Positions 1 to 64,000 of a stretch of DNA of 64,000 nucleotides are shown here, piece after piece; the stretch's first letter is position 1, and the number at the start of each line of letters is the position of its first letter. This DNA comes from Ancylobacter oerskovii (lineage in GTDB: Bacteria > Pseudomonadota > Alphaproteobacteria > Rhizobiales > Xanthobacteraceae). The stretch spans positions 310,001 to 374,000 of the forward strand of contig NZ_JAHBGB010000002.1 in assembly GCF_018390555.1 (NCBI RefSeq), written 5' to 3'. A program made the translations under genes and the position numbers. The notes beneath the pieces are model-generated. The model saw nothing but the letters and a program-made list of their open reading frames with translations. It was not told the DNA's origin and did not search any database.

Positions 1-3000
1 GCGGCGCTCGACGTCTGCGAGCAGGAGTTGCAGGCGCGCGACACCGCGCAGCAGAACGAAGCCGCGACCGGCGCCAACCGCGAGCGCCAGGAGATCGACG
101 AATTGCGCCGCCAGCTCGCCGAGGCGAAGTTCGCCGGCGACGCGGCGCTGCGCCAGGCCGAGCAGCGGATCGCCACCATGAGCACCGCCGGCGACCGGCT
201 GGTGCGCGAGCTGCGCCGCGCCTATTCCAAGCCGTTCCGCCCGTTGCGCAAGAGCCTGGAGCGGGCGGCGCTGCGCTTCCTGCTGCTGCCGGAGCCGGTG
301 CTGCCCCGGCGCAGCGCCTCCAGCCTGCGCCGCTCGCTGGAGAGCCGCCGGTCGGCACGCTTCCAGCGCGACTGGCTCACGGCCTGCGGCCATCTGGTCG
401 AGCCCGACCGGCCGCGGCCGCCGGCGGGAACCTCGCTATATGCCTTCGCCCTGCGCGTGCTCGCCGCCTGCGTGGCGCCGGTCTCGATGCGCACCGCCGC
501 GCGCTTCCGCCGCTCCGCCGACAAGCGCGACCCGGTGAAGATCGCCCAGGCGCAGCGCGACGCCGAGCTGCTGATGAACCTGAGCGCCGAGGGCTCGGAC
601 CAGGGCAAGGTCAACGAGCCGGTGGTGGATCCCCAGCGCGCCCGGCGGATCCTGGTCTCCGACTACCGCCTGCCGCGCCCGGACGTCTCGGCGGGCGAGC
701 GGGCCACCTTCGGCGTCATCGCCGATCTCTGCACCCTCGGCTTCGAGGTGGTGTTCTGCGCCACCGATCTTTCCGACACCGCGCCCTACCGGCAGGATCT
801 CGAGGCGCTCGGCGTCACCGTGATCACCCATGCCAGCGGCTATCACAGCGCCGGCGACTATGTGCGCGAGCACGGCGCGACCTTCGGCGCCTACTACCTC
901 GTCCGCTTCGACGTGGCGGAAGCGCTGCTGCCGGCGGCGCGGCAGGTGGCGCCGGACGCGCTGGTGGTGCTGCACGCGCCCGACCTCTATTTCCTGCGCG
1001 AGGGACGCGCCGCCGATCTGAGCGGCGATCCGGCGATGCGCGCCAAGGCGGAGGCGACGCGTGAGCGCGAGATCGCCATGATGCGCGCCGTCGACCATGT
1101 CGTGCTGGTGAGCCCGGCCGAGCTGCCCTTCCTCGAGGCCCATCTCGACCGCGACAAGATCTCGGTCTTCCCCGCGCTCTACAGCCCGGTGGTGGAGGAC
1201 CCGCCGGGCTATGAGGAGCGCAGCGACCTCTTCTTCCTCGGCGGCTTCAAGCACACGCCGAATGTCGACGCGGTGCTGTGGTTCGTCGGCAAGGTCTGGC
1301 CGCGCGTGCGCGCGGCGCTGCCGGACGTCGAGTTCCACATCGTCGGCGCCGAGGCGCCCCCGGAAGTGGTGGCGCTCGGCAACCAGCCGGGCGTGCGCCA
1401 TGTAGGCTATGTCGCCGAACTCGATCCGGTGCTGGCCTGCTACCGGCTGAGCGTCGCGCCGCTGCTGTACGGCGCCGGCATCAAGGGCAAGCTCGGCGCC
1501 AGCCTCGGCGCCGGCGTGCCGTCGGTCTGCACCACCATCGGCGCCGAAGGCATGGGCATCGTCGACGGCCTGCACGCGCTGGTCCGCGACGAGCCGGAAG
1601 CCTTCGCCGACGCCGTCATCGCCCTCTATCGCGACCAGGCGCTATGGTCGCGCCTGGCGGAGAACGGCCGGGTCCTGGTGCGGGAGAATTTCGGCGAGCT
1701 CGCCAACCGCTCCTCCTTCCTGCGCATGCTGGACCGGGCGCGGGTGCTGCCGCTCGATCTCTATGTCCAGCACTGCCAGGCCGCCGAGCCGGCCGCCTTC
1801 CCGAGCTACGACGCCAGCACGCCGATCGACGTGTCGATCATCGTGCCCGCCTACAACAAATGGGAGCTCACCCGGCCCTGCCTCAGCTCGGTGCTGGTGG
1901 CGGGCCGCGCCACGGGCATCCGCTACGAGGTGATCCTCGCCGATGACGGCTCGACCGACGAGACGGTGAACGCGGCAGCGCTGTTCCCCGGGCTCCGGGT
2001 CGTCAAGGGCGAGCGCAACCAGGGCTTCCTGCTGAACTGCAAGACCGCGGCGGCGCGCGCCAGCGGCCGCCACCTGCTGTTCCTCAACAACGACACCGTG
2101 GTCCTGCCTGGCTGGCTGGAGCCGCTGCTGCAGGCGATGGACGAGGATCCCCGCATCGCCATCGCCGGCTCCAAGCTGGTCTACCCGGACGGCGCGATCC
2201 AGGAGACCGGCGCCGCGCTGTTCTCCGACGGTTCCGCGAGCAATATCGGCCGCGGGCGGGCGCGGCGCACGCCGCTCTATTCGGTCGCGCGCGAGGTGGA
2301 TTACGCCACCGGCGCCTCGATGCTGGTGCGCGGCGCGTTCTGGCGCGAGATCGGCGGCTTCGACGAACGCTACGTGCCCGCCTATTGCGAGGATTCCGAC
2401 CTCGCCATGACCGCCCGCGACAAGGGCCACCGCGTCGTCTGCGTGGCGGCGTCGGAGGCGGTCCATTTCGAGCACGGCTCCTATGCCGCCGAAAGCAAGG
2501 CCCGGCCCCGGCAGCTGGCGGTGAAGCACGGGAACATGCTGGTCAAGAAGTGGCGCAACACCTTCCTGATCGATCACATGCCGGCCGGCACGCCGCCGGA
2601 TATCGCCGCCGCGCACGCCCAGCGCCAGCCGCCGCTGTCGGCGCTGGAACGGCGCCGGTCGGGGGCGCTGAACGTGCTCTATTTCAGCCCCTTCCCCTCG
2701 CACCCGGACAATCACGGCAACCAGGCGACCATCCAGGCCTTCGCCCGCAAGTTCCAGCAGATGGGCCACAAGGTGCATTTCGCCCTGCTGGAAAGCCACA
2801 TGTACGACGCCGAGACGCTGGCGATGATGCAGGCGGCATGGGACAGCCTCGACCTGCTGCCGAACAGCTGCGGGCTCGGTTCCAGCGGCCAGCCGATCCC
2901 GTTCGACGGCTGGTACGAGGAGGGCCTGGGCGAGCGCATCCAGCTGCTCTGCGCCCGCTACGACATCGATATCGTGTTCTGCTCCTACGTGTTCCAGTCG

Positions 3001-3810
3001 CGGCTGCTCGACTATGTCCCGGCGCACATCCTCAAGGTCGTCGATACCCACGACAAGATGGGCGACCGCTACGAGATGCTGCGCCGGAACGGCCAGCCGC
3101 TCGAATTCTTCTCCTGCTCGCCGGAGGAGGAAGGCGCCTATCTGCGCCGCGCCGACCTCGTGGTCGCCCGCCGGGCCGAGGAGGCGGAATATTTCAACTC
3201 GGTGACGGGGCGCCAGACCGCCATCGTCATCCCGCATGTGGAGGAGGCCCGCTTCCTCGACCGCGCCTTCACCAAGATGACCGATGTCGGCATGGTGGCG
3301 AGCGCCAACCGCATCAATCTCGCCATCGCGCTGCAGCTGCTGCAGGCCATCGAGCGCCAGCTCGACGGGCGGCCCTCGCCCTTCACGCTGCACATTGCCG
3401 GCCAGGTCCGCGACATGGTGCAGGACCTCGCCCCGGAGGACGCCGAGCTGTTCACCCGTCCCTGGGTGAAGCTGCACGGCTTCGTGCCGGACATCGGCAC
3501 CTTCTATGCGGATGCCGACGTCGTCGTCTCGCCCGTCACCATGGGCACCGGCATCAACGTGAAGACGGTGCAGGCCATGGCCTATGGCATGCCGCTGCTC
3601 ACCACGAAATGGGGCGGCAAGGGCATCGAGACCGGCGACCCGATGCACGGGCATGAGGATCTCGATGCCCTCGTGGCCAGCCTGCTGAAGCTCGCCGAGG
3701 ATCCCGCCCCGCTCTCCGCGCTCGCCGAGACCAGCCGGCGGCGCTACCAGGCCTTCTACGACGCCAGCATCCGCGCCATGGAAGGCATGTTCGCTTCCGT
3801 CGAACGCTAG
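1..3810 (+). CDS. Multidomain glycosyltransferase (GT4-GT2-GT4), 5' end outside window
   Basis: The reading frame is open from base 1, so the true start lies upstream. The first ~200 nt encode a charged Gln/Glu/Ala-rich coiled coil. A GT4-type (GT-B) domain follows at roughly nt 650-1740, with its C-terminal half carrying FFLGGFKHTPN and GAGIKGKLG. A GT2 (GT-A) domain spans about nt 1820-2560, with SIIVPAYNKWE, the nucleotide-binding stretch LADDGST and LFLNNDT. A second GT4 domain runs from about nt 2670 (VLYFSPFPSHPDNHGN) to the end. Fusions of this kind usually build cell-surface polysaccharide or modify O-antigen; the sugar donors cannot be read from sequence. The gene converges on the amidoligase gene 33 bp downstream. 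Confidence 0.88.
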   Translation, partial: AALDVCEQELQARDTAQQNEAATGANRERQEIDELRRQLAEAKFAGDAALRQAEQRIATMSTAGDRLVRELRRAYSKPFRPLRKSLERAALRFLLLPEPVLPRRSASSLRRSLESRRSARFQRDWLTACGHLVEPDRPRPPAGTSLYAFALRVLAACVAPVSMRTAARFRRSADKRDPVKIAQAQRDAELLMNLSAEGSDQGKVNEPVVDPQRARRILVSDYRLPRPDVSAGERATFGVIADLCTLGFEVVFCATDLSDTAPYRQDLEALGVTVITHASGYHSAGDYVREHGATFGAYYLVRFDVAEALLPAARQVAPDALVVLHAPDLYFLREGRAADLSGDPAMRAKAEATREREIAMMRAVDHVVLVSPAELPFLEAHLDRDKISVFPALYSPVVEDPPGYEERSDLFFLGGFKHTPNVDAVLWFVGKVWPRVRAALPDVEFHIVGAEAPPEVVALGNQPGVRHVGYVAELDPVLACYRLSVAPLLYGAGIKGKLGASLGAGVPSVCTTIGAEGMGIVDGLHALVRDEPEAFADAVIALYRDQALWSRLAENGRVLVRENFGELANRSSFLRMLDRARVLPLDLYVQHCQAAEPAAFPSYDASTPIDVSIIVPAYNKWELTRPCLSSVLVAGRATGIRYEVILADDGSTDETVNAAALFPGLRVVKGERNQGFLLNCKTAAARASGRHLLFLNNDTVVLPGWLEPLLQAMDEDPRIAIAGSKLVYPDGAIQETGAALFSDGSASNIGRGRARRTPLYSVAREVDYATGASMLVRGAFWREIGGFDERYVPAYCEDSDLAMTARDKGHRVVCVAASEAVHFEHGSYAAESKARPRQLAVKHGNMLVKKWRNTFLIDHMPAGTPPDIAAAHAQRQPPLSALERRRSGALNVLYFSPFPSHPDNHGNQATIQAFARKFQQMGHKVHFALLESHMYDAETLAMMQAAWDSLDLLPNSCGLGSSGQPIPFDGWYEEGLGERIQLLCARYDIDIVFCSYVFQSRLLDYVPAHILKVVDTHDKMGDRYEMLRRNGQPLEFFSCSPEEEGAYLRRADLVVARRAEEAEYFNSVTGRQTAIVIPHVEEARFLDRAFTKMTDVGMVASANRINLAIALQLLQAIERQLDGRPSPFTLHIAGQVRDMVQDLAPEDAELFTRPWVKLHGFVPDIGTFYADADVVVSPVTMGTGINVKTVQAMAYGMPLLTTKWGGKGIETGDPMHGHEDLDALVASLLKLAEDPAPLSALAETSRRRYQAFYDASIRAMEGMFASVER

Positions 3811-3843
3811 CGCGACGCCGGCCGGAAACGGCTGGCCCGGCCG

Positions 3844-4755
3844 CTATCGCGGCCCCGGCCCGGCTTCCCTGCGCGGGGCGGCGGCGGCGATCTCCGCCGC
3901 CAGCCGTTCCACCTCTGTCCAGCGCTCCCAATCCGCGGCGATCGTCCAGCCGGGCCGGCCGACGCGGGCGAGCGGCAGCCGGTAGTGGAAGGCCGGGCGT
4001 GGCCGCACCTTGCCGGCGAAGCGCGGCAGCGACGTGCCGGCATGGAAGTGCAGCAGCAGCGGCAGCAGATCGAGCGAGCGCTTGCGGGTGGGATTGGCGG
4101 CCAGATAATCGTGCCGGAAGGTTTCGAGATCCGGCCAGTAATCGGGCGCCAGCACGCGCCGCACATAGGCGGGCGGATAAGGCGGAGGGGCATGAAGGCG
4201 GGTCAGCACGCCCTCGCCATTCGCGCGGCGAAGTTCCGGCTCCAGCGTCAGGAAGGCCTTGAAGGTCGCGACGATCTCCCGCTCGTCCTCGCTTGGCTGC
4301 GCGATGTTGAAATGCAGCCCCAGTGAATCGAGAAGCGTCGTTCCATCGCCGGATGCACCGGCCGCGCGGAGCGTGGCCACCACCTCGTCCACGCCGTCGA
4401 GCTCGGACCGTTCGAGCGGTCCGATGATGATCTCGCGCGGCACGAAGGGCGCCAGCAGGCTGCCCAGCGCCGTCGTCAGGCGCCGCGGCAGGCCGGCCAG
4501 CGGATTGCCGGCGCCGCGACCGGGATGGACATGGCGGACGTCGAGTTCGACGCGCATGGCGCCGAGGCGGCTGCCGATCAGATGGAACGCCTGCGGATCC
4601 TCCTCCACCAGTTGCCCGCCGAAGCGGCGCTCCAGCGCGAAGGCCGCATCGCGGACGGAGAGATCGACGAACTCGATCTCCACGCCGACCCGGCGGGACG
4701 AAGTCTGGGAGGCATTGTGCGCGATCGACGACACCTGCGAGGTTGAAACCGGCAT
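3844..4755 (-). CDS. Amidoligase family protein
   Basis: A 303-aa protein of the amidoligase (COOH-NH2 ligase, PF12224) type. The N-terminal GVEIEF strand (about residues 24-29), EIIIGPLE near residue 110 and GLHFNIA near residue 146 match the acidic and His-containing motifs of this glutamine-synthetase-like fold. Family members form amide bonds on peptides or small molecules and usually sit beside a glutamine amidotransferase-like gene. None is present here: the neighbours are a glycosyltransferase (convergent) and a small secreted protein. The substrate is unknown. No clear Shine-Dalgarno sequence precedes the chosen ATG. Confidence 0.75.
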   Translation of the reverse strand: MPVSTSQVSSIAHNASQTSSRRVGVEIEFVDLSVRDAAFALERRFGGQLVEEDPQAFHLIGSRLGAMRVELDVRHVHPGRGAGNPLAGLPRRLTTALGSLLAPFVPREIIIGPLERSELDGVDEVVATLRAAGASGDGTTLLDSLGLHFNIAQPSEDEREIVATFKAFLTLEPELRRANGEGVLTRLHAPPPYPPAYVRRVLAPDYWPDLETFRHDYLAANPTRKRSLDLLPLLLHFHAGTSLPRFAGKVRPRPAFHYRLPLARVGRPGWTIAADWERWTEVERLAAEIAAAAPRREAGPGPR

Positions 4756-4896
4756 CGGCCATGCATGGACCGGGGTTGCCGCAAGGTCAACAAACCGGAA
4801 GCCGTATCGGCGGGCCGCGGGCCCTCGTCCAGCCGCAGGCCAAGCCCCGAATGGCTTCCGGGCGCTGCCGCTCCGCCATTTGCGGGGCAGGCCGGC

Positions 4897-5217
4897 TCAA
4901 GGAGTCGTGATGATCTTCGGCGTGCCGCAATTGGGCGGGGTGCAATCGGGCGTCGGCATGTCGTTCACCGATCCCGATGGCGCCGTGCCGGTGGACGGCA
5001 CCTGCCGGACCGGCGGCGCGGGAGGCGCCGGCATGACCGGCGTCGGCTCCGCCTGCGACGGCCGCTGCAGCGCGGGATTGCCCGCCGGCGGCGCGGAGAG
5101 CGCCGGCGCCGAGCTGTTGCCCGTCGAGGGGCCGGCGGTCTGCGCCCCGGCGAGGCCGCCGGCGGCCAGCACCAGCAGCGCCCCGGCGACGAAGGGGGTG
5201 AGAAGGGGTCTGTCCAT
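4897..5217 (-). CDS. Small secreted proline/alanine-rich protein
   Basis: A 106-aa protein with a clear signal peptide: a hydrophobic core LLTPFVAGALLVLAAGG ending in a probable AGA|Q cleavage site. The mature part is low complexity, rich in Pro, Ala, Ser and Thr, and ends with a Cys pair in CTPPNC. The start is supported by GGGAGGA about 5 nt upstream. No family is recognised. The two cysteines could form a periplasmic disulfide. It may share a transcript with the amidoligase downstream, across a 141-bp gap. Confidence 0.6.
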   Translation of the reverse strand: MDRPLLTPFVAGALLVLAAGGLAGAQTAGPSTGNSSAPALSAPPAGNPALQRPSQAEPTPVMPAPPAPPVRQVPSTGTAPSGSVNDMPTPDCTPPNCGTPKIITTP

Positions 5218-5329
5218 GCGATCCTCCCTGAGGGGGAGGAACGCCGCAGCGGCCGGCCTGTTCCAAGGCGAAACCGCCCGCCGGCCCGGCCGCCCGCGGC
5301 GGGCGCGGCGGGTGAAGAAGGCGGCCGGG

Positions 5330-5872
5330 CTATTCCGGCAGCGTCTCCTTGAGCGCGTGGTAGCGGCGCAGGAAATACATCAGCCCCTCGCGCGTGCCGG
5401 CCTCGTCGAGGCCCACCACCTCGCAGAACAGCACGTCATGCGTGCCTACCTCGACGAAGCGGGAAATGCGGCAGTCGAAGGAGGCCAGCGCCCCCACCAG
5501 CACCGGCGCGCCGGTCACGCCCGGCCGCCACTGACCGGCCTGGAAGCGCTCGGACGGCGGCACGCGGCCGCCGAAGCGGTCGGACAACTCCTGCTGCCCG
5601 GCCGCCAGCGTGTTGACGCACAGCACCCCGTTGGCATGCACGATGGCACTCGCCGAGGAGCCGCGGTTGAGACACACCAGCAGGGTCGGCGGATCGTCGG
5701 TGACGCTGCACACGGCGGAGGCGGTGAAGCCGTGGCGCCCGCCGGGGCCGTCGGTCGTCACCACGTTCACCGCCGCGCCGAGCCGTGCCATGGCGTCGCG
5801 ATACGCCTGACGCTCCACCGGCATCGGCGTCGGCGGCTCCGGCACGATGTCCCTGTGCTGGCAGGCTCCCAT
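5330..5872 (-). CDS. Flavin reductase family protein (RutF/HpaC-like)
   Basis: About 180 aa of the flavin reductase-like FMN-binding split-barrel fold. [22 protein letters not shown] is the typical flavin-binding region, with a C-terminal [10 protein letters not shown] strand. It should reduce FMN or FAD with NAD(P)H and hand the reduced flavin to a monooxygenase, here almost certainly the LLM enzyme encoded 39 bp upstream on the same strand. An upstream in-frame ATG at 5899 lacks a ribosome binding site, whereas GAGGAG lies 6-7 nt before the ATG at 5872, so the shorter start is preferred. Confidence 0.85.
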
Positions 5873-5911
5873 TGCGATCTCCTCGTCTCCGCGCGACATG
5901 GTCGTGTCGGC

Positions 5912-7225
5912 TCAGAATTCGCGCAGATTGTCGCGCAGTAGCTGGTGCTTGTACTGCGTGCGCACAAGCCCGCGCGCCTGCAGCTCAGGCACCAGCCCGT
6001 CGCAGATCTCGGTGATGTAGCGGCGCGAGACGCGCAGCACCGGGGTGGTGATCAGGAAGCCGTCGCCGCCGACCTCCTCCATCGCCTCGCCCATCTTCTG
6101 CGCCACCTGCGCCGGGGTGCCGATCAGCTCCATGGAGGAGACGAGCCCGCCGCCGCCCGCCGCCGCCAGCTGGCGCAGCGTCTTGCCGGAGCCCCATTGC
6201 TGGAACTTGTCGAGCGTGCCGGATTCGCCATTCGTCACCAGCTTTTCCGGCAGCGGCTTGTCGAGGTCGTACTTGGAGAAGTCGATCTCGGTGATGGCGG
6301 AGATCGAGATCAGCACGTCGGTGACGAAATTGTCGGACATGGTGACGTTCTCGTAGCGCGCGCGCGCCTCCGCCTCCGTCTCGCCCAGGCTGGGGCAGAT
6401 GCAGAAGAACACCTTGATGTCGTCCGGGTTGCGGCCGAGCTTCTCGGCGCGGGCGCGGATATCGGCGCGGAACGCCTTCATCCCCTCGACGCCGTTCGCC
6501 ACCGAGACGATGGCGTCGGCATGCTCCGCCGCGAAGTCGCGGCCGCGCGGCGAGGCGCCGGCCTGCAGGTACACCGGGCGGCGCTGCGGCGAGGGCACGG
6601 TGTTGAGCGGCCCGCGCACCTTGTAGAACCGGCCCTCATGGTCGACGGTATGCACCTTGGAGCCGTCGGCATAGATGCCGTTCTTGCGGTCGAGCACCAC
6701 CGCGTCCGGCTCCCATGAGTCGAATAGCTTGCCGACCACCTCCATGTACTCGTCGGCCATGGCGTAGCGGTCCTCGCGCGGAGGCAGCTGGTCCATGCCG
6801 AAATTCTTCGCCATCAGGTCCTCGGCGGAGGTGACGACGTTCCAGCCGAAGCGGCCCTTGGTCAGGCTGTCGATGGTGGAGGACAGCCGCGCCAGCATGA
6901 AGGGCGGGTAGGCCATGGTCGACATGGTGGCGACGACGCCGAGATGCTTGGTGGCCATGCCCATGGCGACGGCGAGCGGCGCCGGGTCGGCCTTCGGCAC
7001 CATCATGGCGTGTTTGAGCGACAGGTCGCGCGAGGCGCCGTAGGTCTCCGGCACCATCAGCTTGTCCTCGATCATGATGAGGTCGAAGCAGGCGCGCTCC
7101 ATCGCCTGCGCCATCTCGATGTAGAACTGGCCGTCCCACGGATTGCCGCCCTGGCCGAAGGGTTCGCGCCATTCGTCGGGCGTGAAGTTCATGAACCAGG
7201 CGAGGTGGAAGCGCTTGTCGGCCAT
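5912..7225 (-). CDS. LLM-class flavin-dependent monooxygenase (NtaA/SnaA/DszA type)
   Basis: A 437-aa luciferase-like TIM-barrel monooxygenase. The start at 7225 (MADKRFHLAWFMNF) follows AAGGA and lies 5 bp after the stop of the ABC ATPase gene. The region around FGWNVVTSAEDLMAKNFG and the late YLQAGASPRGRDFAAEHAD are characteristic of the nitrilotriacetate monooxygenase component A group, which uses FMNH2 and O2 to cleave C-N or C-S bonds or to oxidise sulfur compounds. The flavin reductase gene follows directly. Position in a NitT/TauT transporter operon suggests the imported solute, or its first product, is the substrate. Length matches the family. Confidence 0.9.
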   Translation of the reverse strand: MADKRFHLAWFMNFTPDEWREPFGQGGNPWDGQFYIEMAQAMERACFDLIMIEDKLMVPETYGASRDLSLKHAMMVPKADPAPLAVAMGMATKHLGVVATMSTMAYPPFMLARLSSTIDSLTKGRFGWNVVTSAEDLMAKNFGMDQLPPREDRYAMADEYMEVVGKLFDSWEPDAVVLDRKNGIYADGSKVHTVDHEGRFYKVRGPLNTVPSPQRRPVYLQAGASPRGRDFAAEHADAIVSVANGVEGMKAFRADIRARAEKLGRNPDDIKVFFCICPSLGETEAEARARYENVTMSDNFVTDVLISISAITEIDFSKYDLDKPLPEKLVTNGESGTLDKFQQWGSGKTLRQLAAAGGGGLVSSMELIGTPAQVAQKMGEAMEEVGGDGFLITTPVLRVSRRYITEICDGLVPELQARGLVRTQYKHQLLRDNLREF

Positions 7226-7230
7226 TTTCG

Positions 7231-8067
7231 TCAGTCCTTCACCAGTGCCGCCGCGGAGGTGCCGTCGGCGGGCAAGAAAGCATCGGGAACCAGGGTGAGA
7301 CGTGCCTTGGCGCGGTCCGCCTCGAAGCGGCGCGAGTCGCGCACGATCCGGCACTTCGTCTCGTAGTCGGAGACGATGGTGGCGCCGAAGCGCTCGGGCG
7401 CCTGCGGATCCTTGCGCGGCCGCTCCACCGCGATGACGCGGGTGCCGAGCAGGAACGCCTCGGGCAGATCATGCGTCACCATGACGATGGTCATGGCGTT
7501 CTCTTCCCACAGCTCGCTGACCAGCTCGTGCATCTGCTTGCGGGTGCCGGGGTCGAGGGCGCCGAACGGCTCGTCGAGCAGCAGCACCTTCGGCTTCATG
7601 ATCAGCGCCTGCGCCAGCGCCAGGCGCTGCTGCATGCCGCCGGACAGCTGGGCGGGGTATTTTTCCGCATGCTCGGCGAGGCCGACGCGGGTGAGCAGCG
7701 CCATGGCGCGCTCCTCCACCGCCCGGCGGCGAGCGCCGAACAGCCGGCCGAGCAGCGGGGACGCCGCCCATTGCGGGCCCATCATCACGTTGCCCAGCAC
7801 GGTGCGGTGCGGGAACACCGAGTAGCGCTGAAACACCACGCCGCGATCGGCGGTGGGCTCGGGGGCGATCGGCTCGCCATCGATCAGGATGCGCCCGCGC
7901 GTCGGGGCCTCCTGCGAGAGCAGCATGCGCAGGAAGGTGGTCTTGCCGGCACCGGAAGGGCCGATCACCGCGAGGAATTCGTGGTCGTCGAGCGTCAGGT
8001 TGATGCGCTCGAGCACGATATGCTCGCCATATTCCTTCCACACGTCGTCGAAGATGATCTGGGTCAT
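7231..8067 (-). CDS. ABC transporter ATP-binding protein (NitT/TauT family)
   Basis: A 278-aa nucleotide-binding subunit with Walker A GPSGAGKTT, Q-loop VVFQRYSVFPH, signature LSGGMQQR, Walker B VLLLDEPFGALD and H-loop VTHD. It resembles TauB/SsuB/NrtD ATPases. The ~45-residue C-terminal extension after the catalytic core is common in this group. The ATG directly follows the permease stop codon (TGAATG), implying translational coupling, and the monooxygenase gene follows after 5 bp. Confidence 0.92.
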   Translation of the reverse strand: MTQIIFDDVWKEYGEHIVLERINLTLDDHEFLAVIGPSGAGKTTFLRMLLSQEAPTRGRILIDGEPIAPEPTADRGVVFQRYSVFPHRTVLGNVMMGPQWAASPLLGRLFGARRRAVEERAMALLTRVGLAEHAEKYPAQLSGGMQQRLALAQALIMKPKVLLLDEPFGALDPGTRKQMHELVSELWEENAMTIVMVTHDLPEAFLLGTRVIAVERPRKDPQAPERFGATIVSDYETKCRIVRDSRRFEADRAKARLTLVPDAFLPADGTSAAALVKD

Positions 8068-8886
8068 TCAGGCCGCCTTGATCCGGTCCCAGGGATAGGC
8101 GACGGCGGCCACTTTCCGCAGGGCATAGTCCATCAGGAAGGCGAGCAGGGTGATCCAGGCGACATAGGGCAGGATCACGTCCATCGCGAGATAGCGACGC
8201 ACCAGGAAGATGCGGTAGCCGAGCCCGCCCTCGGCGGTGATCGCCTCGGCGGCGATGACGAACAGCCAGGCGGCGCCGAGCGAGAGGCGCACCGAATCGA
8301 GCAGGCGCGGCATCACCTGCGGCAGGATCACCCCAGTGATCATCTGCCAGGTGGAGGCGCCCAGCGTCTGCGCCTTGACGATCTGTTCGGTCGGCAGCGA
8401 GGCCACGCGCAGCATCACGTCGCGGGTGATGAAGGGGGCGATGCCGAACACGATCAGCACGATCTTGGAGAGTTCGCCGAGCCCGAACAGGATGAACAGG
8501 ATCGGCAGCACGGCCAGCGGCGGGATCAGCGAGAAGGCGGCGAAGAACGGCTCGAAGGTGGCGCGCAGATAGGGCACGAAGCCGACGAGGATGCCGAGCA
8601 CCAGCCCGATCAGCGCGGAGATGCCGAGGCCGAGGAACAGCCGCTGCAGGCTCAGCCAGGTGTCCCACCAGAGCAGGTACTGCTTGGTGGCGATGTCCAG
8701 CGTGGTGCCCAGCCTGACCATGCTGGCATAGAAGGAGGCGAAGCCCGGCATCAGCTTGTCGGCGGGATCGATGGCGAGCCGCGCGCTGGAGCCGAGGAAA
8801 TAGACGCCAACCAGCAGCACGAAGGGCAAGGCGGCGAGGATCACCTTGGCGCCCGAGCTCGGCGCATAATTGATGATGCGACGCAT
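8068..8886 (-). CDS. ABC transporter permease (NitT/TauT family)
   Basis: A 272-aa inner-membrane subunit with about six hydrophobic segments and the BPD_transp_1 EAA-type loop near KAQTLGASTWQMITGVILPQVMP. The start is MRRIINYAP. The frame stays open far upstream through hairpin repeats, but those translate to repetitive Arg/Pro-rich sequence and are not coding. The cognate binding-protein gene lies 463 bp upstream, separated by that repeat block, and may be expressed at a different level. Confidence 0.88.
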   Translation of the reverse strand: MRRIINYAPSSGAKVILAALPFVLLVGVYFLGSSARLAIDPADKLMPGFASFYASMVRLGTTLDIATKQYLLWWDTWLSLQRLFLGLGISALIGLVLGILVGFVPYLRATFEPFFAAFSLIPPLAVLPILFILFGLGELSKIVLIVFGIAPFITRDVMLRVASLPTEQIVKAQTLGASTWQMITGVILPQVMPRLLDSVRLSLGAAWLFVIAAEAITAEGGLGYRIFLVRRYLAMDVILPYVAWITLLAFLMDYALRKVAAVAYPWDRIKAA

Positions 8887-8937
8887 GGATCGGCCTTTCC
8901 TGGCGGTAGATGGGCGAGTTCGCCCTCGTACTTCCTT

Positions 8938-9323
8938 CATCCCTCTCCCCGCCCGAACTCGGCTGCTGCCGAGTTCGGTTCCGGCAAGGTCGAAACCGGA
9001 AACATCCGGTTTCGACGGAGAGGTGGCCCGCGAAGCGGGTCGGTGAGGGGCTCTAGCGATTAGGAAGCCAAGTAGCCCCCTCACCCCACCCCTCTCCCCG
9101 ACGGGGAGAGGGAGTCGACGGCTTCGCCGAGTTCGGTTCCGGCGAGCGGGACGTCGGCCCCCGGCTTCGGCGGAGAGCCGGCCCACGCAAGGCCTCTTCC
9201 GCTTCTTTCTTTCCCTCTCCCCGTCGGGGAGAGGTGGCCCGCGCAGCGGGTCGGTGAGGGGCTCTGGCGATTGGGAGCCGGGAAGACCCCTCACCCCACC
9301 CCTCTCCCCCACGGGGAGAGGGA
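8938..9323. repeat. Two copies of a GC-rich hairpin intergenic repeat
   Basis: This fills the 463-bp gap between permease and binding-protein genes. Each copy has CCCTCTCCCC facing GGGGAGAGG, then a GTGGCCCGCG..GCGGGTCGGTGAGGGG arm, a spacer, and CCCCTCACCCCACCCCTCTCCCC-type sequence in the opposite sense, so the whole can fold as a cruciform. The first copy (from ~8938) holds extra nested hairpins: GAACTCGGC-N4-GCCGAGTTC and GTCGAAACCGG-N6-CCGGTTTCGAC. The second copy starts at ~9213. Related copies lie at 52199-52571 and 61529-61637. No gene is visible here. Confidence 0.85.
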
Positions 9324-9349
9324 GCCTGCGGCTTCGCCGGACTACAGCC

Positions 9350-10432
9350 TCAGAGCTTCCCGTCGGCGGCGAGCTTGGTGAAGGTCGGGTTGATCCGCAT
9401 CTTGATGTTGGCCTTGTCGCCCAGCACCGTGCCGTCGGCGACCTCGATGCCGATGCTGTCGACGCTGGCGGCGCCCTGGCCGAACAGGCCCTGCGAGAAG
9501 CAGAACTGGCGGATGCTGTCCCAGATCTTGGCGTTGTCCGCCGCGGTCAGGAAGGCGAGCGCCTCGGCCGGGGTATAGAAGAAGTGGGTGGTGTCGAGCT
9601 GGCTCTGCAGGCCGCCGGCATCGGTGCCCATGGCGCTGGTCATCACCGCGCGCATCTCCGCGCCCTTCTCGCCGCCGGCCTTGAGAATGCCGAGCGCCTC
9701 GTACCAGGCGCCGAGCACCGCCTTGGCGAAGTCGGGGTTGTCCTTCAGCACCTCGGTCTTGCCGACGAACACGTCCATGATCTCGCCGGGGATCTTCGAC
9801 GAGTCGAACAGCACGGTGGTGCCGGCGACCTTCTGCATGTCCTCGGTCAGCGGCTTCCACGACACCGCGTGCTTCAGGTCCGGCTGCGACACATAGGCGG
9901 CGGCGATCTCGCTGTCGGAGATGTTCACCGTCTTGGTCGCCGTCGGGTCGGTGATGCCCGCCTGCTGCAGGCCGCGATTCAGCAGGTAGTGCGAAACGCT
10001 GTACTGCAGCAGGTAGACGTCCTGCCCGGCCAGTTCCTTGATGTCCTTGGCGGTCTTGGAAAGGACGATGTCGTTGCCGTTGGAATAGTCGGTGATCAGG
10101 AACACCGAGGTGTCGACCCCGCCCGCCGCCGGCATGGTGAGACCGTCCATCGAGGCGACACCCACCGCGTCGATCTCGCCGGCGATGAACTGGTTGACCG
10201 AGCCGACATAGTCGTTGGCCTGGATCAGCTCGACCTCGATGCCGTATTTGTCGGCCCACTTCTTCATGATGCCGGACGACTTCATGTAGGCCAGCGGCAT
10301 GAAGCCGATATAGACCGTGTAGGCGACCTTGAAACTCTTCTTGGGGGCGGCATGCGCCGGGCTCTCGGCACCGGCGAGGACGACGGCGGCGAGGCCGGCG
10401 GCAAGCGCGGCGGCTCTCAGGAAACGCTTCAT
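9350..10432 (-). CDS. ABC transporter substrate-binding protein (NitT/TauT family)
   Basis: A 360-aa periplasmic protein. The signal peptide covers ~28 residues (LRAAALAAGLAAVVLAG, cleavage near AHA|A). The mature part begins FKVAYTVYIGFMPLAYMK, typical of SsuA/TauA/NMT1-like type II binding proteins. A GGAG lies 8 nt before the ATG. It heads the operon for the permease, ATPase, LLM monooxygenase and flavin reductase, across a repeat block. The ligand is probably a sulfonate, aminopolycarboxylate or similar small anion, inferred from the monooxygenase. Its promoter overlaps a palindrome shared with the divergent TetR gene. Confidence 0.9.
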   Translation of the reverse strand: MKRFLRAAALAAGLAAVVLAGAESPAHAAPKKSFKVAYTVYIGFMPLAYMKSSGIMKKWADKYGIEVELIQANDYVGSVNQFIAGEIDAVGVASMDGLTMPAAGGVDTSVFLITDYSNGNDIVLSKTAKDIKELAGQDVYLLQYSVSHYLLNRGLQQAGITDPTATKTVNISDSEIAAAYVSQPDLKHAVSWKPLTEDMQKVAGTTVLFDSSKIPGEIMDVFVGKTEVLKDNPDFAKAVLGAWYEALGILKAGGEKGAEMRAVMTSAMGTDAGGLQSQLDTTHFFYTPAEALAFLTAADNAKIWDSIRQFCFSQGLFGQGAASVDSIGIEVADGTVLGDKANIKMRINPTFTKLAADGKL

Positions 10433-10463
10433 GGGCGGGGCTCCGGTCGCGGGAATACCCCAC

Positions 10464-10483
10464 TATTAAGCGTTGACTTAATA
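10464..10483. promoter_or_regulatory. Palindromic operator TATTAAG-N6-CTTAATA between divergent genes
   Basis: A perfect 7-bp inverted repeat with a 6-bp spacer in the 143-bp divergent region between the binding-protein and TetR genes. Size and symmetry fit a TetR-family operator. On the minus strand a candidate promoter, TTGCAT-N17-CTTAAT, places its -10 inside the right half (minus-strand sense), so bound repressor would block the transporter operon. Regulation by the adjacent TetR protein is inferred. Confidence 0.6.
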
Positions 10484-10575
10484 TGGCATGCAAGCCTAAC
10501 AAATAAGCACGCATAGCATATGAGCAAGGCACAAAAATCGATGCTTTCGCCATCCGCCGTACAGGGGAGAGGCCC

Positions 10576-11208
10576 ATGACCGCAAAAGCGGCACGCCGGC
10601 GCCTGCCGCCGGCCGAGCGCCGGGCCATGATTCTCGACGAGGCGCTGCGGCTGTTCGCCGAGCGGCATTATTCCATCGTGACGGTGCGCGACATCGCGCA
10701 GGTCTGCGAGATGAATGTCGGGCTGCTCTATCATTATTTCGACAGCAAGGACGATCTGGTCCGGCGCGCCCTGGAGCACGCGATCGGCCAGCTGATGCTC
10801 GGCTATGAGGAGCGCCGCACCCAGCAGCCCGACCCGCTGGCCGAACTCCTCGCCTGGCTGGAAATCCATGCCGAGATCGCCCCGACGCTGATCCGCATGG
10901 TGAAGCTGATGGCGGATTATGCCAGCTCCGGCATGCGCGACGAGGTGCTGGACGCGCTGATCGCCGGCTTCTATCGCGGCGAGCAGGACGTGCTGGAAGG
11001 GGCGCTGCGGCGTGGCGTCGAGGCCGGCCTGTTCGCCCCGCACGACGTCGCCCGCACCGCCCGCCGCATCGGCCTGATGCTCGACGGCATCTTCTTCGCC
11101 TCCACCAGTCGCGGCGACGATCGCGTCGAGGCGGACATACGCGACCTCGCCGACGTGCTGCCCGCCTGGGTCGGCGCCGGGACGGTCGCCGCCGCGCCCG
11201 CCTCCTGA
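10576..11208 (+). CDS. TetR/AcrR family transcriptional regulator
   Basis: A 210-aa protein with an N-terminal TetR helix-turn-helix at about residues 15-60 (ALRLFAERHYSIVTVRDIAQ, then YHYFDSKDDLV) and a helical ligand-binding C-terminus. GGGGAGAGG precedes the ATG. It is divergent from the ABC/monooxygenase operon with a 20-bp palindrome between them, so it probably represses that operon and possibly itself. The M19 dipeptidase gene follows on the same strand. Confidence 0.9.
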   Translation: MTAKAARRRLPPAERRAMILDEALRLFAERHYSIVTVRDIAQVCEMNVGLLYHYFDSKDDLVRRALEHAIGQLMLGYEERRTQQPDPLAELLAWLEIHAEIAPTLIRMVKLMADYASSGMRDEVLDALIAGFYRGEQDVLEGALRRGVEAGLFAPHDVARTARRIGLMLDGIFFASTSRGDDRVEADIRDLADVLPAWVGAGTVAAAPAS

Positions 11209-11357
11209 CGCCGCAGCGGCATCTTGGAACCGGCGGCCGATTGCGGCATGGTCGGCGCCGACAAACCCCGCCCGACCGCTCCCGACATGACCGGCGTCGT
11301 CGCCGACTGCGCGGCAGTCATTGCGGCGCTGACCCGATCATGAAGGGACGAGAGAAA

Positions 11358-12407
11358 ATGGAAGCGGTTTTCGACGGCCACAACGACGTATTGCTGCGGC
11401 TGTGGGAGCATGCGAAGGCGGGCGCCGATCCGGTACGCGAGTTCGGCGAGGGCACCGACAAGGGCCATATCGACGCCCCCCGCGCCCGCAAGGGCGGGCT
11501 CGCCGGCGGGCTCTGCGCCATCTACATCCCGTCCGGCGAGCTCATCCTCAAGCAGGCCGACGCGAGCGGCCACTACGCCACCCCGCTCGCCGAGCCGCTG
11601 GAGCGCTCACCCTCACTGGACACCGCACTGGACATGGCGGCGATCGCCTTCCGGCTGGAGCGCGCCGGCCTGTGGAAGCTCTGCCGCTCCACCGCCGAGA
11701 TCCGCGCCGCCATGGCCGAAGACACCTTCGCCGCGGTGCTGCACATGGAGGGCTGCGAGCCCATCGATGCCGATCTCGCGGCGCTGGAGACCTTCTACGC
11801 CGCCGGCCTGCGCTCGCTCGGCCCGGTCTGGAGCCGCAACAACATGTTCGGCCACGGCGTGCCCTTCGCCTTCCCGATGAGCCCCGACACCGGCCCCGGC
11901 CTCACCGAGGCGGGCTTCGAACTGGTCCGCACCTGCAACCGCCTGGGAATCCTCATAGATCTCGCTCATATCACCGAGCGGGGCTTCTGGGACGTCGCGA
12001 AGACCACCGACCAGCCGCTGGTCGCCAGTCACTCCAACGCCCATGCGCTCACCCCGGTGGCGCGCAACCTCACCGACCGCCAGCTCGACGCCATCCGGGA
12101 AAGCAAGGGCCTGGTGGGGCTCAACTACGCCACCACCATGCTGCGCCCGGACGGCCGCGAGGACGCCGACACGCCGCTCGACGCCATGGTCGCGCATATC
12201 CGCCATCTGGTGGAGCGCGTCGGCATCGACGGCGTGGCGCTCGGCTCGGATTACGACGGCGCCACCATCCCCGCCGCCATCGGCGACGCCGCCGGCCAGC
12301 AGGCGCTGGTCGAGGCGCTGGCCGCCGACGGCTTCGGCGCCGACGACCTCGCCAAACTGTGCCGGGAGAACTGGCTGCGGGTGCTCGCCCGCGCCTGGCA
12401 TGAATGA
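11358..12407 (+). CDS. Dipeptidase, peptidase family M19
   Basis: A 349-aa membrane (renal) dipeptidase-family enzyme with a binuclear zinc amidohydrolase fold. DGHNDVLLRLW carries the HxD zinc ligands, HMEGCE the bridging Glu, ILIDLAHIT and ASHSNAHAL the later His ligands, and GVALGSDYDGA the C-terminal Asp. An in-frame ATG 18 nt upstream is possible, but GGGA sits at good distance from the ATG used here. Known substrates include L,D- or D-configured dipeptides. Being downstream of TetR, it may hydrolyse an amide or dipeptide product of the divergent operon (inference). Confidence 0.9.
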   Translation: MEAVFDGHNDVLLRLWEHAKAGADPVREFGEGTDKGHIDAPRARKGGLAGGLCAIYIPSGELILKQADASGHYATPLAEPLERSPSLDTALDMAAIAFRLERAGLWKLCRSTAEIRAAMAEDTFAAVLHMEGCEPIDADLAALETFYAAGLRSLGPVWSRNNMFGHGVPFAFPMSPDTGPGLTEAGFELVRTCNRLGILIDLAHITERGFWDVAKTTDQPLVASHSNAHALTPVARNLTDRQLDAIRESKGLVGLNYATTMLRPDGREDADTPLDAMVAHIRHLVERVGIDGVALGSDYDGATIPAAIGDAAGQQALVEALAADGFGADDLAKLCRENWLRVLARAWHE

Positions 12408-12425
12408 AGGCCGGCGCGGCGGAAG

Positions 12426-14207
12426 CTAGTCGCCCTTCTCGCCGGTGATCTCCCCGAGCCGCCGGCTCATCTCGGCGCTGTAGCGGCGGATGGCGCGGGT
12501 CTCGCTCAGCAGGCCGACGACCCGGCGGCTGCCGTCATCCACCACCACCGCCAGCGCCTCGGCCTCCGCCCCCTCGAAGGCGGCCAGCGCCTCGCGGATG
12601 GTCATGCCGGGCGTGAGCGCGGTCGAGGCGAGCCGCAGCAGCGGACGCAGCGTCGCCGGCGCGTCGCCCTCCGCGGCATAGAGCGCGGCGGGCGGCACCA
12701 TGCCGGCATAGCGGCCGTCCGCCTCGGTAGCGACGAGATCGGCCGTCGCGCCCGGCGGACACAGGCGGCGCGCCTCCCCCGGCGACATGTCGACGGCAAG
12801 CCGTGGCACGTCGGAACGCATCAGCTCGCCGACCGTGAGCTCGCGCAGCCAGCCTATGTCATAGGCCCCGCGTATGCTCTCGCCGCGCAGATGGAAGCGC
12901 CAGGTGGCGAAGGAGAAGCCGAACAGCCGGCGCGTCATCAGCGAGGAGACGCCGGAGGCCGCCAGCACCGCCAGCGTCAGATTGAGGTCGCCGGTCATCT
13001 CCAGCGCCAGCAGGGTCATGGTCATCGGCCCGCCCACGACCGAGACCGCCAGCGCGCTCATGCCGATCAGCCCATAGAGCGACACGTCGGCCGGGAGCGC
13101 CGGCAGCGCCAAGGCGAGCGCGGCGGCATAGCTGCGCCCGGCCAGCACGCCCATCAGCAGCGAGGCGAAGAACAGGCCGCCGCGAAAACCCGAGCCGATG
13201 GAGATCGAGGAGGCCGCCATCTTGGCGAGGAGCAGCAGCGCGAGCGTGCCCGGCAAGGCGTCGGCGGCGAGGAAGTGATAGACCGCGCCGTGCCCGGCGG
13301 AGAGCACGGTCGGGCTCGCCAGCGCCATCATTCCCACCGCCAGCCCGCCCAGCGCCGGCCGCAGGGCGACGGGCAGCGGCACGCGGCGGAAGCCCGCCTC
13401 GACCAGGGTGGCGCCGCGCATCACCGCGATGCCGGCGAGCGCGCAGAACGCGCCCAGCAGCAGCACCGCCGGCAGGTCGGCGAGGCCCGGCGCCGAGAGC
13501 GGCGCCAGCACCGGCAGCGCCTCCGGTGCCAGCAGGCGGCGCGTGACCGCGGCGGTGAAGCTCGCCGTCATCATCGGCACGAAGGCGGGGATCGCATAGG
13601 TGCCGATGATCAGTTCGAAGCCGTAGAAGGCGCCCATCAGCGGCGCATCGAACGCCGCGCCGATCGCCGCGCCCGCCGCGCATCCCACCAGCGTGCGCAG
13701 GTCGGCGCGGCGCAGGTGCAGGCGCTGGCCGAGGAAGGAGGCGATGCCGCTCGCCCCCTGCGTATAGCCGGCCTCCAGCCCGACCGAGGCGCCGACGCCC
13801 GAGGAGAACAGCGTCTGCACCGCCACCACGACGCTGTCCTTCAGCGACATACGCCCGCCCTGCAGCGCGTTCGCCTCGATGGGATCCACGGGCGCCGAAG
13901 CGGCCCCGCGCCGGATCCATTGGCTCGCAAGGCCGAAGACGAGCCCACCCAGCGCGGGCACGAGAACGAGCAGCAGCGGCGCGACGCCGGCGGTGACGGA
14001 GAGATGCGCATCGGGCGCGATGCCGAACAGCACCACATGCAGGAACTGCGTCGCCGCCCCCATGGCGACCACCACCAGCCCGGCGAGCACGCCGATCGCC
14101 GCCGCCAGCGCGACCAGAGCGAACTCGCTCTCGCGCAGGCCCATGCGCAGGCGGACGAGCATGGACGGGGAGGCACCAGGAGGGGACGCGGCGGGATCTG
14201 CGGTCAC
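12426..14207 (-). CDS. ClC-type chloride channel/antiporter with C-terminal CBS pair
   Basis: A 593-aa protein with about ten hydrophobic segments followed by two CBS domains from about residue 455. The segment SSGVGASVGLEAGYTQ corresponds to the conserved GREGP region and keeps the presumed gating Glu, and GSGFRGGLFFASL matches the GxFxP region. The usual GSGIP selectivity loop is replaced by IEANALQGGRMS, a variant seen in a bacterial ClC subfamily. The frame begins at a GTG; an ATG 16 codons later is an alternative, and neither has a strong ribosome binding site. It converges on the dipeptidase gene with an 18-bp gap. Confidence 0.85.
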   Translation of the reverse strand: MTADPAASPPGASPSMLVRLRMGLRESEFALVALAAAIGVLAGLVVVAMGAATQFLHVVLFGIAPDAHLSVTAGVAPLLLVLVPALGGLVFGLASQWIRRGAASAPVDPIEANALQGGRMSLKDSVVVAVQTLFSSGVGASVGLEAGYTQGASGIASFLGQRLHLRRADLRTLVGCAAGAAIGAAFDAPLMGAFYGFELIIGTYAIPAFVPMMTASFTAAVTRRLLAPEALPVLAPLSAPGLADLPAVLLLGAFCALAGIAVMRGATLVEAGFRRVPLPVALRPALGGLAVGMMALASPTVLSAGHGAVYHFLAADALPGTLALLLLAKMAASSISIGSGFRGGLFFASLLMGVLAGRSYAAALALALPALPADVSLYGLIGMSALAVSVVGGPMTMTLLALEMTGDLNLTLAVLAASGVSSLMTRRLFGFSFATWRFHLRGESIRGAYDIGWLRELTVGELMRSDVPRLAVDMSPGEARRLCPPGATADLVATEADGRYAGMVPPAALYAAEGDAPATLRPLLRLASTALTPGMTIREALAAFEGAEAEALAVVVDDGSRRVVGLLSETRAIRRYSAEMSRRLGEITGEKGD

Positions 14208-14292
14208 GGGGCGGCCTTGGCGATCGGCGGCGGGGCGGCCCCATGTCTAGGCGGTGCGCCGGCCGGGGGCAACGCGCGAGGCCGCAGCGCCG

Positions 14293-14841
14293 GATCGCTC
14301 CCGGCTTCCAGGCGCTTCCAGAGCGGCCGCCGCCCGGGATGACGGCCGACAGCCCTCCGGGGTGACCGCCTACAGCTCGTCATGGCCGGGCTTGGCCCGG
14401 CCGTTCCCGCAGTTCCACCGGACCCACCCGGACCAAGACATGGATCCCCGGGCCAAGCCCGGGGATGACGCGGCTCGAAGGGAACCCGCGCGAAAAGCGA
14501 AGCGCGTTCCGCGCCCTCCCGTGCCTTCATCGTCATTCCGGCTGGAGGCCGCAGCCTCATCCCGAGCGGGGGCCGCAGCGTCATCCCGGCCGGAAGCCAC
14601 AGCCTGATCCCGGCTGGAGGCGAGGCCGCGGCGTCGAGATCGCTCCCGGTTTTCAGGCGCTTCCAGATCGGCTGCCAGCCGTCCGGGATGACCGCCTACA
14701 ACCCGTCATGGCCGGGCTTGGCCCGGCCATCCACGCCTTGGACCCGGGTGCATCCGGCAGGATCGGGCGGATGGCCGCGCGCCCCCCGACCATGACACCT
14801 GCCGGCCATGACACCTGCCAACCCCGACCATGACACCTGCC
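14293..14841. repeat. Intergenic repeat cluster: 23-bp palindromes and direct repeats
   Basis: The ~740-bp gap between the ClC and DUF2188-like genes has no convincing gene. ATGGCCGGG-N5-CCCGGCCAT is perfect at 14708-14730 and has one mismatch at 14382-14404; a sister palindrome ATCCCCGGG-N5-CCCGGGGAT is at 14444-14466 with the complementary loop. A ~110-bp direct repeat starts at 14293 and again at 14638. Three copies of CCATGACACCTGCC start at 14790, 14806 and 14828. This looks like a recombination or slippage hotspot rather than a CRISPR array. Confidence 0.8.
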
Positions 14842-14948
14842 GCCCACACCCCCCTGCCGCCCATAACCACCTGCCGGCCATGCCCCGCCGGTCGTGCCCC
14901 CTGCCGGGCCGTCCCGCGTTCGGGCGGGCGGAAGGCATCACCCCGGCG

Positions 14949-15206
14949 TCAGCGCCTGCCCGCGTCCGGGTCGTCTATGTCCGCCTCCGGCCGGTCGCTG
15001 CCGTCGGCGGTTTCCTGATGCCAGACGCCGGCGGCGTCCTGATAGAGGATCGGCCGGGTCTCCCCCGCCAGCGACTGGCGCGCGGCCGCCTCGCGCGCGG
15101 CCCGCAGCGCCCCTTCATGCGTGGCGTGCGTTTCGGAAAACACGTCGCCCAGCTTGTAGGCCCAGCCGCCGTCATGCTCGACGATCTCGTAGCGTATATG
15201 GCTCAT
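14949..15206 (-). CDS. Small DUF2188-like protein
   Basis: An 85-aa protein starting MSHIRYEIVEHDGGWAYKLG, preceded by GGGAGGA at 6-7 nt. The short beta-strand pattern ending in a helix of Ala/Arg (THEGALRAAREAAARQ) matches the DUF2188 type, in which W-A-Y/V-K-x-G is followed by a shift-and-repeat helix. Function is unknown in the family. A longer in-frame start at 15266 has no ribosome binding site. It is divergent from the MFS gene. Confidence 0.72.
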   Translation of the reverse strand: MSHIRYEIVEHDGGWAYKLGDVFSETHATHEGALRAAREAAARQSLAGETRPILYQDAAGVWHQETADGSDRPEADIDDPDAGRR

Positions 15207-15425
15207 GTCGCATCCTCCCGGGCTTGGAAAACCACCGGCGCCAACGCCGGTTCCCCACAGGGCCATGCGGCCAGCCTAGCACCATCCCGCCGGCGGAACT
15301 TGCTCCTTCCCATCGTCCTTGAAACGGCTTCCTCACGGGAAAGCGGGTGGCGGGATCGGGCGGAATGGTCTATCGAGCCACGCCCCGGCCGAGCGGCCGT
15401 GCGTGCAGAGTGCGGAGTGCCGACC

Positions 15426-16952
15426 ATGCGTGCCGACCCCTACCAGCCGACCGAACCCGGCCTGCGGGCGACGCGCAAGGAATGGACCGGCCTCGCCGTC
15501 ATCGCCCTGCCCTGCCTCGTCTATGCGATGGACCTGACGGTGCTCAACCTCGCGGTGCCGCAGCTCGCGCTGCATCTCGCCCCGAGCGCCACCCAGCTTT
15601 TGTGGATCATCGACATCTACGGCTTCATGGTGGCAGGCATGCTGATGCTGATGGGCACGCTCGGCGACCGCATCGGCCGCCGGCGCCTGCTGCTCATCGG
15701 CGCCGCGGCATTCGCCGCCGCCTCGGTGCTCGCCGCCTTCTCCCGCTCGGCGCAGGAGCTCATCGCGGCGCGGGCCCTGCTCGGCATCGCCGGGGCGACG
15801 CTGGCACCCTCCACCCTCTCGCTGATCCGCAACATGTTCCTCGACGAGCGCGAGCGCACGCTGGCCATCGGGGTGTGGATCGCCTGCTTCTCCGCCGGCG
15901 CCGCCATCGGGCCGCTGGTCGGCGGCGCGGTGCTGGCGCATTTCTGGTGGGGGGCGGTGTTCCTGCTGGCGGTGCCAGTGATGATCGGCCTGCTCCTGGT
16001 CGGCCCGTTCCTGCTGCCGGAATATCGCGACGCGCATGCCGGCCGGCTCGACATCGTCAGCGCCGTGCAATCGGTGGCGGCGGTGCTGGCGCTGATCTAT
16101 GGCATGAAGCACGTCGCCGAGGCGGGACCGGACGCGCAGACGGCGCTCGCCGTTGCGCTCGGCCTGGTCATCGGCTTTTTCTTCGTCGCCCGCCAGAAGC
16201 GCCTCGCCGACCCGATGATCGACCTGTCGCTGCTGCGGCACCCGAGGATCGGCGCCGCGCTCACCGTCAACATCATGGCGATGTTCGGCGCCATGGGCAT
16301 CTTCCTCGCCTTGTCGCAATATCTCCAGCTGGTGCTCGGCATGGGCCCGTTCGAGGCCGGGCTGTGGACGGCGCCTTCCGGCGTGTGCTTCGCCATCGGC
16401 TCGCTGGCGACGCCGCACATCGTGCGGCGGGTGCGGCCGGTCGACCTGCTGGTGGCGAGCCTCCTGCTGTCCGCCGCCGGCTTCGCGCTGCTGAGCCAGA
16501 TCGAGCGCGCGCCGCTGCCGGTCATGACCGCCTCGATCGTGATGTTCTGCCTCGGCCTGTCGCCGGTCGGCACCCTCACCACCGATCTGATGATGCGGGT
16601 CGCCCCGGCGGAGCGGGCGGGCGCGGCCTCGGCGATCTCGGAGACCAGCTTCGAGTTCGGCGGCGCGCTCGGCATCGCCGTGCTCGGCAGCATCGTGGCG
16701 GCAACCTACCGGGTGAACATGGAAGGTCTCAGCCTGCCCGGTGCCGATGCCGGGCTGCTGGCCGACGCCCGCCGCACGCTGGACGGCGCCGTCGCCGCGG
16801 CGCGGCAGCTCGGCGGACCGTCGGGCGAGGCACTGATGCGGGCCTCGCACGACGCGTTCTCGCGCGGGCTGAGCCTTGCGACGCTCGCCTGCGCCGCGCT
16901 CACCCTCGCGGCGGCGCTGCTGGCGCGCCGGCTGCTCGGCGCGACGCGCTAG
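15426..16952 (+). CDS. MFS transporter, DHA2-like drug exporter family
   Basis: A 508-aa protein with 14 predicted membrane segments. The early Asp motif YAMDLTVLNLAVP, motif A in GTLGDRIGRRRLLLIG and motif C-like GAAIGPLVGGAVL are typical of the QacA/SmvA/EmrB group of proton-driven exporters for cationic or lipophilic compounds. The start was chosen at MRADPYQPTE, immediately before the conserved N-terminus. The frame is open much further upstream, but that part overlaps repeats and the minus-strand small gene and is not protein-like. Confidence 0.85.
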   Translation: MRADPYQPTEPGLRATRKEWTGLAVIALPCLVYAMDLTVLNLAVPQLALHLAPSATQLLWIIDIYGFMVAGMLMLMGTLGDRIGRRRLLLIGAAAFAAASVLAAFSRSAQELIAARALLGIAGATLAPSTLSLIRNMFLDERERTLAIGVWIACFSAGAAIGPLVGGAVLAHFWWGAVFLLAVPVMIGLLLVGPFLLPEYRDAHAGRLDIVSAVQSVAAVLALIYGMKHVAEAGPDAQTALAVALGLVIGFFFVARQKRLADPMIDLSLLRHPRIGAALTVNIMAMFGAMGIFLALSQYLQLVLGMGPFEAGLWTAPSGVCFAIGSLATPHIVRRVRPVDLLVASLLLSAAGFALLSQIERAPLPVMTASIVMFCLGLSPVGTLTTDLMMRVAPAERAGAASAISETSFEFGGALGIAVLGSIVAATYRVNMEGLSLPGADAGLLADARRTLDGAVAAARQLGGPSGEALMRASHDAFSRGLSLATLACAALTLAAALLARRLLGATR

Positions 16953-17121
16953 CCGCGCGGGCAAAGGATCGAGTTGCGGCGGAACCGGCGAGGTTTCATA
17001 GTCGCGCCAACGGATTCCCCGATCGATGATCGCGGCGCGTGCGGCCCGGCCGGGGCCACGGGCGAGCGGAGGGAGGCGAGGCGTCCGTCCCGCCTCTCCC
17101 AATCTCCCGGTGCCTCCCTTC

Positions 17122-18837
17122 ATGCCGCGCAAACCGTCCAACATCGTCTACGCCGCCGACGACAAGATGCCGCTCGGCACGCTGCTGGTCCTCGGCGTGC
17201 AGCACGCGACGCTCGCCCTGCTCTTCGTGGTCTATCCGCTGGTCGCCGCCACCGAGGCCGGCCTGTCGTTCACCGACACGCAGATCCTGATCACCAGCTG
17301 CATCATCTTCATGGGGGTGGCGACCATCCTCGAATGCCTGCCGCGCTCGAAATCCGGCGCCGGCATGCTGCTGGTGCAGATCCCCAATACCGCGCATCTG
17401 CCGCTGGCGGTGCAGGCGCTCTCGGCCGGCGGCACGGCGCTCTATGCGGCGATGAGCCTGATCGCGGCGGTCTCGCAGTTCTCGCTCACCCGGTTCCAGA
17501 ACGCGATGCGGGCGATGTTCCCGCCGGAGATCTGCGGCGTCGCCGTGACGATGCTGGGCGTGGCGCTGGCCGCGCCGGCGCTGCGCCGCATGTTCGGCCT
17601 CAGCGCCCATGAGGCGACGACGCTGCTCGACCTGCGCTACCCGCTGGTGAGCTTCACCGCGCTCCTGATCATCATCGTGCTGGCCATCTTCTCGCGCGGC
17701 GCGCTGCGGCTGTTCGCGGTGGCCATCGGCGCCGGCGTCGGCTGGGCGCTGGCCGCCTATGTCGGGGTCGCCCGCGCGCCGGCGGAGCCGGGTCTCGACG
17801 CCCTCGCCTTCATCGACCTGCCGCAGCTCGGCTGGCCCGGCCTCGCCTTCTCCTGGGCCATGCTGCCGGCCGCGGTGCTGACCGGCATCATCTCCGCCGT
17901 CGACATGCTCGGCACGGTGGTGTCGATGCAGCGCATGGACGACGCCGACTGGCGCCGCGCCGACATGGGACAGGCGGCCCGCGCCATCCGCGCCAACACG
18001 CTGAGCGACGCTGGCGCCGCCGTTACCGGCGGCTTCGCCAGCGCCTCCTCCTCGGCGGCCATCGGCGTCGCCTTCGCCACCGGCGCCACCGCCTGGCGCA
18101 TCGGCGTCGTCTCCGGCGTGATGATCCTGCTCGCCGCCTTCTCGCCGAAGCTCATCGGCGCGCTGACGGTGATCCCCGATCCGGTCGTCGGCGCCATCCT
18201 GGTCTACAGCGCGGCGTTCCTGATCGTGGCCGGCATGGAGCTCATCCTGTCCCGCCGGCTGAGCGACCGGCGCATCTTCACCGTCGGCCTGGCGGTGATG
18301 GCCGGGCTGGCGGTGGCGATCCTGCCCGAGCTGGTCCATGCCGCGCCGACCTGGGCGCAGCCGATCCTGGAATCGCCGCTGTCGGTGTCGACGGCGGTGG
18401 CCGTCGCCCTCAACCTGTTCTTCCGCATCGGCATCCGCCAGGAGGCGGCGGTGACGGTGACGACCGACGACAACCCGTTCACCGCCGCCACCGAGTTCCT
18501 GGAGCTCCAGGGCGACGTGTGGGGCGCCCGGCGCGACGTGGTGGCCGCCGCCATCCCGGTGGTGGCGGAGGCGGTGGAGATGCTGCTCGACACCGGCGTC
18601 GCCCCCGGCGAGCTGGAGATGCGGGCGAAGTTCGACGAGATGAATTTCGACGTCGTGCTCGCCTATCGGGGCGAGGCGATCGAGATCCCCACGCTGCGCC
18701 CCTCGCCCGAGGACCTGCTCGGCGACAGCGCGGCGGTGGCGCGCTTCGTCGGCTACATGCTGAGCAAACGCGCCGACAAGCTGGTGATCGGCAAGACCGG
18801 CGACCGCCAGGCGCTCACCCTGCGCTTCGAGCATTGA
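17122..18837 (+). CDS. NCS2-type nucleobase permease with C-terminal GHKL-ATPase-like domain
   Basis: A 571-aa protein. Residues 1-440 form an NCS2 (SLC23, xanthine/uracil) permease with about 14 hydrophobic segments. The segment ISAVDMLGTV has Asp where the family usually has Glu, and SSAAIGVAFATG lacks the canonical Gln-Asn, so the substrate may not be a nucleobase. Residues ~457-571 are soluble and align by eye with the kinase encoded at 19312: NFDVVLAYRGEAIEIP against EVEVVLADDGDAFDPF, and a shared helix and final strand QALTLRF. The N-box Asn and the G1 Asp are gone, so ATP binding is unlikely. STAS and kinase genes follow directly. Start uncertain; an in-frame GTG lies at 17110. Confidence 0.8.
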   Translation: MPRKPSNIVYAADDKMPLGTLLVLGVQHATLALLFVVYPLVAATEAGLSFTDTQILITSCIIFMGVATILECLPRSKSGAGMLLVQIPNTAHLPLAVQALSAGGTALYAAMSLIAAVSQFSLTRFQNAMRAMFPPEICGVAVTMLGVALAAPALRRMFGLSAHEATTLLDLRYPLVSFTALLIIIVLAIFSRGALRLFAVAIGAGVGWALAAYVGVARAPAEPGLDALAFIDLPQLGWPGLAFSWAMLPAAVLTGIISAVDMLGTVVSMQRMDDADWRRADMGQAARAIRANTLSDAGAAVTGGFASASSSAAIGVAFATGATAWRIGVVSGVMILLAAFSPKLIGALTVIPDPVVGAILVYSAAFLIVAGMELILSRRLSDRRIFTVGLAVMAGLAVAILPELVHAAPTWAQPILESPLSVSTAVAVALNLFFRIGIRQEAAVTVTTDDNPFTAATEFLELQGDVWGARRDVVAAAIPVVAEAVEMLLDTGVAPGELEMRAKFDEMNFDVVLAYRGEAIEIPTLRPSPEDLLGDSAAVARFVGYMLSKRADKLVIGKTGDRQALTLRFEH

Positions 18838-18947
18838 GACCGTGCAGCGCCCGCTTGCCGGCGGGCGTCGATGTCGGATAGTTCTGATGCGGTTCGAGGC
18901 GGCCTGTGCCGCCTTGCCCGCCCCCTTGAGCCGGAGCCGTGTCTTCG

Positions 18948-19280
18948 ATGCAGATCGACCGTTTTGTCGAGAAGGATGTGGTGATCACCGCGGTCAGGGG
19001 GCGGCTCGACAGCTCCACCTCGCCGAAGCTCGACGAGTTCATGGCGGTGATCCCCGATGGCAGCAGCGCGCTGCTGCTGGATTTCGCCGAGCTCACCTAT
19101 ATCTCCTCGGCGGGGCTGCGCGTGGTGCTGAAGGCCGCGAAGCTGGCCAAGGGCTCCGGCGTCACCCTCGCCATTTGCGGGCTGATCCCGCCGGTGCACG
19201 AGGTCTTCGACGTCAGCGGCTTCTCGACCCTCATCCCCATCCACCCGACCCGCGACGCCGCGCTGGCCATCCTGGCCTGA
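18948..19280 (+). CDS. STAS domain protein (anti-sigma factor antagonist, RsbV/SpoIIAA-like)
   Basis: A 110-aa single STAS domain. The strand-loop LTYISSAGLRVVL holds the phosphorylatable Ser equivalent to SpoIIAA Ser58, here about Ser54. In known partner-switching circuits the unphosphorylated form binds a GHKL kinase and displaces that kinase's other partner. It is followed after 31 bp by just such a kinase and preceded by the permease with the ATPase-like tail. The ATG at 18948 has CGGAG about 11 nt upstream; a GTG nine bases earlier is too close to it. Confidence 0.9.
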   Translation: MQIDRFVEKDVVITAVRGRLDSSTSPKLDEFMAVIPDGSSALLLDFAELTYISSAGLRVVLKAAKLAKGSGVTLAICGLIPPVHEVFDVSGFSTLIPIHPTRDAALAILA

Positions 19281-19311
19281 GCGTTTCCTCGAGAGCGGCA
19301 GCGGAGAGCCC

Positions 19312-19734
19312 ATGATCATCGCGCAGCTCGATCTCCGCCTCGCGAATGACCTAGCGGAACTCGAGCCGCTGGTGCGGGCGCTGGAGTTCTTCGCCGAGGC
19401 CTCGGCGCTGCCGGAGAAGGTGGCCCATCGCCTCACCCTCGCGGTCGACGAGTTCGTCAACAACGCCGTCGACTACGGCTATGCCGACCGGCGGGCCGGC
19501 GAGATCACCGTGTCGGTCCGCCATCGCGGCGAGGAGGTGGAGGTCGTGCTCGCCGACGACGGCGATGCCTTCGATCCCTTCACCGCCCCGGCGCCGGACC
19601 TCACCAGTTCCATCGAGGAGCGCCGCATCGGCGGCCTCGGCGTGCATCTGGTGCGCACGCTGGCGGCCCGCTTCGCCTATCGGCGCGAGGACGGATGCAA
19701 CGTGGTCACGCTCGCCTTCACCCTCGACGGCTAG
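19312..19734 (+). CDS. Anti-sigma-type serine kinase, HATPase_c_2 (RsbW-like)
   Basis: A 140-aa stand-alone GHKL ATPase. The N-box AVDEFVNNAVDYGY (Glu47, Asn50/51), G1 box ADDGDAFDP and G2 box GGLGVHL are all intact, so it should bind ATP and phosphorylate the STAS protein encoded just upstream. A GGAGA lies 6 nt before the ATG. No sigma factor gene is nearby, so its alternative partner is unknown. The ATPase-like tail of the permease two genes upstream is a candidate (inference). Confidence 0.9.
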   Translation: MIIAQLDLRLANDLAELEPLVRALEFFAEASALPEKVAHRLTLAVDEFVNNAVDYGYADRRAGEITVSVRHRGEEVEVVLADDGDAFDPFTAPAPDLTSSIEERRIGGLGVHLVRTLAARFAYRREDGCNVVTLAFTLDG

Positions 19735-19758
19735 CCAAGCGCGCCGGAGCCGCGGGCG

Positions 19759-19789
19759 TCAGGCGCGGTGGGCATCAGGCGCGGTGGGC
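19759..19789. repeat. Duplicated 15-bp stop-codon region
   Basis: TCAGGCGCGGTGGGC occurs twice with a period of 16 bp. The copy at 19775-19789 holds the last codons and stop of the minus-strand Na/Pi cotransporter gene; the copy at 19759-19773 lies just beyond the stop. A short tandem duplication of the gene end explains it. Confidence 0.8.
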
Positions 19790-21355
19790 CTGACTGAAGC
19801 TGTTCACCACCTGCCGCGCCAGCCAGACGATGCGCTCGAACAGCAATGTCATGCGGAAGAGCGCGTCCTGCTGCAGCGGCGTAAGCGCCTGCTGGGCGGA
19901 CAGCCGCTGGCGCAGTGCCTCCATCACCTGGTCCCGATGGCCGAGCAGGCTGAGCACCAGCTCGGGATCCTCGACACCCAGGCTCTCCCCGTGCTCGGCG
20001 ACGGCCCCCAGCAGGGCGTGGAGGGATTCGATCAGCCGCCGCGCGGTCGGCAGCGCCTGGGCCGGGCCGGCGACCTCGGCGAATTCGCCCAGCGCCTCGT
20101 GCAGCGCCCCGACGCTGCCGGCGGCATCGTCCAGCAGCAGCGCCACCGCGACCTGCCGGCGGCTCATCTGGCCGTCCAGCAGCGTGGCGAGATAGGACCG
20201 GACCGTGCCGGCAAGGGCGATGCCCGCCGCCCGCAACGTCGCCGGCGCGGGGGTCGTCGGATCCGCCTCCTCGCGCACCTTGTCGAGCATCATCGGCAGG
20301 CGGTCGGTCAGCCGGGCCAGTTCGCGCACGGTGAGGTCGAGCGCGGCGGCGGGATCGGACAGGGATTCGCGCAGCAGGAAGGCCGGCTGCGCCAGCGTCT
20401 CCGCCGGGCTGGCCGGCAGATAGCGCTCCAGCAGCCGGCGCGTCGCCGGCTGGGCGAGCCCGGCGAGGAAGGCGCCGCCGATCTGCGCCAGCAGGAAGAT
20501 CACCGCGATCTGCGCCCGGGTGTCGTCATCCGCCGGCAGCAGCACGGCGACGGCATCGGGGAGGACGGCGGCGACGACGCAGAGCACCGCCAGCAGCAGC
20601 GAGCCGGCTCCCTTCTGCACCACCTGGATGGCGAAGATGAGCCGCCCCGCCATGGTCTCGCCGGGCACCATCAGCGCATTGTTGATCATGCCGGCGGCAT
20701 TGGCGCCGGCCACCAGCGGCAAGGCCGAGTTCAGGTCGAGCAGCCCGCCGCCCACCGCGGCGACGGCGATCGCCGCCGCCACCGAGGAGGACTGCGCCGC
20801 CACCGAGAAGGCGAAGCCGATCAGCGCCAGCAGCAGCGGATGCGCGAGCGCGACGGTCCACAAGGGATTGTGCATCAGGCTGTCGCGCACCGGCCCCACC
20901 GCCACCGCGACCAGATGCATGCCGAACAGCAGCAGCCCCGCCCCCAGCGCCGCTTCCACCACATGGCGCATGCGGTCGCCGCGGGCGAGCTTGAAATAGG
21001 TGATGAAGCCGCCGAGGCCGATGACGATCCCCGCCGCCGTCGAGGTGTCGATGGCGACGATCAGCGGCAGCAGCGCGGTGCCGACATTCGCCCAGTTCGG
21101 CGCCCCCAGCGCCGGGCCGGCGGGCAGCACGCCGCCGCGCACGAAGGAGACGATGATCCAGGCTACCGCCGTCGAGCTCTGGGTGACGATGCCGGCGATG
21201 ACGCCGCTGACGGCGCAACTCACCGGGCCGCGCAGCGCGCGGGAAAAGGCGGCGCGGCCGCGGCGGCCGACCAGCGGCACCAGATTGGCGGACAGGGAGC
21301 GCACGCCGATGAAGAACAGGCCGAGGCCGCTGAGCAGCAATGCCAGGGTCGCCAT
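19775..21355 (-). CDS. Na/Pi cotransporter family protein
   Basis: A 526-aa protein of the Na/Pi cotransporter (PF02690, NptA/YjbB-like) family. It has two inverted hydrophobic repeats, each with the Gln-Ser-Ser motif: GIVTQSSTAVAW at about residue 60 and VAAQSSSVAAAIAVA near residue 190. About 200 C-terminal residues are helical and PhoU-like. Such proteins move phosphate with sodium, and several bacterial ones export phosphate. It sits inside a signalling cluster, converging on the RsbW-like kinase gene with the receiver gene upstream on the same strand, suggesting its activity or expression is tied to that circuit. Confidence 0.88.
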   Translation of the reverse strand: MATLALLLSGLGLFFIGVRSLSANLVPLVGRRGRAAFSRALRGPVSCAVSGVIAGIVTQSSTAVAWIIVSFVRGGVLPAGPALGAPNWANVGTALLPLIVAIDTSTAAGIVIGLGGFITYFKLARGDRMRHVVEAALGAGLLLFGMHLVAVAVGPVRDSLMHNPLWTVALAHPLLLALIGFAFSVAAQSSSVAAAIAVAAVGGGLLDLNSALPLVAGANAAGMINNALMVPGETMAGRLIFAIQVVQKGAGSLLLAVLCVVAAVLPDAVAVLLPADDDTRAQIAVIFLLAQIGGAFLAGLAQPATRRLLERYLPASPAETLAQPAFLLRESLSDPAAALDLTVRELARLTDRLPMMLDKVREEADPTTPAPATLRAAGIALAGTVRSYLATLLDGQMSRRQVAVALLLDDAAGSVGALHEALGEFAEVAGPAQALPTARRLIESLHALLGAVAEHGESLGVEDPELVLSLLGHRDQVMEALRQRLSAQQALTPLQQDALFRMTLLFERIVWLARQVVNSFSQAHRA

Positions 21356-21486
21356 GCGGTCAACGACCCCTCAGGAGCAAGCGCGGCATGCCATTCCTCA
21401 TCGATTGCGCGGGACGAGCGCGCCGGGGCGCGCCGCCGCCCCGTGCAAGAGCGGGGCCGATCCGGGCAAGCGCCACGCCGGGCGCA

Positions 21487-21858
21487 TCACCCTTCCTCGC
21501 CGAGCAACGCCCGGATCTTGCCCAGCAGCCGCGGCAGCTCGACCGGCTTGGTATCGAACTCGTCGCAGCCGGCCGCCATCGCCGCCTCGCGGTCCTGTTC
21601 CATCGCATGGGCGGTCAGCGCGATCACCGGTATGGCGGCGGTCTCGGGCGCCGCCTTCACCCGCCGGGTCGCCTCCCAGCCGTCGAGCACCGGCAGGCTC
21701 ATATCCATGAGAATGAGGTCGGGCCGGCGCGAGGTGGCGAGATCCACGCCCTGCTGCCCGTCCACCGCCAGCAGCACCTCGTAGCCGTTGCGCGTGAGGC
21801 GCCGCGAAAGCATGTCGCGGTTCATCTCGTTGTCTTCGACAAGCAGGATCGTCGCCAT
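21487..21858 (-). CDS. Single-domain response regulator (CheY-like)
   Basis: A 123-aa receiver domain alone, with the acidic pocket VEDN at the start, phosphoacceptor Asp52 in LILMDMSLP, the conserved Thr/Ala in ALTAHA and Lys in DTKPVELP. With no output domain it should act by protein contact or as a phosphorelay shuttle, plausibly receiving phosphate from the hybrid kinase whose gene ends 3 bp upstream. Both genes are likely on one transcript. Confidence 0.92.
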   Translation of the reverse strand: MATILLVEDNEMNRDMLSRRLTRNGYEVLLAVDGQQGVDLATSRRPDLILMDMSLPVLDGWEATRRVKAAPETAAIPVIALTAHAMEQDREAAMAAGCDEFDTKPVELPRLLGKIRALLGEEG

Positions 21859-21861
21859 GGC

Positions 21862-24240
21862 CTAGCCCGCCCCGCCCGGCGCGGCCTTGCCGGCCGCGCT
21901 TTTGCCGCCCACGCCCCGGCTGCGCCCGGCGATCGCCGACAGGGCCGCCCCCAGCGTGCCGATCGGCTGCGCGCTCTTGTTGAGGATCAGCAGCGTGTTC
22001 TGCGCCAGATAGCTGCGTTCGCTCTCGGTCAGCTCCTTTGCCGTCAGCACCACGATGGGCAGGTCGGCATAGGCGGAGTTGGCGCGCACCTCGCTGAGGA
22101 AGGCGAAGCCGTCCATCACCGGCATCATCAGGTCGAGCAGCACCAGCGACGGCAGCGGATGGGCACCGAGCCAGACAAGCGCCTCGCGGCCGTTGCCGGC
22201 CTCGGCGGCGTGGAGCCCGCCATCCTCGATGGCCGCCCGCACCATCGCCCGCACGTCCGGGTCGTCGTCCACCACCAGCACCTGTCCCCCCTCCTCGCCG
22301 GGGGTGAATTTGTGGATCAGCCCCAGCAGGCGCTGCCGGTCGATCGGCTTGGTCATGTATTCGGAGGCGCCGAGCGCGTAGCCGAGGTTCCGGTCGTCGA
22401 CGATGGTGAGCATGATCACCGGGATATGCGCCAGCTCCGGCTCGGACTTCATGATGCCCAGCACCGACCAGCCATCGATCTTCGGCATCATCACGTCGAG
22501 CGTGACGATGTCCGGCGGATCCCGGCGCATGATGTCGAGCGCGTCGATGCCGTCGCGCGCATGGCGCAGCACATAGCCCTCCTTGCCGAGGGTGGCCGCC
22601 AGCACTTCGTGGACGGCGGGATCGTCATCGACCACCAGCACGGTGATGGCGCCCGCCTCGACCGGGGCTCCCCCGTCGATCACCGGCGCCTCCGCCGGCG
22701 GGGCCTCGGCCGCCTCGGCCGGCAGCTCGATGGCGAAGACCGACCCCTCGCCGGGCACGCTGCTCACCGTGATGGTGCCGCCCAGCATGGCGACGAAATG
22801 CTTGGTGATGGTGAGGCCCAGCCCGGTGCCGCCGAAATTGCGGGTGGTGGAGGAATCCGCCTGGGTGAAGGCCTGGAACAGCCGGCCGATCTGCTCCTCG
22901 GTCATGCCGATGCCGGTGTCGCGCACCTCGAAGCGCACCGTGCCGACCTCCCCTTCCTGGCGGCGCGTGACGGAAAGGCTCACCTGCCCGCCCTTGGTGA
23001 ATTTGGCGGCGTTGGAGAGCAGGTTGATCAGGCTCTGCTTGAGCTTGGTGACGTCGGTGCGCAGCGAGCCGAGATCGAGCGGGCAGTCGATGACGAAGCG
23101 GTTGCCGTTCTTCTCCATCATCGGGCCGACGATGGTGCGCACCTCGTCCACCGTGCGGTTCAGGAACACCTGCTCCAGATAGACGTCCATGCGCCCCGCC
23201 TCGATCTTCGACAGATCGAGGATGTCGTTGATGAGGCCGAGCAGATGCTTGCCGGCCGCCTGGATCTTGTCGAGGTCGGCCACCATGGCGGTGTCGCCAT
23301 TGTCGGCGGCGTCTTCGCTGAGGATCTCGCTGTAGCCGATGATGGCGTTGAGCGGCGTGCGCAGCTCATGGCTCATATTGGCGAGGAAGGCGGATTTCAC
23401 CTGGCTCGCCGATTCCGCCGCCTCCTTGGCCTCGCGCAGCTGCTGCTCCATCTGCACGCGGTCGGTGATGTCGACGAAGGTGGCGATGATGGCCGGCTCG
23501 CCGCGGAAATCGAGATCGCCATGCGCCACCATGGTCCAGATGGGCGCGCCGTCCGGGCCGGGCAGGATGAATTCGCGCCGCTCGACAGGTGGGCCGGCGA
23601 GAATGTCCCACAGCTCCCGCCCCTTGTCGGGATCGGCGAACATCGCCTCCACCGGACGGCCGGCAAGGGTGGCGGCCTCGCGGCCGATGAGCCGGCTCAT
23701 CCCGCCGTTCAGATGCCGGATCAGGTGGCTGGCACGGTCGATGATGACGAGGCCCACCGGCGCGGCGGCATCCACCGCCCGCAGCTGCTCCTCGTCCTCG
23801 CGCAGCTTCATCTCGGCGAGCTTGCGCTCGGTGATGTCGGTGTAGATGGCGATGAAGCCGCCGCCCGGCACCGGGTCGCGCCGCACCTCGAGGATGGTGC
23901 CGTCGGGGCGGGTGCGCTCGAAGCGGTGGGAATGGTCGAGCTGGGCGAGGCGCCTGGCGAGCACGGCCTCTATGTCGACCTGGTCGCCGAACTCGCCCCG
24001 CGCGCCGAGATAGCGGATGTAGTCCTGGAAGGTGTGGGCGTTGTCGAAGAACTCGTCGGGCATGTCGAGATATTCGCGGAACAGCTGGTTCCAGGTGACG
24101 AGCCGGTAACTGGCATCGTACATGGCGACGCCCTGCGCCATGTTCTCCAGCGTCGCCCGCAGCAGCGTCGCCTCCCGGCCCAGGCCGCCGGGATCATAGG
24201 GGCAGGCATCGCCGTCCTGCTGTGCCGCCTCGCCGTCCAT
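21862..24240 (-). CDS. Hybrid sensor histidine kinase, PAS-PAS-HisKA-HATPase-REC-REC
   Basis: A 792-aa soluble hybrid kinase with no membrane segment. PAS domains cover about residues 22-140 and 150-265. The HisKA box [16 protein letters not shown] puts the phosphoacceptor at His291. The ATPase carries N-box Asn410, G1 DTGIGM near 441 and G2 GTGLGL near 471. Two receivers follow, with Asp582 (VTLDVMMP) and Asp703 (VLLDLMMP). The signal must be cytoplasmic, for example a ligand or redox state sensed by a PAS domain. The receiver gene follows after 3 bp and the receiver-phosphatase gene lies upstream, so phosphate flow among these proteins is likely. Confidence 0.92.
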
Positions 24241-24297
24241 CTTCCCGTTCCCCCGACCTCTTGCGCGACCAGCAGTAAAGCCCGGCCGCGATTCCGG

Positions 24298-25470
24298 CTA
24301 GATCACATCCACGCTCAGCAGGATGGCCGCCATGTCGTCCGATGGCGGCTCCCCGGCCTCGAAGGCGCGCACCGCCCCGACCAGGCTCTGCAGCACGGCG
24401 CCCGGCCCGGTGCCGGAGGCGGCGAGCAGTTCGCCGACCGGCGCCTCGCCGAACAGCGTCCCCGCCGGATCCTGCGCCTCGGTGAAGCCGTCGGTCACGA
24501 TGAGCAGCCGGTCGCCCGCCGCCAGCTCGGCGCGGTCGGCGCGATAGGCGAAGCCCTCGACGATGCCGAGCGCCGGGCCGCTCCCCCCGGCGAGCCGAAG
24601 GACCGCACCGTCCCGGCGGGCGAGATAGGGCGGCACATGGCCGGCCCGCACATAGGCGAGCGCGCCGGTGGCGAGATCGACGCTGACCAGCGCGAAGGTG
24701 ACGAACATGCAGCCGGCATTGCCGCGCGCCAGCGCCTCGTTGACCAACCCGACCGCCCGCGCCGGATCGGCGAACAGCTCCGGTGCGTCGGGCCGCGCCG
24801 CCAGCGCCCGGAAGAGCGCATGGGTGCGCGCCATCATCAGCGCCGCGCCGGCGCCCTTGTCGGAAACGTCGCCGAGGGCCAGCACCACCCGGTCGTCGTC
24901 GATGAAGAAATAGTCGACGAGATCGCCGCCGACCTCCTTGGCCGGATCCAGCAGCGCCTCGACGGCGATCCGCCGTCCCGCCGCCTCGCCGGCGAAGGGC
25001 GGCGGCACCAGGTCGAGCTGCAGGGTCCGCGCCTCGTTGAGCTCGGCCTGCTTGCGCTTCAGCTCGTCGCGGGTGCGGTCGCGCAGCGCCTTCTTCTCCA
25101 GCGTGGCGAGCACGCGGGCGCGCAGCAGCGTCGGGTTGAACGGCTTGAAGATGAAGTCGTCGGCGCCGAGCTCGATGCAGCGCACCACCGGGTCGAGCTC
25201 GTTGAGCGCGGAAACCACGATCACCGGCAGGTCGTTGAGCCGGCCGTCGCGGCGCAGGGCTTCCAGCACGCCGAAGCCGTCGAGCTCCGGCATCATGATG
25301 TCGAGCAGCACGAGGTCGTAGGGGGTCTTGGCGATGGCCGCCAGCGCCTCATGGCCATTGGCGGCCTCGTCGATGCGGTTCAGCCCCAGCCGGCGCAGGC
25401 GACGAGCCAGAAGATCGCGGTTTTCCGCCACGTCGTCGACCACCAGAATGGTCGCATTCTGGTCCACCAT
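24298..25470 (-). CDS. Response regulator fused to PP2C-type (SpoIIE/RsbU) phosphatase
   Basis: A 390-aa protein. The receiver covers residues 1-125 with phosphoacceptor Asp57 in VLLDIMMP. A coiled-coil linker of ~40 residues (LKRKQAELNEARTLQ) leads to a SpoIIE/PP2C domain at ~165-390 with metal-binding motifs AKEVGGDLVDY, GDVSDKGAGAAL and SDDMAAILL. By analogy with RsbU it should dephosphorylate a phospho-STAS protein when its receiver is phosphorylated; the STAS protein at 18948 is the obvious candidate. The start MVDQNATILVVDD was chosen because upstream in-frame sequence is not protein-like. Confidence 0.92.
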   Translation of the reverse strand: MVDQNATILVVDDVAENRDLLARRLRRLGLNRIDEAANGHEALAAIAKTPYDLVLLDIMMPELDGFGVLEALRRDGRLNDLPVIVVSALNELDPVVRCIELGADDFIFKPFNPTLLRARVLATLEKKALRDRTRDELKRKQAELNEARTLQLDLVPPPFAGEAAGRRIAVEALLDPAKEVGGDLVDYFFIDDDRVVLALGDVSDKGAGAALMMARTHALFRALAARPDAPELFADPARAVGLVNEALARGNAGCMFVTFALVSVDLATGALAYVRAGHVPPYLARRDGAVLRLAGGSGPALGIVEGFAYRADRAELAAGDRLLIVTDGFTEAQDPAGTLFGEAPVGELLAASGTGPGAVLQSLVGAVRAFEAGEPPSDDMAAILLSVDVI

Positions 25471-25623
25471 GACTGCGATACCACCGTACTGCGCTTGAAA
25501 GGAAAAGCGCCGAACGACGCCGGGCGGGACTATCCGCGCAATCGTCCGGCTTCGCAACGGCCTGAATGCGCCGGAACCTGCCCGCCCCTTCCGGCATTCA
25601 CAGGGAGAAGCGGAGGGGCTGCC

Positions 25624-25812
25624 ATGCTGACGATCATCGTGCTGATCCTGATCCTCGTGCTTCTGGGCGGCGGCTATGCCGGCCACCGGGCCTATGGGCT
25701 GCGCGGCCTCATCGGCGTGCTGGTGATCGTGCTGCTGGTGCTCGCGGTGCTCGGCTTCGTCAGCGACGAGGTCGCGGTCGGGCCGGGCGTCGCGCCGATC
25801 ATGCGGGAATAG
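25624..25812 (+). CDS. Small hydrophobic membrane protein (DUF3309-like)
   Basis: A 62-aa protein with two hydrophobic stretches (LTIIVLILILVLLGGG and GVLVIVLLVLAVLGF) separated by a Gly/Tyr/Arg turn, recalling the small DUF3309 membrane proteins common in Rhizobiales. A good GGAGGGG site lies 6-7 nt before the ATG. It is hidden as the 3' end of a very long open frame that runs antisense through the kinase genes, but only this last part has a ribosome binding site and a plausible composition. Function unknown. It converges on the SDR gene with a 4-bp gap. Confidence 0.7.
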   Translation: MLTIIVLILILVLLGGGYAGHRAYGLRGLIGVLVIVLLVLAVLGFVSDEVAVGPGVAPIMRE

Positions 25813-25816
25813 GCCG

Positions 25817-26539
25817 TCAGCGCGCCGTCCAGCCGCCGTCGACCCGCAGGCTGTCGCCGGTGACGAAGCGGGCGCCGGGCGAGACGAGGAACAGGATGGA
25901 TTGCGCGATATCCTCTGGCGCCGGCAGCTCGCCCAGCGGCACCATGTCGTAGACGAAGCGCTTGAACTCGGGGTCCTCGAACATGTCCTGCGTCATCGGC
26001 GTCACCACGAAGGTCGGCGCCACCGAGACCACGCGGATGCCGCGCGGGGCGAGTTCCACCGCCATCGCCTTGGTCAGCCCCTCCACCGCATGCTTGGTCA
26101 TGCAATAGACCGTACGCTTGGGCGAGCCGACATGGCCCATCTGCGAGGACATATTGACGATCACCCCGCCGGCGCCCATCGCCCGCGCCGCCGCCCGCGC
26201 CACGCGATAGACCGAGCGGATATTGAGGTCGATCATCCAGTCGAGCGTCTCGTCGTCGACATCGACCATCAGCTTCGGCCGGTTGCCGCCGGCATTGTTC
26301 ACGAGGATGTCGAGGTCTTCCATCGCCTCGATGCGGGCGAGAAAGGCCTCGTCGCGCACGTCGGCGGCCAGCGGCTCGATGCGCCCTGCGCCCTCGCGGG
26401 CCAGTTCGTCCAGATCCGCCTGCGTGCGTGCCACCGCGATCACCCGCGCGCCCGCCTGCGCCAGGGCGAGCGCGGTGGCGCGGCCGATGCCGCGCCCGGC
26501 GCCGGTGACCAGCGCCGTCTTTCCGTCGAGCGCCGCCAC
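25817..26539 (-). CDS. SDR family oxidoreductase
   Basis: A 240-aa short-chain dehydrogenase with N-terminal GAGRGIG cofactor loop, LVNNAGG, catalytic Ser in VNMSSQMG and YCMTK (YxxxK). It ends VDGGWTAR, the usual classical-SDR C-terminus. The start is a GTG with GAGGAG 7 nt upstream, one base after the stop of the GlcG-family gene, so it is the last gene of a four-gene minus-strand operon. It would oxidise or reduce a hydroxy/keto intermediate with NAD(P). Confidence 0.88.
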   Translation of the reverse strand: MAALDGKTALVTGAGRGIGRATALALAQAGARVIAVARTQADLDELAREGAGRIEPLAADVRDEAFLARIEAMEDLDILVNNAGGNRPKLMVDVDDETLDWMIDLNIRSVYRVARAAARAMGAGGVIVNMSSQMGHVGSPKRTVYCMTKHAVEGLTKAMAVELAPRGIRVVSVAPTFVVTPMTQDMFEDPEFKRFVYDMVPLGELPAPEDIAQSILFLVSPGARFVTGDSLRVDGGWTAR

Positions 26540-26540
26540 C

Positions 26541-26978
26541 TCAGCGCTCCTCGATATCGGGCGCGAGGCCGGCCGCCTCGATGCCGGCGACGGCGCAGAA
26601 CTCGTCAATGTCCGAGGTGTCGCCGCTGATGCCGACGGCGCCGACGATGCGCTGCTCCGCGTCGCGCACCAGCACGCCGCCCGGCACCGGCACCACGCGG
26701 CCATCGGTGGCGGCGGCGAGGGCGGCGAAGAACGTGCCCATCGTCGCCGCCCGCGCCGCCAGCCCGCGCGAGGAGATGCCCATGCCGAGCGCGCCCCAGG
26801 CCTTGCCATAGGCGATCTCGAAGCGGGCGATGCCGCTGCCGTCCTCGCGGCGCACCAGCTTCACATGGCCGCCGGCGTCCAGCACCACCACGGTGAGCGG
26901 CCGGGCGCCGCGCGCCCGCGCATCCTCCAGCGCGACGCGGCCGATGATGTCGGCCTTGTCGAGGGTGAGATCGCTCAT
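26541..26978 (-). CDS. GlcG/HbpS family protein
   Basis: A 145-aa single-domain protein of the GlcG/HbpS type (PF03928): VVVLDAGGHVKLVRREDG, followed by the conserved GISSRG region and late VPGGVLVRD..IVGAVGISGDTSDIDE. Members are often encoded in catabolic operons; some bind heme or act on small metabolites, but a general function is not established. The ATG lies one base after the dehydrogenase stop. Confidence 0.88.
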   Translation of the reverse strand: MSDLTLDKADIIGRVALEDARARGARPLTVVVLDAGGHVKLVRREDGSGIARFEIAYGKAWGALGMGISSRGLAARAATMGTFFAALAAATDGRVVPVPGGVLVRDAEQRIVGAVGISGDTSDIDEFCAVAGIEAAGLAPDIEER

Positions 26979-26979
26979 C

Positions 26980-27891
26980 TCATTCTCCCTTGTCGCCTGA
27001 CGAGTTTCTGGGCTCGGTCATGCCCTTGAGCACCGCGAAGAGCGAGGCGGTGTCCTCCTTGCCGCGCCCTTCCGCCAGCGCCGCGAAATAGAAGGGCAGG
27101 CTCGCCGCCATCAGCGGGGTGGGCGAGCGCATCTCGCGGGCGAAGTCCATGATGAGCTGCAGGTCCTTGATGTAGATGTCCATCTTCATCGTCGCCGGCT
27201 CGTAGCGGTTCTCGATCATCATCGGCGCGCGCACGTCGAACATGCGCGAGCCGCCCGCGCCCGGACGGATCGCGTCGTAGACGAGGTTGAGGTCGAGCCC
27301 GGCCCGGTCGGCGAGCAGCAGCGCCTCGGCGGTGGAGAGGTTGTGGATCGTCACCAGCAGGTTGGCGATGTATTTCAGCTTCATGCCGGTGCCGAAGCCG
27401 CCGCAGTAGCGCACGTCGCGGGCGAAGCCGGCGAAGGCCGCCTCCACCTTGCGGAACGCCGCCTCGTCGCCGCTGGCATAGATGGAGAGGTCGCGCCGCG
27501 CCGCCTGCGCGCCGGTGCCGCTCACCGGGCAATCGAGCACATGCGCGCCCCGGCCCTCCAGCGCGAGGCGGCACGCCTCCTTGGCCTCGATCGGCAGCGT
27601 GCCCATCTCGCACACCACCGCGCCGTACCGCACCGCGCCGGCGATCTCCTTCGTCACCGCCTCCAGCGCCTTCACCGAGGGCAGCGCCAGCAGCAGGATA
27701 TCGGCCGCCTCGGCCACCTCGCGGGCGGAGCCGGCCCGCCGGCCGCCCTGCGCGGCCAGCGTCGCCAGCGCCTCCTCGGCGACGTCGGTGCCGACCACGC
27801 CGAACCCGCTCTCCAGCAAGTTCTTCGCATAGGCCGTGCCCATGATGCCGAGACCGATGATGCCGACGGTCTCCTTCGTCTCGCTCGTCAC
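26980..27891 (-). CDS. NAD(P)-dependent oxidoreductase, 3-hydroxyisobutyrate/6PGDH family
   Basis: About 303 aa. A Rossmann N-terminus with VGIIGLGIMG is followed by DCPVSGTGAQAA and the catalytic Lys region GTGMKLKYIANL. Family members oxidise beta-hydroxy acids or reduce tartronate semialdehyde-type compounds. The start is uncertain: GTG at 27891 has GGCGGAG 8 nt upstream and is preferred, while GTG at 27900 overlaps the hydrolase stop as GTGA. It lies in the operon hydrolase, dehydrogenase, GlcG, SDR. Confidence 0.88.
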   Translation of the reverse strand: MTSETKETVGIIGLGIMGTAYAKNLLESGFGVVGTDVAEEALATLAAQGGRRAGSAREVAEAADILLLALPSVKALEAVTKEIAGAVRYGAVVCEMGTLPIEAKEACRLALEGRGAHVLDCPVSGTGAQAARRDLSIYASGDEAAFRKVEAAFAGFARDVRYCGGFGTGMKLKYIANLLVTIHNLSTAEALLLADRAGLDLNLVYDAIRPGAGGSRMFDVRAPMMIENRYEPATMKMDIYIKDLQLIMDFAREMRSPTPLMAASLPFYFAALAEGRGKEDTASLFAVLKGMTEPRNSSGDKGE

Positions 27892-27896
27892 GCGCG

Positions 27897-28715
27897 TCAC
27901 TCCGCCGCTTGCCTGGAAATGTCGAGAAACTCCGCCACCCGTGCGTTGAAGCTGGCGACGTCCTCCATGTTCGCGATATGCGCGACGCCGGGCAGGATCT
28001 CGAACTGCGCGCCGGGCGTCTCCGCGGCCATGGCGCGCATCGCCTCGGGCGGCGCGCCGGCGTCCTCGGCGCCGACGATGTACAGCGTCTCCGGCTCCAT
28101 CCGCGCGAGATGGCGCAGATAATCGAGCCCCTGCAGCGCCCTCGCGCAGCCGATATAGCCGACCGGCGAGGTGGCGAGCACCATGCGCGAGGCCCGGTCC
28201 ACCACCTCCGGCCGGTGCTGCCGCGTTACGGCGGTGAACCAGCGCTCCATGGTGCCGGCCAGCACCGCGCCCATGCCGCCCGCCTCCACCGCCGCGATGC
28301 GTTGGTCCCAGCCGGCGACAAAGGGCGGCGGGGCGTCGGCGCGGGCATCGGCGCAGATGAGGCGATTCACCCGCTCGGGATAAGCGAGCCCGAGGCCGAG
28401 CGCCGTCATGCCGCCCATGGACAGGCCGAGAATATCCGCCTGCGCGATGCCGAAGCGATCCATCACCGCGACGAGGTCGCCGACCAGCAGCTCGAAGCTG
28501 TAGGCCCCCGCCGGGGCGCTGCTGCGCCCATGGCCGCGCGTATCGTAGCGCAGCACCCGGTAGCTCCGGGTCAGGAAGGGGATCTGGTCGTCCCACATGC
28601 TCAGATCGGCGGCCAGCGAGTTGGACAGCACGATCCACGGCAGGTGCTCCGGCCCGTCGACCCGCACCGCGATCTCGGCGCCGCCGGAGGCGACGATCTC
28701 CGTGATAGGCGTCAT
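27897..28715 (-). CDS. Alpha/beta hydrolase (3-oxoadipate enol-lactonase-like)
   Basis: A 272-aa alpha/beta hydrolase. The oxyanion region is followed by YDTRGHGRSSAP, the nucleophile elbow GLSMGGMTALG (Ser), a late Asp in VGAEDAG and His in GVAHIANMED. Overall it resembles PcaD-type enol-lactone hydrolases. First gene of a four-gene minus-strand operon, divergent from the cyclase/BKACE operon, suggesting hydrolysis of a lactone or ester in the same pathway. Confidence 0.85.
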   Translation of the reverse strand: MTPITEIVASGGAEIAVRVDGPEHLPWIVLSNSLAADLSMWDDQIPFLTRSYRVLRYDTRGHGRSSAPAGAYSFELLVGDLVAVMDRFGIAQADILGLSMGGMTALGLGLAYPERVNRLICADARADAPPPFVAGWDQRIAAVEAGGMGAVLAGTMERWFTAVTRQHRPEVVDRASRMVLATSPVGYIGCARALQGLDYLRHLARMEPETLYIVGAEDAGAPPEAMRAMAAETPGAQFEILPGVAHIANMEDVASFNARVAEFLDISRQAAE

Positions 28716-28910
28716 AGGCGTCTCCTCTCCGTTTCCCTTGTCTTCCGGGGCGTTTGCCGCCTCCGGCCCGCGGCGACGCTATCGGCGGCGCCTTCGGGCG
28801 GCGAAACCATAAGTTCTGATCCCGCCGATCACGAATGCTGATCGTCGTCCGCCACCGCCGTGCGCCGGGCGAAAAACGGAAGCTTCCTTTCGATTGCCGC
28901 AGCCGGGCGA

Positions 28911-28954
28911 TTGACAAGAGCGGCGGTTGGATTTGATATTTATCAAACGATAAA
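28911..28954 (+). promoter_or_regulatory. Promoter with TTTATC-N4-GATAAA operator, upstream of cyclase operon
   Basis: TTGACA at 28911-28916 and GATATT at 28935-28940 (18-bp spacer) form a plausible sigma-70 promoter. The perfect palindrome TTTATCAAACGATAAA at 28939-28954 overlaps the end of the -10. It belongs to a group of similar palindromes at 32986, 43221 and 44916. The rest of the 373-bp divergent region (28716-29088) shows no gene. Confidence 0.65.
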
Positions 28955-29088
28955 CAAATCGGACGCGGTTGAAAAGCCCATCCCGCCTTCCCGGAGCCCG
29001 CACATCCGGGGCCGTGCCGCACCGCCTTTCCTCCGGCCGGATGAGACGTCAGGCCGGACGCAAAAATCCAGAAAACCGAGGAAGCCCC

Positions 29089-30042
29089 ATGGATATCACC
29101 GTCGGTCTCGCCGCCATCGAAGAAGCCTCGCGCAAGCTCTCCAACTGGGGACGCTGGGGAGCGGACGACCACAGCGGCACGCTCAACCATGTCACGCCGC
29201 AGGACGTCGTCGAGGCGGCCGGGCTGATCAGGACCGGCAAGGTGTTCGCTCTCGGCATCCCGCTCGATCGCGAGGGGCCGCAGAACGGCCTGTTCGGCGG
29301 GCGCTTCAACCCGATCCACCAGATGCTCGCCACCGGCACCGACGCCGTCACCGGCCAGCAGGACTGGAACAGGATCCGCTACGCCGACGACACGCTGAAT
29401 CTCTGCGTGCAGGGCGCCACCCACTGGGACGCGCTCGGCCACATCTTCTACGAGGACAAGGCCTATAACGGCCACGACCCGCGCCTCATCAACTCGCGCG
29501 GGCTCAACGTGCTCGGCATCGAGCACTCCAAGTCGAAGATGAACGGGCGCGGCGTGCTGCTCGACATCGCCCGCTTCCGCGGCGTCGACTGGCTGCAGGA
29601 CGGCGAATCCATCTCCAATGACGAGCTCGATGCCTGCGCGAAAAAGCAGGGCGTGGAGATCCGCCGCGCCGATTTCGTCATCGTCCGCACCGGCCAGATG
29701 GAGCGCTGCCTCGCGGAGGGCGAATGGGGCGGCTATGCCGGCGGCGACGCGCCGGGCGTGAAGTTCGAGAACTGCTACTGGTGCCACGAGAAGGAGGTCG
29801 CGGCGATCTGCTCCGACACCTGGGGCGTCGAGGTGCGGCCGAACGAGACCACCGAGGCCAACCAGCCCTGGCACTGGGTGGTGATCCCCGCCATGGGCCT
29901 GTGCATGGGCGAGATCTTCTACGTGAAGGAACTCGCCGAGGATTGCGCCAGGGACGGCGTCTACGAGTTCTTCTTCTGCGGCCCGCCGCTGATCATCACC
30001 GGCGGCACCGGCTCGCCGATCAACCCGCAGGCGATCAAGTAG
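29089..30042 (+). CDS. Cyclase family protein (kynurenine formamidase-like)
   Basis: A 317-aa metal-dependent hydrolase of the cyclase/KynB superfamily (PF04199). The diagnostic His-rich motif appears as QGATHWDALGHIFYEDKAY, and C-terminal HWVVIPAMGLCMGE supplies further conserved residues. Characterised members hydrolyse amides or lactones such as N-formylkynurenine or isatin. The start MDITVG follows GAGGAAG. First gene of a four-gene plus-strand operon and the closest to the operator at 28939. Confidence 0.88.
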   Translation: MDITVGLAAIEEASRKLSNWGRWGADDHSGTLNHVTPQDVVEAAGLIRTGKVFALGIPLDREGPQNGLFGGRFNPIHQMLATGTDAVTGQQDWNRIRYADDTLNLCVQGATHWDALGHIFYEDKAYNGHDPRLINSRGLNVLGIEHSKSKMNGRGVLLDIARFRGVDWLQDGESISNDELDACAKKQGVEIRRADFVIVRTGQMERCLAEGEWGGYAGGDAPGVKFENCYWCHEKEVAAICSDTWGVEVRPNETTEANQPWHWVVIPAMGLCMGEIFYVKELAEDCARDGVYEFFFCGPPLIITGGTGSPINPQAIK

Positions 30043-30118
30043 CGCCGCATCGGCCGATCAGCCGGGGGACGGCGCGACAGCCGCCCTCCTTTCGCCGCTC
30101 ATTGCATTGGAGCCGACC

Positions 30119-31051
30119 ATGGCTGCCGCCCGCAAGGTCATCGTCACCTGCGCCTGCACCGGCGCGATCCACACGCCTTCCATGTCGCCGCATCTGCCGG
30201 TGACGCCGGACGAGATCATCGCCGATGCGCTCGGCGCCGCCGAGGCCGGCGCGGCGATCCTGCATCTGCACGCCCGCAACCCGGAGACCGGCAAGCCGGA
30301 CCAGACGCCGGAGGCGTTCGGCCGCTTCCTGCCGCAGCTGAAGCAGCAGACCGATGCCGCCATCAACATCACCACCGGCGGCAGCCCCTACATGAAGGTG
30401 GAGGAGCGCGTCCTGCCGGCGGCGCGGTTCAAGCCGGAGGTCGCCTCCCTCAACATGGGCTCGATCAATTTCGGCCTGTACCACCTGCTCGACCGCTACA
30501 AGGACTTCAAGTTCGAGTGGGAGCGCCAGCATCTGGAAGCCACGCGCGACCTGGTGTTCCGCAACTCGTTCAAGGACATCGAGTACATACTCGAGACCTG
30601 CTACGGCAACGGCACCCGCTTCGAGTTCGAGTGCTACGACATCGCCCATCTCTACAATCTCAAGCACTTCCTCGATCGCGGCCTCGTCAGGCCGCCGCTG
30701 TTCGTGCAGTCGGTGTTCGGCATTCTCGGCGGCATCGGCACCCATCCCGAGGACATCATCCACATGAAGCGCACCGCCGACCGGCTGTTCGGCGACCAGT
30801 ACCGCTGGTCGGTGCTGGGCGCCGGCGCCTCGCAGTTGCGCGTCGCCGCCATGGCCGCCTCGATGGGGGCCAATGTCCGCGTCGGGCTGGAGGATTCGCT
30901 GTGGATCGGGCCGGGCGAGCTCGCCCCGTCGAGCGGCGCGCAGGTGAAGAAGGCGCGGCAGATCCTCGAAGGCATGGGACTGGAACTCGCCACGCCCGAC
31001 GAGGCGCGTGCCATGCTGGATCTGAAGGGCGCCGACCAGGTAGCGTTCTGA
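30119..31051 (+). CDS. 3-keto-5-aminohexanoate cleavage-type protein (BKACE, DUF849)
   Basis: A 310-aa beta-keto acid cleavage enzyme family protein. The Zn-binding ILHLHARNPETGKP (His49, His51), INITTGG and VRVGLEDSLW signatures are clear. These enzymes condense a beta-keto acid with acetyl-CoA and split it to acetoacetate plus an acyl-CoA; the side-chain specificity cannot be read here. The ATG at 30119 has GGAG 7-8 nt upstream; a TTG four codons earlier is unlikely. Its place after a cyclase-type hydrolase suggests it acts on the ring- or amide-opened keto acid. Confidence 0.9.
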   Translation: MAAARKVIVTCACTGAIHTPSMSPHLPVTPDEIIADALGAAEAGAAILHLHARNPETGKPDQTPEAFGRFLPQLKQQTDAAINITTGGSPYMKVEERVLPAARFKPEVASLNMGSINFGLYHLLDRYKDFKFEWERQHLEATRDLVFRNSFKDIEYILETCYGNGTRFEFECYDIAHLYNLKHFLDRGLVRPPLFVQSVFGILGGIGTHPEDIIHMKRTADRLFGDQYRWSVLGAGASQLRVAAMAASMGANVRVGLEDSLWIGPGELAPSSGAQVKKARQILEGMGLELATPDEARAMLDLKGADQVAF

Positions 31052-31076
31052 CCCTCGATTCCAAACGGAGCCGGAC

Positions 31077-32078
31077 ATGCTGAACGCCGCCATCATCGGG
31101 CTCGGCCGCTGGGGCCAGACCCTCGTCGGGTCGGTGCAGGGCACCAGCGGCCTGCTCCGCTTCACCAGCGGGGCCACCGGCAATCGCGCCAGGGCGGAGG
31201 CCTTCGCCGCCTCCGCCGGCATCGCCCTGAAGGACAGCTATGAGGAGGTGCTGGCCGATCCCGCCATCGAGGCGGTGGTGCTGGCGACGCCGCATCTCCA
31301 GCATGCGGCGCAGATCGAGCAGGCCGCGGCGGCCGGCAAGCACGTCTTCGTCGAGAAGCCCTTCACCATGAGCAAGGCGAGCGCCGCGGCGGCGGTGGCG
31401 GCGAGCGAGGCGGCCGGCATCACGCTCGCCCTCGGCCACAACCGGCGCTTCCATCCGCACATGCAGCGCCTGCGTGCGCTGGTGCGGGCGGGCGAGCTCG
31501 GCACCCTCCTGCATTGCCATGGCGAGATGAGCTCGCCCACCGGCCTGTTCCTGCCCAAGGGCGTGTGGCGCACCGATCCCGATCAGTCGCCGGCCGGCGG
31601 CATGACCGGGCTCGGCATCCATCTCGTCGATTCGATGATCGACCTGTTCGGCGCGATCGAGGCCGTCGCCTGCCAGAGCGTCAACCGCGCCGCGCCGTCG
31701 GGGGCACAGGACACCACCTCGGTGCTGCTGCGCTTCGCGAGCGGGCAGACCGGCACCCTGCTCGCCTTCACGGCGACGGCGCCGGTGTTCCGCTTCGTTG
31801 CCTATGGCTCCCGGGCCGTGGCCGGCATCGCCACGCCGACGCTGGACCATTTCACCCTTGAGCCGGCGCCGACCGCGCCGGGCCAGCCGCCGGCCGCGGC
31901 CGTCCATGAGACGCTCGCCGGCTTCGACACGCTGCGCGCCGAGCTGGAAGCTTTCGCCGGCGCCGTGCGCGGGCAGGCGCCCTACCCCATCGCCCCCACA
32001 GAGATGATCCACGGCGTCGCGGTGCTGGAAGCCATCGTCGCCGCCGTCGGACAGGATCGCTTCGTCACCGTCGCCTGA
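31077..32078 (+). CDS. Gfo/Idh/MocA family oxidoreductase
   Basis: A 333-aa protein with an N-terminal NAD(P)-binding Rossmann fold (AAIIGLGRWGQTL), the family motif EKPFTMSKASAAAAV and an alpha/beta C-terminal domain with GGMTGLGIHLVDSMIDLFG. Family members oxidise or reduce sugars, cyclitols or other hydroxy compounds. Third gene of the cyclase-BKACE operon, 25 bp after BKACE, with CGGAGCCGGAC before the start. Confidence 0.9.
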   Translation: MLNAAIIGLGRWGQTLVGSVQGTSGLLRFTSGATGNRARAEAFAASAGIALKDSYEEVLADPAIEAVVLATPHLQHAAQIEQAAAAGKHVFVEKPFTMSKASAAAAVAASEAAGITLALGHNRRFHPHMQRLRALVRAGELGTLLHCHGEMSSPTGLFLPKGVWRTDPDQSPAGGMTGLGIHLVDSMIDLFGAIEAVACQSVNRAAPSGAQDTTSVLLRFASGQTGTLLAFTATAPVFRFVAYGSRAVAGIATPTLDHFTLEPAPTAPGQPPAAAVHETLAGFDTLRAELEAFAGAVRGQAPYPIAPTEMIHGVAVLEAIVAAVGQDRFVTVA

Positions 32079-32089
32079 GGGAGATCGCC

Positions 32090-32848
32090 ATGAGCGTCGT
32101 CACGCCCCGCACCCTGATCGTCACTGGAGGCTCCAAGGGCATCGGCGCCGCCATCGCCCGCGCCGCCGGCCTCGCCGGCTTCCGCGTGGCGCTCAGCTAC
32201 AAGGGCGACGCCGCCGGCGCCGAGCAGGTCGCCCGGGCCGTCGAAGGCGCCGGCGCCGAGGCGCTGATCGTCAAGGCCGACGTGGCGCGCGAAGAGGATG
32301 TCCTCGCCCTCTTCGCCGCCGTCGATGCCCGCTTCGGCGCGCCCGACGTGCTGGTCAACAATGCCGGCGGCGTCGGCCCGCTCGGCCGGGTGGACGCCCT
32401 CAGCGCGCAGGCCCTCGCCGAGGTGATGGCGGTGAACGTGATCGGCAGCTTCCTGTGCTGCCGCGAGGCGGTCAGGCGCATGTCGACCCGCCATGGCGGG
32501 CGTGGCGGCGTCATCGTCAACATGTCCTCGCGCGCCGCCGCGCTCGGCGGCGGCGGCGAATGGGTGCATTACGCCGCCAGCAAGGGCGCGGTGGACAGCC
32601 TCACCATCGGCCTCGCCCGCGAGGTGGCGGCGGAAGGAATCCGCGTCAACGCCGTCGCCCCCGGCCTCATCGCCACCGACCTGCACGCCAATGCCGGCGC
32701 CCCCGACCGGCTGGAGCGGCTCGGTCCGTCCATCCCGATGCAGCGCCCCGGCACCGCCCAGGAAGTTGCCGACATCGTGATGTGGCTCGCCTCCCCCGCC
32801 AGCACCTATGTGACCGGCGCCATCGTGCCGGTGGCGGGCGGCCGCTGA
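32090..32848 (+). CDS. SDR family oxidoreductase
   Basis: A 252-aa classical short-chain dehydrogenase: TGGSKGIGAAIA cofactor loop, LVNNAGG, catalytic Ser in VNMSSRAA, HYAASKGAV (YxxxK) and terminal TGAIVPVAGGR. Close to the FabG-like group. It ends the plus-strand operon, 11 bp after the Gfo/Idh gene with GGGAGATCGCC before its ATG. Like its counterpart in the divergent operon it could handle a keto/hydroxy intermediate. Confidence 0.9.
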   Translation: MSVVTPRTLIVTGGSKGIGAAIARAAGLAGFRVALSYKGDAAGAEQVARAVEGAGAEALIVKADVAREEDVLALFAAVDARFGAPDVLVNNAGGVGPLGRVDALSAQALAEVMAVNVIGSFLCCREAVRRMSTRHGGRGGVIVNMSSRAAALGGGGEWVHYAASKGAVDSLTIGLAREVAAEGIRVNAVAPGLIATDLHANAGAPDRLERLGPSIPMQRPGTAQEVADIVMWLASPASTYVTGAIVPVAGGR

Positions 32849-32960
32849 GGCCTCTTCCCCTTGCTACGCCTCGATGACGCGCGGGCCGCCGGCCGGGCCG
32901 CGCACGCTGCGGCGCGGCACCGATTCAGCTTGCGAACGATGCGCAAATCATCTTGCATCG

Positions 32961-32999
32961 TTGACATGATCGAAAATCCACGTGATTATCTATCGATAA
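32961..32999 (+). promoter_or_regulatory. Promoter with TTATC-N4-GATAA operator, upstream of ABC operon
   Basis: TTGACA (32961-32966), a 17-bp spacer and GATTAT (32984-32989) give a good sigma-70 promoter for the transporter operon at 33188. The palindrome TTATCTATCGATAA at 32986-32999 covers the -10, the arrangement expected of a repressor site. The remaining part of the 339-bp gap holds no gene that I can see. Confidence 0.7.
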
Positions 33000-33187
33000 A
33001 TAAGCGACCGCTGCCGCACTGGAAACCGGCGGCAGGCAACGCCAAGCCGACGACGACAGCCTGACGACGACGCCAAGCCGACCGGGACGCCCATTGCCCG
33101 CGCGGGGTTCGTGGAACTGCCCGGCCGACACTGCCCAGAACAACAAGCCGCCCGGCAACGATCCGGGGGCATCGGGAGAAGACGACC

Positions 33188-34216
33188 ATGGCAACACGAC
33201 GCGGCGCGCTGGCGCTCGCGGCCGCATTGGCGGCCCTCATCATCGCACCCGCCGGCCTGACGCCCGCCAGGGCCGATCCGGTGAAGATCCGCATCGGCTG
33301 GTCGACCATGCCGGGGCACCTCATCCCGGTGCTCTACAGCAAGCCGGAAATCCTGAAATATTACGGCAAGAGCTATACGGTGGAGCCGATCCGCTTCCGT
33401 GGCTCCTCGCCGCAGATCACCGCCATGGCGGCGGGCGAGATCGACATGGCCGCCTTCGGCCCGCTGGTGCTGGCGCTCGCCGTCACCAATGCCCGGCTCG
33501 ACGTGAAGGTGGTGGCCGACATCATCCAGGACGGCGTCGGGGACTATCACAGCGAGACCTTCATGGTCCGCGCCGATTCCGGCATCGGCAAGGTGACGGA
33601 CATGAAGGGCAAGCGGGTCGGCACCAATGCCATCGGCTCGGCCTCCGACACCGCCATGCGGGCGATGTTCCGCAAGAACAACATGCAGGACAAGCGCGAC
33701 TACACCATGGTGGAGGTCGCCTTCCCGAACATCCCGGCGATGATCGACGAGAAGAAGATCGATCTCGGCACCGTGCTGCAGCCGATGTCGGACCAGCTGC
33801 TCGCCACCGGCAAGTACAAGGTGCTGTTCACCTCCAAGGACGCCATGGGCCCCTCGCAGCTGGTGTTCCTCGCCGCCAACGGCAAGTTCCTCAACGACAA
33901 TCGCGCCGCGCTGATGGACTTCTTCGAGGACCATGTGCGCGCGGTGCGCTGGTTCACCGATCCGAAGAACCATGACGAGGCGGTGAAGATCATCGCCAAC
34001 TTCATGCAGCAGCCGCCGGAGACGCTCGGCTACCTGTTCACCAAGGAAGACTATTTCCGCGACCCCTTCATGGTGCCGAACGTCAAGGCGCTGCAGGAGA
34101 GCATCGACATCGCCGTCGATCTCGGCCTCGCCCCGCGCGCCATCAAGGTCGACCCGGACTATGTCGACCTCAGCTTCGTCAAGGAAGCGCAGAAGCGCAT
34201 CGAGGCCGGCCAATGA
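33188..34216 (+). CDS. ABC transporter substrate-binding protein (NitT/TauT family)
   Basis: A 342-aa periplasmic protein. The signal peptide is about 28 residues (LALAAALAALIIAPAG, cleavage near ARA|D), then VKIRIGWSTMPGHLIPVLYSK, typical of SsuA/TauA-like binding proteins. It heads an operon with an ATPase and two different permeases, the ATPase start overlapping its stop (ATGA). GGGAGAAG precedes the ATG. Ligand unknown; control by the palindrome at 32986 links it to the neighbouring catabolic genes. Confidence 0.9.
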   Translation: MATRRGALALAAALAALIIAPAGLTPARADPVKIRIGWSTMPGHLIPVLYSKPEILKYYGKSYTVEPIRFRGSSPQITAMAAGEIDMAAFGPLVLALAVTNARLDVKVVADIIQDGVGDYHSETFMVRADSGIGKVTDMKGKRVGTNAIGSASDTAMRAMFRKNNMQDKRDYTMVEVAFPNIPAMIDEKKIDLGTVLQPMSDQLLATGKYKVLFTSKDAMGPSQLVFLAANGKFLNDNRAALMDFFEDHVRAVRWFTDPKNHDEAVKIIANFMQQPPETLGYLFTKEDYFRDPFMVPNVKALQESIDIAVDLGLAPRAIKVDPDYVDLSFVKEAQKRIEAGQ

Positions 34217-35046
34217 GCGTGACGCATCTCTCCGCCTCCCCGCGCAGCCGCGCCCACACCGCCAGCGGCATCTCCGTCCGCGGCGTGTCCCACACCTATG
34301 GCGCCCGCACCGCCGGCGGCATGCTGGCGCTCGACGGCATCGACCTCGAGATCGCCGATGGCGAGTTCCATTGCCTGCTCGGCCCCTCCGGCTGCGGCAA
34401 GAGCACGCTGCTCTATCTGATCGGCGGCTTCATCCCGGTGCAGGCGGGAGTGATCGCCACATCGGCCGGACCGGTCACCTCACCGGGCCCGGACCGGAGC
34501 ATCGTTTTCCAGAACTTCGCGCTGTTTCCCTGGAAGACCGTGAAGGACAACGTGCTCTACGGCCTCAAGAAAGCCGGCTTCAACGCCGCCGAGCGCGAGC
34601 AGCGCGCCCGGCATTACATCGACATGGTGCACCTCACCGGCTTCGAGAACGCCTACCCCTCCCAACTTTCCGGCGGCATGCAGCAGCGGGCCGCCATCGC
34701 CCGCACATTGGCGGTCGATCCCGGCATCCTCCTGATGGACGAGCCGTTCGGCGCGCTGGACGCCCAGACGCGGCGCGTCATGCAGGAGGAACTGCGCGCC
34801 ATCTGGCGCGACAGCCGCAAGACGGTGGTGTTCGTCACCCATGACGTGCAGGAGGCGGTGTTCCTCGCCGACCGCATCTCGATCATGAGCGCCCGCCCCG
34901 GCCGCATCCAGCATGTGATCGACGTCGACCTGCCAAAGGATCGCGGCGAGGAAATACTGGAGAACCGCGAGTTCATCCGCCTCAGCGAACAGATCTGGCG
35001 GCTGGTGCGCGAGCAGGCCGTGGCCGCGACCCGGGGGGCGCATTGA
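34213..35046 (+). CDS. ABC transporter ATP-binding protein (NitT/TauT family)
   Basis: A 277-aa ATPase subunit: Walker A GPSGCGKST, Q-loop VFQNFALFPW, signature LSGGMQQR, Walker B ILLMDEPFGALD, H-loop VTHDVQEA. TauB/SsuB/NrtD-like. Overlaps the binding-protein stop by 4 bp and the permease start by 1 bp, showing translational coupling. Confidence 0.93.
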   Translation: MSVTHLSASPRSRAHTASGISVRGVSHTYGARTAGGMLALDGIDLEIADGEFHCLLGPSGCGKSTLLYLIGGFIPVQAGVIATSAGPVTSPGPDRSIVFQNFALFPWKTVKDNVLYGLKKAGFNAAEREQRARHYIDMVHLTGFENAYPSQLSGGMQQRAAIARTLAVDPGILLMDEPFGALDAQTRRVMQEELRAIWRDSRKTVVFVTHDVQEAVFLADRISIMSARPGRIQHVIDVDLPKDRGEEILENREFIRLSEQIWRLVREQAVAATRGAH

Positions 35047-35843
35047 TGAGCGACATCCTCGCCGGCGGCCGGACTGGGCCGCCGCTCGCCTATGCGATCG
35101 TCAACACGGCGGTACGGTTTTCCCCGCTCCTGCTGCTAGCGCTCGGCTGGGAATTCCTCGGGCTCACCGGCCTCGTCTCGCAGCAGATGCTGCCGGGTCT
35201 GGGCGAAATCGCCGACGCGTTCTCCTCCATGCTGTTCGGCGGCGAGCTCCTCTACAACACCGCGCGCTCCATCAGTCGCGCCGCGGCCGGCCTCGGCGGG
35301 GCCGTGGTGGTGGGCGTGCTGCTCGGCCTGCTCATGGCGCAGTTTCGCCCGGTGCGGCTGCTGTTCAACCCGATCGTGCAGATCTTCTACCCGATGCCGA
35401 AATCGGCGCTCATCCCGGTGGTGATGATCTGGCTCGGGCTGGGGGATTCCTCGAAGATCCTCTTGATCTTCCTCGGCTGCCTGCTCCCCGTGGTGGTCGG
35501 CACCTATAATGGCGCCCGCGGGGTGAACCCGTTCCTGCTCTGGTCGGCCGCCAGCCTCGGCGCCTCGCGCGTCGACGTGCTGCGCGAGGTGGTGCTGCGC
35601 GCGGCGATGCCGGACATCCTCAATGGCTGCCGCACCGCGCTCGCCTTCTCCTTCATCCTGATGGTGAGCTCGGAATTCGTCATCGCCACCGACGGCGTCG
35701 GCTTCATGATCTCCTCGCTCGGCGACGGCGGGCAGTACCCCGCCATGTTCGCCGCCATCTTCTTCGTCGCCGGCATCGGATTTGCGGCCGATCGCCTCTA
35801 CGCGATGTTCGCCCGGCGCGCCCTTCGCTGGAGGGAGGCATGA
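35046..35843 (+). CDS. ABC transporter permease 1 (NitT/TauT family)
   Basis: A 265-aa membrane subunit with about six hydrophobic segments. The EAA-type loop lies around ASLGASRVDVLREVVLRAAMPDILNG. The ATG overlaps the last base of the ATPase stop (TGATG). A second, different permease follows immediately, so the transporter is probably a permease heterodimer, less common than the homodimers usual in this family. Confidence 0.9.
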   Translation: MSDILAGGRTGPPLAYAIVNTAVRFSPLLLLALGWEFLGLTGLVSQQMLPGLGEIADAFSSMLFGGELLYNTARSISRAAAGLGGAVVVGVLLGLLMAQFRPVRLLFNPIVQIFYPMPKSALIPVVMIWLGLGDSSKILLIFLGCLLPVVVGTYNGARGVNPFLLWSAASLGASRVDVLREVVLRAAMPDILNGCRTALAFSFILMVSSEFVIATDGVGFMISSLGDGGQYPAMFAAIFFVAGIGFAADRLYAMFARRALRWREA

Positions 35844-36694
35844 TGAACATGGCCCAGGCCCGGCCCATCGCTCCCAACTCGCCGTCGCAGAAGCAGAAGC
35901 TGCCGGCACCCCGCCGGGGGCTGCACCTCTCGCCGCATATGGTCGACGTCGCCGTGCAGGTGGCGGTGGTCGCGGCGCTCGCCGGCATCTGGGAGTTCGG
36001 CGCCCGCTTCGGCGCGCTGAACCCCTTCCTGCTGCCGCCGCTCAGCGTGGTGCTGGGGCGGATCTGGGAAGATCTCATCGCCGGCACGGTGCCGGTCGAT
36101 CTCGGCCTCACCCTCTACCGTGCGCTTCTCGGCTTCGCGATCGGCGCGGTGATCGGCATACCCGCCGGCATCCTGATGGCGCGCTCGAACGTGGTGCGCT
36201 GGTTCCTCGACCCGCTGGTGTCCATCGGCTTCCCGATGCCGAAGATCGCCTTCCTGCCGATCTTCATCCTGTGGTTCGACATCTACGACACCTCGAAGAT
36301 CATCATGGTGGCGTTCTCCTGCTTCTTTCCCATCGTGGCGGCGACCTATGCCGGCTGCTCCAGCCTCGACAAATGGCCGATCTGGTCGGCCCGCTCCTTC
36401 GGGGCCGGGGAACGCGAACTGCTGTGGGAGGTCTACCTGCCGATGGCGATGCCGCAGATCCTCACCGGCCTGCAGGTGGCGCTGCCGGTGGGCATGATCA
36501 CCACCATCGTCACCGAGATGCTGATGGGCGGGCGCGGGGTCGGCGGCGCGATGATCATGGCCGGGCGCTTCGCCGACTCCGTCGGGGTGTTTGCCGGCAT
36601 CGTGCAGATCATCATCCTCGGCTTCGTGGTGGTGAAGAGCGTCGAGATGATCCGCCGCCGCATCCTGATCTGGCATCCCGAGAGCCGCCGGTGA
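35840..36694 (+). CDS. ABC transporter permease 2 (NitT/TauT family)
   Basis: A 284-aa membrane subunit with a short basic N-terminus, six or so hydrophobic segments and the cytoplasmic loop SFGAGERELLWEVYLPMAMPQILTG. It overlaps permease 1 by 4 bp (ATGA). GGAGGGAGG lies immediately upstream, and the second ATG, one codon on, is an equally likely start. It pairs with permease 1 and the ATPase encoded just before. Confidence 0.9.
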   Translation: MMNMAQARPIAPNSPSQKQKLPAPRRGLHLSPHMVDVAVQVAVVAALAGIWEFGARFGALNPFLLPPLSVVLGRIWEDLIAGTVPVDLGLTLYRALLGFAIGAVIGIPAGILMARSNVVRWFLDPLVSIGFPMPKIAFLPIFILWFDIYDTSKIIMVAFSCFFPIVAATYAGCSSLDKWPIWSARSFGAGERELLWEVYLPMAMPQILTGLQVALPVGMITTIVTEMLMGGRGVGGAMIMAGRFADSVGVFAGIVQIIILGFVVVKSVEMIRRRILIWHPESRR

Positions 36695-37383
36695 CGCAGG
36701 AGACATTGGGGCTGGCCGGCTCACCGCCGCTGGTCTTCTACGGCCTCGACAAGGCGCCGCAGGATGCGGGCCGGTTCGATCATCTCCCCCGGGTGCCGCT
36801 GCTTCCGGGGGAGGCGCTGCGGCTGAACGCGGAGGCGTTCGACCTGCCCGCTCCCGCCATCGGCCAGGACATCGCGCCCGGCCCGCGCCTCGCCGGGCAT
36901 CTCAAGCATCTGTCCGGCAATTGGAGCCGCCTCGGCGGCCTGTTCATCGACGGCTATTTCGCGCATCTGCAGGGGCTCATCGCCGCCCATCGCGCGGAAA
37001 TCGCCGCGCGATGGGCGGCGATGGCCGGACTGTTCGCGCCGGAGGACGTGCTCTATTCCGCGCCGCTGCCGCTGCCGCGCGCGCTGCTGCCGCTGCCGGC
37101 GGAGGGCGGAGGCATCGACCATGTGCCGGTCGACATGTTCTTCTGGCTGGGCGCCGGCCATGCGAAGGCGGTGCTGTTCGCCCCTTCGCCGCTGCTGCCG
37201 GCCGCCGAACGCCGCCGCCGCGAGAGGCTCGCCGCCGCGGGCCTCGAGGTGCGTGTGCTCGCCGCTGCCGATCTTGCGCGGCCCGGGGCCTTCGCCGACC
37301 TGCTGGGCGAGCGCGGCAACGGCTTCTGGCGCGACGAGGTGCTTCCCGCCGCGCCCGGTGCGCCGCGCCTGCCGGAATTCTAG
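36691..37383 (+). CDS. Hypothetical protein at end of ABC transporter operon
   Basis: About 230 aa from a GTG that overlaps the permease 2 stop (GTGA). I recognise no family. The sequence is soluble, without signal peptide or membrane segment; mid-protein it has NWSRLGGLFIDGYFAHLQGLI and a later VDMFFWLGAGHAKAVLFAPSPLLP, then an Arg-rich helix. Composition and the tight overlap support a real gene, probably an enzyme or accessory factor for the imported compound. Its stop shares the tetranucleotide CTAG with the stop of the convergent deacetylase gene. Confidence 0.62.
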   Translation: MTQETLGLAGSPPLVFYGLDKAPQDAGRFDHLPRVPLLPGEALRLNAEAFDLPAPAIGQDIAPGPRLAGHLKHLSGNWSRLGGLFIDGYFAHLQGLIAAHRAEIAARWAAMAGLFAPEDVLYSAPLPLPRALLPLPAEGGGIDHVPVDMFFWLGAGHAKAVLFAPSPLLPAAERRRRERLAAAGLEVRVLAAADLARPGAFADLLGERGNGFWRDEVLPAAPGAPRLPEF

Positions 37384-38270
37384 CCCGGCCCGGCGCCGCT
37401 ACTGGCACGATACCAGTCGGCGATCTCCTCGCCGGTCATCATCGCCACCTGCCGGCGCGACAGCACATAGTCGAGCAATTCCTCGAAATAGCCGATCCGG
37501 TGCGGCACGCCGGTCAGGTAGGGATGGGTGCTGATCGCCATCACCCTGGCGTTGTCCGCCCCCTCCTCCCACAGCCGGTCGAACTGGTCCACGCAGCGGC
37601 GCTGGAAGGCGTCGGAGGGCTGGTGCTGGACGGCATGCACGACGATGTCGTTGGTCTCCACCGAATAGGGCACCGACAAGATCGGCCCATGCGCGGTAGA
37701 CAGCTCCAGCGGCAGATCGTCGATCACCCAATTGGCGACATAGCCGACGCCCGCTTCCTTGAGCAGGTCGAGCGTCTCGTCGTTTTCGGTGAGACCGGGG
37801 CTTTCCCAGCCCGGCGGCGGCCGGCCGGTGAAATCGCGTATGGTAGCCACCGTGTCGAAGATCGCCTTCCGCTGGTCCTCCACATGGTGCATGGGCTGCT
37901 GCACATAGCCATGGCCCATGAACTCCCAGCCGGCATCGCGCGCCGCCCGCGCCACCCGCTCATAAGAGCGGCACACATGCCCGTTCACCGCGAAGGTGGC
38001 GCGCAGGCCGCGGCTCTCGATGGCCTTGAGCAGCCGCCAGAAGCCGACCCGCATGCCGTATTCGTGCCAGGCCCAGTTGGGCAGGTCCGGCATCAGCGGC
38101 TGCCCCATGGGCGGCGGCAGCACGGTGCGCGGCATGGCGCGGGCGATGGACCACTCCTCGACATTGACGATGATCCACACCGCCACGCGGGCGTCGTCCG
38201 GCAGATGCAGGCGCGGCCGGTCCGGGAAGGCCAGATACGGCGCGCGTTCGCTCAGCAGTCCCATGCTCAC
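37380..38270 (-). CDS. Polysaccharide deacetylase family protein (PuuE-like)
   Basis: About 296 aa of the NodB/polysaccharide deacetylase fold in the cofactor-independent allantoinase (PuuE)-like branch: VAVWIIVNVEEWS replaces the usual TFDDG motif, with FAVNGHVCRSYERV, MGHGYVQQPMHH and WESPGLTEN later. Such enzymes hydrolyse C-N bonds of small amides or ureides rather than sugar polymers. The GTG at 38270 overlaps the amidohydrolase stop; an ATG two codons later is possible. Last gene of the minus-strand transporter operon. Confidence 0.82.
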   Translation of the reverse strand: MSMGLLSERAPYLAFPDRPRLHLPDDARVAVWIIVNVEEWSIARAMPRTVLPPPMGQPLMPDLPNWAWHEYGMRVGFWRLLKAIESRGLRATFAVNGHVCRSYERVARAARDAGWEFMGHGYVQQPMHHVEDQRKAIFDTVATIRDFTGRPPPGWESPGLTENDETLDLLKEAGVGYVANWVIDDLPLELSTAHGPILSVPYSVETNDIVVHAVQHQPSDAFQRRCVDQFDRLWEEGADNARVMAISTHPYLTGVPHRIGYFEELLDYVLSRRQVAMMTGEEIADWYRASSGAGPG

Positions 38271-39358
38271 AGCCCCAGCAGCGTGCGGGCGGTGCCGCCG
38301 GCGATCTTGGCGCGGGTCTCGTCGTCGAAGCTCTCGACGCTGAGAACGTGCTGCACCGGGTCGTAATCGGCCATGTCGTAGGGATAGTCGGTGCCCATCA
38401 CGATATGGTCGGCGCCATAGGTCTTCACCAGATATTCCAGCTGGTGCGGGGTGAACACCACGCTGTCGAAATAGACCCGCCGCAGATAGTCGGTCGGCGG
38501 CTTGGGCAACCCGCCATTCGAATCCTTGCGCGCCCCCCAGGCATGGTCGATGCGCCCGGAATAGGCCGGCAGATAGCCGCCGCCATGCACGGCCAGCAGC
38601 TTCAGCTTCGGGTGCCGCTCCAGCACGCCGTCGAAGATCAGGTAGTGCAGCGCCACCGTGGTCTCGAGCGGATTGCCGATGATGTTGCTGAAATAGAAGC
38701 GCGAGAACCGCTCCCCGCCGGTGAAGCCGTTGGGGTGGATCATGATCAGCGCGCCGAGCTCTTCCGCCTTGGCGAAGACCGGCTCGAATTCGGGCGAGGA
38801 CAGCTCGCGTCCGTTCACATTGGTGAGCAGCTGCACGCCCTTGAGACCGAGCTCGCGCACGCAGCGCTCCAGCTCGGCCGGCGCGCTGGCCGGGTCCTGC
38901 ATGGCGAGCGTGCCCAGCCCGGCGAAACGGTCCGGCCGCTTGGCGACGAAGGCGGCGATGCCGTCATTCACCATGCGGTTGGCGATGACGCCATGCTCGG
39001 CATCGACGGTGTAGTAGCACTGGAAGGGCGGCGGGGCGACGACCTGGATGGAGATGCCGAGCTTGTCCAGCACCTTCAGCCGGTCGTCCATGTCGACCAT
39101 GGTGACGGCCCGGTCCTGGTCCTGGCGCTGGTTCACCTTCCGCGTCTCGTCGTTGGAATGCCTGACCATCGCGATCTGGCTGACATCGAGATGCGGGGCG
39201 ACATAGGCCTGCGCCTCCGGCACCGCGACATGGGCGTGGATATCGACCGTCACCGTGTCGAGCCGGGCCGGCGTCGCGGAGGGCTGGCGCGCGGAAGTGG
39301 GGCCGTAGCGGTTCACATTGCCGCCCAGCGTCGCGGCATCGATGATGCTGTGGTCCAT
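38267..39358 (-). CDS. Amidohydrolase family protein (ACMSD-like)
   Basis: A 363-aa metal-dependent TIM-barrel hydrolase or decarboxylase (amidohydrolase_2): VDIHAHVAVPEAQ (HxH), LMIMIHPNG-type central His, KLLAVHGGGYLPAYSGR and IVMGTDYPYD (Asp). Family members decarboxylate or hydrolyse aromatic or small organic acids. The start MDHSII has AAAGGAC upstream. The gene lies between the binding-protein and deacetylase genes in one operon, so transporter, amidohydrolase and deacetylase probably act in sequence on one amide-containing compound (inference). Confidence 0.88.
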   Translation of the reverse strand: MDHSIIDAATLGGNVNRYGPTSARQPSATPARLDTVTVDIHAHVAVPEAQAYVAPHLDVSQIAMVRHSNDETRKVNQRQDQDRAVTMVDMDDRLKVLDKLGISIQVVAPPPFQCYYTVDAEHGVIANRMVNDGIAAFVAKRPDRFAGLGTLAMQDPASAPAELERCVRELGLKGVQLLTNVNGRELSSPEFEPVFAKAEELGALIMIHPNGFTGGERFSRFYFSNIIGNPLETTVALHYLIFDGVLERHPKLKLLAVHGGGYLPAYSGRIDHAWGARKDSNGGLPKPPTDYLRRVYFDSVVFTPHQLEYLVKTYGADHIVMGTDYPYDMADYDPVQHVLSVESFDDETRAKIAGGTARTLLGL

Positions 39359-39416
39359 GAAACGTCCTTTCGGGAAAATGATCGCGGCGCGCATGACCTT
39401 TTGCGCGGCCGGGTGC

Positions 39417-39438
39417 GGCGCCGGCGGAGGCCGGCGCC
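39417..39438. other. Strong intergenic hairpin GGCGCCGGC-N4-GCCGGCGCC
   Basis: A perfect 9-bp stem with a 4-nt loop in the 133-bp gap after the binding-protein gene and before the amidohydrolase gene (minus-strand transcript). There is no T-run, so it is not a standard terminator. Such hairpins after binding-protein genes often protect the upstream mRNA and keep the binding protein more abundant than the downstream products; that role is inferred here. Confidence 0.6.
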
Positions 39439-39446
39439 AGCCGGGC

Positions 39447-39494
39447 TCAGATGCTGCGGCCTCACATGCTCAGGCCTCACATGCTGCGGTCTCA
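39447..39494. repeat. 15-bp tandem repeats copying the binding-protein stop codon
   Basis: Copies start at 39447, 39462 and 39477, and a fourth begins at 39492 as the final codons of the binding-protein gene (consensus TCACATGCTGCGGCC). Because 15 is a multiple of 3, the minus-strand TGA stays in frame through the perfect copies. It looks like expansion of the gene end by slippage. Confidence 0.8.
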
Positions 39495-40568
39495 CATGCT
39501 CTTGGCCTTCCAGGCGGCGACGTCGGCGGCCACCTGCTCGCGCGAGAAGTCGTTGGCCGGGTCGATCAGGCTGCGGTCGAGGAAGCTGGCCGGGTCGATC
39601 TCCTTCTGCAGCTCGCCGAGCTTGACCATCGGCCCCTGCACGCGCTTCCACACCTCGGGCTGGAGATCGCCGAGCTTGGGCGTCACCGAGTAGTTCATCG
39701 GGATCGAGGCATCGAGGAATTCGCGGCCGAAGGTGGCGTTCTCCCACTCCTCCGGCACCGCCTTGCGGCACATCGCCGCCAGCGCCTCGACATCGACCTT
39801 GCCGACCTGCATGCCCTTCGACCAGGCGCGGAAGAAGCCCACCAGCGGCTGGCGCAGTTCATCGAGCTTGCCGCCATTCACCACGAAGGAGTTGGCCGGC
39901 GTGTCGGCGACCTCGGGCGGGGTGATCAGCCGGATCTTCATGCCGTTGGCCTGCAGGGACAGCCAATCCGGCACCGCACCGGCGATGGCGGAGACGGTCT
40001 GCTTGCGGAAGGCATTGGCGAGCGTCGGCCCCGCTTCGCCCACCACCACCGTCTTCACCTCGTCTATGGTGATGCCGGCAGTGTCGAGCGCGATGGCCAG
40101 CGTGGTGCGGTCGCGGTCGGAGACGAGGCCGACCGTGGTGCCCTTCAGCTGCTCCACCGACTTGATCGGACTATCGGCGCTCACCGCGATGCCCTCCGGC
40201 GCCCGCTGCATCGCCTCATAGACCACCTTGATGGGGATGCCCGCCTGCACCGACTGGAAGGTCTGCGGCGCATCGAGCATGGCGAGCTCGGCCTGGCCGT
40301 TCTGCACGAAGGCGACATAGGGCACGGTGGTGGAGGACGGCAGCAAATTGACCTTGATGCCCTCCTTCTCGAAATAGCCCAGCGCCTCGCCGGCGATCAG
40401 CGGATAGAAATTGGCCGACCGCGGCAGCGGCATGATCACGTTGATCGTGCGCAGCCCCTGCGCTGCCGCGCGGCCGGCCGCCATCGGGCCGAGCGCGAGG
40501 CCGGCGGCGGTCCCGGCCATCAGGCCGAGGCAGCCGCGACGTGAAATGAAAGCGTTGTCCGTCAGCAT
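39492..40568 (-). CDS. ABC transporter substrate-binding protein with Tat signal
   Basis: A 358-aa NitT/TauT-type binding protein (NMT1/THI5-like). The leader contains ISRRGCLGLMAG, a twin-arginine motif followed by a hydrophobic stretch and cleavage near AAA|Q, so export is probably by Tat. The mature part begins TINVIMPLPRSANFYPL. GGGGAGGATG precedes the ATG. Third gene of the minus-strand operon, after the ATPase and permease genes. Ligand unknown. Confidence 0.9.
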   Translation of the reverse strand: MLTDNAFISRRGCLGLMAGTAAGLALGPMAAGRAAAQGLRTINVIMPLPRSANFYPLIAGEALGYFEKEGIKVNLLPSSTTVPYVAFVQNGQAELAMLDAPQTFQSVQAGIPIKVVYEAMQRAPEGIAVSADSPIKSVEQLKGTTVGLVSDRDRTTLAIALDTAGITIDEVKTVVVGEAGPTLANAFRKQTVSAIAGAVPDWLSLQANGMKIRLITPPEVADTPANSFVVNGGKLDELRQPLVGFFRAWSKGMQVGKVDVEALAAMCRKAVPEEWENATFGREFLDASIPMNYSVTPKLGDLQPEVWKRVQGPMVKLGELQKEIDPASFLDRSLIDPANDFSREQVAADVAAWKAKSM

Positions 40569-40673
40569 GACGCATCCTCCCCTTCGGCGCCTTGCGCGCC
40601 GTTGTTCTGTTCGTGCGGTCTCAACGGAAAAGCGGGCGGCGGGCGCGCCGTCGCCCGGCATGTCGCGCGGCGC

Positions 40674-41555
40674 TCACGCCTGCCGGCGGCCGATGATACC
40701 GGCCCAGGCCCTGGCCTTCTTGCGGCTGATCGCCGTCATCCGGGTATCGTGCCGCCAGTAGACCAGCCAGTTGTCGGCCCACTCCATCAGCACGAACAGC
40801 GCGTAGCCCATGACGGTGAGGATCACGAGCACCGCGAAGGACGAGGCCATGTTGAGCGCGAAGGTGTAGCGCTGCATCAGCACGCCCATGCCCTCGCTCG
40901 CCGAGATGAACTCGCCGACGATGGCGCCGATCAAGGCGAGCGAGATCGCCGTCTTCAGGCCGGCCATGATGATCGGCATGGCGTTGGGCAGCATCAGGCT
41001 GAAGAAGATCTGCCGCTTCTTGGCGCCCAGCGAGCGGAACATCTCATTGGCATCTTCATCGACGTTGAGCAGCCCCGTCAGCGTGTTGATGAAGGGCGGG
41101 AAGAAGCAGATCAGCGCGCCGATGGCGATCTTCGGCATCATGCCGAAGCCGAGCCAGGCGATGACGATCGGCGCCAGCGCGATGCGCGGCGTCACCTGCA
41201 GCGCGATGATGTAGGGCGAGATGTAGCGGCGGAAGCTCTCGTTCAGCCCCGCCGCCACCGCGAGCCCGATGCCGATCACCGAGCCGATCACGAAGCCGGC
41301 CACCGCCTCCCACAACGTGACGCCGAGATGGAACCACACCGTGCCCTGGTAGAGCACCATGTTGACCAGCGCGGTGGCGATCGCGCTCGGGCGCGGCAGG
41401 ATCAGCGGATCGACGAGCTCATAGGTGCTGGCGAATTCCCATACCAGCATCACGGCGAGGAACAGCGCTATGTGGCGGGCGACCTGCCCGATCAGGCGGC
41501 CCCGCGCGGGTGCCACATCGGTCATGGAGAGGTTGCCGTCGGTTGCGAGGCTCAT
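40674..41555 (-). CDS. ABC transporter permease (NitT/TauT family)
   Basis: A 293-aa permease with about six hydrophobic segments and the coupling loop MFRSLGAKKRQIFFSLMLPNAMPIIMAG. It starts one base after the ATPase stop, with GGGAGGG upstream. It carries a ~25-residue basic C-terminal tail (RHDTRMTAISRKKARAW). Partner of the ATPase at 41557 and the Tat-exported binding protein at 39492. Confidence 0.92.
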   Translation of the reverse strand: MSLATDGNLSMTDVAPARGRLIGQVARHIALFLAVMLVWEFASTYELVDPLILPRPSAIATALVNMVLYQGTVWFHLGVTLWEAVAGFVIGSVIGIGLAVAAGLNESFRRYISPYIIALQVTPRIALAPIVIAWLGFGMMPKIAIGALICFFPPFINTLTGLLNVDEDANEMFRSLGAKKRQIFFSLMLPNAMPIIMAGLKTAISLALIGAIVGEFISASEGMGVLMQRYTFALNMASSFAVLVILTVMGYALFVLMEWADNWLVYWRHDTRMTAISRKKARAWAGIIGRRQA

Positions 41556-41556
41556 C

Positions 41557-42357
41557 TCAATGCCCTCCCAGGATGGAGCGGACCTCGCCGACCAGCCGGT
41601 TGAATTCCGGCGTCTGCATCAGGCCGATCTCGCGCGGGCGCTCGAACGGCACGTCGACGATCTTCGCCAGGCGGCCGGGACGTGGCGTCATCACCATCAC
41701 CTGGTCGGCGAGGAAGATCGCCTCGGAAATGTTGTGGGTGACGAACAAAACGGTGGCGTCGACATCGTCGACGATGCGCAGCAATTCGAGGTTCAGCCGC
41801 TCGCGGGTGAACTCGTCGAGCGCGCCGAACGGCTCGTCGAGCAACAGGATGTTGGCGCCGGTCTGCAGCAGCCGGGCGAGCGCCACGCGCTGCTGCATGC
41901 CGCCGGAGAGCTGGCGCGGGAAGCTGAACTCGAAATCCTTCAGCCCGACCAGTTGCAGCAGCTCGATGGCCCGCTTGCGGTCGGCATCGGTAGTGGTGCC
42001 CTGCACCTCGGTGGGCAGCAGCACGTTCTCCACCGCGGTGCGCCATTCCAGCAGCGTCGGGCGCTGGAACATCATGCCGACCTCGTGCGAGGGGCCGCTC
42101 ACCCCGTGGCCGAGCACGCTCAATTCGCCGGCCGACTTGCCGATGAGACCCGCGACCAGCCGCAGCAAGGTGGATTTCCCGCAGCCGCTCGGTCCCACCA
42201 GCGAGACGAAGCTGCCGCGCTTGATGTCGAAGCTGGCGCGATCGAGCGCCACCACCTGGCTGTTGAAGGCCTTCACCAGGTCGCGGGCGGAAATGACGAT
42301 GTCGGGGTCGATATGGCTGGTCGAGGCGGCGACCAGATGGCTGGCAATCGCGTTCAT
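41557..42357 (-). CDS. ABC transporter ATP-binding protein (NitT/TauT family)
   Basis: A 266-aa ATPase: Walker A GPSGCGKST, Q-loop MMFQRPTLLEW, signature LSGGMQQR, Walker B ILLLDEPFGALDEFTRE, H-loop VTHNISEA (Asn in place of the usual Asp). The start MNAIAS follows GGAGGAG. First structural gene of the minus-strand operon ending with the deacetylase; the GntR gene lies 179 bp upstream on the same strand. Confidence 0.92.
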   Translation of the reverse strand: MNAIASHLVAASTSHIDPDIVISARDLVKAFNSQVVALDRASFDIKRGSFVSLVGPSGCGKSTLLRLVAGLIGKSAGELSVLGHGVSGPSHEVGMMFQRPTLLEWRTAVENVLLPTEVQGTTTDADRKRAIELLQLVGLKDFEFSFPRQLSGGMQQRVALARLLQTGANILLLDEPFGALDEFTRERLNLELLRIVDDVDATVLFVTHNISEAIFLADQVMVMTPRPGRLAKIVDVPFERPREIGLMQTPEFNRLVGEVRSILGGH

Positions 42358-42536
42358 CTCGCTCCTCCGCGTCGCGCGCGCAGCCGGCTTCATTCGCCGG
42401 TCAGGCGTCGGGACGGCATGTGGCGTTTCCTTGGCCCTCGGCCCGTCTTCTGCATGATGCGGACGGGTCCGGGGCACCCCCGTTCGGGGTCGTAGGCGCG
42501 GGCGGCGGCGAACCGGCCGCGTAGGCGATCCGTCCG

Positions 42537-43181
42537 TCAGGCGACGATCGGACGGCTTTCGAGGGCTCGCAGGATCTGGCTCTGCGAGCGGCCGATATGG
42601 CGCTTCAGCATGCGCGCGGCGGCGTTGCCGTTGCGGGCCTGCAGGGCGTCGATGATGTCGTTGTGTTCGCGCAGCGGCCCCTCATTGTGGTCGTGCGCCA
42701 CCACCGCCGACAGGCTGATCATGCAAAGCCGCTCATAGAGATCCATCACCCGGCTCATCTCCTCGGCGAGCCGCCGGTTGCGCGAGAGACCGGCCAGATG
42801 ATGGTGGAAGCGGCGATTATATTCGGTGAACACCGGGATCGAGGCGGTGTCGGCATCGCGGAAGGCGTCGAGCGCCGCGAGTTCCTCGTCGGTGGCGACC
42901 AGCGCCACCTTGCGCACCCCGGCGGTTTCGAGGATCAGCCGCAGCTCCAGCATGTCGGCGGCGTCGCTGACCGAGATCTGCCGCACGCGATGGCCGCGCC
43001 GCGGCTCGATCTCCACGAGGCCTTCGAGTTCCAGCTTCTGCATGGCGTCGCGCACCGGCGACTTGCTCACGCCGAAACGCTCGGCAAGGTCGGCCTCCCG
43101 CAGCTCCGCGCCGGGCACGATGGCACAGGACAGGATGTCCCGCCGCACCATCTCATACACCCTATTGCGAACCAGGTTCAT
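42537..43181 (-). CDS. GntR family regulator with FCD domain
   Basis: A 214-aa protein. The N-terminal winged helix-turn-helix (AELREADLAERFGVSKSPVRDAMQKLELEGLV) is followed by an all-helical FCD ligand-binding domain from ~residue 75, containing RRFHHHLAGLSRN and a late His, typical metal-binding positions. FCD regulators usually sense small organic acids and repress catabolic operons. It lies immediately upstream of the minus-strand transporter operon. Its own promoter has palindromes, one a close variant of the TTATC-N4-GATAA sites elsewhere in the window, so it is the leading candidate regulator for them. Confidence 0.92.
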   Translation of the reverse strand: MNLVRNRVYEMVRRDILSCAIVPGAELREADLAERFGVSKSPVRDAMQKLELEGLVEIEPRRGHRVRQISVSDAADMLELRLILETAGVRKVALVATDEELAALDAFRDADTASIPVFTEYNRRFHHHLAGLSRNRRLAEEMSRVMDLYERLCMISLSAVVAHDHNEGPLREHNDIIDALQARNGNAAARMLKRHIGRSQSQILRALESRPIVA

Positions 43182-43216
43182 GGGAACCGCCTCACCTCTG
43201 AGATATCACGAAGCGT

Positions 43217-43243
43217 ATATTGATCGATCGATAACGTCAATAT
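43217..43243. promoter_or_regulatory. Nested inverted repeats in GntR gene promoter
   Basis: ATATTGA-N13-TCAATAT is a perfect 7-bp inverted repeat at 43217-43243. Inside it, TGATCGATCGATAA at 43221-43234 matches TTATC-N4-GATAA with one change in the left half. On the minus strand TTGACG (43241-43236) and a TATACG-like -10 flank the site with a 15-bp spacer. Autoregulation is inferred. Confidence 0.55.
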
Positions 43244-43382
43244 GCCATCGCCATTCCCTTGCGGAATTCACCCCAATCACTTGCCAGCAAGCCTTTATCC
43301 GAAACAGAGCGACTGGCGAGCCGGCCATGAGCCATCCGCCTCAGCTCCTGAGAGCAGAGTCTTGAAATATCTCACGCATCAG

Positions 43383-43413
43383 AAAAAATGGGCCGGAGCA
43401 TAGGCTCCGGCCC
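43383..43413 (-). terminator. Rho-independent terminator after HisD-family gene
   Basis: GGGCCGGAGC-N4-GCTCCGGCCC (43390-43413) is a perfect 10-bp stem. On the minus strand it is followed by CATTTTTTCT, a clear T-run, 46 bp downstream of the dehydrogenase stop. Confidence 0.85.
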
Positions 43414-43459
43414 GAGGGGAAGCTCACGGGAGACAGGCCGCCCGAAGGCGGCGCCGGGC

Positions 43460-44776
43460 TCAGCCGGTCCGGCGGGCGGCGGTCGCGTAGTCGACATTGC
43501 CGCCGCCATAGCGGCGCACGCGCACATTCGCCTGCTCGGCATGGCCGAGAAAACCTTCGAGCACGCAGAGCCGCGAGCAATATGCGCCCACCTCGGCGCT
43601 GGCCGCGTCGCTGATCACCTTCTGGTAGGTGCAGGTCTTGAGGAACTTGCCGACCCACAGCCCGCCGGTGTAGCGCGCCGCCTTCTTGGTCGGCAGCGTG
43701 TGGTTGGTGCCGATCACCTTGTCGCCATAGGCGACATTGGTGCGCGGGCCCAGGAACAGCGCACCGTAATTGCGCATGTTGTTCAGGAAATAATCCGGGT
43801 CGGCGGTCATCACCTGCACATGTTCGGAGGCGATGCGATCGGCCTCGACGACCATCTCGTCGACACTGTCACAGACGATCACCTCGCCGAAATCGCGCCA
43901 CGCCGCCGCGGCGATCTCCGCCGTCGGCAGGATGGTGAGCAGCCGCTCCACCTCCGCCATGGTCTCGCGCGCCAGCCTTTCCGAATTGGTGAGCAGCACC
44001 GCCGGTGAGGTCGGCCCGTGCTCGGCCTGCCCGAGCAGGTCGGTCGCGCAGATCTCCGCATCCACCGTTTCGTCGGCGATCACCAGCGTCTCGGTCGGAC
44101 CGGCGAAAAGGTCGATGCCGACCCGGCCATAGAGCTGGCGCTTCGCTTCGGCGACGAAGGCGTTGCCCGGTCCCACCAGCATGTCGACCGGCGCGATGGT
44201 CTCGGTGCCCAGCGCCATCGCCGCCACCGCCTGCACGCCGCCCAGCACCAGGATCTCTTCGGCGCCGGCGAGATGCATCGCCGCCACGATGGCCGGGTGC
44301 GGCCCGTTCTGGAACGGCGGCGCCGCCGCCACCACGCTCTTCACGCCCGCCACCTTGGCGGTCACCACGCTCATATGCGCGGAGGCGACCATCGGATATT
44401 TGCCGCCCGGCACATAGCAGCCGACCCGCTCCACCGGCACGTTCCTGTGCCCCAGGATCACCCCCGGCAGCGTCTCCACCTCGAGGTCGAGCATGCAGGC
44501 GCGCTGCTTCTCGGCGAAGTTGCGCACCTGCGCCTGCGCGAAGCGGATGTCGTCGAGATCGGCCTTCGATACCCGGGACAGCGCCGCCTCGATCTCCTGT
44601 TCCGACAGGCGGAAGCTCGCCGGCGACCAGGCGTCGAAGCGCTCGGAATAGGCGCGCACCGCCGCGTCGCCCCCCGCCTCGATTTCCTTGAGCAGGGTCT
44701 CGACGGTGGCGCGCACCTGCGCGTCGGCATCGGCGCGCTCCTCGACGGAGCGCGCGGTCTTGAGATGGCGGGCCAT
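43460..44776 (-). CDS. Histidinol dehydrogenase-family NAD-dependent dehydrogenase (catabolic paralogue)
   Basis: A 438-aa HisD-fold protein: [59 protein letters not shown] and SEHVQVMT, with the zinc/catalytic His and Glu positions. It is not in a his operon. The SEHVQ and TYQKVISDA segments resemble HpsN-type sulfopropanediol dehydrogenases, HisD paralogues that oxidise an alcohol through the aldehyde to the acid, but assignment by eye is not secure. GGGAGGAAAAC precedes the ATG. Divergent from the VOC/monooxygenase operon, with two operator-like sequences between them. Confidence 0.82.
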
Positions 44777-44840
44777 GTTTTCCTCCCGGCGCCGGCTGCG
44801 GTACCGATCCGGTACACCCTTGTATCCGGTCGCGATCAGT

Positions 44841-44929
44841 TGTTATTTATCGAGTGAAAACTAAATCCGGCGAGAGTGTCAAGCCTCGCTTGCCCGCCGT
44901 CCGCCTCCATGTTATTTATCAAGCGATAA
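44841..44929. promoter_or_regulatory. Two operator-like sites in the divergent HisD-family/VOC promoter region
   Basis: TGTTATTTATC occurs at 44841 and again at 44910, 69 bp apart. The second extends to the perfect palindrome TTATCAAGCGATAA (44916-44929), which ends 7 bp before the AGGAGG of the VOC gene. The first continues as TTATCGAGTGAAAA, with one mismatch to the palindrome. On the minus strand TTGACA near 44883-44878 is a plausible -35 for the HisD-family gene. Same site family as at 28939 and 32986. Confidence 0.65.
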
Positions 44930-44946
44930 TTAATAGGAGGAACGCC

Positions 44947-45423
44947 ATGCGAGCCACCGGCCTGAACCACCTCTCCATCGGCGCGAAGGACGTCGATGCC
45001 TCCGTGCGTTTCTATGTCGAGATGTTCGGCATGGAGGTGATCCCCACCTACAATTTCGGCTTCCGCACCCAGTATCTGCGCTGCGGCAGCCAGCAGCTGC
45101 ACATTTTCGGCCTGCCCGACGCCACGCCGCACTACCAGCACTTCGCGATCAACGTCGACGACTTCATGGGCGTGTATGAGCGTGCCCGCGACGCCGGCCT
45201 CATCGACCACGCCACCTTCGGCAACGGCGTCAACGAGATGCCGGATGGCACGGTGCAGCTCTATCTGCGCGATCCCGGCGGCAATCTCGTCGAGGTCGAC
45301 TGGCCGGATGTCGCCAGCCTCGACACCGCGCGCATCCCCGAGCTGAAGCGCCTTGCCGACCGCTTCGAGCAGGTGGGCGAGAATCTCGAGGCGACGCTGT
45401 TCCTCGACCGCCGCCGCGCATGA
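44947..45423 (+). CDS. VOC family protein (glyoxalase/extradiol dioxygenase fold)
   Basis: A 158-aa vicinal-oxygen-chelate protein: GLNHLSIGAKDVDASVRFYVEMFGMEV (first metal His), HYQHFAINVDD and LYLRDPGGNLVEVDWPD (Glu). It could be a ring-cleavage dioxygenase, isomerase or lyase. A perfect AGGAGG lies 7 nt before the ATG. First gene of an operon with a flavin monooxygenase, so a paired aromatic hydroxylation and ring-cleavage role is possible but unproven. Confidence 0.85.
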   Translation: MRATGLNHLSIGAKDVDASVRFYVEMFGMEVIPTYNFGFRTQYLRCGSQQLHIFGLPDATPHYQHFAINVDDFMGVYERARDAGLIDHATFGNGVNEMPDGTVQLYLRDPGGNLVEVDWPDVASLDTARIPELKRLADRFEQVGENLEATLFLDRRRA

Positions 45424-45435
45424 AGGGAGGCGACG

Positions 45436-46662
45436 ATGAGCGATATGACGACGGCCCCCCTCGCCTCCCCGCGCGCGATGCGCTCGCCTGTCGAGCAGCG
45501 CCACGACGAGATGCTCCAGCGCGCCATCGATCTCGCCTCGGTCCTTGCCGGCCGCGCGCCGCGCGCCGAGGAACTGCGCCGCCTGCCGCCGGAAAGCGAG
45601 CGCGACCTGCATGAGAGCGGCCTCTACCGCATGCTGCAGCCGGCCGCGCTCGGCGGGTCCGAGCTCGGCTATGAGAGCCTGATCACCATCGGTGCCGCGC
45701 TGGCCGCCGGCTGCGCCTCCACGGCGTGGAACCTCACCAATCTCGCCAGCCATCACTGGATGCTGGCGATGTTCCCGCCCGCGGCGCAGGACCGCATCTG
45801 GAAGGAGGATCCCGACGCGCTGATCGCCTCGTCCTTCGTCTTTCCGGCGGCGAAGGTGGCGAAGGCTCCCGGCGGCTATGTGGTTTCCGGGCGCTGGCCG
45901 TTTTCCTCCGGCGTCGACGTCTGCTCCTGGAACATGCTGGCGGGCATCGTCCGCGCCGAGGGCGAGGCACCCGACCATCGCGTCTTCCTCATCCCCCGTT
46001 CCGACTACCGCATCCTCGACACCTGGCACGTCACCGGCCTCAAGGGCACCGGCTCCAACGACGTGGTGTGCGAGGAGGTGTTCGTGCCGGAAGCGATGAG
46101 CGTCTCGGTCGCGGATCTGAAGGGCGGCGCCACGCCCGGCAGCGAGCGCCACCCCGCCCCGCTCTACCGGCTGCCGGTGTTCGCGCTGTTCCCGGCGATT
46201 CTCTCCGGGGTAGGGCTCGGCAATGGCGAGGGCGCGCTCACCGATTATGTGGGCTCCACCCGCAAGCGGTCGGCCAATTACACCGGCGCCCGCCTCGCCG
46301 AATTGCAGAGCATCCAGATCCACATCGGCAGCGCCGCCACTCGGCTCAGCCATGCCCGGCGGATGATGCTCGGCATTTGCGAGGAGGCGATGCGCGACGC
46401 CGAGCGCGGACATGTCCCGGACACGGTGACGAAATTCGCCTATCGGCGCGACCTCGCCCACGCGACCGGGCTGGCGCGGGAAGCGGTCGACGAGATCAAC
46501 GCCGGCAGCGGCGCCCAGGGGTTGTATCTCGCCGGTAGCCAGCAGCGCCGTTTTCGCGATGCTCATGCTATAACGGCGCATATCGCCTTCAGCACCGATG
46601 TCGCCAACGCCGCCTTCGGGCGCCTGGCCCTGGGGATGGAAAGCGACAATCCGGTCGTGTGA
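45436..46662 (+). CDS. Acyl-CoA dehydrogenase-fold flavin monooxygenase (group D, HsaA/HpaB-like)
   Basis: A 408-aa protein of the acyl-CoA dehydrogenase superfamily in its two-component monooxygenase branch: LYRMLQPAALGGSELGYESL, SGRWPFSSGVDVCSWNMLAG and TWHVTGLKGTGSNDV near the flavin site, then a helical C-terminus. It lacks the acyl-CoA dehydrogenase catalytic Glu context. Such enzymes use reduced FMN or FAD from a separate reductase to hydroxylate phenolic or other substrates. No reductase gene is adjacent; those at 5330 and 58731 could serve. It starts 12 bp after the VOC gene, with GGGAGG. Confidence 0.85.
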   Translation: MSDMTTAPLASPRAMRSPVEQRHDEMLQRAIDLASVLAGRAPRAEELRRLPPESERDLHESGLYRMLQPAALGGSELGYESLITIGAALAAGCASTAWNLTNLASHHWMLAMFPPAAQDRIWKEDPDALIASSFVFPAAKVAKAPGGYVVSGRWPFSSGVDVCSWNMLAGIVRAEGEAPDHRVFLIPRSDYRILDTWHVTGLKGTGSNDVVCEEVFVPEAMSVSVADLKGGATPGSERHPAPLYRLPVFALFPAILSGVGLGNGEGALTDYVGSTRKRSANYTGARLAELQSIQIHIGSAATRLSHARRMMLGICEEAMRDAERGHVPDTVTKFAYRRDLAHATGLAREAVDEINAGSGAQGLYLAGSQQRRFRDAHAITAHIAFSTDVANAAFGRLALGMESDNPVV

Positions 46663-46686
46663 CAGCGCGACACCGGAAAGGACGAG

Positions 46687-47376
46687 ATGATGACACCACG
46701 CTCATCCCTATCGCCCGCCGCCGCGAAGCCGGTGGCGGCGCGGCGCACCCGCAACAAGCCCGAGGAACGGCACAGGGAGTTCGTCCGCAAGGCCGTCGAA
46801 TTGTTCGCCGAGATCGGCTTCGAAGCCGGCACCCGCGAGCTCGCCCAGCGGCTCGGCGTCACCCAGCCCCTGCTCTACCGCTATTTCCCCAGCAAGGACG
46901 ACCTGATCGCCGCCGTCTACCAGGAGATCTACGTCAATCGCTGGAAGAAGGAATGGCGCGAAGGCCTCATCGACGACACCCGCCCGATTCGCGAGCGCAT
47001 CATCGCCTTCTACGAGGATTACACGGCGACGATCTTCACGCCGGAATGGATCCGCATCTATCTCTTCGCCGGCCTGCGCGGCGTCGACATCAACCGCCGC
47101 TACGCCGCCACCGTGGAGGAGGAGATCCTGCGGCCGATCACCCTCGCCACCCGCCACAGCTTCGGCCTTGGCGAGGAGCCGCCGACGCCGGAGGAGGTCG
47201 AGCTGTTCTGGACCCTGCAGGGCGGCATCTTCTACTATGGCGTGCGGGAGATCGTGTACCAGTTCCCGATGCCGGTGGACCGTTCGGCCATGATCCGCAA
47301 CGCCGTCGACACCTTCCTCGCCGGCGTCGGCCCGGTGCTGAAGCGGCTGGCCGAGCGCGTGGAGGTTCCGGCTTAG
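46687..47376 (+). CDS. TetR/AcrR family transcriptional regulator
   Basis: A 229-aa TetR protein with a ~25-residue basic N-terminal extension, then the helix-turn-helix FAEIGFEAGTRELAQRLGV and LLYRYFPSKDDLI. The C-terminal domain includes YQEIYVNRWKKEW. It begins 24 bp after the monooxygenase stop with AAGGACGAG, so it is likely cotranscribed with, and may control, the VOC/monooxygenase operon. Confidence 0.9.
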   Translation: MMTPRSSLSPAAAKPVAARRTRNKPEERHREFVRKAVELFAEIGFEAGTRELAQRLGVTQPLLYRYFPSKDDLIAAVYQEIYVNRWKKEWREGLIDDTRPIRERIIAFYEDYTATIFTPEWIRIYLFAGLRGVDINRRYAATVEEEILRPITLATRHSFGLGEEPPTPEEVELFWTLQGGIFYYGVREIVYQFPMPVDRSAMIRNAVDTFLAGVGPVLKRLAERVEVPA

Positions 47377-47472
47377 ACCATTCGACGATGGACGCTCGAA
47401 CATCTCCGCTTTGATCGAAGATGCCGCGCGCCTATGATCGGCGCGGAGTCCATCGCCCGAGCGGAGAGCGCC

Positions 47473-48207
47473 GTGTCCCTTCAATCCGTTTCGCCCGGCG
47501 ACGACGATGCCACCACGCTGGGCATCGAGATCTATGCCCGCCTGCGGCGCGATCTCATCGCCGGACATTTGAAGCCGGGCGAGCGCCTGCGCTTCCGCCA
47601 GCTCAGCGCCGCCTATGGCGTCGGCATCGCGCCGCTGCGCGAGGCGCTCTCGCGGCTGGTGTCCGACCAGCTGGTGCGCTTCGAAGGCCATCGCGGCTAC
47701 ACGGTGGCGCCGCTGTCGCTGTCCGATCTCCACGATCTGTGCGCGCTGCGCACCGAGCTCAGCTGCAACGCGCTGCGCCGCTCCATCGCCGGCGGCGACG
47801 AGGATTGGGAGGCCGAGATCCTCGCCGCCCTGCACCGGCTGGAGCGCACGCCGCTCCCGCATTCGGTGGAGGACCGCAAGACCGTGGACGAATGGGAGCA
47901 GCGGCACGATCGTTTCCACCACAGCCTCATCGCCGCCTGCGGCTCGCCGTGGCTACTGCATTTCTGCGGCGCGCTCTCCGATCATTTCCAGCGCTACCGC
48001 CGGGCGGTGATCGTCGTCACCTCCTCGTCGGAAGCGCTGCTCAAGCGGGTGCGCGAGCAGCACCGCACCGTCGCCGAGGCGGCGATCGCCCGCGACGCCG
48101 AGCGCGCCACCACCATCCTCGCCGAGCATTTCCAGGGCAGCGTCGAGGTGGTGATCCGCAATTACGAGGAGGTCTCGCGCAGCCTCTCCGCGGGCAATGG
48201 CGACTGA
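47473..48207 (+). CDS. GntR family regulator with FCD domain
   Basis: About 244 aa. Winged helix-turn-helix (IYARLRRDLIAGHLKPGERL, VGIAPLREALSRLV) followed by an FCD ligand-binding domain with RHDRFHHSLIAACGS. The preferred start is the GTG at 47473, preceded by GCGGAGAG; an ATG at 47434 lacks a ribosome binding site. A palindrome TGTTCGAACA lies 47 bp after its stop, upstream of the LVIVD-protein gene, and may be its operator. Confidence 0.9.
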   Translation: MSLQSVSPGDDDATTLGIEIYARLRRDLIAGHLKPGERLRFRQLSAAYGVGIAPLREALSRLVSDQLVRFEGHRGYTVAPLSLSDLHDLCALRTELSCNALRRSIAGGDEDWEAEILAALHRLERTPLPHSVEDRKTVDEWEQRHDRFHHSLIAACGSPWLLHFCGALSDHFQRYRRAVIVVTSSSEALLKRVREQHRTVAEAAIARDAERATTILAEHFQGSVEVVIRNYEEVSRSLSAGNGD

Positions 48208-48238
48208 GGCTTCCGCGAACCACCAAGCTCCAACTTTA

Positions 48239-48263
48239 TTGACATCGATATTTTGTTCGAACA
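48239..48263 (+). promoter_or_regulatory. TTGACA and palindrome TGTTCGAACA upstream of LVIVD-protein gene
   Basis: TTGACA at 48239-48244 lies in a short AT-rich stretch, followed by the perfect 10-bp palindrome TGTTCGAACA at 48254-48263. No good -10 is visible at standard spacing, so the promoter itself is tentative. Binding by the adjacent GntR protein is a guess from position. Confidence 0.4.
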
Positions 48264-48335
48264 TCCTTGCGATTAACAATCACAAGGACCGTTCGACGGG
48301 CGCCTGCTCGCGACGATCCGTCGGGAGGACGCCGC

Positions 48336-49574
48336 ATGCTCGACCACACCAAGGCCGCCGACGTCAAAATCGACCTCATCTCCGGCATGCGGCTGATCGC
48401 GCATGACCCGCTGGCCGGTTTCGGCGGCGTGGGGGAAGGCATGTCGCTGCAGCGCGCGCCCGATGGCCGGCGCATATTGTGGGTGGCGCATGAAGGGCCG
48501 CCGAAGAACTTCACCGGCGTCGACGTCACCGATCCCTCCCGTCCGAAGGTGATCGTGCAGACCGAGCTGCCGCACAACAAGGTGCGTTCCAACTCGCTGG
48601 AAACCACCGGCGACATCATGGCCGTCGCCTACCAGACCGCGCAGCCGGGCCTGCAACCGGCGGGCATCGAGCTGTTCGACATCTCCGTGCCGGAGAACCC
48701 GCGCTCGATCAGCTTCTTCGACTGTTCGGGCCCGCATTCGCGCGGCGTGCACCAGGTGTGGTTCGTCGATGGCGAGTTCATCCATTGCGCCGCCGGCGCC
48801 GCCGACTTCACCCCGCGCAACCCGCTCGACGACCAGGCCTACCGCATCATCGACGTGCGCAACCCGTCGAAGCCGGTGGAGGCCGGCCGCTGGTGGATGC
48901 CCGGCACCGCCGAGGGCGACGACGCCCCGCCGCCGGAACGGCTGAAGATCGACAGCGGCTTTCGCTGCCACAACACCAATGTCTACCCGGACCGCCCCGA
49001 CCGCGCCTATGTCGGCTATATCGACGGCGGCTTCTATGTGATGGACATCTCCGACAAGTCGCGCCCCACCGTCATTTCCCGCTTCAGCCCGAACCCGCCC
49101 TTCCCCGGCTTCGCCCACACGCTGATGCCGCTGTTCGGCCGCGACCTCGCGGTGGCCAGCCACGAATGCATCCACGATGACGGCTTCGACTGGCCCAAGC
49201 TCACCTGGCTGCTCGACATCCGCCGCGAGGACAATCCGGTGCCGCTCTCCACCCTGCCCATGCCCTCCTTCGAGGAATATGGCCGCAAGGGCGGGCGCTT
49301 CGGTTGCCACAACCTGCACGAGAACCCGCCGCGCGACACCGCGCTGCATTCGGAGACGCTGCTGTTCTCGACGCTGTTCAATGGCGGCCTGCGCGTGCAC
49401 GACATTTCCGACCCGCTGATCCCCCGCGAAGTCGCCGCCTTCGTGCCCTCCGCCCCGCCCGGCGCCCGCGTGCCGGCGATCCAGATCAACGAGGTCTATG
49501 TCGACGAGAACGGCATCGTCTATTGCGGCGACCGCCATGCCGGCGGCATCTACATACTGGAACTCGACATCTGA
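48336..49574 (+). CDS. LVIVD-repeat (beta-propeller-like) protein
   Basis: A 412-aa protein with repeated units of the type D(I/V)SDP..P, including TGVDVTDPSRPKV, IELFDISVPENPR, RIIDVRNPSKPVE, FYVMDISDKSRPT and LRVHDISDPLIPRE, as in LVIVD-repeat proteins that probably fold as beta-propellers. No signal peptide is seen. Biochemical role unknown. Several His/Cys-rich loops (FRCHNTNV, ASHECIHDD, GCHNLHE) could bind metal. GGGAGGAC precedes the ATG; the metal-chaperone-type GTPase gene follows 20 bp downstream. Confidence 0.8.
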   Translation: MLDHTKAADVKIDLISGMRLIAHDPLAGFGGVGEGMSLQRAPDGRRILWVAHEGPPKNFTGVDVTDPSRPKVIVQTELPHNKVRSNSLETTGDIMAVAYQTAQPGLQPAGIELFDISVPENPRSISFFDCSGPHSRGVHQVWFVDGEFIHCAAGAADFTPRNPLDDQAYRIIDVRNPSKPVEAGRWWMPGTAEGDDAPPPERLKIDSGFRCHNTNVYPDRPDRAYVGYIDGGFYVMDISDKSRPTVISRFSPNPPFPGFAHTLMPLFGRDLAVASHECIHDDGFDWPKLTWLLDIRREDNPVPLSTLPMPSFEEYGRKGGRFGCHNLHENPPRDTALHSETLLFSTLFNGGLRVHDISDPLIPREVAAFVPSAPPGARVPAIQINEVYVDENGIVYCGDRHAGGIYILELDI

Positions 49575-49594
49575 GCCGGCGGGGAGGCACGGGC

Positions 49595-50617
<1,023 letters not shown>

Positions 50618-51143
50618 ATCGCGCCATTCATCCGGCCAGACGTCGGCCTCATATCCGGGATCGTAACCATGTATGCAATACGCGCCACCGACAACAACCA
50701 GGCATCTGCGCACATAAAACAACAATTTAGTCAGTATTCCTGACATTTTCCTACCCCTGACATTCTTGTTCATTTCCCTGAATCCTATCACACACCTCTC
50801 GATCATGTCGACGGTATACAGAAATTAGACAGGAAAATCAGCAAATAACTCCGCCATATACCTCATATAACGCCATATAAACTTACAGATATTCCACGGT
50901 TACGGATAAATCCTGTCCGGGACAGACTTGCGCCCGCATCCAGGCTTGATAAACCTGTTTCCCCGGATACACGATAAATACCTCATTCATGCCGAGAAGT
51001 ACTGTAGGTATGCCGTCCCGATATGGATCGATCCTGAATAAATATTTCATTTTAACTTGACAGTTCCGCAACAGCATCTTCTCTTCATGCCACAAGACGT
51101 CACAAGACGCTGTGTCACTGCCATGCCTGGGAAGGAACGCCAC
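50618..51143. other. AT-rich intergenic region
   Basis: A 526-bp gap markedly richer in A/T than the rest of the window. It holds no convincing gene: short frames here lack ribosome binding sites and coding character. Visible elements are a palindrome CTGTCC-N1-GGACAG at 50913-50925, a TTGACA at 51057 with no good -10, and a direct repeat CACAAGACG just before the TctC gene. It probably carries the promoter of the TTT operon; foreign origin is also possible. Confidence 0.6.
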
Positions 51144-52166
51144 ATGATCCAGCTTCACGTCGCTCCGCCGTTTCATTTGCGCCTCAAGCAATCCGCGGTC
51201 GCCATCGCGCTCGGCGCCGCGCTGGTCGCGGCACCGGCCGCGCTCAGGGCGCAGACCGCCCCCACCGGCCCCATCGAGATCACCACCGGCACCAGCCCCG
51301 GCGGCACGCCGGACGTGCTGATGCGCCGGGCCGCCAAGATCCTCAACGAGCAGAAGATCATCACCAACCCGCTGGTGGTGCAGAACCGCACCGGTGGCTC
51401 GTGGATGGTCGCGGCCAATTTCGTGATGGGCAAGAAGGGCGACCGCAACGTCGTGCTGTGCATCGCCCAGCCGATCCTCACCACCCCGATCACCCAGGGC
51501 CTGCCGACGCTCTATGACAAGCTCACCCCGATCAGCATGTTCATCCAGGGCGATCTGGTGCTGGTGGTGCAGCCCTCCTCGCCGGTGAAGGACCTGAAGC
51601 AGCTGGTCGCGCTCGCCGCCCAGCGCGAGCGCTCGGTGAAGGTGGCCGGCGCCCAGTCCGGTTCCACCGACCACATGGTGGCCGGCCTCGTCGAGAAGGC
51701 CGGCAAGGTGAAGCTGAACTACGTGCCCTTCGACGGTGGCGGCGCCGCCCAGGCCGCCTTCCTCGGCGGCAATGTCGACCTGATGACCCTCACCCCCAGC
51801 GAGGCGCTGCCGCTGGTGAAGAGCGGCAAGGCCCGCATCCTCGCCATCCTGTCGACCGAGCGCAGCACGGCGGCGGAGCTGAAGGATATCCCGACCGCCA
51901 GGGAGCAGGGCTTCGACATCGTCTGGGGTCAGTCCTGGGGCCTCGCCGGCCCGCCCGGCCTCGACGCCGACACGGTGAAGTTCTGGGACGACGCCATCGC
52001 CAAGCTGGTGGCCAACCCGGAATGGCAGGCGAGCCTCAAGGAAAACTTCCTGCGCAGCCGCATGGTGCCGGCCGCCGAGGTGAAACCCTACATGCAGAAG
52101 CTGCATGACGAACATCTGGCGCTGCTGCGCGACCTCGGCCTCGCCAAGCAGCCGGCGGTGCAGTGA
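51144..52166 (+). CDS. Tripartite tricarboxylate transporter substrate-binding protein (TctC/Bug family)
   Basis: A 340-aa periplasmic Bug-family protein with signal peptide (AVAIALGAALVAAPAA, cleavage near RAQ|T). The mature part has ITTGTSPGGTPDVLMRRAA, VVQNRTGG and YVPFDGGGAAQAAFLGG, the ligand-binding motifs of TctC. AAGGAACG precedes the ATG. TctB and TctA genes follow after a repeat block, so they form one transporter for a carboxylate. Likely substrates are the organic acids handled by the downstream enzymes. Confidence 0.92.
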   Translation: MIQLHVAPPFHLRLKQSAVAIALGAALVAAPAALRAQTAPTGPIEITTGTSPGGTPDVLMRRAAKILNEQKIITNPLVVQNRTGGSWMVAANFVMGKKGDRNVVLCIAQPILTTPITQGLPTLYDKLTPISMFIQGDLVLVVQPSSPVKDLKQLVALAAQRERSVKVAGAQSGSTDHMVAGLVEKAGKVKLNYVPFDGGGAAQAAFLGGNVDLMTLTPSEALPLVKSGKARILAILSTERSTAAELKDIPTAREQGFDIVWGQSWGLAGPPGLDADTVKFWDDAIAKLVANPEWQASLKENFLRSRMVPAAEVKPYMQKLHDEHLALLRDLGLAKQPAVQ

Positions 52167-52198
52167 GCGACGGGTGAAGTTCGCCCCGGCCGGCCGGG

Positions 52199-52571
52199 GG
52201 CCCCTCACCCCATCCCTCTCCCCCACGGGGAGAGGGGGCCGGTCGGGCCGGGTGGAACCGACGGCAGCTCTGGTGAAACGGATGCCGCATCGAACGTCGC
52301 CGCGTCTTTTCCCTCGCCCATGGGAGAGGGGCAGCAAGCCTCCCGATGCCTCGTCCGGCTCAAGCAAGCTCACCGACCGTGCCGCCGGGAACAACCTGCT
52401 CCCTCTCCCCGGTGGGGAGAGGGGTGGGGTGAGGGGGAAGCAACGCGTCCCAATCGCGCCCCCTCACCGACCCGCTTTGCGGGCCACCTCTCCGTCGAAG
52501 CTGGATGTTTCCGGCTTCGACCTTGACGGAACCGAACTCGGCAACAGCCGGGTTCGGGCGGGGAGAGGAAA
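52199..52571. repeat. GC-rich hairpin intergenic repeats between TctC and TctB genes
   Basis: The 474-bp gap holds copies of the element also seen at 8938-9323: CCCTCTCCCC-GGGGAGAGG at ~52210-52238, then from ~52400 a longer copy with GGGGAGAGG, GGTGAGGG, CCCTCACCGACCCGC and nested GTCGAAGC/GCTTCGAC-like and GAACTCGG/CCGGGTTC arms. No gene is seen. It separates the binding-protein gene from the membrane subunits, as the repeat at 8.9-9.3 kb does in another operon. Confidence 0.8.
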
Positions 52572-52640
52572 ACAAAGCGCCGGACGCTCCGTCCGCCCGG
52601 CCGCCTCTGCGCCTGAACGGAACCGGCAACGGAGCCTCGC

Positions 52641-53093
52641 ATGAAAGCCGTCAACGTCATCACCGCCCTGACGCTGCTCGCTCTCTCGGCCCTGGTGCTG
52701 CTCGGCACCTGGGAGCTGCCCTATTGGGCCGAGTTCGCGCCCGGCTCGGCCTTCGCCGCCTTCTGGGTGGCGGTGGTCGGCATCGTGCTCGCCATCGCGC
52801 TGCTGGTGACGACGGCGATGGACCATGGCGGCGAGCCGCACAGCTTCCCGGACCGGCGCGGCCTCGTGCGCGTCGCCGCGCTCGCCGCCGGCTTGTGGGT
52901 GATGGTGCTCGTCATCCCGCTCATCGGCTTCGTGCCCGCCGCCATCGCCTTTTCCCTGTTTCTGCTGCTCGGCATCGAACGGCGACCGCTGGTCCCCAGC
53001 CTGTTCACCACCGCGGTGATCACCGGCCTCGTCTATGGCGTGTTCATCGCGTGGCTCGGCATCGCCCTGCCCACCGGCCCGTTCGGCATCTGA
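52641..53093 (+). CDS. Tripartite tricarboxylate transporter, TctB family small subunit
   Basis: A 150-aa protein with four hydrophobic segments in the TctB arrangement (LTLLALSALVLLGTW, AFWVAVVGIVLAIALLV, a central LWVMVLVIPLIGFVPAAIAFSLFLL, and a final VITGLVYGVFIAWLGI). It is the small membrane subunit partnering TctA, whose gene follows after 17 bp. GGAGCC precedes the ATG. Confidence 0.88.
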   Translation: MKAVNVITALTLLALSALVLLGTWELPYWAEFAPGSAFAAFWVAVVGIVLAIALLVTTAMDHGGEPHSFPDRRGLVRVAALAAGLWVMVLVIPLIGFVPAAIAFSLFLLLGIERRPLVPSLFTTAVITGLVYGVFIAWLGIALPTGPFGI

Positions 53094-53110
53094 CAGCGCG
53101 GGAGCTTTCA

Positions 53111-54640
53111 ATGGACGCCCTTGCCTCCCTCGCCCAGGGCTTCGCCGTCGCCATGACGCCGACGAACCTCCTGTTCGTGTTCATCGGCGTGACGCTCGGC
53201 CAGCTCATCGGCGCCCTGCCCGGCATCGGCCCTTCGGCCGGCATGGCGCTCTTGCTGCCCGTCACCTTCGGCCTCGATCCGGTCACCGCGCTGGTGATGC
53301 TCTCCGGCATCATGTATGGCGGCATGTATGGCGGCACCCTCACCTCGGTGCTGGTGAACGTGCCCGGCGAGGCGGCGAGCGTGATGACCGCCGTCGACGG
53401 CAACCAGCTCGCCCGGCAGGGCCGCGCCGGGCAGGCGCTGGCCGCGGCCGCCATCGGCTCCTTCCTCGCCGGCATCGGTGCCGTCACCGCGCTCGTCTTC
53501 CTCACCCCGGCGCTCAGCGCCTTCGCGCTCGGCTTCTCCGCCCCGGAATATTTCCTGCTGGCGCTGCTGGGCATCACCGCCACCGCCAGCCTCGGCACCG
53601 GCTCGGCGGTGAAGGCGATGATCGGCGCCACCCTCGGCCTGATGATCGCACTGGTCGGCACCGATCCGATCCAGGGCACCTCGCGCCTCACCTTCGGCTC
53701 GCTGGAGCTGCTGGAAGGCGTCGACTTCCTGCCCGTCGCCATCGGCGTGTTCGGCATCGCCGAGATCCTGGTCTCGATGGAGCAGACGCAGGCCAGCGCG
53801 GCGGTGCGCACGCGGCTGCGCGACATGTGGCTGACCCGCAAGGACTGGGTCGAGTGCCGCATGGCGATGCTGCGCGGCGGGGTGATCGGCTTCGTCATCG
53901 GCCTGATGCCCGGCGCCGGCCCGACGGTGGCGGCCCTGCTCGCCTATGTCGTCGAGAAGAAGGCCAGCCCGCACCCGGAGAAATTCGGCCATGGCGCGCT
54001 GGACGGCGTGGCGGCGGCGGAATCGGCCAACAACTCCGCCGCGCACGGCGCCATGGTGCCGATGCTGGCGCTCGGCATTCCCGGCTCGGCCTCCACCGCG
54101 GTGCTGCTGGCGGCGCTGGTGCTGCTCGGCATCCGCCCCGGCCCGATGCTGCTCACCGAGCAGGCCGACCTGGTGTGGGGCCTCATCGCCTCGATGTTCA
54201 TCGGCAATGTGATCCTGCTGATCATGAACCTGCCGCTCGCCCCGCTCTTCGCCAGCGTGCTGCGCATTCCCTATTCCTATCTGGTGCCGGGCATCCTCGT
54301 CGTGTCGCTGGTCGGCGCCTACGCGATCAGCCTCAGCCTGTTCAATGTCGGGCTGACGCTGTTCTTCGGCATGGTCGGCTACCTGATGATCCGCGCCGAC
54401 ATCCCCCGCGCGCCGCTGGTGCTCGCCGTGGTGCTGGCGCCGCTGATGGAGAGCTCGCTGCGCCAGAGCCTGATGCTGTCGGAAGGCAGCCCGGCGATCT
54501 TCGTCCAGCGCCCGCTCTCCGCCGTGCTGGCACTGCTGGTGATCGGCTCGCTCGTGCTGCCGCTGTTCGGCTTCTTCCTCGCCCGCCGCGCGGCGCGCCG
54601 TGCCGGCGTCGCCGAGGCGCTGTCCCATTCCTCCGACTAG
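53111..54640 (+). CDS. Tripartite tricarboxylate transporter, TctA family permease
   Basis: A 509-aa protein with about 11-12 hydrophobic segments. The TctA signature GQLIGALPGIGPSAGMALLLP near the N-terminus is repeated in the second half as GLMPGAGPTVAALLAY, with VAAAESANNSAAHGAMVPMLALGIPGS later. It is the sodium/proton-coupled permease of the TTT system with TctC and TctB. GGGAGC lies 7 nt before the ATG. Confidence 0.93.
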   Translation: MDALASLAQGFAVAMTPTNLLFVFIGVTLGQLIGALPGIGPSAGMALLLPVTFGLDPVTALVMLSGIMYGGMYGGTLTSVLVNVPGEAASVMTAVDGNQLARQGRAGQALAAAAIGSFLAGIGAVTALVFLTPALSAFALGFSAPEYFLLALLGITATASLGTGSAVKAMIGATLGLMIALVGTDPIQGTSRLTFGSLELLEGVDFLPVAIGVFGIAEILVSMEQTQASAAVRTRLRDMWLTRKDWVECRMAMLRGGVIGFVIGLMPGAGPTVAALLAYVVEKKASPHPEKFGHGALDGVAAAESANNSAAHGAMVPMLALGIPGSASTAVLLAALVLLGIRPGPMLLTEQADLVWGLIASMFIGNVILLIMNLPLAPLFASVLRIPYSYLVPGILVVSLVGAYAISLSLFNVGLTLFFGMVGYLMIRADIPRAPLVLAVVLAPLMESSLRQSLMLSEGSPAIFVQRPLSAVLALLVIGSLVLPLFGFFLARRAARRAGVAEALSHSSD

Positions 54641-54649
54641 GACCTGACG

Positions 54650-55675
54650 ATGACCGCACCCGTGATCGACGTCCACGCCCATATCCTCACCGAGGAGATG
54701 ATGGCCCGCATGCGCCGCGAGGCGCCCGAGATCGGCCCCACCCTCTCGGAGGTCGATGCCGAGGGCGGCGTGCTGAAGGTCGGCGACATCGTGCAGCGCC
54801 CCTTCCCGCGCGGCGGCTGGGATCTCGACCGGCGCCTCGCCGACCTCGACATCGCCGGCTTCGACCTGCAGGTGCTGTCCAACTGCCCGCAGACCTTCCT
54901 CTATGAGCGCGAGGCGGCACTCACCGGCGCGCTCTGCCAGATCCAGAACGAGGCGATCGCCGAGCTGGTGCGCCGCCGGCCCGACCGCTTCCTCGGCATC
55001 GCCACCCTGCCGATGCAGGACCCCGCCCGCGCCGCCGACGAACTGCGCCGCGCCGTCACCAAGCTCGGGCTGAAGGGCGCGCAGATCGGCTCGCATATCG
55101 AGGGCAGGAATCTCGACGACCCGGCGCTGGAACCGATCTGGGCCACCGCCGAGGAGCTCGGCGCCTTCATCCTCATCCATCCGCAGAAGACGGCGGCGGG
55201 CGAGCGCACCAAGGAATTCTATCTCAAGAACCTGATCGGCAACCCCCTGGAGACCACCATTGCGAGCGCCTCGCTGGTGTTCGGCGGCGTGCTGGAGCGC
55301 TATCCCGATCTCAGGATCTGCCTCGTGCATGGCGGCGGCTTCCTGCCCTTCCAGACCGGGCGGATGATCCATGGCTGGAAGGAGCGCCCGGAATGCCGGC
55401 GCTTCATCAAGGAGAGCCCGGAAGTCTCGATCCGCCGGCTCTATTTCGACACGCTGACCCATTTCGGCCCGGCGCTGCGCTACCTCACCGATACGTTCGG
55501 CGCCGATCACATCCTGCTCGGCAGCGACTATCCGTTCGACATGGGCACGCTGGAAGGCGCCCGGCAGGTGCGCGCCGCCGGCCTGCCAAAGCCCGACGAG
55601 GCCGCCATTCTCGGCACCACCGCGGCCGGCTGGTTCGGCCTCCCCGCCGCCTCGCGCCAGGCGGTGAACGCATGA
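54650..55675 (+). CDS. Amidohydrolase family protein (ACMSD-like decarboxylase/hydrolase)
   Basis: A 341-aa amidohydrolase_2 protein: VIDVHAHIL (HxH), AFILIHPQ (His), ICLVHGGGFLPF (His) and ILLGSDYPFD (Asp). It resembles the protein encoded at 38267-39358 in length and motif order (GNPLETT appears in both), so the two are likely paralogues acting on related compounds. It starts 9 bp after the TctA gene and overlaps the cupin gene by 4 bp, so it should act on the imported carboxylate. Confidence 0.9.
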   Translation: MTAPVIDVHAHILTEEMMARMRREAPEIGPTLSEVDAEGGVLKVGDIVQRPFPRGGWDLDRRLADLDIAGFDLQVLSNCPQTFLYEREAALTGALCQIQNEAIAELVRRRPDRFLGIATLPMQDPARAADELRRAVTKLGLKGAQIGSHIEGRNLDDPALEPIWATAEELGAFILIHPQKTAAGERTKEFYLKNLIGNPLETTIASASLVFGGVLERYPDLRICLVHGGGFLPFQTGRMIHGWKERPECRRFIKESPEVSIRRLYFDTLTHFGPALRYLTDTFGADHILLGSDYPFDMGTLEGARQVRAAGLPKPDEAAILGTTAAGWFGLPAASRQAVNA

Positions 55676-56124
55676 GCACCGAGACCCGCAACGCCGCCAT
55701 CCTGCGCCCCAGCGAGTTGCCCGTCACCGAGCGCGGCGGCGGCGCGCGCACCGTGCGGCTCGTCACCGCCGAGCTCGGCTCAACGAGGCTGCTCAACGGC
55801 ATCACCCGCTTCGGTCCCGGCGCGGCGATCCCGCTGCACAGCCATAATTGCGAGGAGAGCGTCATCATCCTCGAAGGCGATGCGGTGTTCGAGATCGACG
55901 GCGTCACCCACGAGTTGACCACGCACGACACCACCTGGATCCCGCCGGACGTGCCGCACCGCTTCCGCAACGCCTCGGACAGCGCGCCGCTCGCCATCTT
56001 CTGGACCTATGCCGACACCGCCGCCACCCGCACACTGGCGGCGACCGGCGAGACCCGTTCCATCGCCTCCGAACATGCCGCGGACAAGCAGGCCGGAGAC
56101 AAAGCCGCCGGAGGCCGCCCATGA
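55672..56124 (+). CDS. Cupin domain protein
   Basis: A 150-aa single cupin: motif 1 PLHSHNCEESVIILEGDAVF (His, His, Glu) and motif 2 PPDVPHRFRNAS (His), the full set of metal ligands. The C-terminal ~25 residues are Ala/Lys/Gly-rich and probably disordered. The ATG overlaps the amidohydrolase stop. It may be a small dioxygenase, isomerase or ligand sensor; context gives only a place in the same catabolic operon. Confidence 0.85.
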   Translation: MSTETRNAAILRPSELPVTERGGGARTVRLVTAELGSTRLLNGITRFGPGAAIPLHSHNCEESVIILEGDAVFEIDGVTHELTTHDTTWIPPDVPHRFRNASDSAPLAIFWTYADTAATRTLAATGETRSIASEHAADKQAGDKAAGGRP

Positions 56125-57218
56125 ACGCCGCCGTGAAACCCGATCCCGGCATCGCCGCCACCGCGCCGGCACAGGCGATCGAGGACCTTGTCGCCGATGC
56201 CATGCGCGTCTGCGGCCTTCCCGCCGAGGACGCGCAGCGCGTCGGCAAGCTGATGGCCGAGGCCGATCTCACCGGCGCCGACGGCCACGGCATCTTCCGC
56301 CTGCCGCAATATGTGCGGCGGCTGAAGGGCGGCGCGGTCAACCCGACACCGCGCATCGAGGTGGAGCGCGCCGCGCCCGGCGTCGCCCTGGTCGACGGCG
56401 ACAACGGCATGGGTCATCTGGTGATGAGCGTCGCCGCCGACACCGCCACCGCCATCGCCCGCGAGATCGGCATCGCCTGGGTCGGGGTGCGCCGCTCCAA
56501 CCATGCCGGCCCGGCGGCGCTTTATGTCGACATGCTCGCGCAGCGCGGCCTTGTCGGCATCTATTCGGTGGTGGCGAGCTCCAACCACATGGCGCCCTGG
56601 GGCGGTACCTCCTCGCTGCTCGGCACCAACCCGCTCGCCATCGCCATTCCCGCCGGCGAGGGCAAGCCGCCGGTGCTGCTCGACATCGCCACCACCGTGG
56701 TGTCCTACGGCACCGTCAAGAAGCATGTCCTCAACGACGTCCCGATGCCCGAGGGCTGGCTGGTCAGCAGGAAGGACGGCAGCGCCATCACCGATCCCAA
56801 GCGCAGCGGCGAGGGCCTGCTGCTGCCGATCGGCGGCCACAAGGGCTCCGGCCTCGCACTGATGCTCGGCCTGCTGGCCGGCACGCTCAACGCCGCCGCC
56901 TTCGGCAGCGAGGTGATCGACTTCAACGCCGATTCCACCTCCGAGACCAATACCGGCCATTTCCTGGTGGCGCTGGACGTCGCCCGCTTCATGCCGCCGG
57001 CCGCCTTCGCCGCCGTCCTACAGCGCCAGCTCGACGAACTGCGCCATGACGCGCCGCTGCCGGGCACCGACGGGGTGCGCATTCCCGGCGACCGCCGCGC
57101 GGTCTTGCGCGAGGCCCGCATCCGCGACGGCGTGCCGATCCCGCCGCCGCTGCGCCGCCAGCTCGACGAGCTCGCCACGACGCTCGGCATCGAGCCGCTC
57201 GCCGCCCGGCAGTCCTAG
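56121..57218 (+). CDS. Ldh family oxidoreductase (type 2 malate/L-lactate dehydrogenase family)
   Basis: A 365-aa NAD(P)-dependent dehydrogenase of the MDH2/LDH2 fold, unrelated to the Rossmann-fold enzymes. ADLTGADGHGIFRLPQYVRRL and VRRSNHAGPAALY hold the catalytic His and substrate-binding residues, followed by GTNPLAIAIPA. Family members oxidise malate, lactate, sulfolactate, ureidoglycolate or similar 2-hydroxy acids. It overlaps the cupin gene by 4 bp in the TTT operon, consistent with oxidation of an imported 2-hydroxy acid. Confidence 0.9.
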   Translation: MNAAVKPDPGIAATAPAQAIEDLVADAMRVCGLPAEDAQRVGKLMAEADLTGADGHGIFRLPQYVRRLKGGAVNPTPRIEVERAAPGVALVDGDNGMGHLVMSVAADTATAIAREIGIAWVGVRRSNHAGPAALYVDMLAQRGLVGIYSVVASSNHMAPWGGTSSLLGTNPLAIAIPAGEGKPPVLLDIATTVVSYGTVKKHVLNDVPMPEGWLVSRKDGSAITDPKRSGEGLLLPIGGHKGSGLALMLGLLAGTLNAAAFGSEVIDFNADSTSETNTGHFLVALDVARFMPPAAFAAVLQRQLDELRHDAPLPGTDGVRIPGDRRAVLREARIRDGVPIPPPLRRQLDELATTLGIEPLAARQS

Positions 57219-57235
57219 ATCCCAGGAGACCAGCC

Positions 57236-57697
57236 ATGCCCGCCACCACCACGGCGACCGAACGCCGGACCATCAACGAAGGCGCCTTCAAGGCCGGCGA
57301 CGGTGCCTATCTGTTCCAGCTCGATCAGCTTTCCGCCATCGAGGGCGGCCCCGGCTATTCCACCGCCATCGGCTCGGTGGTGGAAGGCATCCGCACCCAG
57401 TGCGGGCTGATGCGCAAGGCGGCGGGCACCGGCGCCCGCCCGCATTCCCACCCCAACGAGCAATGGAACTATGTGGTGAAGGGCCGGCTCAGGGTGAACA
57501 TCGAGGGCCAGCCCGAGCAGATCGCCGGCCCCGGCACGCTCATCTACTTCCCGCCCGGCATCATCCACTCGACGGTGGCGCTGCCGGAGGAGGACGTGCT
57601 GTTCTTCGTGGTGAAGGACACCACCCACGGCATCGCCGGCAGGGCCGCCGACGGCACCATGAGCGGCGGGCACTACGACAAGCCGGCCTCTTCATAG
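57236..57697 (+). CDS. Cupin domain protein
   Basis: A 153-aa single cupin with motif 1 RPHSHPNEQWNYVVKGRLRV (His, His, Gln in place of Glu) and motif 2 YFPPGIIHSTVA (His). Last gene of the TTT operon, 17 bp after the Ldh-family gene, with GGAG before the ATG. Its last 25 bp overlap the 3' end of the convergent LysR gene. Enzymatic role unknown. Confidence 0.85.
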   Translation: MPATTTATERRTINEGAFKAGDGAYLFQLDQLSAIEGGPGYSTAIGSVVEGIRTQCGLMRKAAGTGARPHSHPNEQWNYVVKGRLRVNIEGQPEQIAGPGTLIYFPPGIIHSTVALPEEDVLFFVVKDTTHGIAGRAADGTMSGGHYDKPASS

Positions 57698-58659
57698 AGC
57701 CCGGCCCGCTCGCCCCACACCTCGCCGATCCGCGCGGTCTCCTGCGCCAGTACGTCGAGGAAGGCGGCGGCCACCGGCTCCAGCGGCCGGCGCGCCGGCT
57801 CGATCAGCACGAGGTCCATGCCGAGCGGCGGGTCGGCGATGGGGTTGATGGTGAAGCGCCGGGGCATGTCCCATCCGGCCGGCCGCGCGGCCGACCGCTC
57901 GACCTCCTGCGCCATCATCAGGCCCGGCAATATCGCCACCCAGTCGGTCGAGGCGACGAAATCGAGCGTGCCCATCATGGCGTCCAGCTCCAGTCGCCGT
58001 TCCACCGCCACCGCGTTGGAAGCGAGATAGGTCTCGATATTGGCGCGCCGCGCATTCTGGCCGCTCGGCACCACCACCTTCATCGGCCCGAGATCGGCGA
58101 GCCGCACCGGCTGCATATGCGCCCGCCCCGACGCCGCGCCGGAAACCAGCACCTCCGGCGTATAGGCGAAGCGCGTCGTCTTCACCCCCACCGTGCCGGT
58201 GGAGGCCGGGACGATGGCGAAGGCGAGCTCGCCCGCCCGCACCTGCTGGGTGAGGGTCGCCGAATAGGCCTCGGTGATCCGCACCACCACATTGGGATGC
58301 AGCGCGACGAAGCGCGCCAGCGCCGGCGCCAGCACCGAGCGGGTCATGGTCGGCATCAGCCCCACCACCATCTCGCCGTCGAGCCCGACGCCGAAGCGTC
58401 CCACCGAGCGGTTGGCCGCCTCGTTCAGCCGCAGCAATTCGATGCAGTGGCGATAGTAGCTCTCGCCGGCCGGGGTCGGCTGCACGCTGCCGCCGCCGCG
58501 CGCGAACAGTTTCACGCCGAAGCGGTCCTCGATCTTGCGGATATGCTGGGAGACGCCGGATTGCGTGGCGTTCTCCCGCTCGGCCGCGGCCGTGAAGGAG
58601 CGTTCCTCATAGGCCGCCACGAACAGCCGGACATCCCGCAGCGTATCGCTCATCGCCAT
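57673..58659 (-). CDS. LysR family transcriptional regulator
   Basis: About 328 aa: N-terminal helix-turn-helix RSFTAAAERENATQSGVSQHIRKIEDRFGVKLFAR and a periplasmic-binding-like effector domain. AGGAA lies 5-6 nt before the ATG at 58659; an ATG two codons later is also possible. Divergent from the flavin reductase/LLM genes with a 71-bp gap, so these are its most likely targets; the TTT operon with which it converges is another candidate. Confidence 0.9.
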   Translation of the reverse strand: MAMSDTLRDVRLFVAAYEERSFTAAAERENATQSGVSQHIRKIEDRFGVKLFARGGGSVQPTPAGESYYRHCIELLRLNEAANRSVGRFGVGLDGEMVVGLMPTMTRSVLAPALARFVALHPNVVVRITEAYSATLTQQVRAGELAFAIVPASTGTVGVKTTRFAYTPEVLVSGAASGRAHMQPVRLADLGPMKVVVPSGQNARRANIETYLASNAVAVERRLELDAMMGTLDFVASTDWVAILPGLMMAQEVERSAARPAGWDMPRRFTINPIADPPLGMDLVLIEPARRPLEPVAAAFLDVLAQETARIGEVWGERAGLYEEAGLS

Positions 58660-58730
58660 TACGTTTCCTGATGGAGACGAGCAGATCATATCATTTCTGA
58701 AGCGTCCGGCGCCACCGTAAGCTCATCTCC

Positions 58731-59303
58731 ATGAGCGAACATGTCATCGATTTCCGATCCAGCGACGATCATGGCCACTTCCGGCGCGCGCTCGGGCGCT
58801 TCGCCACCGGCGTCACCATCGTCACCACGCGCACCGCCGACGGAAAGCTCGAGGGCCTAACCGCCAACAGCTTCTCGTCGGTCTCCCTCGATCCGCCGCT
58901 GGTGCTGTGGAGCCTGCGCAAGCAGGCGCCGTCGCTGGCGAGCTTCACCTCGGCCGGCCATTTCGCGGTGAACGTGCTCGGCACGCACCAGAAGCATCTG
59001 TGCCGCCACTTCGCCACCCCGCATGCCGACAAGTTCGGATCGGTCGCGCATCGCATCGGCGACCATGGCGCGCCGCTCATCGAGGACACCATCGCCCGCT
59101 TCGAATGCCGCACCGAGCAGGTCATCGAGGCCGGCGACCATCTCATCTTCCTCGGCCGGGTGCTGCGCGCCGCCCATCGCGACGGCGAGCCGCTGATCTA
59201 CGCCACCGGCGCCCTGTGCGGCCCGGCGCTGCTGCCCGCCGATCCGCCGGCCAACGACCTTTCCTCGAAAGACATTTCCGCGAACCGGGAACGCGCCTCA
59301 TGA
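58731..59303 (+). CDS. Flavin reductase family protein
   Basis: A 190-aa FMN-binding split-barrel reductase (HpaC/RutF-like): FRRALGRFATGVTIVTTRT, LTANSFSSVSLDPPLVLWSL and a GDHLIFLGRVL strand. The ATG of the LLM oxidoreductase overlaps its stop (ATGA), so the pair forms a two-component monooxygenase like that at 5.3-7.2 kb. The last ~20 residues are a polar tail. Confidence 0.9.
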   Translation: MSEHVIDFRSSDDHGHFRRALGRFATGVTIVTTRTADGKLEGLTANSFSSVSLDPPLVLWSLRKQAPSLASFTSAGHFAVNVLGTHQKHLCRHFATPHADKFGSVAHRIGDHGAPLIEDTIARFECRTEQVIEAGDHLIFLGRVLRAAHRDGEPLIYATGALCGPALLPADPPANDLSSKDISANRERAS

Positions 59304-60400
59304 AACTCGGCTTCTTCACCATGCCGATCCACCCGCTGCACCGTCCGCTCGCCGAGACGCTGCGGGAGGACCGGGAATTCTGCCTCATCGCCGAGAAGCT
59401 CGGCTTCTGCGAGGGCTATTTCGGCGAACACGTCACCGACGGCGCCGAGACCATCACCTCCTCGCTGATCTTCATCGCCTGGCTGCTGGAAGAGACCAGG
59501 ACCATCAAGCTGGGCTCCGGCACCATCAACCTGCCGAACCAGCACCCCGCCCGGGTCGCCGGCGAGGTGGCGATGCTCGATCACATGGCGAAGGGCCGCT
59601 ACATCATGGGCATCAGCCCCGGCGGCCTTCTGTCGGACGCCGAGTTGTTCGGCAATCTCGACAAGAACCGCACCGAGATGTTCGTCGAGGCCATCGACCA
59701 CATACTCGGCATCTGGTCCGGCGAGGCGCCCTACAAGCGGGTCGGCCAGCACTGGACCATCACCACCGAGCGCACCTACCTGCCGGCGCTCGGCCAGGGG
59801 GTGATGCACAAGCCCTACCAGACCCCGCACCCGCCGATCGTCGTCACCGCGGTGGCGCCGTTCTCCAAGGGCGTCACCGAGGCGGCCGCGCGCGGCTGGG
59901 AGCCGATCTCGGCCAATTTCCTGCTGCCGTGCTGGGTGAAGACCCACTGGCCGAAATATGTCGAGGGCTGCGAGAAGGGCGGGCGTCCGGCCGATCCGGC
60001 GAACTGGCGGGTGGCGAAGAGCATCTTCGTCGCCGACGACCTCGCCACCGCGAAGCGCTACGCCACCGAGCCCGGCAGCCCGTATTATGCCTATTACAAC
60101 TCGCTGGCGACCAAGCTGGTCGGCAATGGCCGCGCCAACCTGTTCAAGCGCGACCAGAGCGCGCCGGATTCATCGGTGACGGTGGACAGCGTGCTGGCCG
60201 ACCTCGTCATCTGGGGCACGCCGGACAAGGTGGCCGACGAGCTCGCCGCCTTCGAGGAGGAGATCGGCGAATTCGGCACCCTGCTCTATGCCGGCCATGA
60301 CTGGGCCGACAAGGGGCTCGCCATCCGCTCGCTGGAGCTGATGGCCGAGAAGGTGATGCCGGCGGTGAATGCCGGCCGCCGCTCCGCCGCCGCCGAGTGA
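59300..60400 (+). CDS. LLM-class flavin-dependent oxidoreductase
   Basis: A 366-aa luciferase-like protein in the bacterial luciferase/alkanal monooxygenase branch: KLGFFTMPIHPLHR, FGEHVTDGAET, KLGSGTINLPNQHPARVAGEVAMLDHM and GRYIMGISPGG. It is distinct from the NtaA-type enzyme at 5912, which is longer and has different motifs. Reduced flavin would come from the overlapping reductase gene. Substrate unknown. Confidence 0.9.
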   Translation: MKLGFFTMPIHPLHRPLAETLREDREFCLIAEKLGFCEGYFGEHVTDGAETITSSLIFIAWLLEETRTIKLGSGTINLPNQHPARVAGEVAMLDHMAKGRYIMGISPGGLLSDAELFGNLDKNRTEMFVEAIDHILGIWSGEAPYKRVGQHWTITTERTYLPALGQGVMHKPYQTPHPPIVVTAVAPFSKGVTEAAARGWEPISANFLLPCWVKTHWPKYVEGCEKGGRPADPANWRVAKSIFVADDLATAKRYATEPGSPYYAYYNSLATKLVGNGRANLFKRDQSAPDSSVTVDSVLADLVIWGTPDKVADELAAFEEEIGEFGTLLYAGHDWADKGLAIRSLELMAEKVMPAVNAGRRSAAAE

Positions 60401-60447
60401 CCGTCGAAGATCAAGAGCCGCCGCCGCAGGCGGCGAAGGGAGGACAC

Positions 60448-61482
60448 ATGATCCGCGCCGCAATTGCCGGCCTCGGCTGGTGGGGCAAGCACATGATCCG
60501 CCGCATGGCGGATTCCGGCGAACTGCGCATCGTCGCCGCCATCGATACCTCGGAGGCGCAGGCCGCCTTCGCCGCCGAGCATGGCATCCCGCTGACGACG
60601 AACTGGGACGACGTGCTGAACGATGCTTCCATCGATGCGGTGATCCTGTGCACGCCGCACTCGCTGCACACCGCGCAGGTGGCGCAGGTTGCCCGCGCGG
60701 GCAAGCATGTGTTCTGCGAGAAGCCGCTGGCGCTCACCCGTGCCGACGCCGAGCGCTCGGTCGCCGCCTGCCGCGCCGCCGGGGTGAAGCTCGGCATCGG
60801 CCATGAGCGCCGCTACGAGCTCGCCATGCTGCAGATCAAGGAGCTGGTGCAATCGGGCGCCCTCGGCACGCTCATGCATGTCGAGGCGAATTTCAGCCAC
60901 GACAAGCTCGCCGCCGTACCGAAGGGCGACTGGCGCGCCTCGCCGGTCGACGCTCCCGCCGCCGGCATGACCGCTATGGGCATCCACCTCACCGACGGCT
61001 TCCTCGAGCTGTTCGGGCCGATCTCCGAGGTCTACGCCGCCACCGCCAGCCGCGCCTCCGACCGGCCGAATGGCGACGTGGTGTCGGTGCATACCCGCTT
61101 CGCCTCTGGCGCCACCGGCTATCTCAACGCGATCCTGGTGACGCCGCTCTATATCGGCATCACCGTGTTCGGCACCGACGCCTGGGTCGAGGCGCGCAAC
61201 CACACGCATCCCGACACCCCCGGCCCGACGACGCTAACCATCCAGCACAAGGACGGCCGGCGCGAGGTGCGCGAATATGAATGGACCGACACGGTGCGCG
61301 CCAATCTCGAAGCCTTTGCGCGGTCGATCGAGACTGATGCACCCTATGTGTTCACCGACGCGCAGAAGGTCGGCAACATCGCGGTGCTGGAAGCGATCTG
61401 CCGCTCGGTGGCGACCAACATGCCGGTGAAGGTGGAGGCAGGGGAGACCGTGGATCGCCCCGCGCTCAAAGCCAGTGCGTGA
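60448..61482 (+). CDS. Gfo/Idh/MocA family oxidoreductase
   Basis: A 344-aa protein: RAAIAGLGWWGKHM Rossmann start, EKPLALTRADAERSV and GMTAMGIHLTDGFLELFG, closely matching the motifs of the protein at 31077. AAGGGAGG 5-6 nt before the ATG at 60448 decides the start over a GTG at 60397 that overlaps the LLM stop. Probably cotranscribed with the monooxygenase pair. Confidence 0.9.
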   Translation: MIRAAIAGLGWWGKHMIRRMADSGELRIVAAIDTSEAQAAFAAEHGIPLTTNWDDVLNDASIDAVILCTPHSLHTAQVAQVARAGKHVFCEKPLALTRADAERSVAACRAAGVKLGIGHERRYELAMLQIKELVQSGALGTLMHVEANFSHDKLAAVPKGDWRASPVDAPAAGMTAMGIHLTDGFLELFGPISEVYAATASRASDRPNGDVVSVHTRFASGATGYLNAILVTPLYIGITVFGTDAWVEARNHTHPDTPGPTTLTIQHKDGRREVREYEWTDTVRANLEAFARSIETDAPYVFTDAQKVGNIAVLEAICRSVATNMPVKVEAGETVDRPALKASA

Positions 61483-61528
61483 GACTTATACCGGCGGTCG
61501 CCCGTGCGACGCTGATCATGAAGATGCT

Positions 61529-61637
61529 CCCTCTCCCCGTGGGGGAGAGGGGTGGGGTGAGGGGCCTTCTTCATTCCCCAATCACTAGAGCCCCTCACCG
61601 ACCCGCTTCGCGGGCCACCTCTCCCCAACGGGGAGAG
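61529..61637. repeat. GC-rich hairpin intergenic repeat
   Basis: A compact copy of the element at 8938 and 52199: CCCTCTCCCC-GGGGAGAGG, GGTGAGGGG, a ~20-bp AT-richer spacer, CCCCTCACCGACCCGC-GCGGGCCACC, and CCTCTCCCC-GGGGAGAGG. It fills most of the 189-bp gap between Gfo/Idh and CMD genes. Confidence 0.85.
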
Positions 61638-61671
61638 GAAAAGACAGAAAACACCGAGGACACCGCACAGG

Positions 61672-62220
61672 ATGAACCGCCCCACCGACCCCGCCCCCCG
61701 CTACCGCGAGCTGGACCCCGCCGCGCTCGACGCCGAGCAGCGCCGCATCTTCGAGGAGATCGGCCGCCCGCGCGCCGGCGCGGTGCCGGCGCCGTTTCAC
61801 ATCTATGTCGAGAGCCCCGAGCTCGCCGCCACCGCTCAGGCGGTCGGCGCCTTCTGCCGTTACCGCACCGGCCTGCCGCCGCGCCTGTCCGAGCTCGCCA
61901 TCCTCACGACGGCAGCCTATTGGGGCGCCGAATACGAGTTCGGCGTCCATTCCCGCGAGGCGCGCAAGGCCGGGGTGCCGGAGATCGAGATCGAGGCGCT
62001 GGCGGAGGGACGCCGGCCCGATTTCACCGAGGCCGACGCCGCGCTGGTGCATGATTTCGCCAGCGCCGTCTATCGGCAGAAGGACGTGCCGGACGAGCTC
62101 TTCGCCGCCGCGGTCGCCCGCTTCGGGCGCCGCACGGTGATCGAGCTCACCGGCCTGCTCGGCTATTATTCCATGCTTGCCATCGCGCTGCGCGTGTTTC
62201 GCGTACCGCCGCCCGCGTGA
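61672..62220 (+). CDS. Carboxymuconolactone decarboxylase family protein
   Basis: A 182-aa all-helical CMD/AhpD-like protein. The core LSELAILTTAAYWGAEYEFGVHSREARKAGV has Glu and His in the active-site helix but neither of the paired Cys of AhpD peroxidases, so it is closer to the decarboxylase type. The actual reaction is not evident. The nearest ribosome-binding sequence, GAGGA, is 12 nt before the ATG. Confidence 0.85.
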   Translation: MNRPTDPAPRYRELDPAALDAEQRRIFEEIGRPRAGAVPAPFHIYVESPELAATAQAVGAFCRYRTGLPPRLSELAILTTAAYWGAEYEFGVHSREARKAGVPEIEIEALAEGRRPDFTEADAALVHDFASAVYRQKDVPDELFAAAVARFGRRTVIELTGLLGYYSMLAIALRVFRVPPPA

Positions 62221-62281
62221 GAGGATCAGCAGCAAAGAGCCCGCATCACAACAAAACAGGGGCTCTCTCGGAGGAAACGCC

Positions 62282-63241
62282 ATGGAACTGCGCAGCATCG
62301 AGGCTTTCGTGCGCGTTGCCGAGCTCGGCAGCATCACCCGGGCCTCCCGCGATCTCGGCATCGTCCAGCCGGCGCTCAGCCGGCACATCCAGCGCATCGA
62401 GACCGAGGTGGGCACTCCCCTCCTCGTCCGGCTGCCGCGCGGGGTGCAGCTCACCCTTGCCGGCCGCCGCTTCCTGCAGCACAGCCGCCGGATCCTGCAG
62501 GAAGTCGCCCGCGCCACCGAGGAGATGAACATCGGCGGCGACGGCGTGTCCGGCCGGGTGGTGGTCGGCATCTCCCCGACCCTGTCCTCGCTGCTCACGC
62601 CCGGCCTCATCGAGCGCTGCGCCTCCGCCTATCCGGCGATCAACCTCACCATCGTCGAGGAATTCACCCGCCGACTGCAGGTCGATCTCGTCAACAGCCA
62701 GGTCGACCTCGCTTTGCTCACCAACCCGCCGCCCAACCGTGCGCTGCGCTTCACCGCCGTGCTCACCGAGCCGATCGTGGTGGTGATGCCCCGCCTGTCG
62801 CGCGGCGTCTCGCCGGTGGTGACGCTGGACGAGCTCGCCTCCACCCCGATGCTGGTCACGCGCGGCATCCGGGCGCTGGTCGACGAGCAGCTCGCCTCGC
62901 ATGGCGTGTGCATCGAGGTCGATTGCGAGATCGACGCGGTGGAGGCGATCAGGCGCATGCTGCTGCGCGGGCGCGGCGCCTCGATCATGCCGATCTCCGC
63001 CTTCCGCAAGGAGATCGACGAGGGCCTGCTTACCGGTCTCGCGGTGGGCGGGGTCAATCTCAGCCGCACCATCATGCTCTCGCATGTCGGCGACAATGTC
63101 AGCGCCGCCGCCCATGCGGTGATGGGCCTGCTGCGCGCCGAGATCGACGCGCTCGCCCAGCGCGGCATCTTCAGCGCCCTGCCGGACAACGCGCCCCATT
63201 GGGCGCCGCCGCAGCAGCGCACGCTGGCCGGCGTCGCCTGA
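62282..63241 (+). CDS. LysR family transcriptional regulator
   Basis: A 319-aa LysR protein: helix-turn-helix LGSITRASRDLGIVQPALSRHIQRIE, then the effector domain. Strong GGAGGAAA before the ATG at 62282. It follows the CMD gene by 61 bp and converges with the partial TctA gene, separated by a hairpin terminator. Its effector domain includes VNSQVDLALLTNPPP, as in CbbR/NAC-type regulators. Confidence 0.9.
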   Translation: MELRSIEAFVRVAELGSITRASRDLGIVQPALSRHIQRIETEVGTPLLVRLPRGVQLTLAGRRFLQHSRRILQEVARATEEMNIGGDGVSGRVVVGISPTLSSLLTPGLIERCASAYPAINLTIVEEFTRRLQVDLVNSQVDLALLTNPPPNRALRFTAVLTEPIVVVMPRLSRGVSPVVTLDELASTPMLVTRGIRALVDEQLASHGVCIEVDCEIDAVEAIRRMLLRGRGASIMPISAFRKEIDEGLLTGLAVGGVNLSRTIMLSHVGDNVSAAAHAVMGLLRAEIDALAQRGIFSALPDNAPHWAPPQQRTLAGVA

Positions 63242-63266
63242 GCAAAGCCGGCTTCTTCCACGCGAA

Positions 63267-63291
63267 ACGGCCGGGCTCCATGCCCGGCCGT
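63267..63291. terminator. Hairpin between convergent genes, likely bidirectional terminator
   Basis: ACGGCCGGGC-N5-GCCCGGCCGT is a perfect 10-bp stem in the 78-bp gap between the LysR gene and the convergent TctA gene. Flanking T/A runs are short (CGTCGTTTAAA on one side, CGCGAAAC on the other), so termination may be partial. Confidence 0.7.
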
Positions 63292-63319
63292 CGTCGTTTA
63301 AACCCTACATTGCCCCGCT

Positions 63320-64000
63320 TCAGTCGGTGCTTTCCTCGAAGGCGCGCTGGCGCGTCACCCGGATCATCGGCGCCACCAGCACGATGAGCAGAAGGAAGGT
63401 CAGCACCAGGAAACTCAGGCTGATCGGCCGCTCGACGAACACCATCGGGTCGCCATGCGAGATCAGCAGCGCCCGGCGCAGCGTCTCCTCGATCATCGGC
63501 CCGAGGATGAAGCCGAGCAGCAGCGGCGCCGGCTCGCAATGCAGCTTCTTGGCGAGGAAGCCGAAGCCGCCGAAGATCGCCGCCAGCACCACGTCGAGCG
63601 CGTTGTTGTGGATCGAATACACGCCGATGCAGCAGAACAGCATGATCGCCGGATAGAGCATGCGATAGGGCACCGAGAGCAGCTTCACCCAGATGCCGAC
63701 CAGCGGCAGGTTGAGGATGACCAGCATCAGATTGCCCAGCCACATCGAGGCGATCAGCCCCCAGAACAGGTCCGGCCGCTGGTTCATCAATTGCGGCCCC
63801 GGCGACAGGCCCTGCATCATCAGGGCGCCGATCATCAGCGCCATCACCGCGCTGGAGGGCAGGCCGAGGGTGAGCATCGGGATGAAGGCGGTCTGCGCCG
63901 CGGCGTTGTTGGCGGCCTCCGGCCCGGCGACGCCCTCGATGGCGCCCTTGCCGAATTCGCCCGGCGTCTTGGAGAGCTTCTTCTCCAGCGCATAGGTGGA
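63320..64000 (-). CDS. Tripartite tricarboxylate transporter TctA family permease, 3' part only
   Basis: The frame runs off the window end; about 226 C-terminal residues are present. GVAGPEAANNAAAQTAFIPML followed by TLGLPSSAVMALMIGALM matches the second-half signature of TctA, and the remaining sequence has about six hydrophobic segments. Its start, and any TctB/TctC genes, lie beyond the window. It is a second TTT system, separate from that at 51-54 kb. Confidence 0.9.
   Translation of the reverse strand, partial: STYALEKKLSKTPGEFGKGAIEGVAGPEAANNAAAQTAFIPMLTLGLPSSAVMALMIGALMMQGLSPGPQLMNQRPDLFWGLIASMWLGNLMLVILNLPLVGIWVKLLSVPYRMLYPAIMLFCCIGVYSIHNNALDVVLAAIFGGFGFLAKKLHCEPAPLLLGFILGPMIEETLRRALLISHGDPMVFVERPISLSFLVLTFLLLIVLVAPMIRVTRQRAFEESTD

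What the first reader, a model, noticed from the sequence alone, without database searches (positions are those of the whole stretch)
17122..25470. A complete partner-switching circuit built around two membrane transporters, with no sigma factor
Seen: genes for STAS (phospho-Ser ~54 present), an intact RsbW-like kinase, a receiver-PP2C phosphatase, a hybrid PAS kinase with two receivers and a lone receiver lie together with an NCS2-type permease and a Na/Pi cotransporter. Known: RsbU/RsbV/RsbW-type modules normally release a sigma factor or other client. Inferred: here the client is transport. The histidine kinase would phosphorylate the receiver-phosphatase, which dephosphorylates STAS, changing what the kinase binds, perhaps the permease tail. 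This would be post-translational control of uptake by partner switching.
Basis: partly seen in the sequence, partly recalled or inferred. Interest (0 to 1): 0.78.

Follow-up and report, generated by a model that had tools for sequence, protein, structure and literature searches.

The report
Transporter with a dead RsbW-type tail
An Ancylobacter gene cluster pairs a membrane transporter, whose tail is a burnt-out copy of an anti-sigma-factor kinase, with the complete protein switch that such kinases normally run, which suggests that the switch acts on the transporter instead of a sigma factor.

Summary
The key fact was missed. The last ~115 residues of the NCS2 permease form a degenerate RsbW/SpoIIAB domain (AlphaFold pLDDT 94.7; the nine best PDB matches are RsbW, SpoIIAB or UsfX; profile match to RsbW E 7e-11) whose ATP-binding residues are replaced. 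STAS, the usual ligand of that fold, is encoded next door. The architecture recurs: of 77 tailed loci, 31 have STAS and RsbW beside the permease, against 0 of 15 untailed NCS2 loci. In the family sample 14 of 14 genomes with a tailed permease have RsbW (1 of 47 others at E<=1e-14; 17 of 47 at 1e-10). In 9 of 11 family genomes with an unlinked permease, a Na/Pi cotransporter lies between RsbW and STAS. No SigB/F/G reaches the cut-off in this genome. Best reading: unphosphorylated STAS moves between the RsbW kinase and the pseudo-RsbW tail, coupling a two-component signal to the transporter. Binding and the effect on transport are inferred. Against: two tailed genomes lack RsbW, 46 of 77 tailed loci lack the nearby pair, one prediction of mine failed, the cargo is unknown, and a sensor role is possible.

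The parts
17119..18837 (+). NCS2 (SLC23-type) permease with C-terminal pseudo-RsbW domain
   Evidence: PF00860 3.9e-36; tailed family in 77 loci
18451..18834 (+). pseudo-RsbW (degenerate GHKL) domain, stretch that was modelled
   Evidence: AF2 pLDDT 94.7, pTM 0.89; Foldseek top nine all RsbW/SpoIIAB/UsfX; hhalign to RsbW Prob 97.1, E 6.7e-11; ATP motifs replaced
18939..19280 (+). STAS protein (RsbV/SpoIIAA-like), phospho-Ser57 from GTG or Ser54 from ATG 18948
   Evidence: PF01740 6.5e-15; Ser column S in 51 of 52 rows, T in 1
19312..19734 (+). RsbW-like serine kinase, motifs intact
   Evidence: PF13581 2.9e-27; E47, N51, DDG82-84, GGLG107-110
19775..21355 (-). Na/Pi cotransporter (NptA family) with helical PhoU-like tail
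   Evidence: PF02690 1e-27; tail model pLDDT 77.9, weak PhoU-type matches
21487..21858 (-). lone receiver
   Evidence: PF00072 1.7e-25
21862..24240 (-). hybrid histidine kinase, PAS-PAS-HisKA-HATPase_c-REC-REC
24298..25470 (-). receiver-PP2C (SpoIIE/RsbU-type) phosphatase
   Evidence: PF07228 1e-42, PF00072 2.8e-28

Best explanation
A partner-switching module whose client is a transporter. The kinase RsbW phosphorylates STAS and switches it off; the receiver-PP2C, controlled by the hybrid PAS kinase and the lone receiver, dephosphorylates it. Unphosphorylated STAS then binds the catalytically dead RsbW domain at the C-terminus of the NCS2 permease and changes its activity (open/closed state, dimer or stability). 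Shown: the genes, their motifs, the predicted fold of the tail, loss of its ATP-binding residues, co-occurrence of tail and RsbW. Inferred: STAS-tail binding, phospho-control of it, direction (signal to transporter), and a link to NptA, which in sister genera sits between RsbW and STAS.
For: Tail fold: AF2 pLDDT 94.7; Foldseek ranks 1-9 of the PDB are all RsbW, SpoIIAB or UsfX, best E 3.2e-4 (4 matches with E <= 0.001), TM by query 0.57-0.66; hhalign of 97 tails against 56 RsbW domains: Prob 97.1, E 6.7e-11, 122 columns, while STAS, PP2C and NptA profiles give Prob 0.1-0.4. Tail is dead: the N-box Asn, 56 of 56 in RsbW, is Glu or Asp in 95 of 97 tails; Gly is not among the five commonest letters at either Gly of the G2 box, 56 of 56 in RsbW. 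Linkage: 31 of 77 tailed loci hold both STAS and RsbW (16 of 16 Ancylobacter group, 15 of 61 others), 0 of 15 untailed NCS2 loci of the family. Phyletic pattern, 61 family genomes: RsbW at E<=1e-14 in 14 of 14 with a tailed permease and 1 of 47 without (Fisher 6.7e-13); at the search's own 1e-10 limit 14 of 14 against 17 of 47 (p 1.8e-5). Of 20 further genomes with tailed loci 19 have RsbW at 1e-10; 5 of the 20 have it in the locus itself, 14 of the other 15 have it elsewhere. NptA stands between RsbW and STAS in 9 of 11 family genomes with an unlinked tail, and beside RsbW in 0 of 20 genomes without a tail. No SigB/F/G over the cut-off in the genome.
Against: No binding or transport data. 46 of 77 tailed loci lack the STAS+RsbW pair nearby, though some contigs are short; of two plasmids with relatives of the permease only Thiodictyon's has a switch nearby, Azospirillum's has none in 12 kb. 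Two tailed genomes have no RsbW hit: G066 (weak tail) and Halomonas campaniensis. My prediction that G583 and G533, whose RsbW nests with the tail-associated group, carry tailed permeases failed (0 of 20), so that RsbW group has other clients too. NptA is not constant: not found beside RsbW in G298 and G340, in Xanthobacter tagetidis (L191), and in all 11 of the 14 further unlinked genomes looked at, X. tagetidis among them, against 3 that show it. The Gln-Asn of ordinary NCS2 permeases is missing and the Glu is Asp, so that it transports at all is not certain. Family members share ancestry, so the Fisher values overstate independence; the 1e-14 cut was chosen after seeing the list.
Confidence: 0.55

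Rival explanations
1. Reverse flow: the permease is a sensor (transceptor). Substrate state decides whether the pseudo-RsbW tail holds STAS, so the tail sequesters STAS from RsbW and the output lies elsewhere (NptA or another client).
For: Residues that ordinary NCS2 permeases share in TM8 and TM10 differ, and vary, within the tailed family; NptA rather than the permease sits with RsbW and STAS in 9 of 11 unlinked family genomes; no SigB/F/G client.
Against: A two-component input (hybrid kinase, receiver-PP2C) already lies in the cluster, and a second sensor would be redundant; the TM8 change in the window protein is the mild Glu to Asp.
Confidence: 0.2
2. The tail pairs with the RsbW kinase itself (pseudo-heterodimer, as RsbW-type kinases dimerise) and controls its activity or places it at the membrane; STAS is not its direct ligand.
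Against: NCS2 permeases are themselves dimers (recalled), so two tails would more likely face each other; STAS without RsbW lies by the tailed permease in L076 (a 7-kb contig) and L104.
Confidence: 0.12
3. Neighbourhood without function: the module serves an unknown remote client (as for RbaV of Rhodobacter) and the tail merely stabilises or assembles the permease.
For: 46 of 77 tailed loci without the pair nearby; G066 and Halomonas without RsbW; RsbW of the same group without any tail in G583 and G533.
Against: Repeated linkage in shuffled orders in distant taxa, co-occurrence in the family.
Confidence: 0.13

Closest known systems
RsbU/RsbV/RsbW and SpoIIE/SpoIIAA/SpoIIAB partner switching (Bacillus)
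   Same: STAS with the conserved Ser, kinase with N, G1 and G2 boxes, PP2C phosphatase
   Different: No SigB/F/G over the cut-off in the genome; the candidate client is a transporter with a dead copy of the kinase fold
Non-canonical STAS-only systems such as SypA/SypE, RbaV, HmpV, BtrV (review PMC8256260, passages seen)
   Same: STAS switch without a sigma client shown; the review speaks of unknown targets for SypA, RbaV and HmpV
   Different: Here a structurally defined candidate target is encoded beside the switch
SLC26/SulP transporters with a fused STAS domain
   Same: Seven-plus-seven-helix transporter (shared with SLC23; PMC6497670, abstract start in the listing) with a partner-switch-type domain at the C-terminus
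   Different: The fused domain has the fold of the STAS partner (RsbW) and STAS is a separate protein
NCS2/SLC23 nucleobase permeases (XanQ, UraA, PbuX)
   Same: PF00860 over the membrane part
   Different: RsbW-fold tail; TM8 Glu is Asp and TM10 Gln-Asn is Ala-Ala in the window protein

Membership tests
RsbU/V/W-type partner-switching module | STAS protein with the phospho-acceptor Ser | tested here: met
   Ser57/Ser54; column S in 51 of 52 rows
RsbU/V/W-type partner-switching module | RsbW/SpoIIAB-type kinase with intact ATP motifs | tested here: met
   PF13581 2.9e-27; DEFVNN, DDG, GGLG
RsbU/V/W-type partner-switching module | PP2C (SpoIIE-type) phosphatase with conserved Asp residues (metal-binding role recalled) | tested here: met
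   PF07228 1e-42; five Asp columns with D in 41-43 of 45 rows, the rest gaps
RsbU/V/W-type partner-switching module | sigma factor of the SigB/F/G kind as client | tested here: not met
   TIGR02980: 0 of 5 hits over the cut-off in the own genome
RsbU/V/W-type partner-switching module | STAS bound by kinase or client in a phosphorylation-dependent way | not testable with these tools
   needs binding assay
RsbW/SpoIIAB fold (permease tail) | fold | tested here: met
   predicted model and profile comparison
RsbW/SpoIIAB fold (permease tail) | ATP-binding N, G1 and G2 boxes (active kinase) | tested here: not met
   N-box Asn to Glu/Asp in 95 of 97, G2 Gly not among the commonest letters: pseudo-kinase, not an active RsbW
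NCS2 nucleobase permease | membrane domain PF00860 | tested here: met
   3.9e-36
NCS2 nucleobase permease | TM8 Glu and TM10 Gln-Asn seen in untailed members (helix numbers and roles recalled) | tested here: not met
   present in 15 of 15 untailed; none of 24 tailed rows has the Glu (13 have Asp, the window among them); Gln-Asn is Ala-Ala in the window, the Asn alone is kept in some tailed rows
SLC26/SulP | C-terminal STAS domain | tested here: not met
   tail against STAS profile Prob 0.2

The most novel reading that the evidence does not exclude
A widespread bacterial class of transporters is gated by partner switching: a dead anti-sigma kinase domain fused to an NCS2-type transporter serves as docking site for unphosphorylated STAS, so the module long known for releasing sigma factors works here as post-translational control (or read-out) of membrane transport, possibly of a Na/Pi cotransporter too, and answers what some orphan STAS proteins bind.
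Probability: 0.5. Interest if true: 0.88.

Novelty: new variant of a known kind. Interest (0 to 1): 0.77.

Why it matters
Several non-sigma partner-switching systems have a STAS protein with an unknown target (PMC8256260, passages). A transporter that carries a dead copy of the STAS-binding kinase, encoded beside STAS, is a concrete and cheaply testable target. It also mirrors SLC26: the same transporter superfamily took one partner (STAS) as a tail there and the fold of the other partner (RsbW) here. No paper in the library held RsbW with NCS2, RsbW with 'solute carrier family 23', or the two Pfam names together; subscription papers and preprints were not searched.

Tried and rejected
Sigma factor as client: SigB/F/G rejected (ECF sigma factors were not searched for and are not excluded). 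Tail as STAS domain like SLC26: rejected. NptA tail as a second pseudo-RsbW: rejected; all-helical, weak PhoU-type matches mixed with ALMT channels, no hit with E <= 0.001. Sequence search of the tail in the PDB: nothing useful (best E 0.72). Pfam on the tail: no match. Substrate from gene neighbours of unlinked permeases: no common theme among 10 proteins of three loci. Prediction that G583 and G533 carry tailed permeases: failed. Promoters: none found; terminator-like sites about as many as by chance. An 871-residue MFS protein near Bordetella RsbW looked like a possible second client; its N-terminal half got no other Pfam match and no match to the cluster models.

Weak points of the counts: the E<=1e-14 cut in the family comparison was set after seeing the list; only 20 of the 63 phylum-sample genomes with RsbW at E<=1e-14 and no tail match were used as background; one search scored at most 10 candidates per genome, so its 4 of 398 is a lower bound, and three of those four have RsbW. 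The named set is the best 80 of 136 confirmed stretches, 78 loci; L055 (no tail in the contig) was dropped before the 77. Untailed against tailed outside Ancylobacter is only p 0.03. Of the further unlinked genomes, one to three of their RsbW places were looked at, not all. The RsbW tree used 87 rows; the 68-row group that holds all 33 linked and 31 of 36 other tail-genome RsbW has support 80/87 only and also takes in 3 of 17 background rows and G305. G305 has receiver-PP2C-RsbW, STAS, kinase and receiver but no tailed permease was found in it (its contig is 9 kb).
Full report
What is there. The window lies in an Ancylobacter genome (best named relatives A. sonchi and Ancylobacter sp. Lp-2, 98% in the permease). 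They form two convergent runs: permease-STAS-RsbW on the plus strand, PP2C-hybrid kinase-receiver-NptA on the minus strand. The kinase has intact N, G1 and G2 boxes; STAS has the phospho-acceptor Ser (Ser57 from the GTG start, Ser54 from the ATG at 18948); the PP2C family keeps its Asp columns.

The missed point. The permease continues for more than 100 residues after its membrane domain. No Pfam model matches this tail. It is conserved in distant permeases with an almost fixed core, WGARRDV...FDE...Y.G...FDH. AlphaFold2 on 65 aligned tails gives a confident model (pLDDT 94.7, pTM 0.89) of strand-helix-helix-strand-strand-helix-strand-strand order. Foldseek against the PDB returns RsbW (6m37, 6m36), SpoIIAB (1tid, 1th8, 1l0o, 1til) and UsfX (8ih8) in the first nine places, eight of them from complexes with a STAS partner; the E-values are modest (3.2e-4 to 1.8e-3), and histidine-kinase ATPase domains follow. 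A first profile comparison (21 tails, 3 RsbW) gave Prob 88, E 3.1e-6; with 97 tails and 56 RsbW domains it is Prob 97.1, E 6.7e-11 over 122 columns, and STAS, PP2C and NptA profiles as controls give Prob 0.1-0.4. Column by column the RsbW ATP-binding residues are replaced: the N-box Asn (56 of 56 in RsbW) is Glu in 89 and Asp in 6 of 97 tails; the first Asp of DDG (53 of 56) is Leu, Ser, Ile, Thr or Val in 77 of 97; the two Gly of GxG (56 of 56 each) are mostly Ala or Arg and Phe or Leu (five commonest letters printed per column). The tail is a pseudo-RsbW.

Distribution. A scan of the genome collection kept 78 loci, 77 with a tail: Ancylobacter, Xanthobacter, Azorhizobium, Aquabacter, Stella, Azospirillum, Bordetella, Achromobacter, Variovorax, Halomonas, Sporomusa and various MAGs. 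In 16 of 16 Ancylobacter-group loci STAS and RsbW lie within about 1 kb of the tail, and in 15 of these the full set with NptA, receiver, hybrid kinase and PP2C is present (L044, A. moscoviensis, has only the first half; a second stretch of that genome, L198, shows the same). Of the 61 others, 15 have both STAS and RsbW, one RsbW without STAS (L118), two STAS without RsbW (L076, L104), 43 neither. Gene order differs (kinase-receiver-PP2C-RsbW-STAS-permease in L115 with a permease only 29% identical; permease-STAS-PP2C-RsbW in L083; receiver, PP2C and RsbW in one open frame in L110), so linkage was re-made or kept despite rearrangement. Untailed NCS2 permeases in the same family: 0 of 15 loci with STAS, RsbW or PP2C. 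Among plasmids two records match: on Thiodictyon pTs417 two SLC23 proteins, STAS, SpoIIE phosphatase and a short ATP-binding protein are annotated within 11 kb (only one of the two permeases was matched over its full length in the rows shown); on the Azospirillum thermophilum plasmid there is no such switch within 12 kb.

Phyletic pattern. In 61 genomes of the family, 14 have a tailed permease (full-length matches). RsbW at E<=1e-14 occurs in those 14 and in one other (G305), i.e. 14 of 14 against 1 of 47 (Fisher 6.7e-13; by genus 8 of 8 against 1 of 39). Three of the 14 have RsbW beside the permease, eleven elsewhere, there with STAS close to RsbW in all eleven (L120-L130). G182, of the same class, also has RsbW. 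Of 20 further genomes holding tailed loci, 19 have RsbW at 1e-10; five of them in the locus itself, 14 of the remaining 15 elsewhere; Halomonas campaniensis has none. G159 has RsbW, while G066 has a weak tail and no RsbW. So a tail nearly always goes with RsbW, with two exceptions. The reverse does not hold: 20 genomes with RsbW and no tail match were checked with all candidates scored and none has a tail, including two whose RsbW nests inside the tail-associated group of the tree; I had predicted that those two would have one.

NptA. In nine family genomes of the Xanthobacter-Azorhizobium-Aquabacter group with the tailed permease elsewhere, NptA lies between RsbW and STAS (L120-L128): 9 of 11 unlinked family genomes, the other two being G298 and G340. 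NptA also neighbours RsbW in Stella (L131, L183), G159 (L157), Azorhizobium oxalatiphilum (L194) and Achromobacter sp. HZ34 (L195). It was not found beside RsbW in Xanthobacter tagetidis (L191), and of 14 further unlinked genomes looked at (this one included) only three show it. It neighbours RsbW in 0 of 20 genomes without a tail. The NptA tail is helical and PhoU-like, with weak structural matches; how it would meet the switch is unknown.

Mechanism. By analogy with RsbV/RsbW (established knowledge), the kinase phosphorylates STAS and the phosphatase reverses this under control of the hybrid kinase. A pseudo-RsbW should not phosphorylate STAS but could still bind the unphosphorylated form. 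This makes the tail the candidate client in place of a sigma factor. No SigB/F/G reaches the cut-off in the genome. Direction is open: STAS may gate the permease, or the permease may hold STAS in answer to its substrate. The second is not idle, because the TM10 Gln-Asn found in 15 of 15 untailed relatives is Ala-Ala in the window protein and the TM8 Glu is replaced in all 24 tailed rows shown; but in 13 of these, the window among them, the replacement is Asp, which is mild (the role of these residues is recalled, not tested).

Novelty. The library held no paper with RsbW and NCS2, RsbW and 'solute carrier family 23', or both Pfam names; broader searches (25 of 40 papers listed) listed no paper on a transporter as client, judged from titles and abstract beginnings. 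The review of STAS-only proteins (PMC8256260, passages seen) lists several systems with unknown targets. I class the system as a new variant of partner switching with a new kind of candidate client.

Noticed in passing
L133-L138 (for example L133:7883-9970): Single open frames of about 670-750 residues with an RsbW-like domain, a receiver and a PP2C domain in one chain, in tailed-permease genomes; the four that entered the RsbW tree fall outside the main group.
   Followed up: partly
L189:9731-14390, L195:9828-14647: In Bordetella and Achromobacter the STAS/RsbW pair is near an alanine racemase gene, an MFS protein of about 870 residues with an unmatched N-terminal half, and a PP2C protein (in L189 with Cache and HAMP domains and beside an ABC substrate-binding protein).
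   Followed up: partly
L083, L076, L104: Tailed permeases with STAS (and PP2C/RsbW in L083, PP2C in L104) in MAGs labelled Euryarchaeota, Armatimonadota and Sumerlaeota; mis-binning or transfer.
   Followed up: no
L093:7076-11653, L117:6475-11647: Two permeases with divergent tails (Pararhodobacter MAG, Halomonas) have a histidine kinase and receiver directly upstream instead of STAS/RsbW; the Halomonas genome has no RsbW hit.
   Followed up: partly
L061, L095, L096, L097, L106: Tandem pairs of tailed permeases, which suggests heterodimers or duplicated cargo.
   Followed up: no
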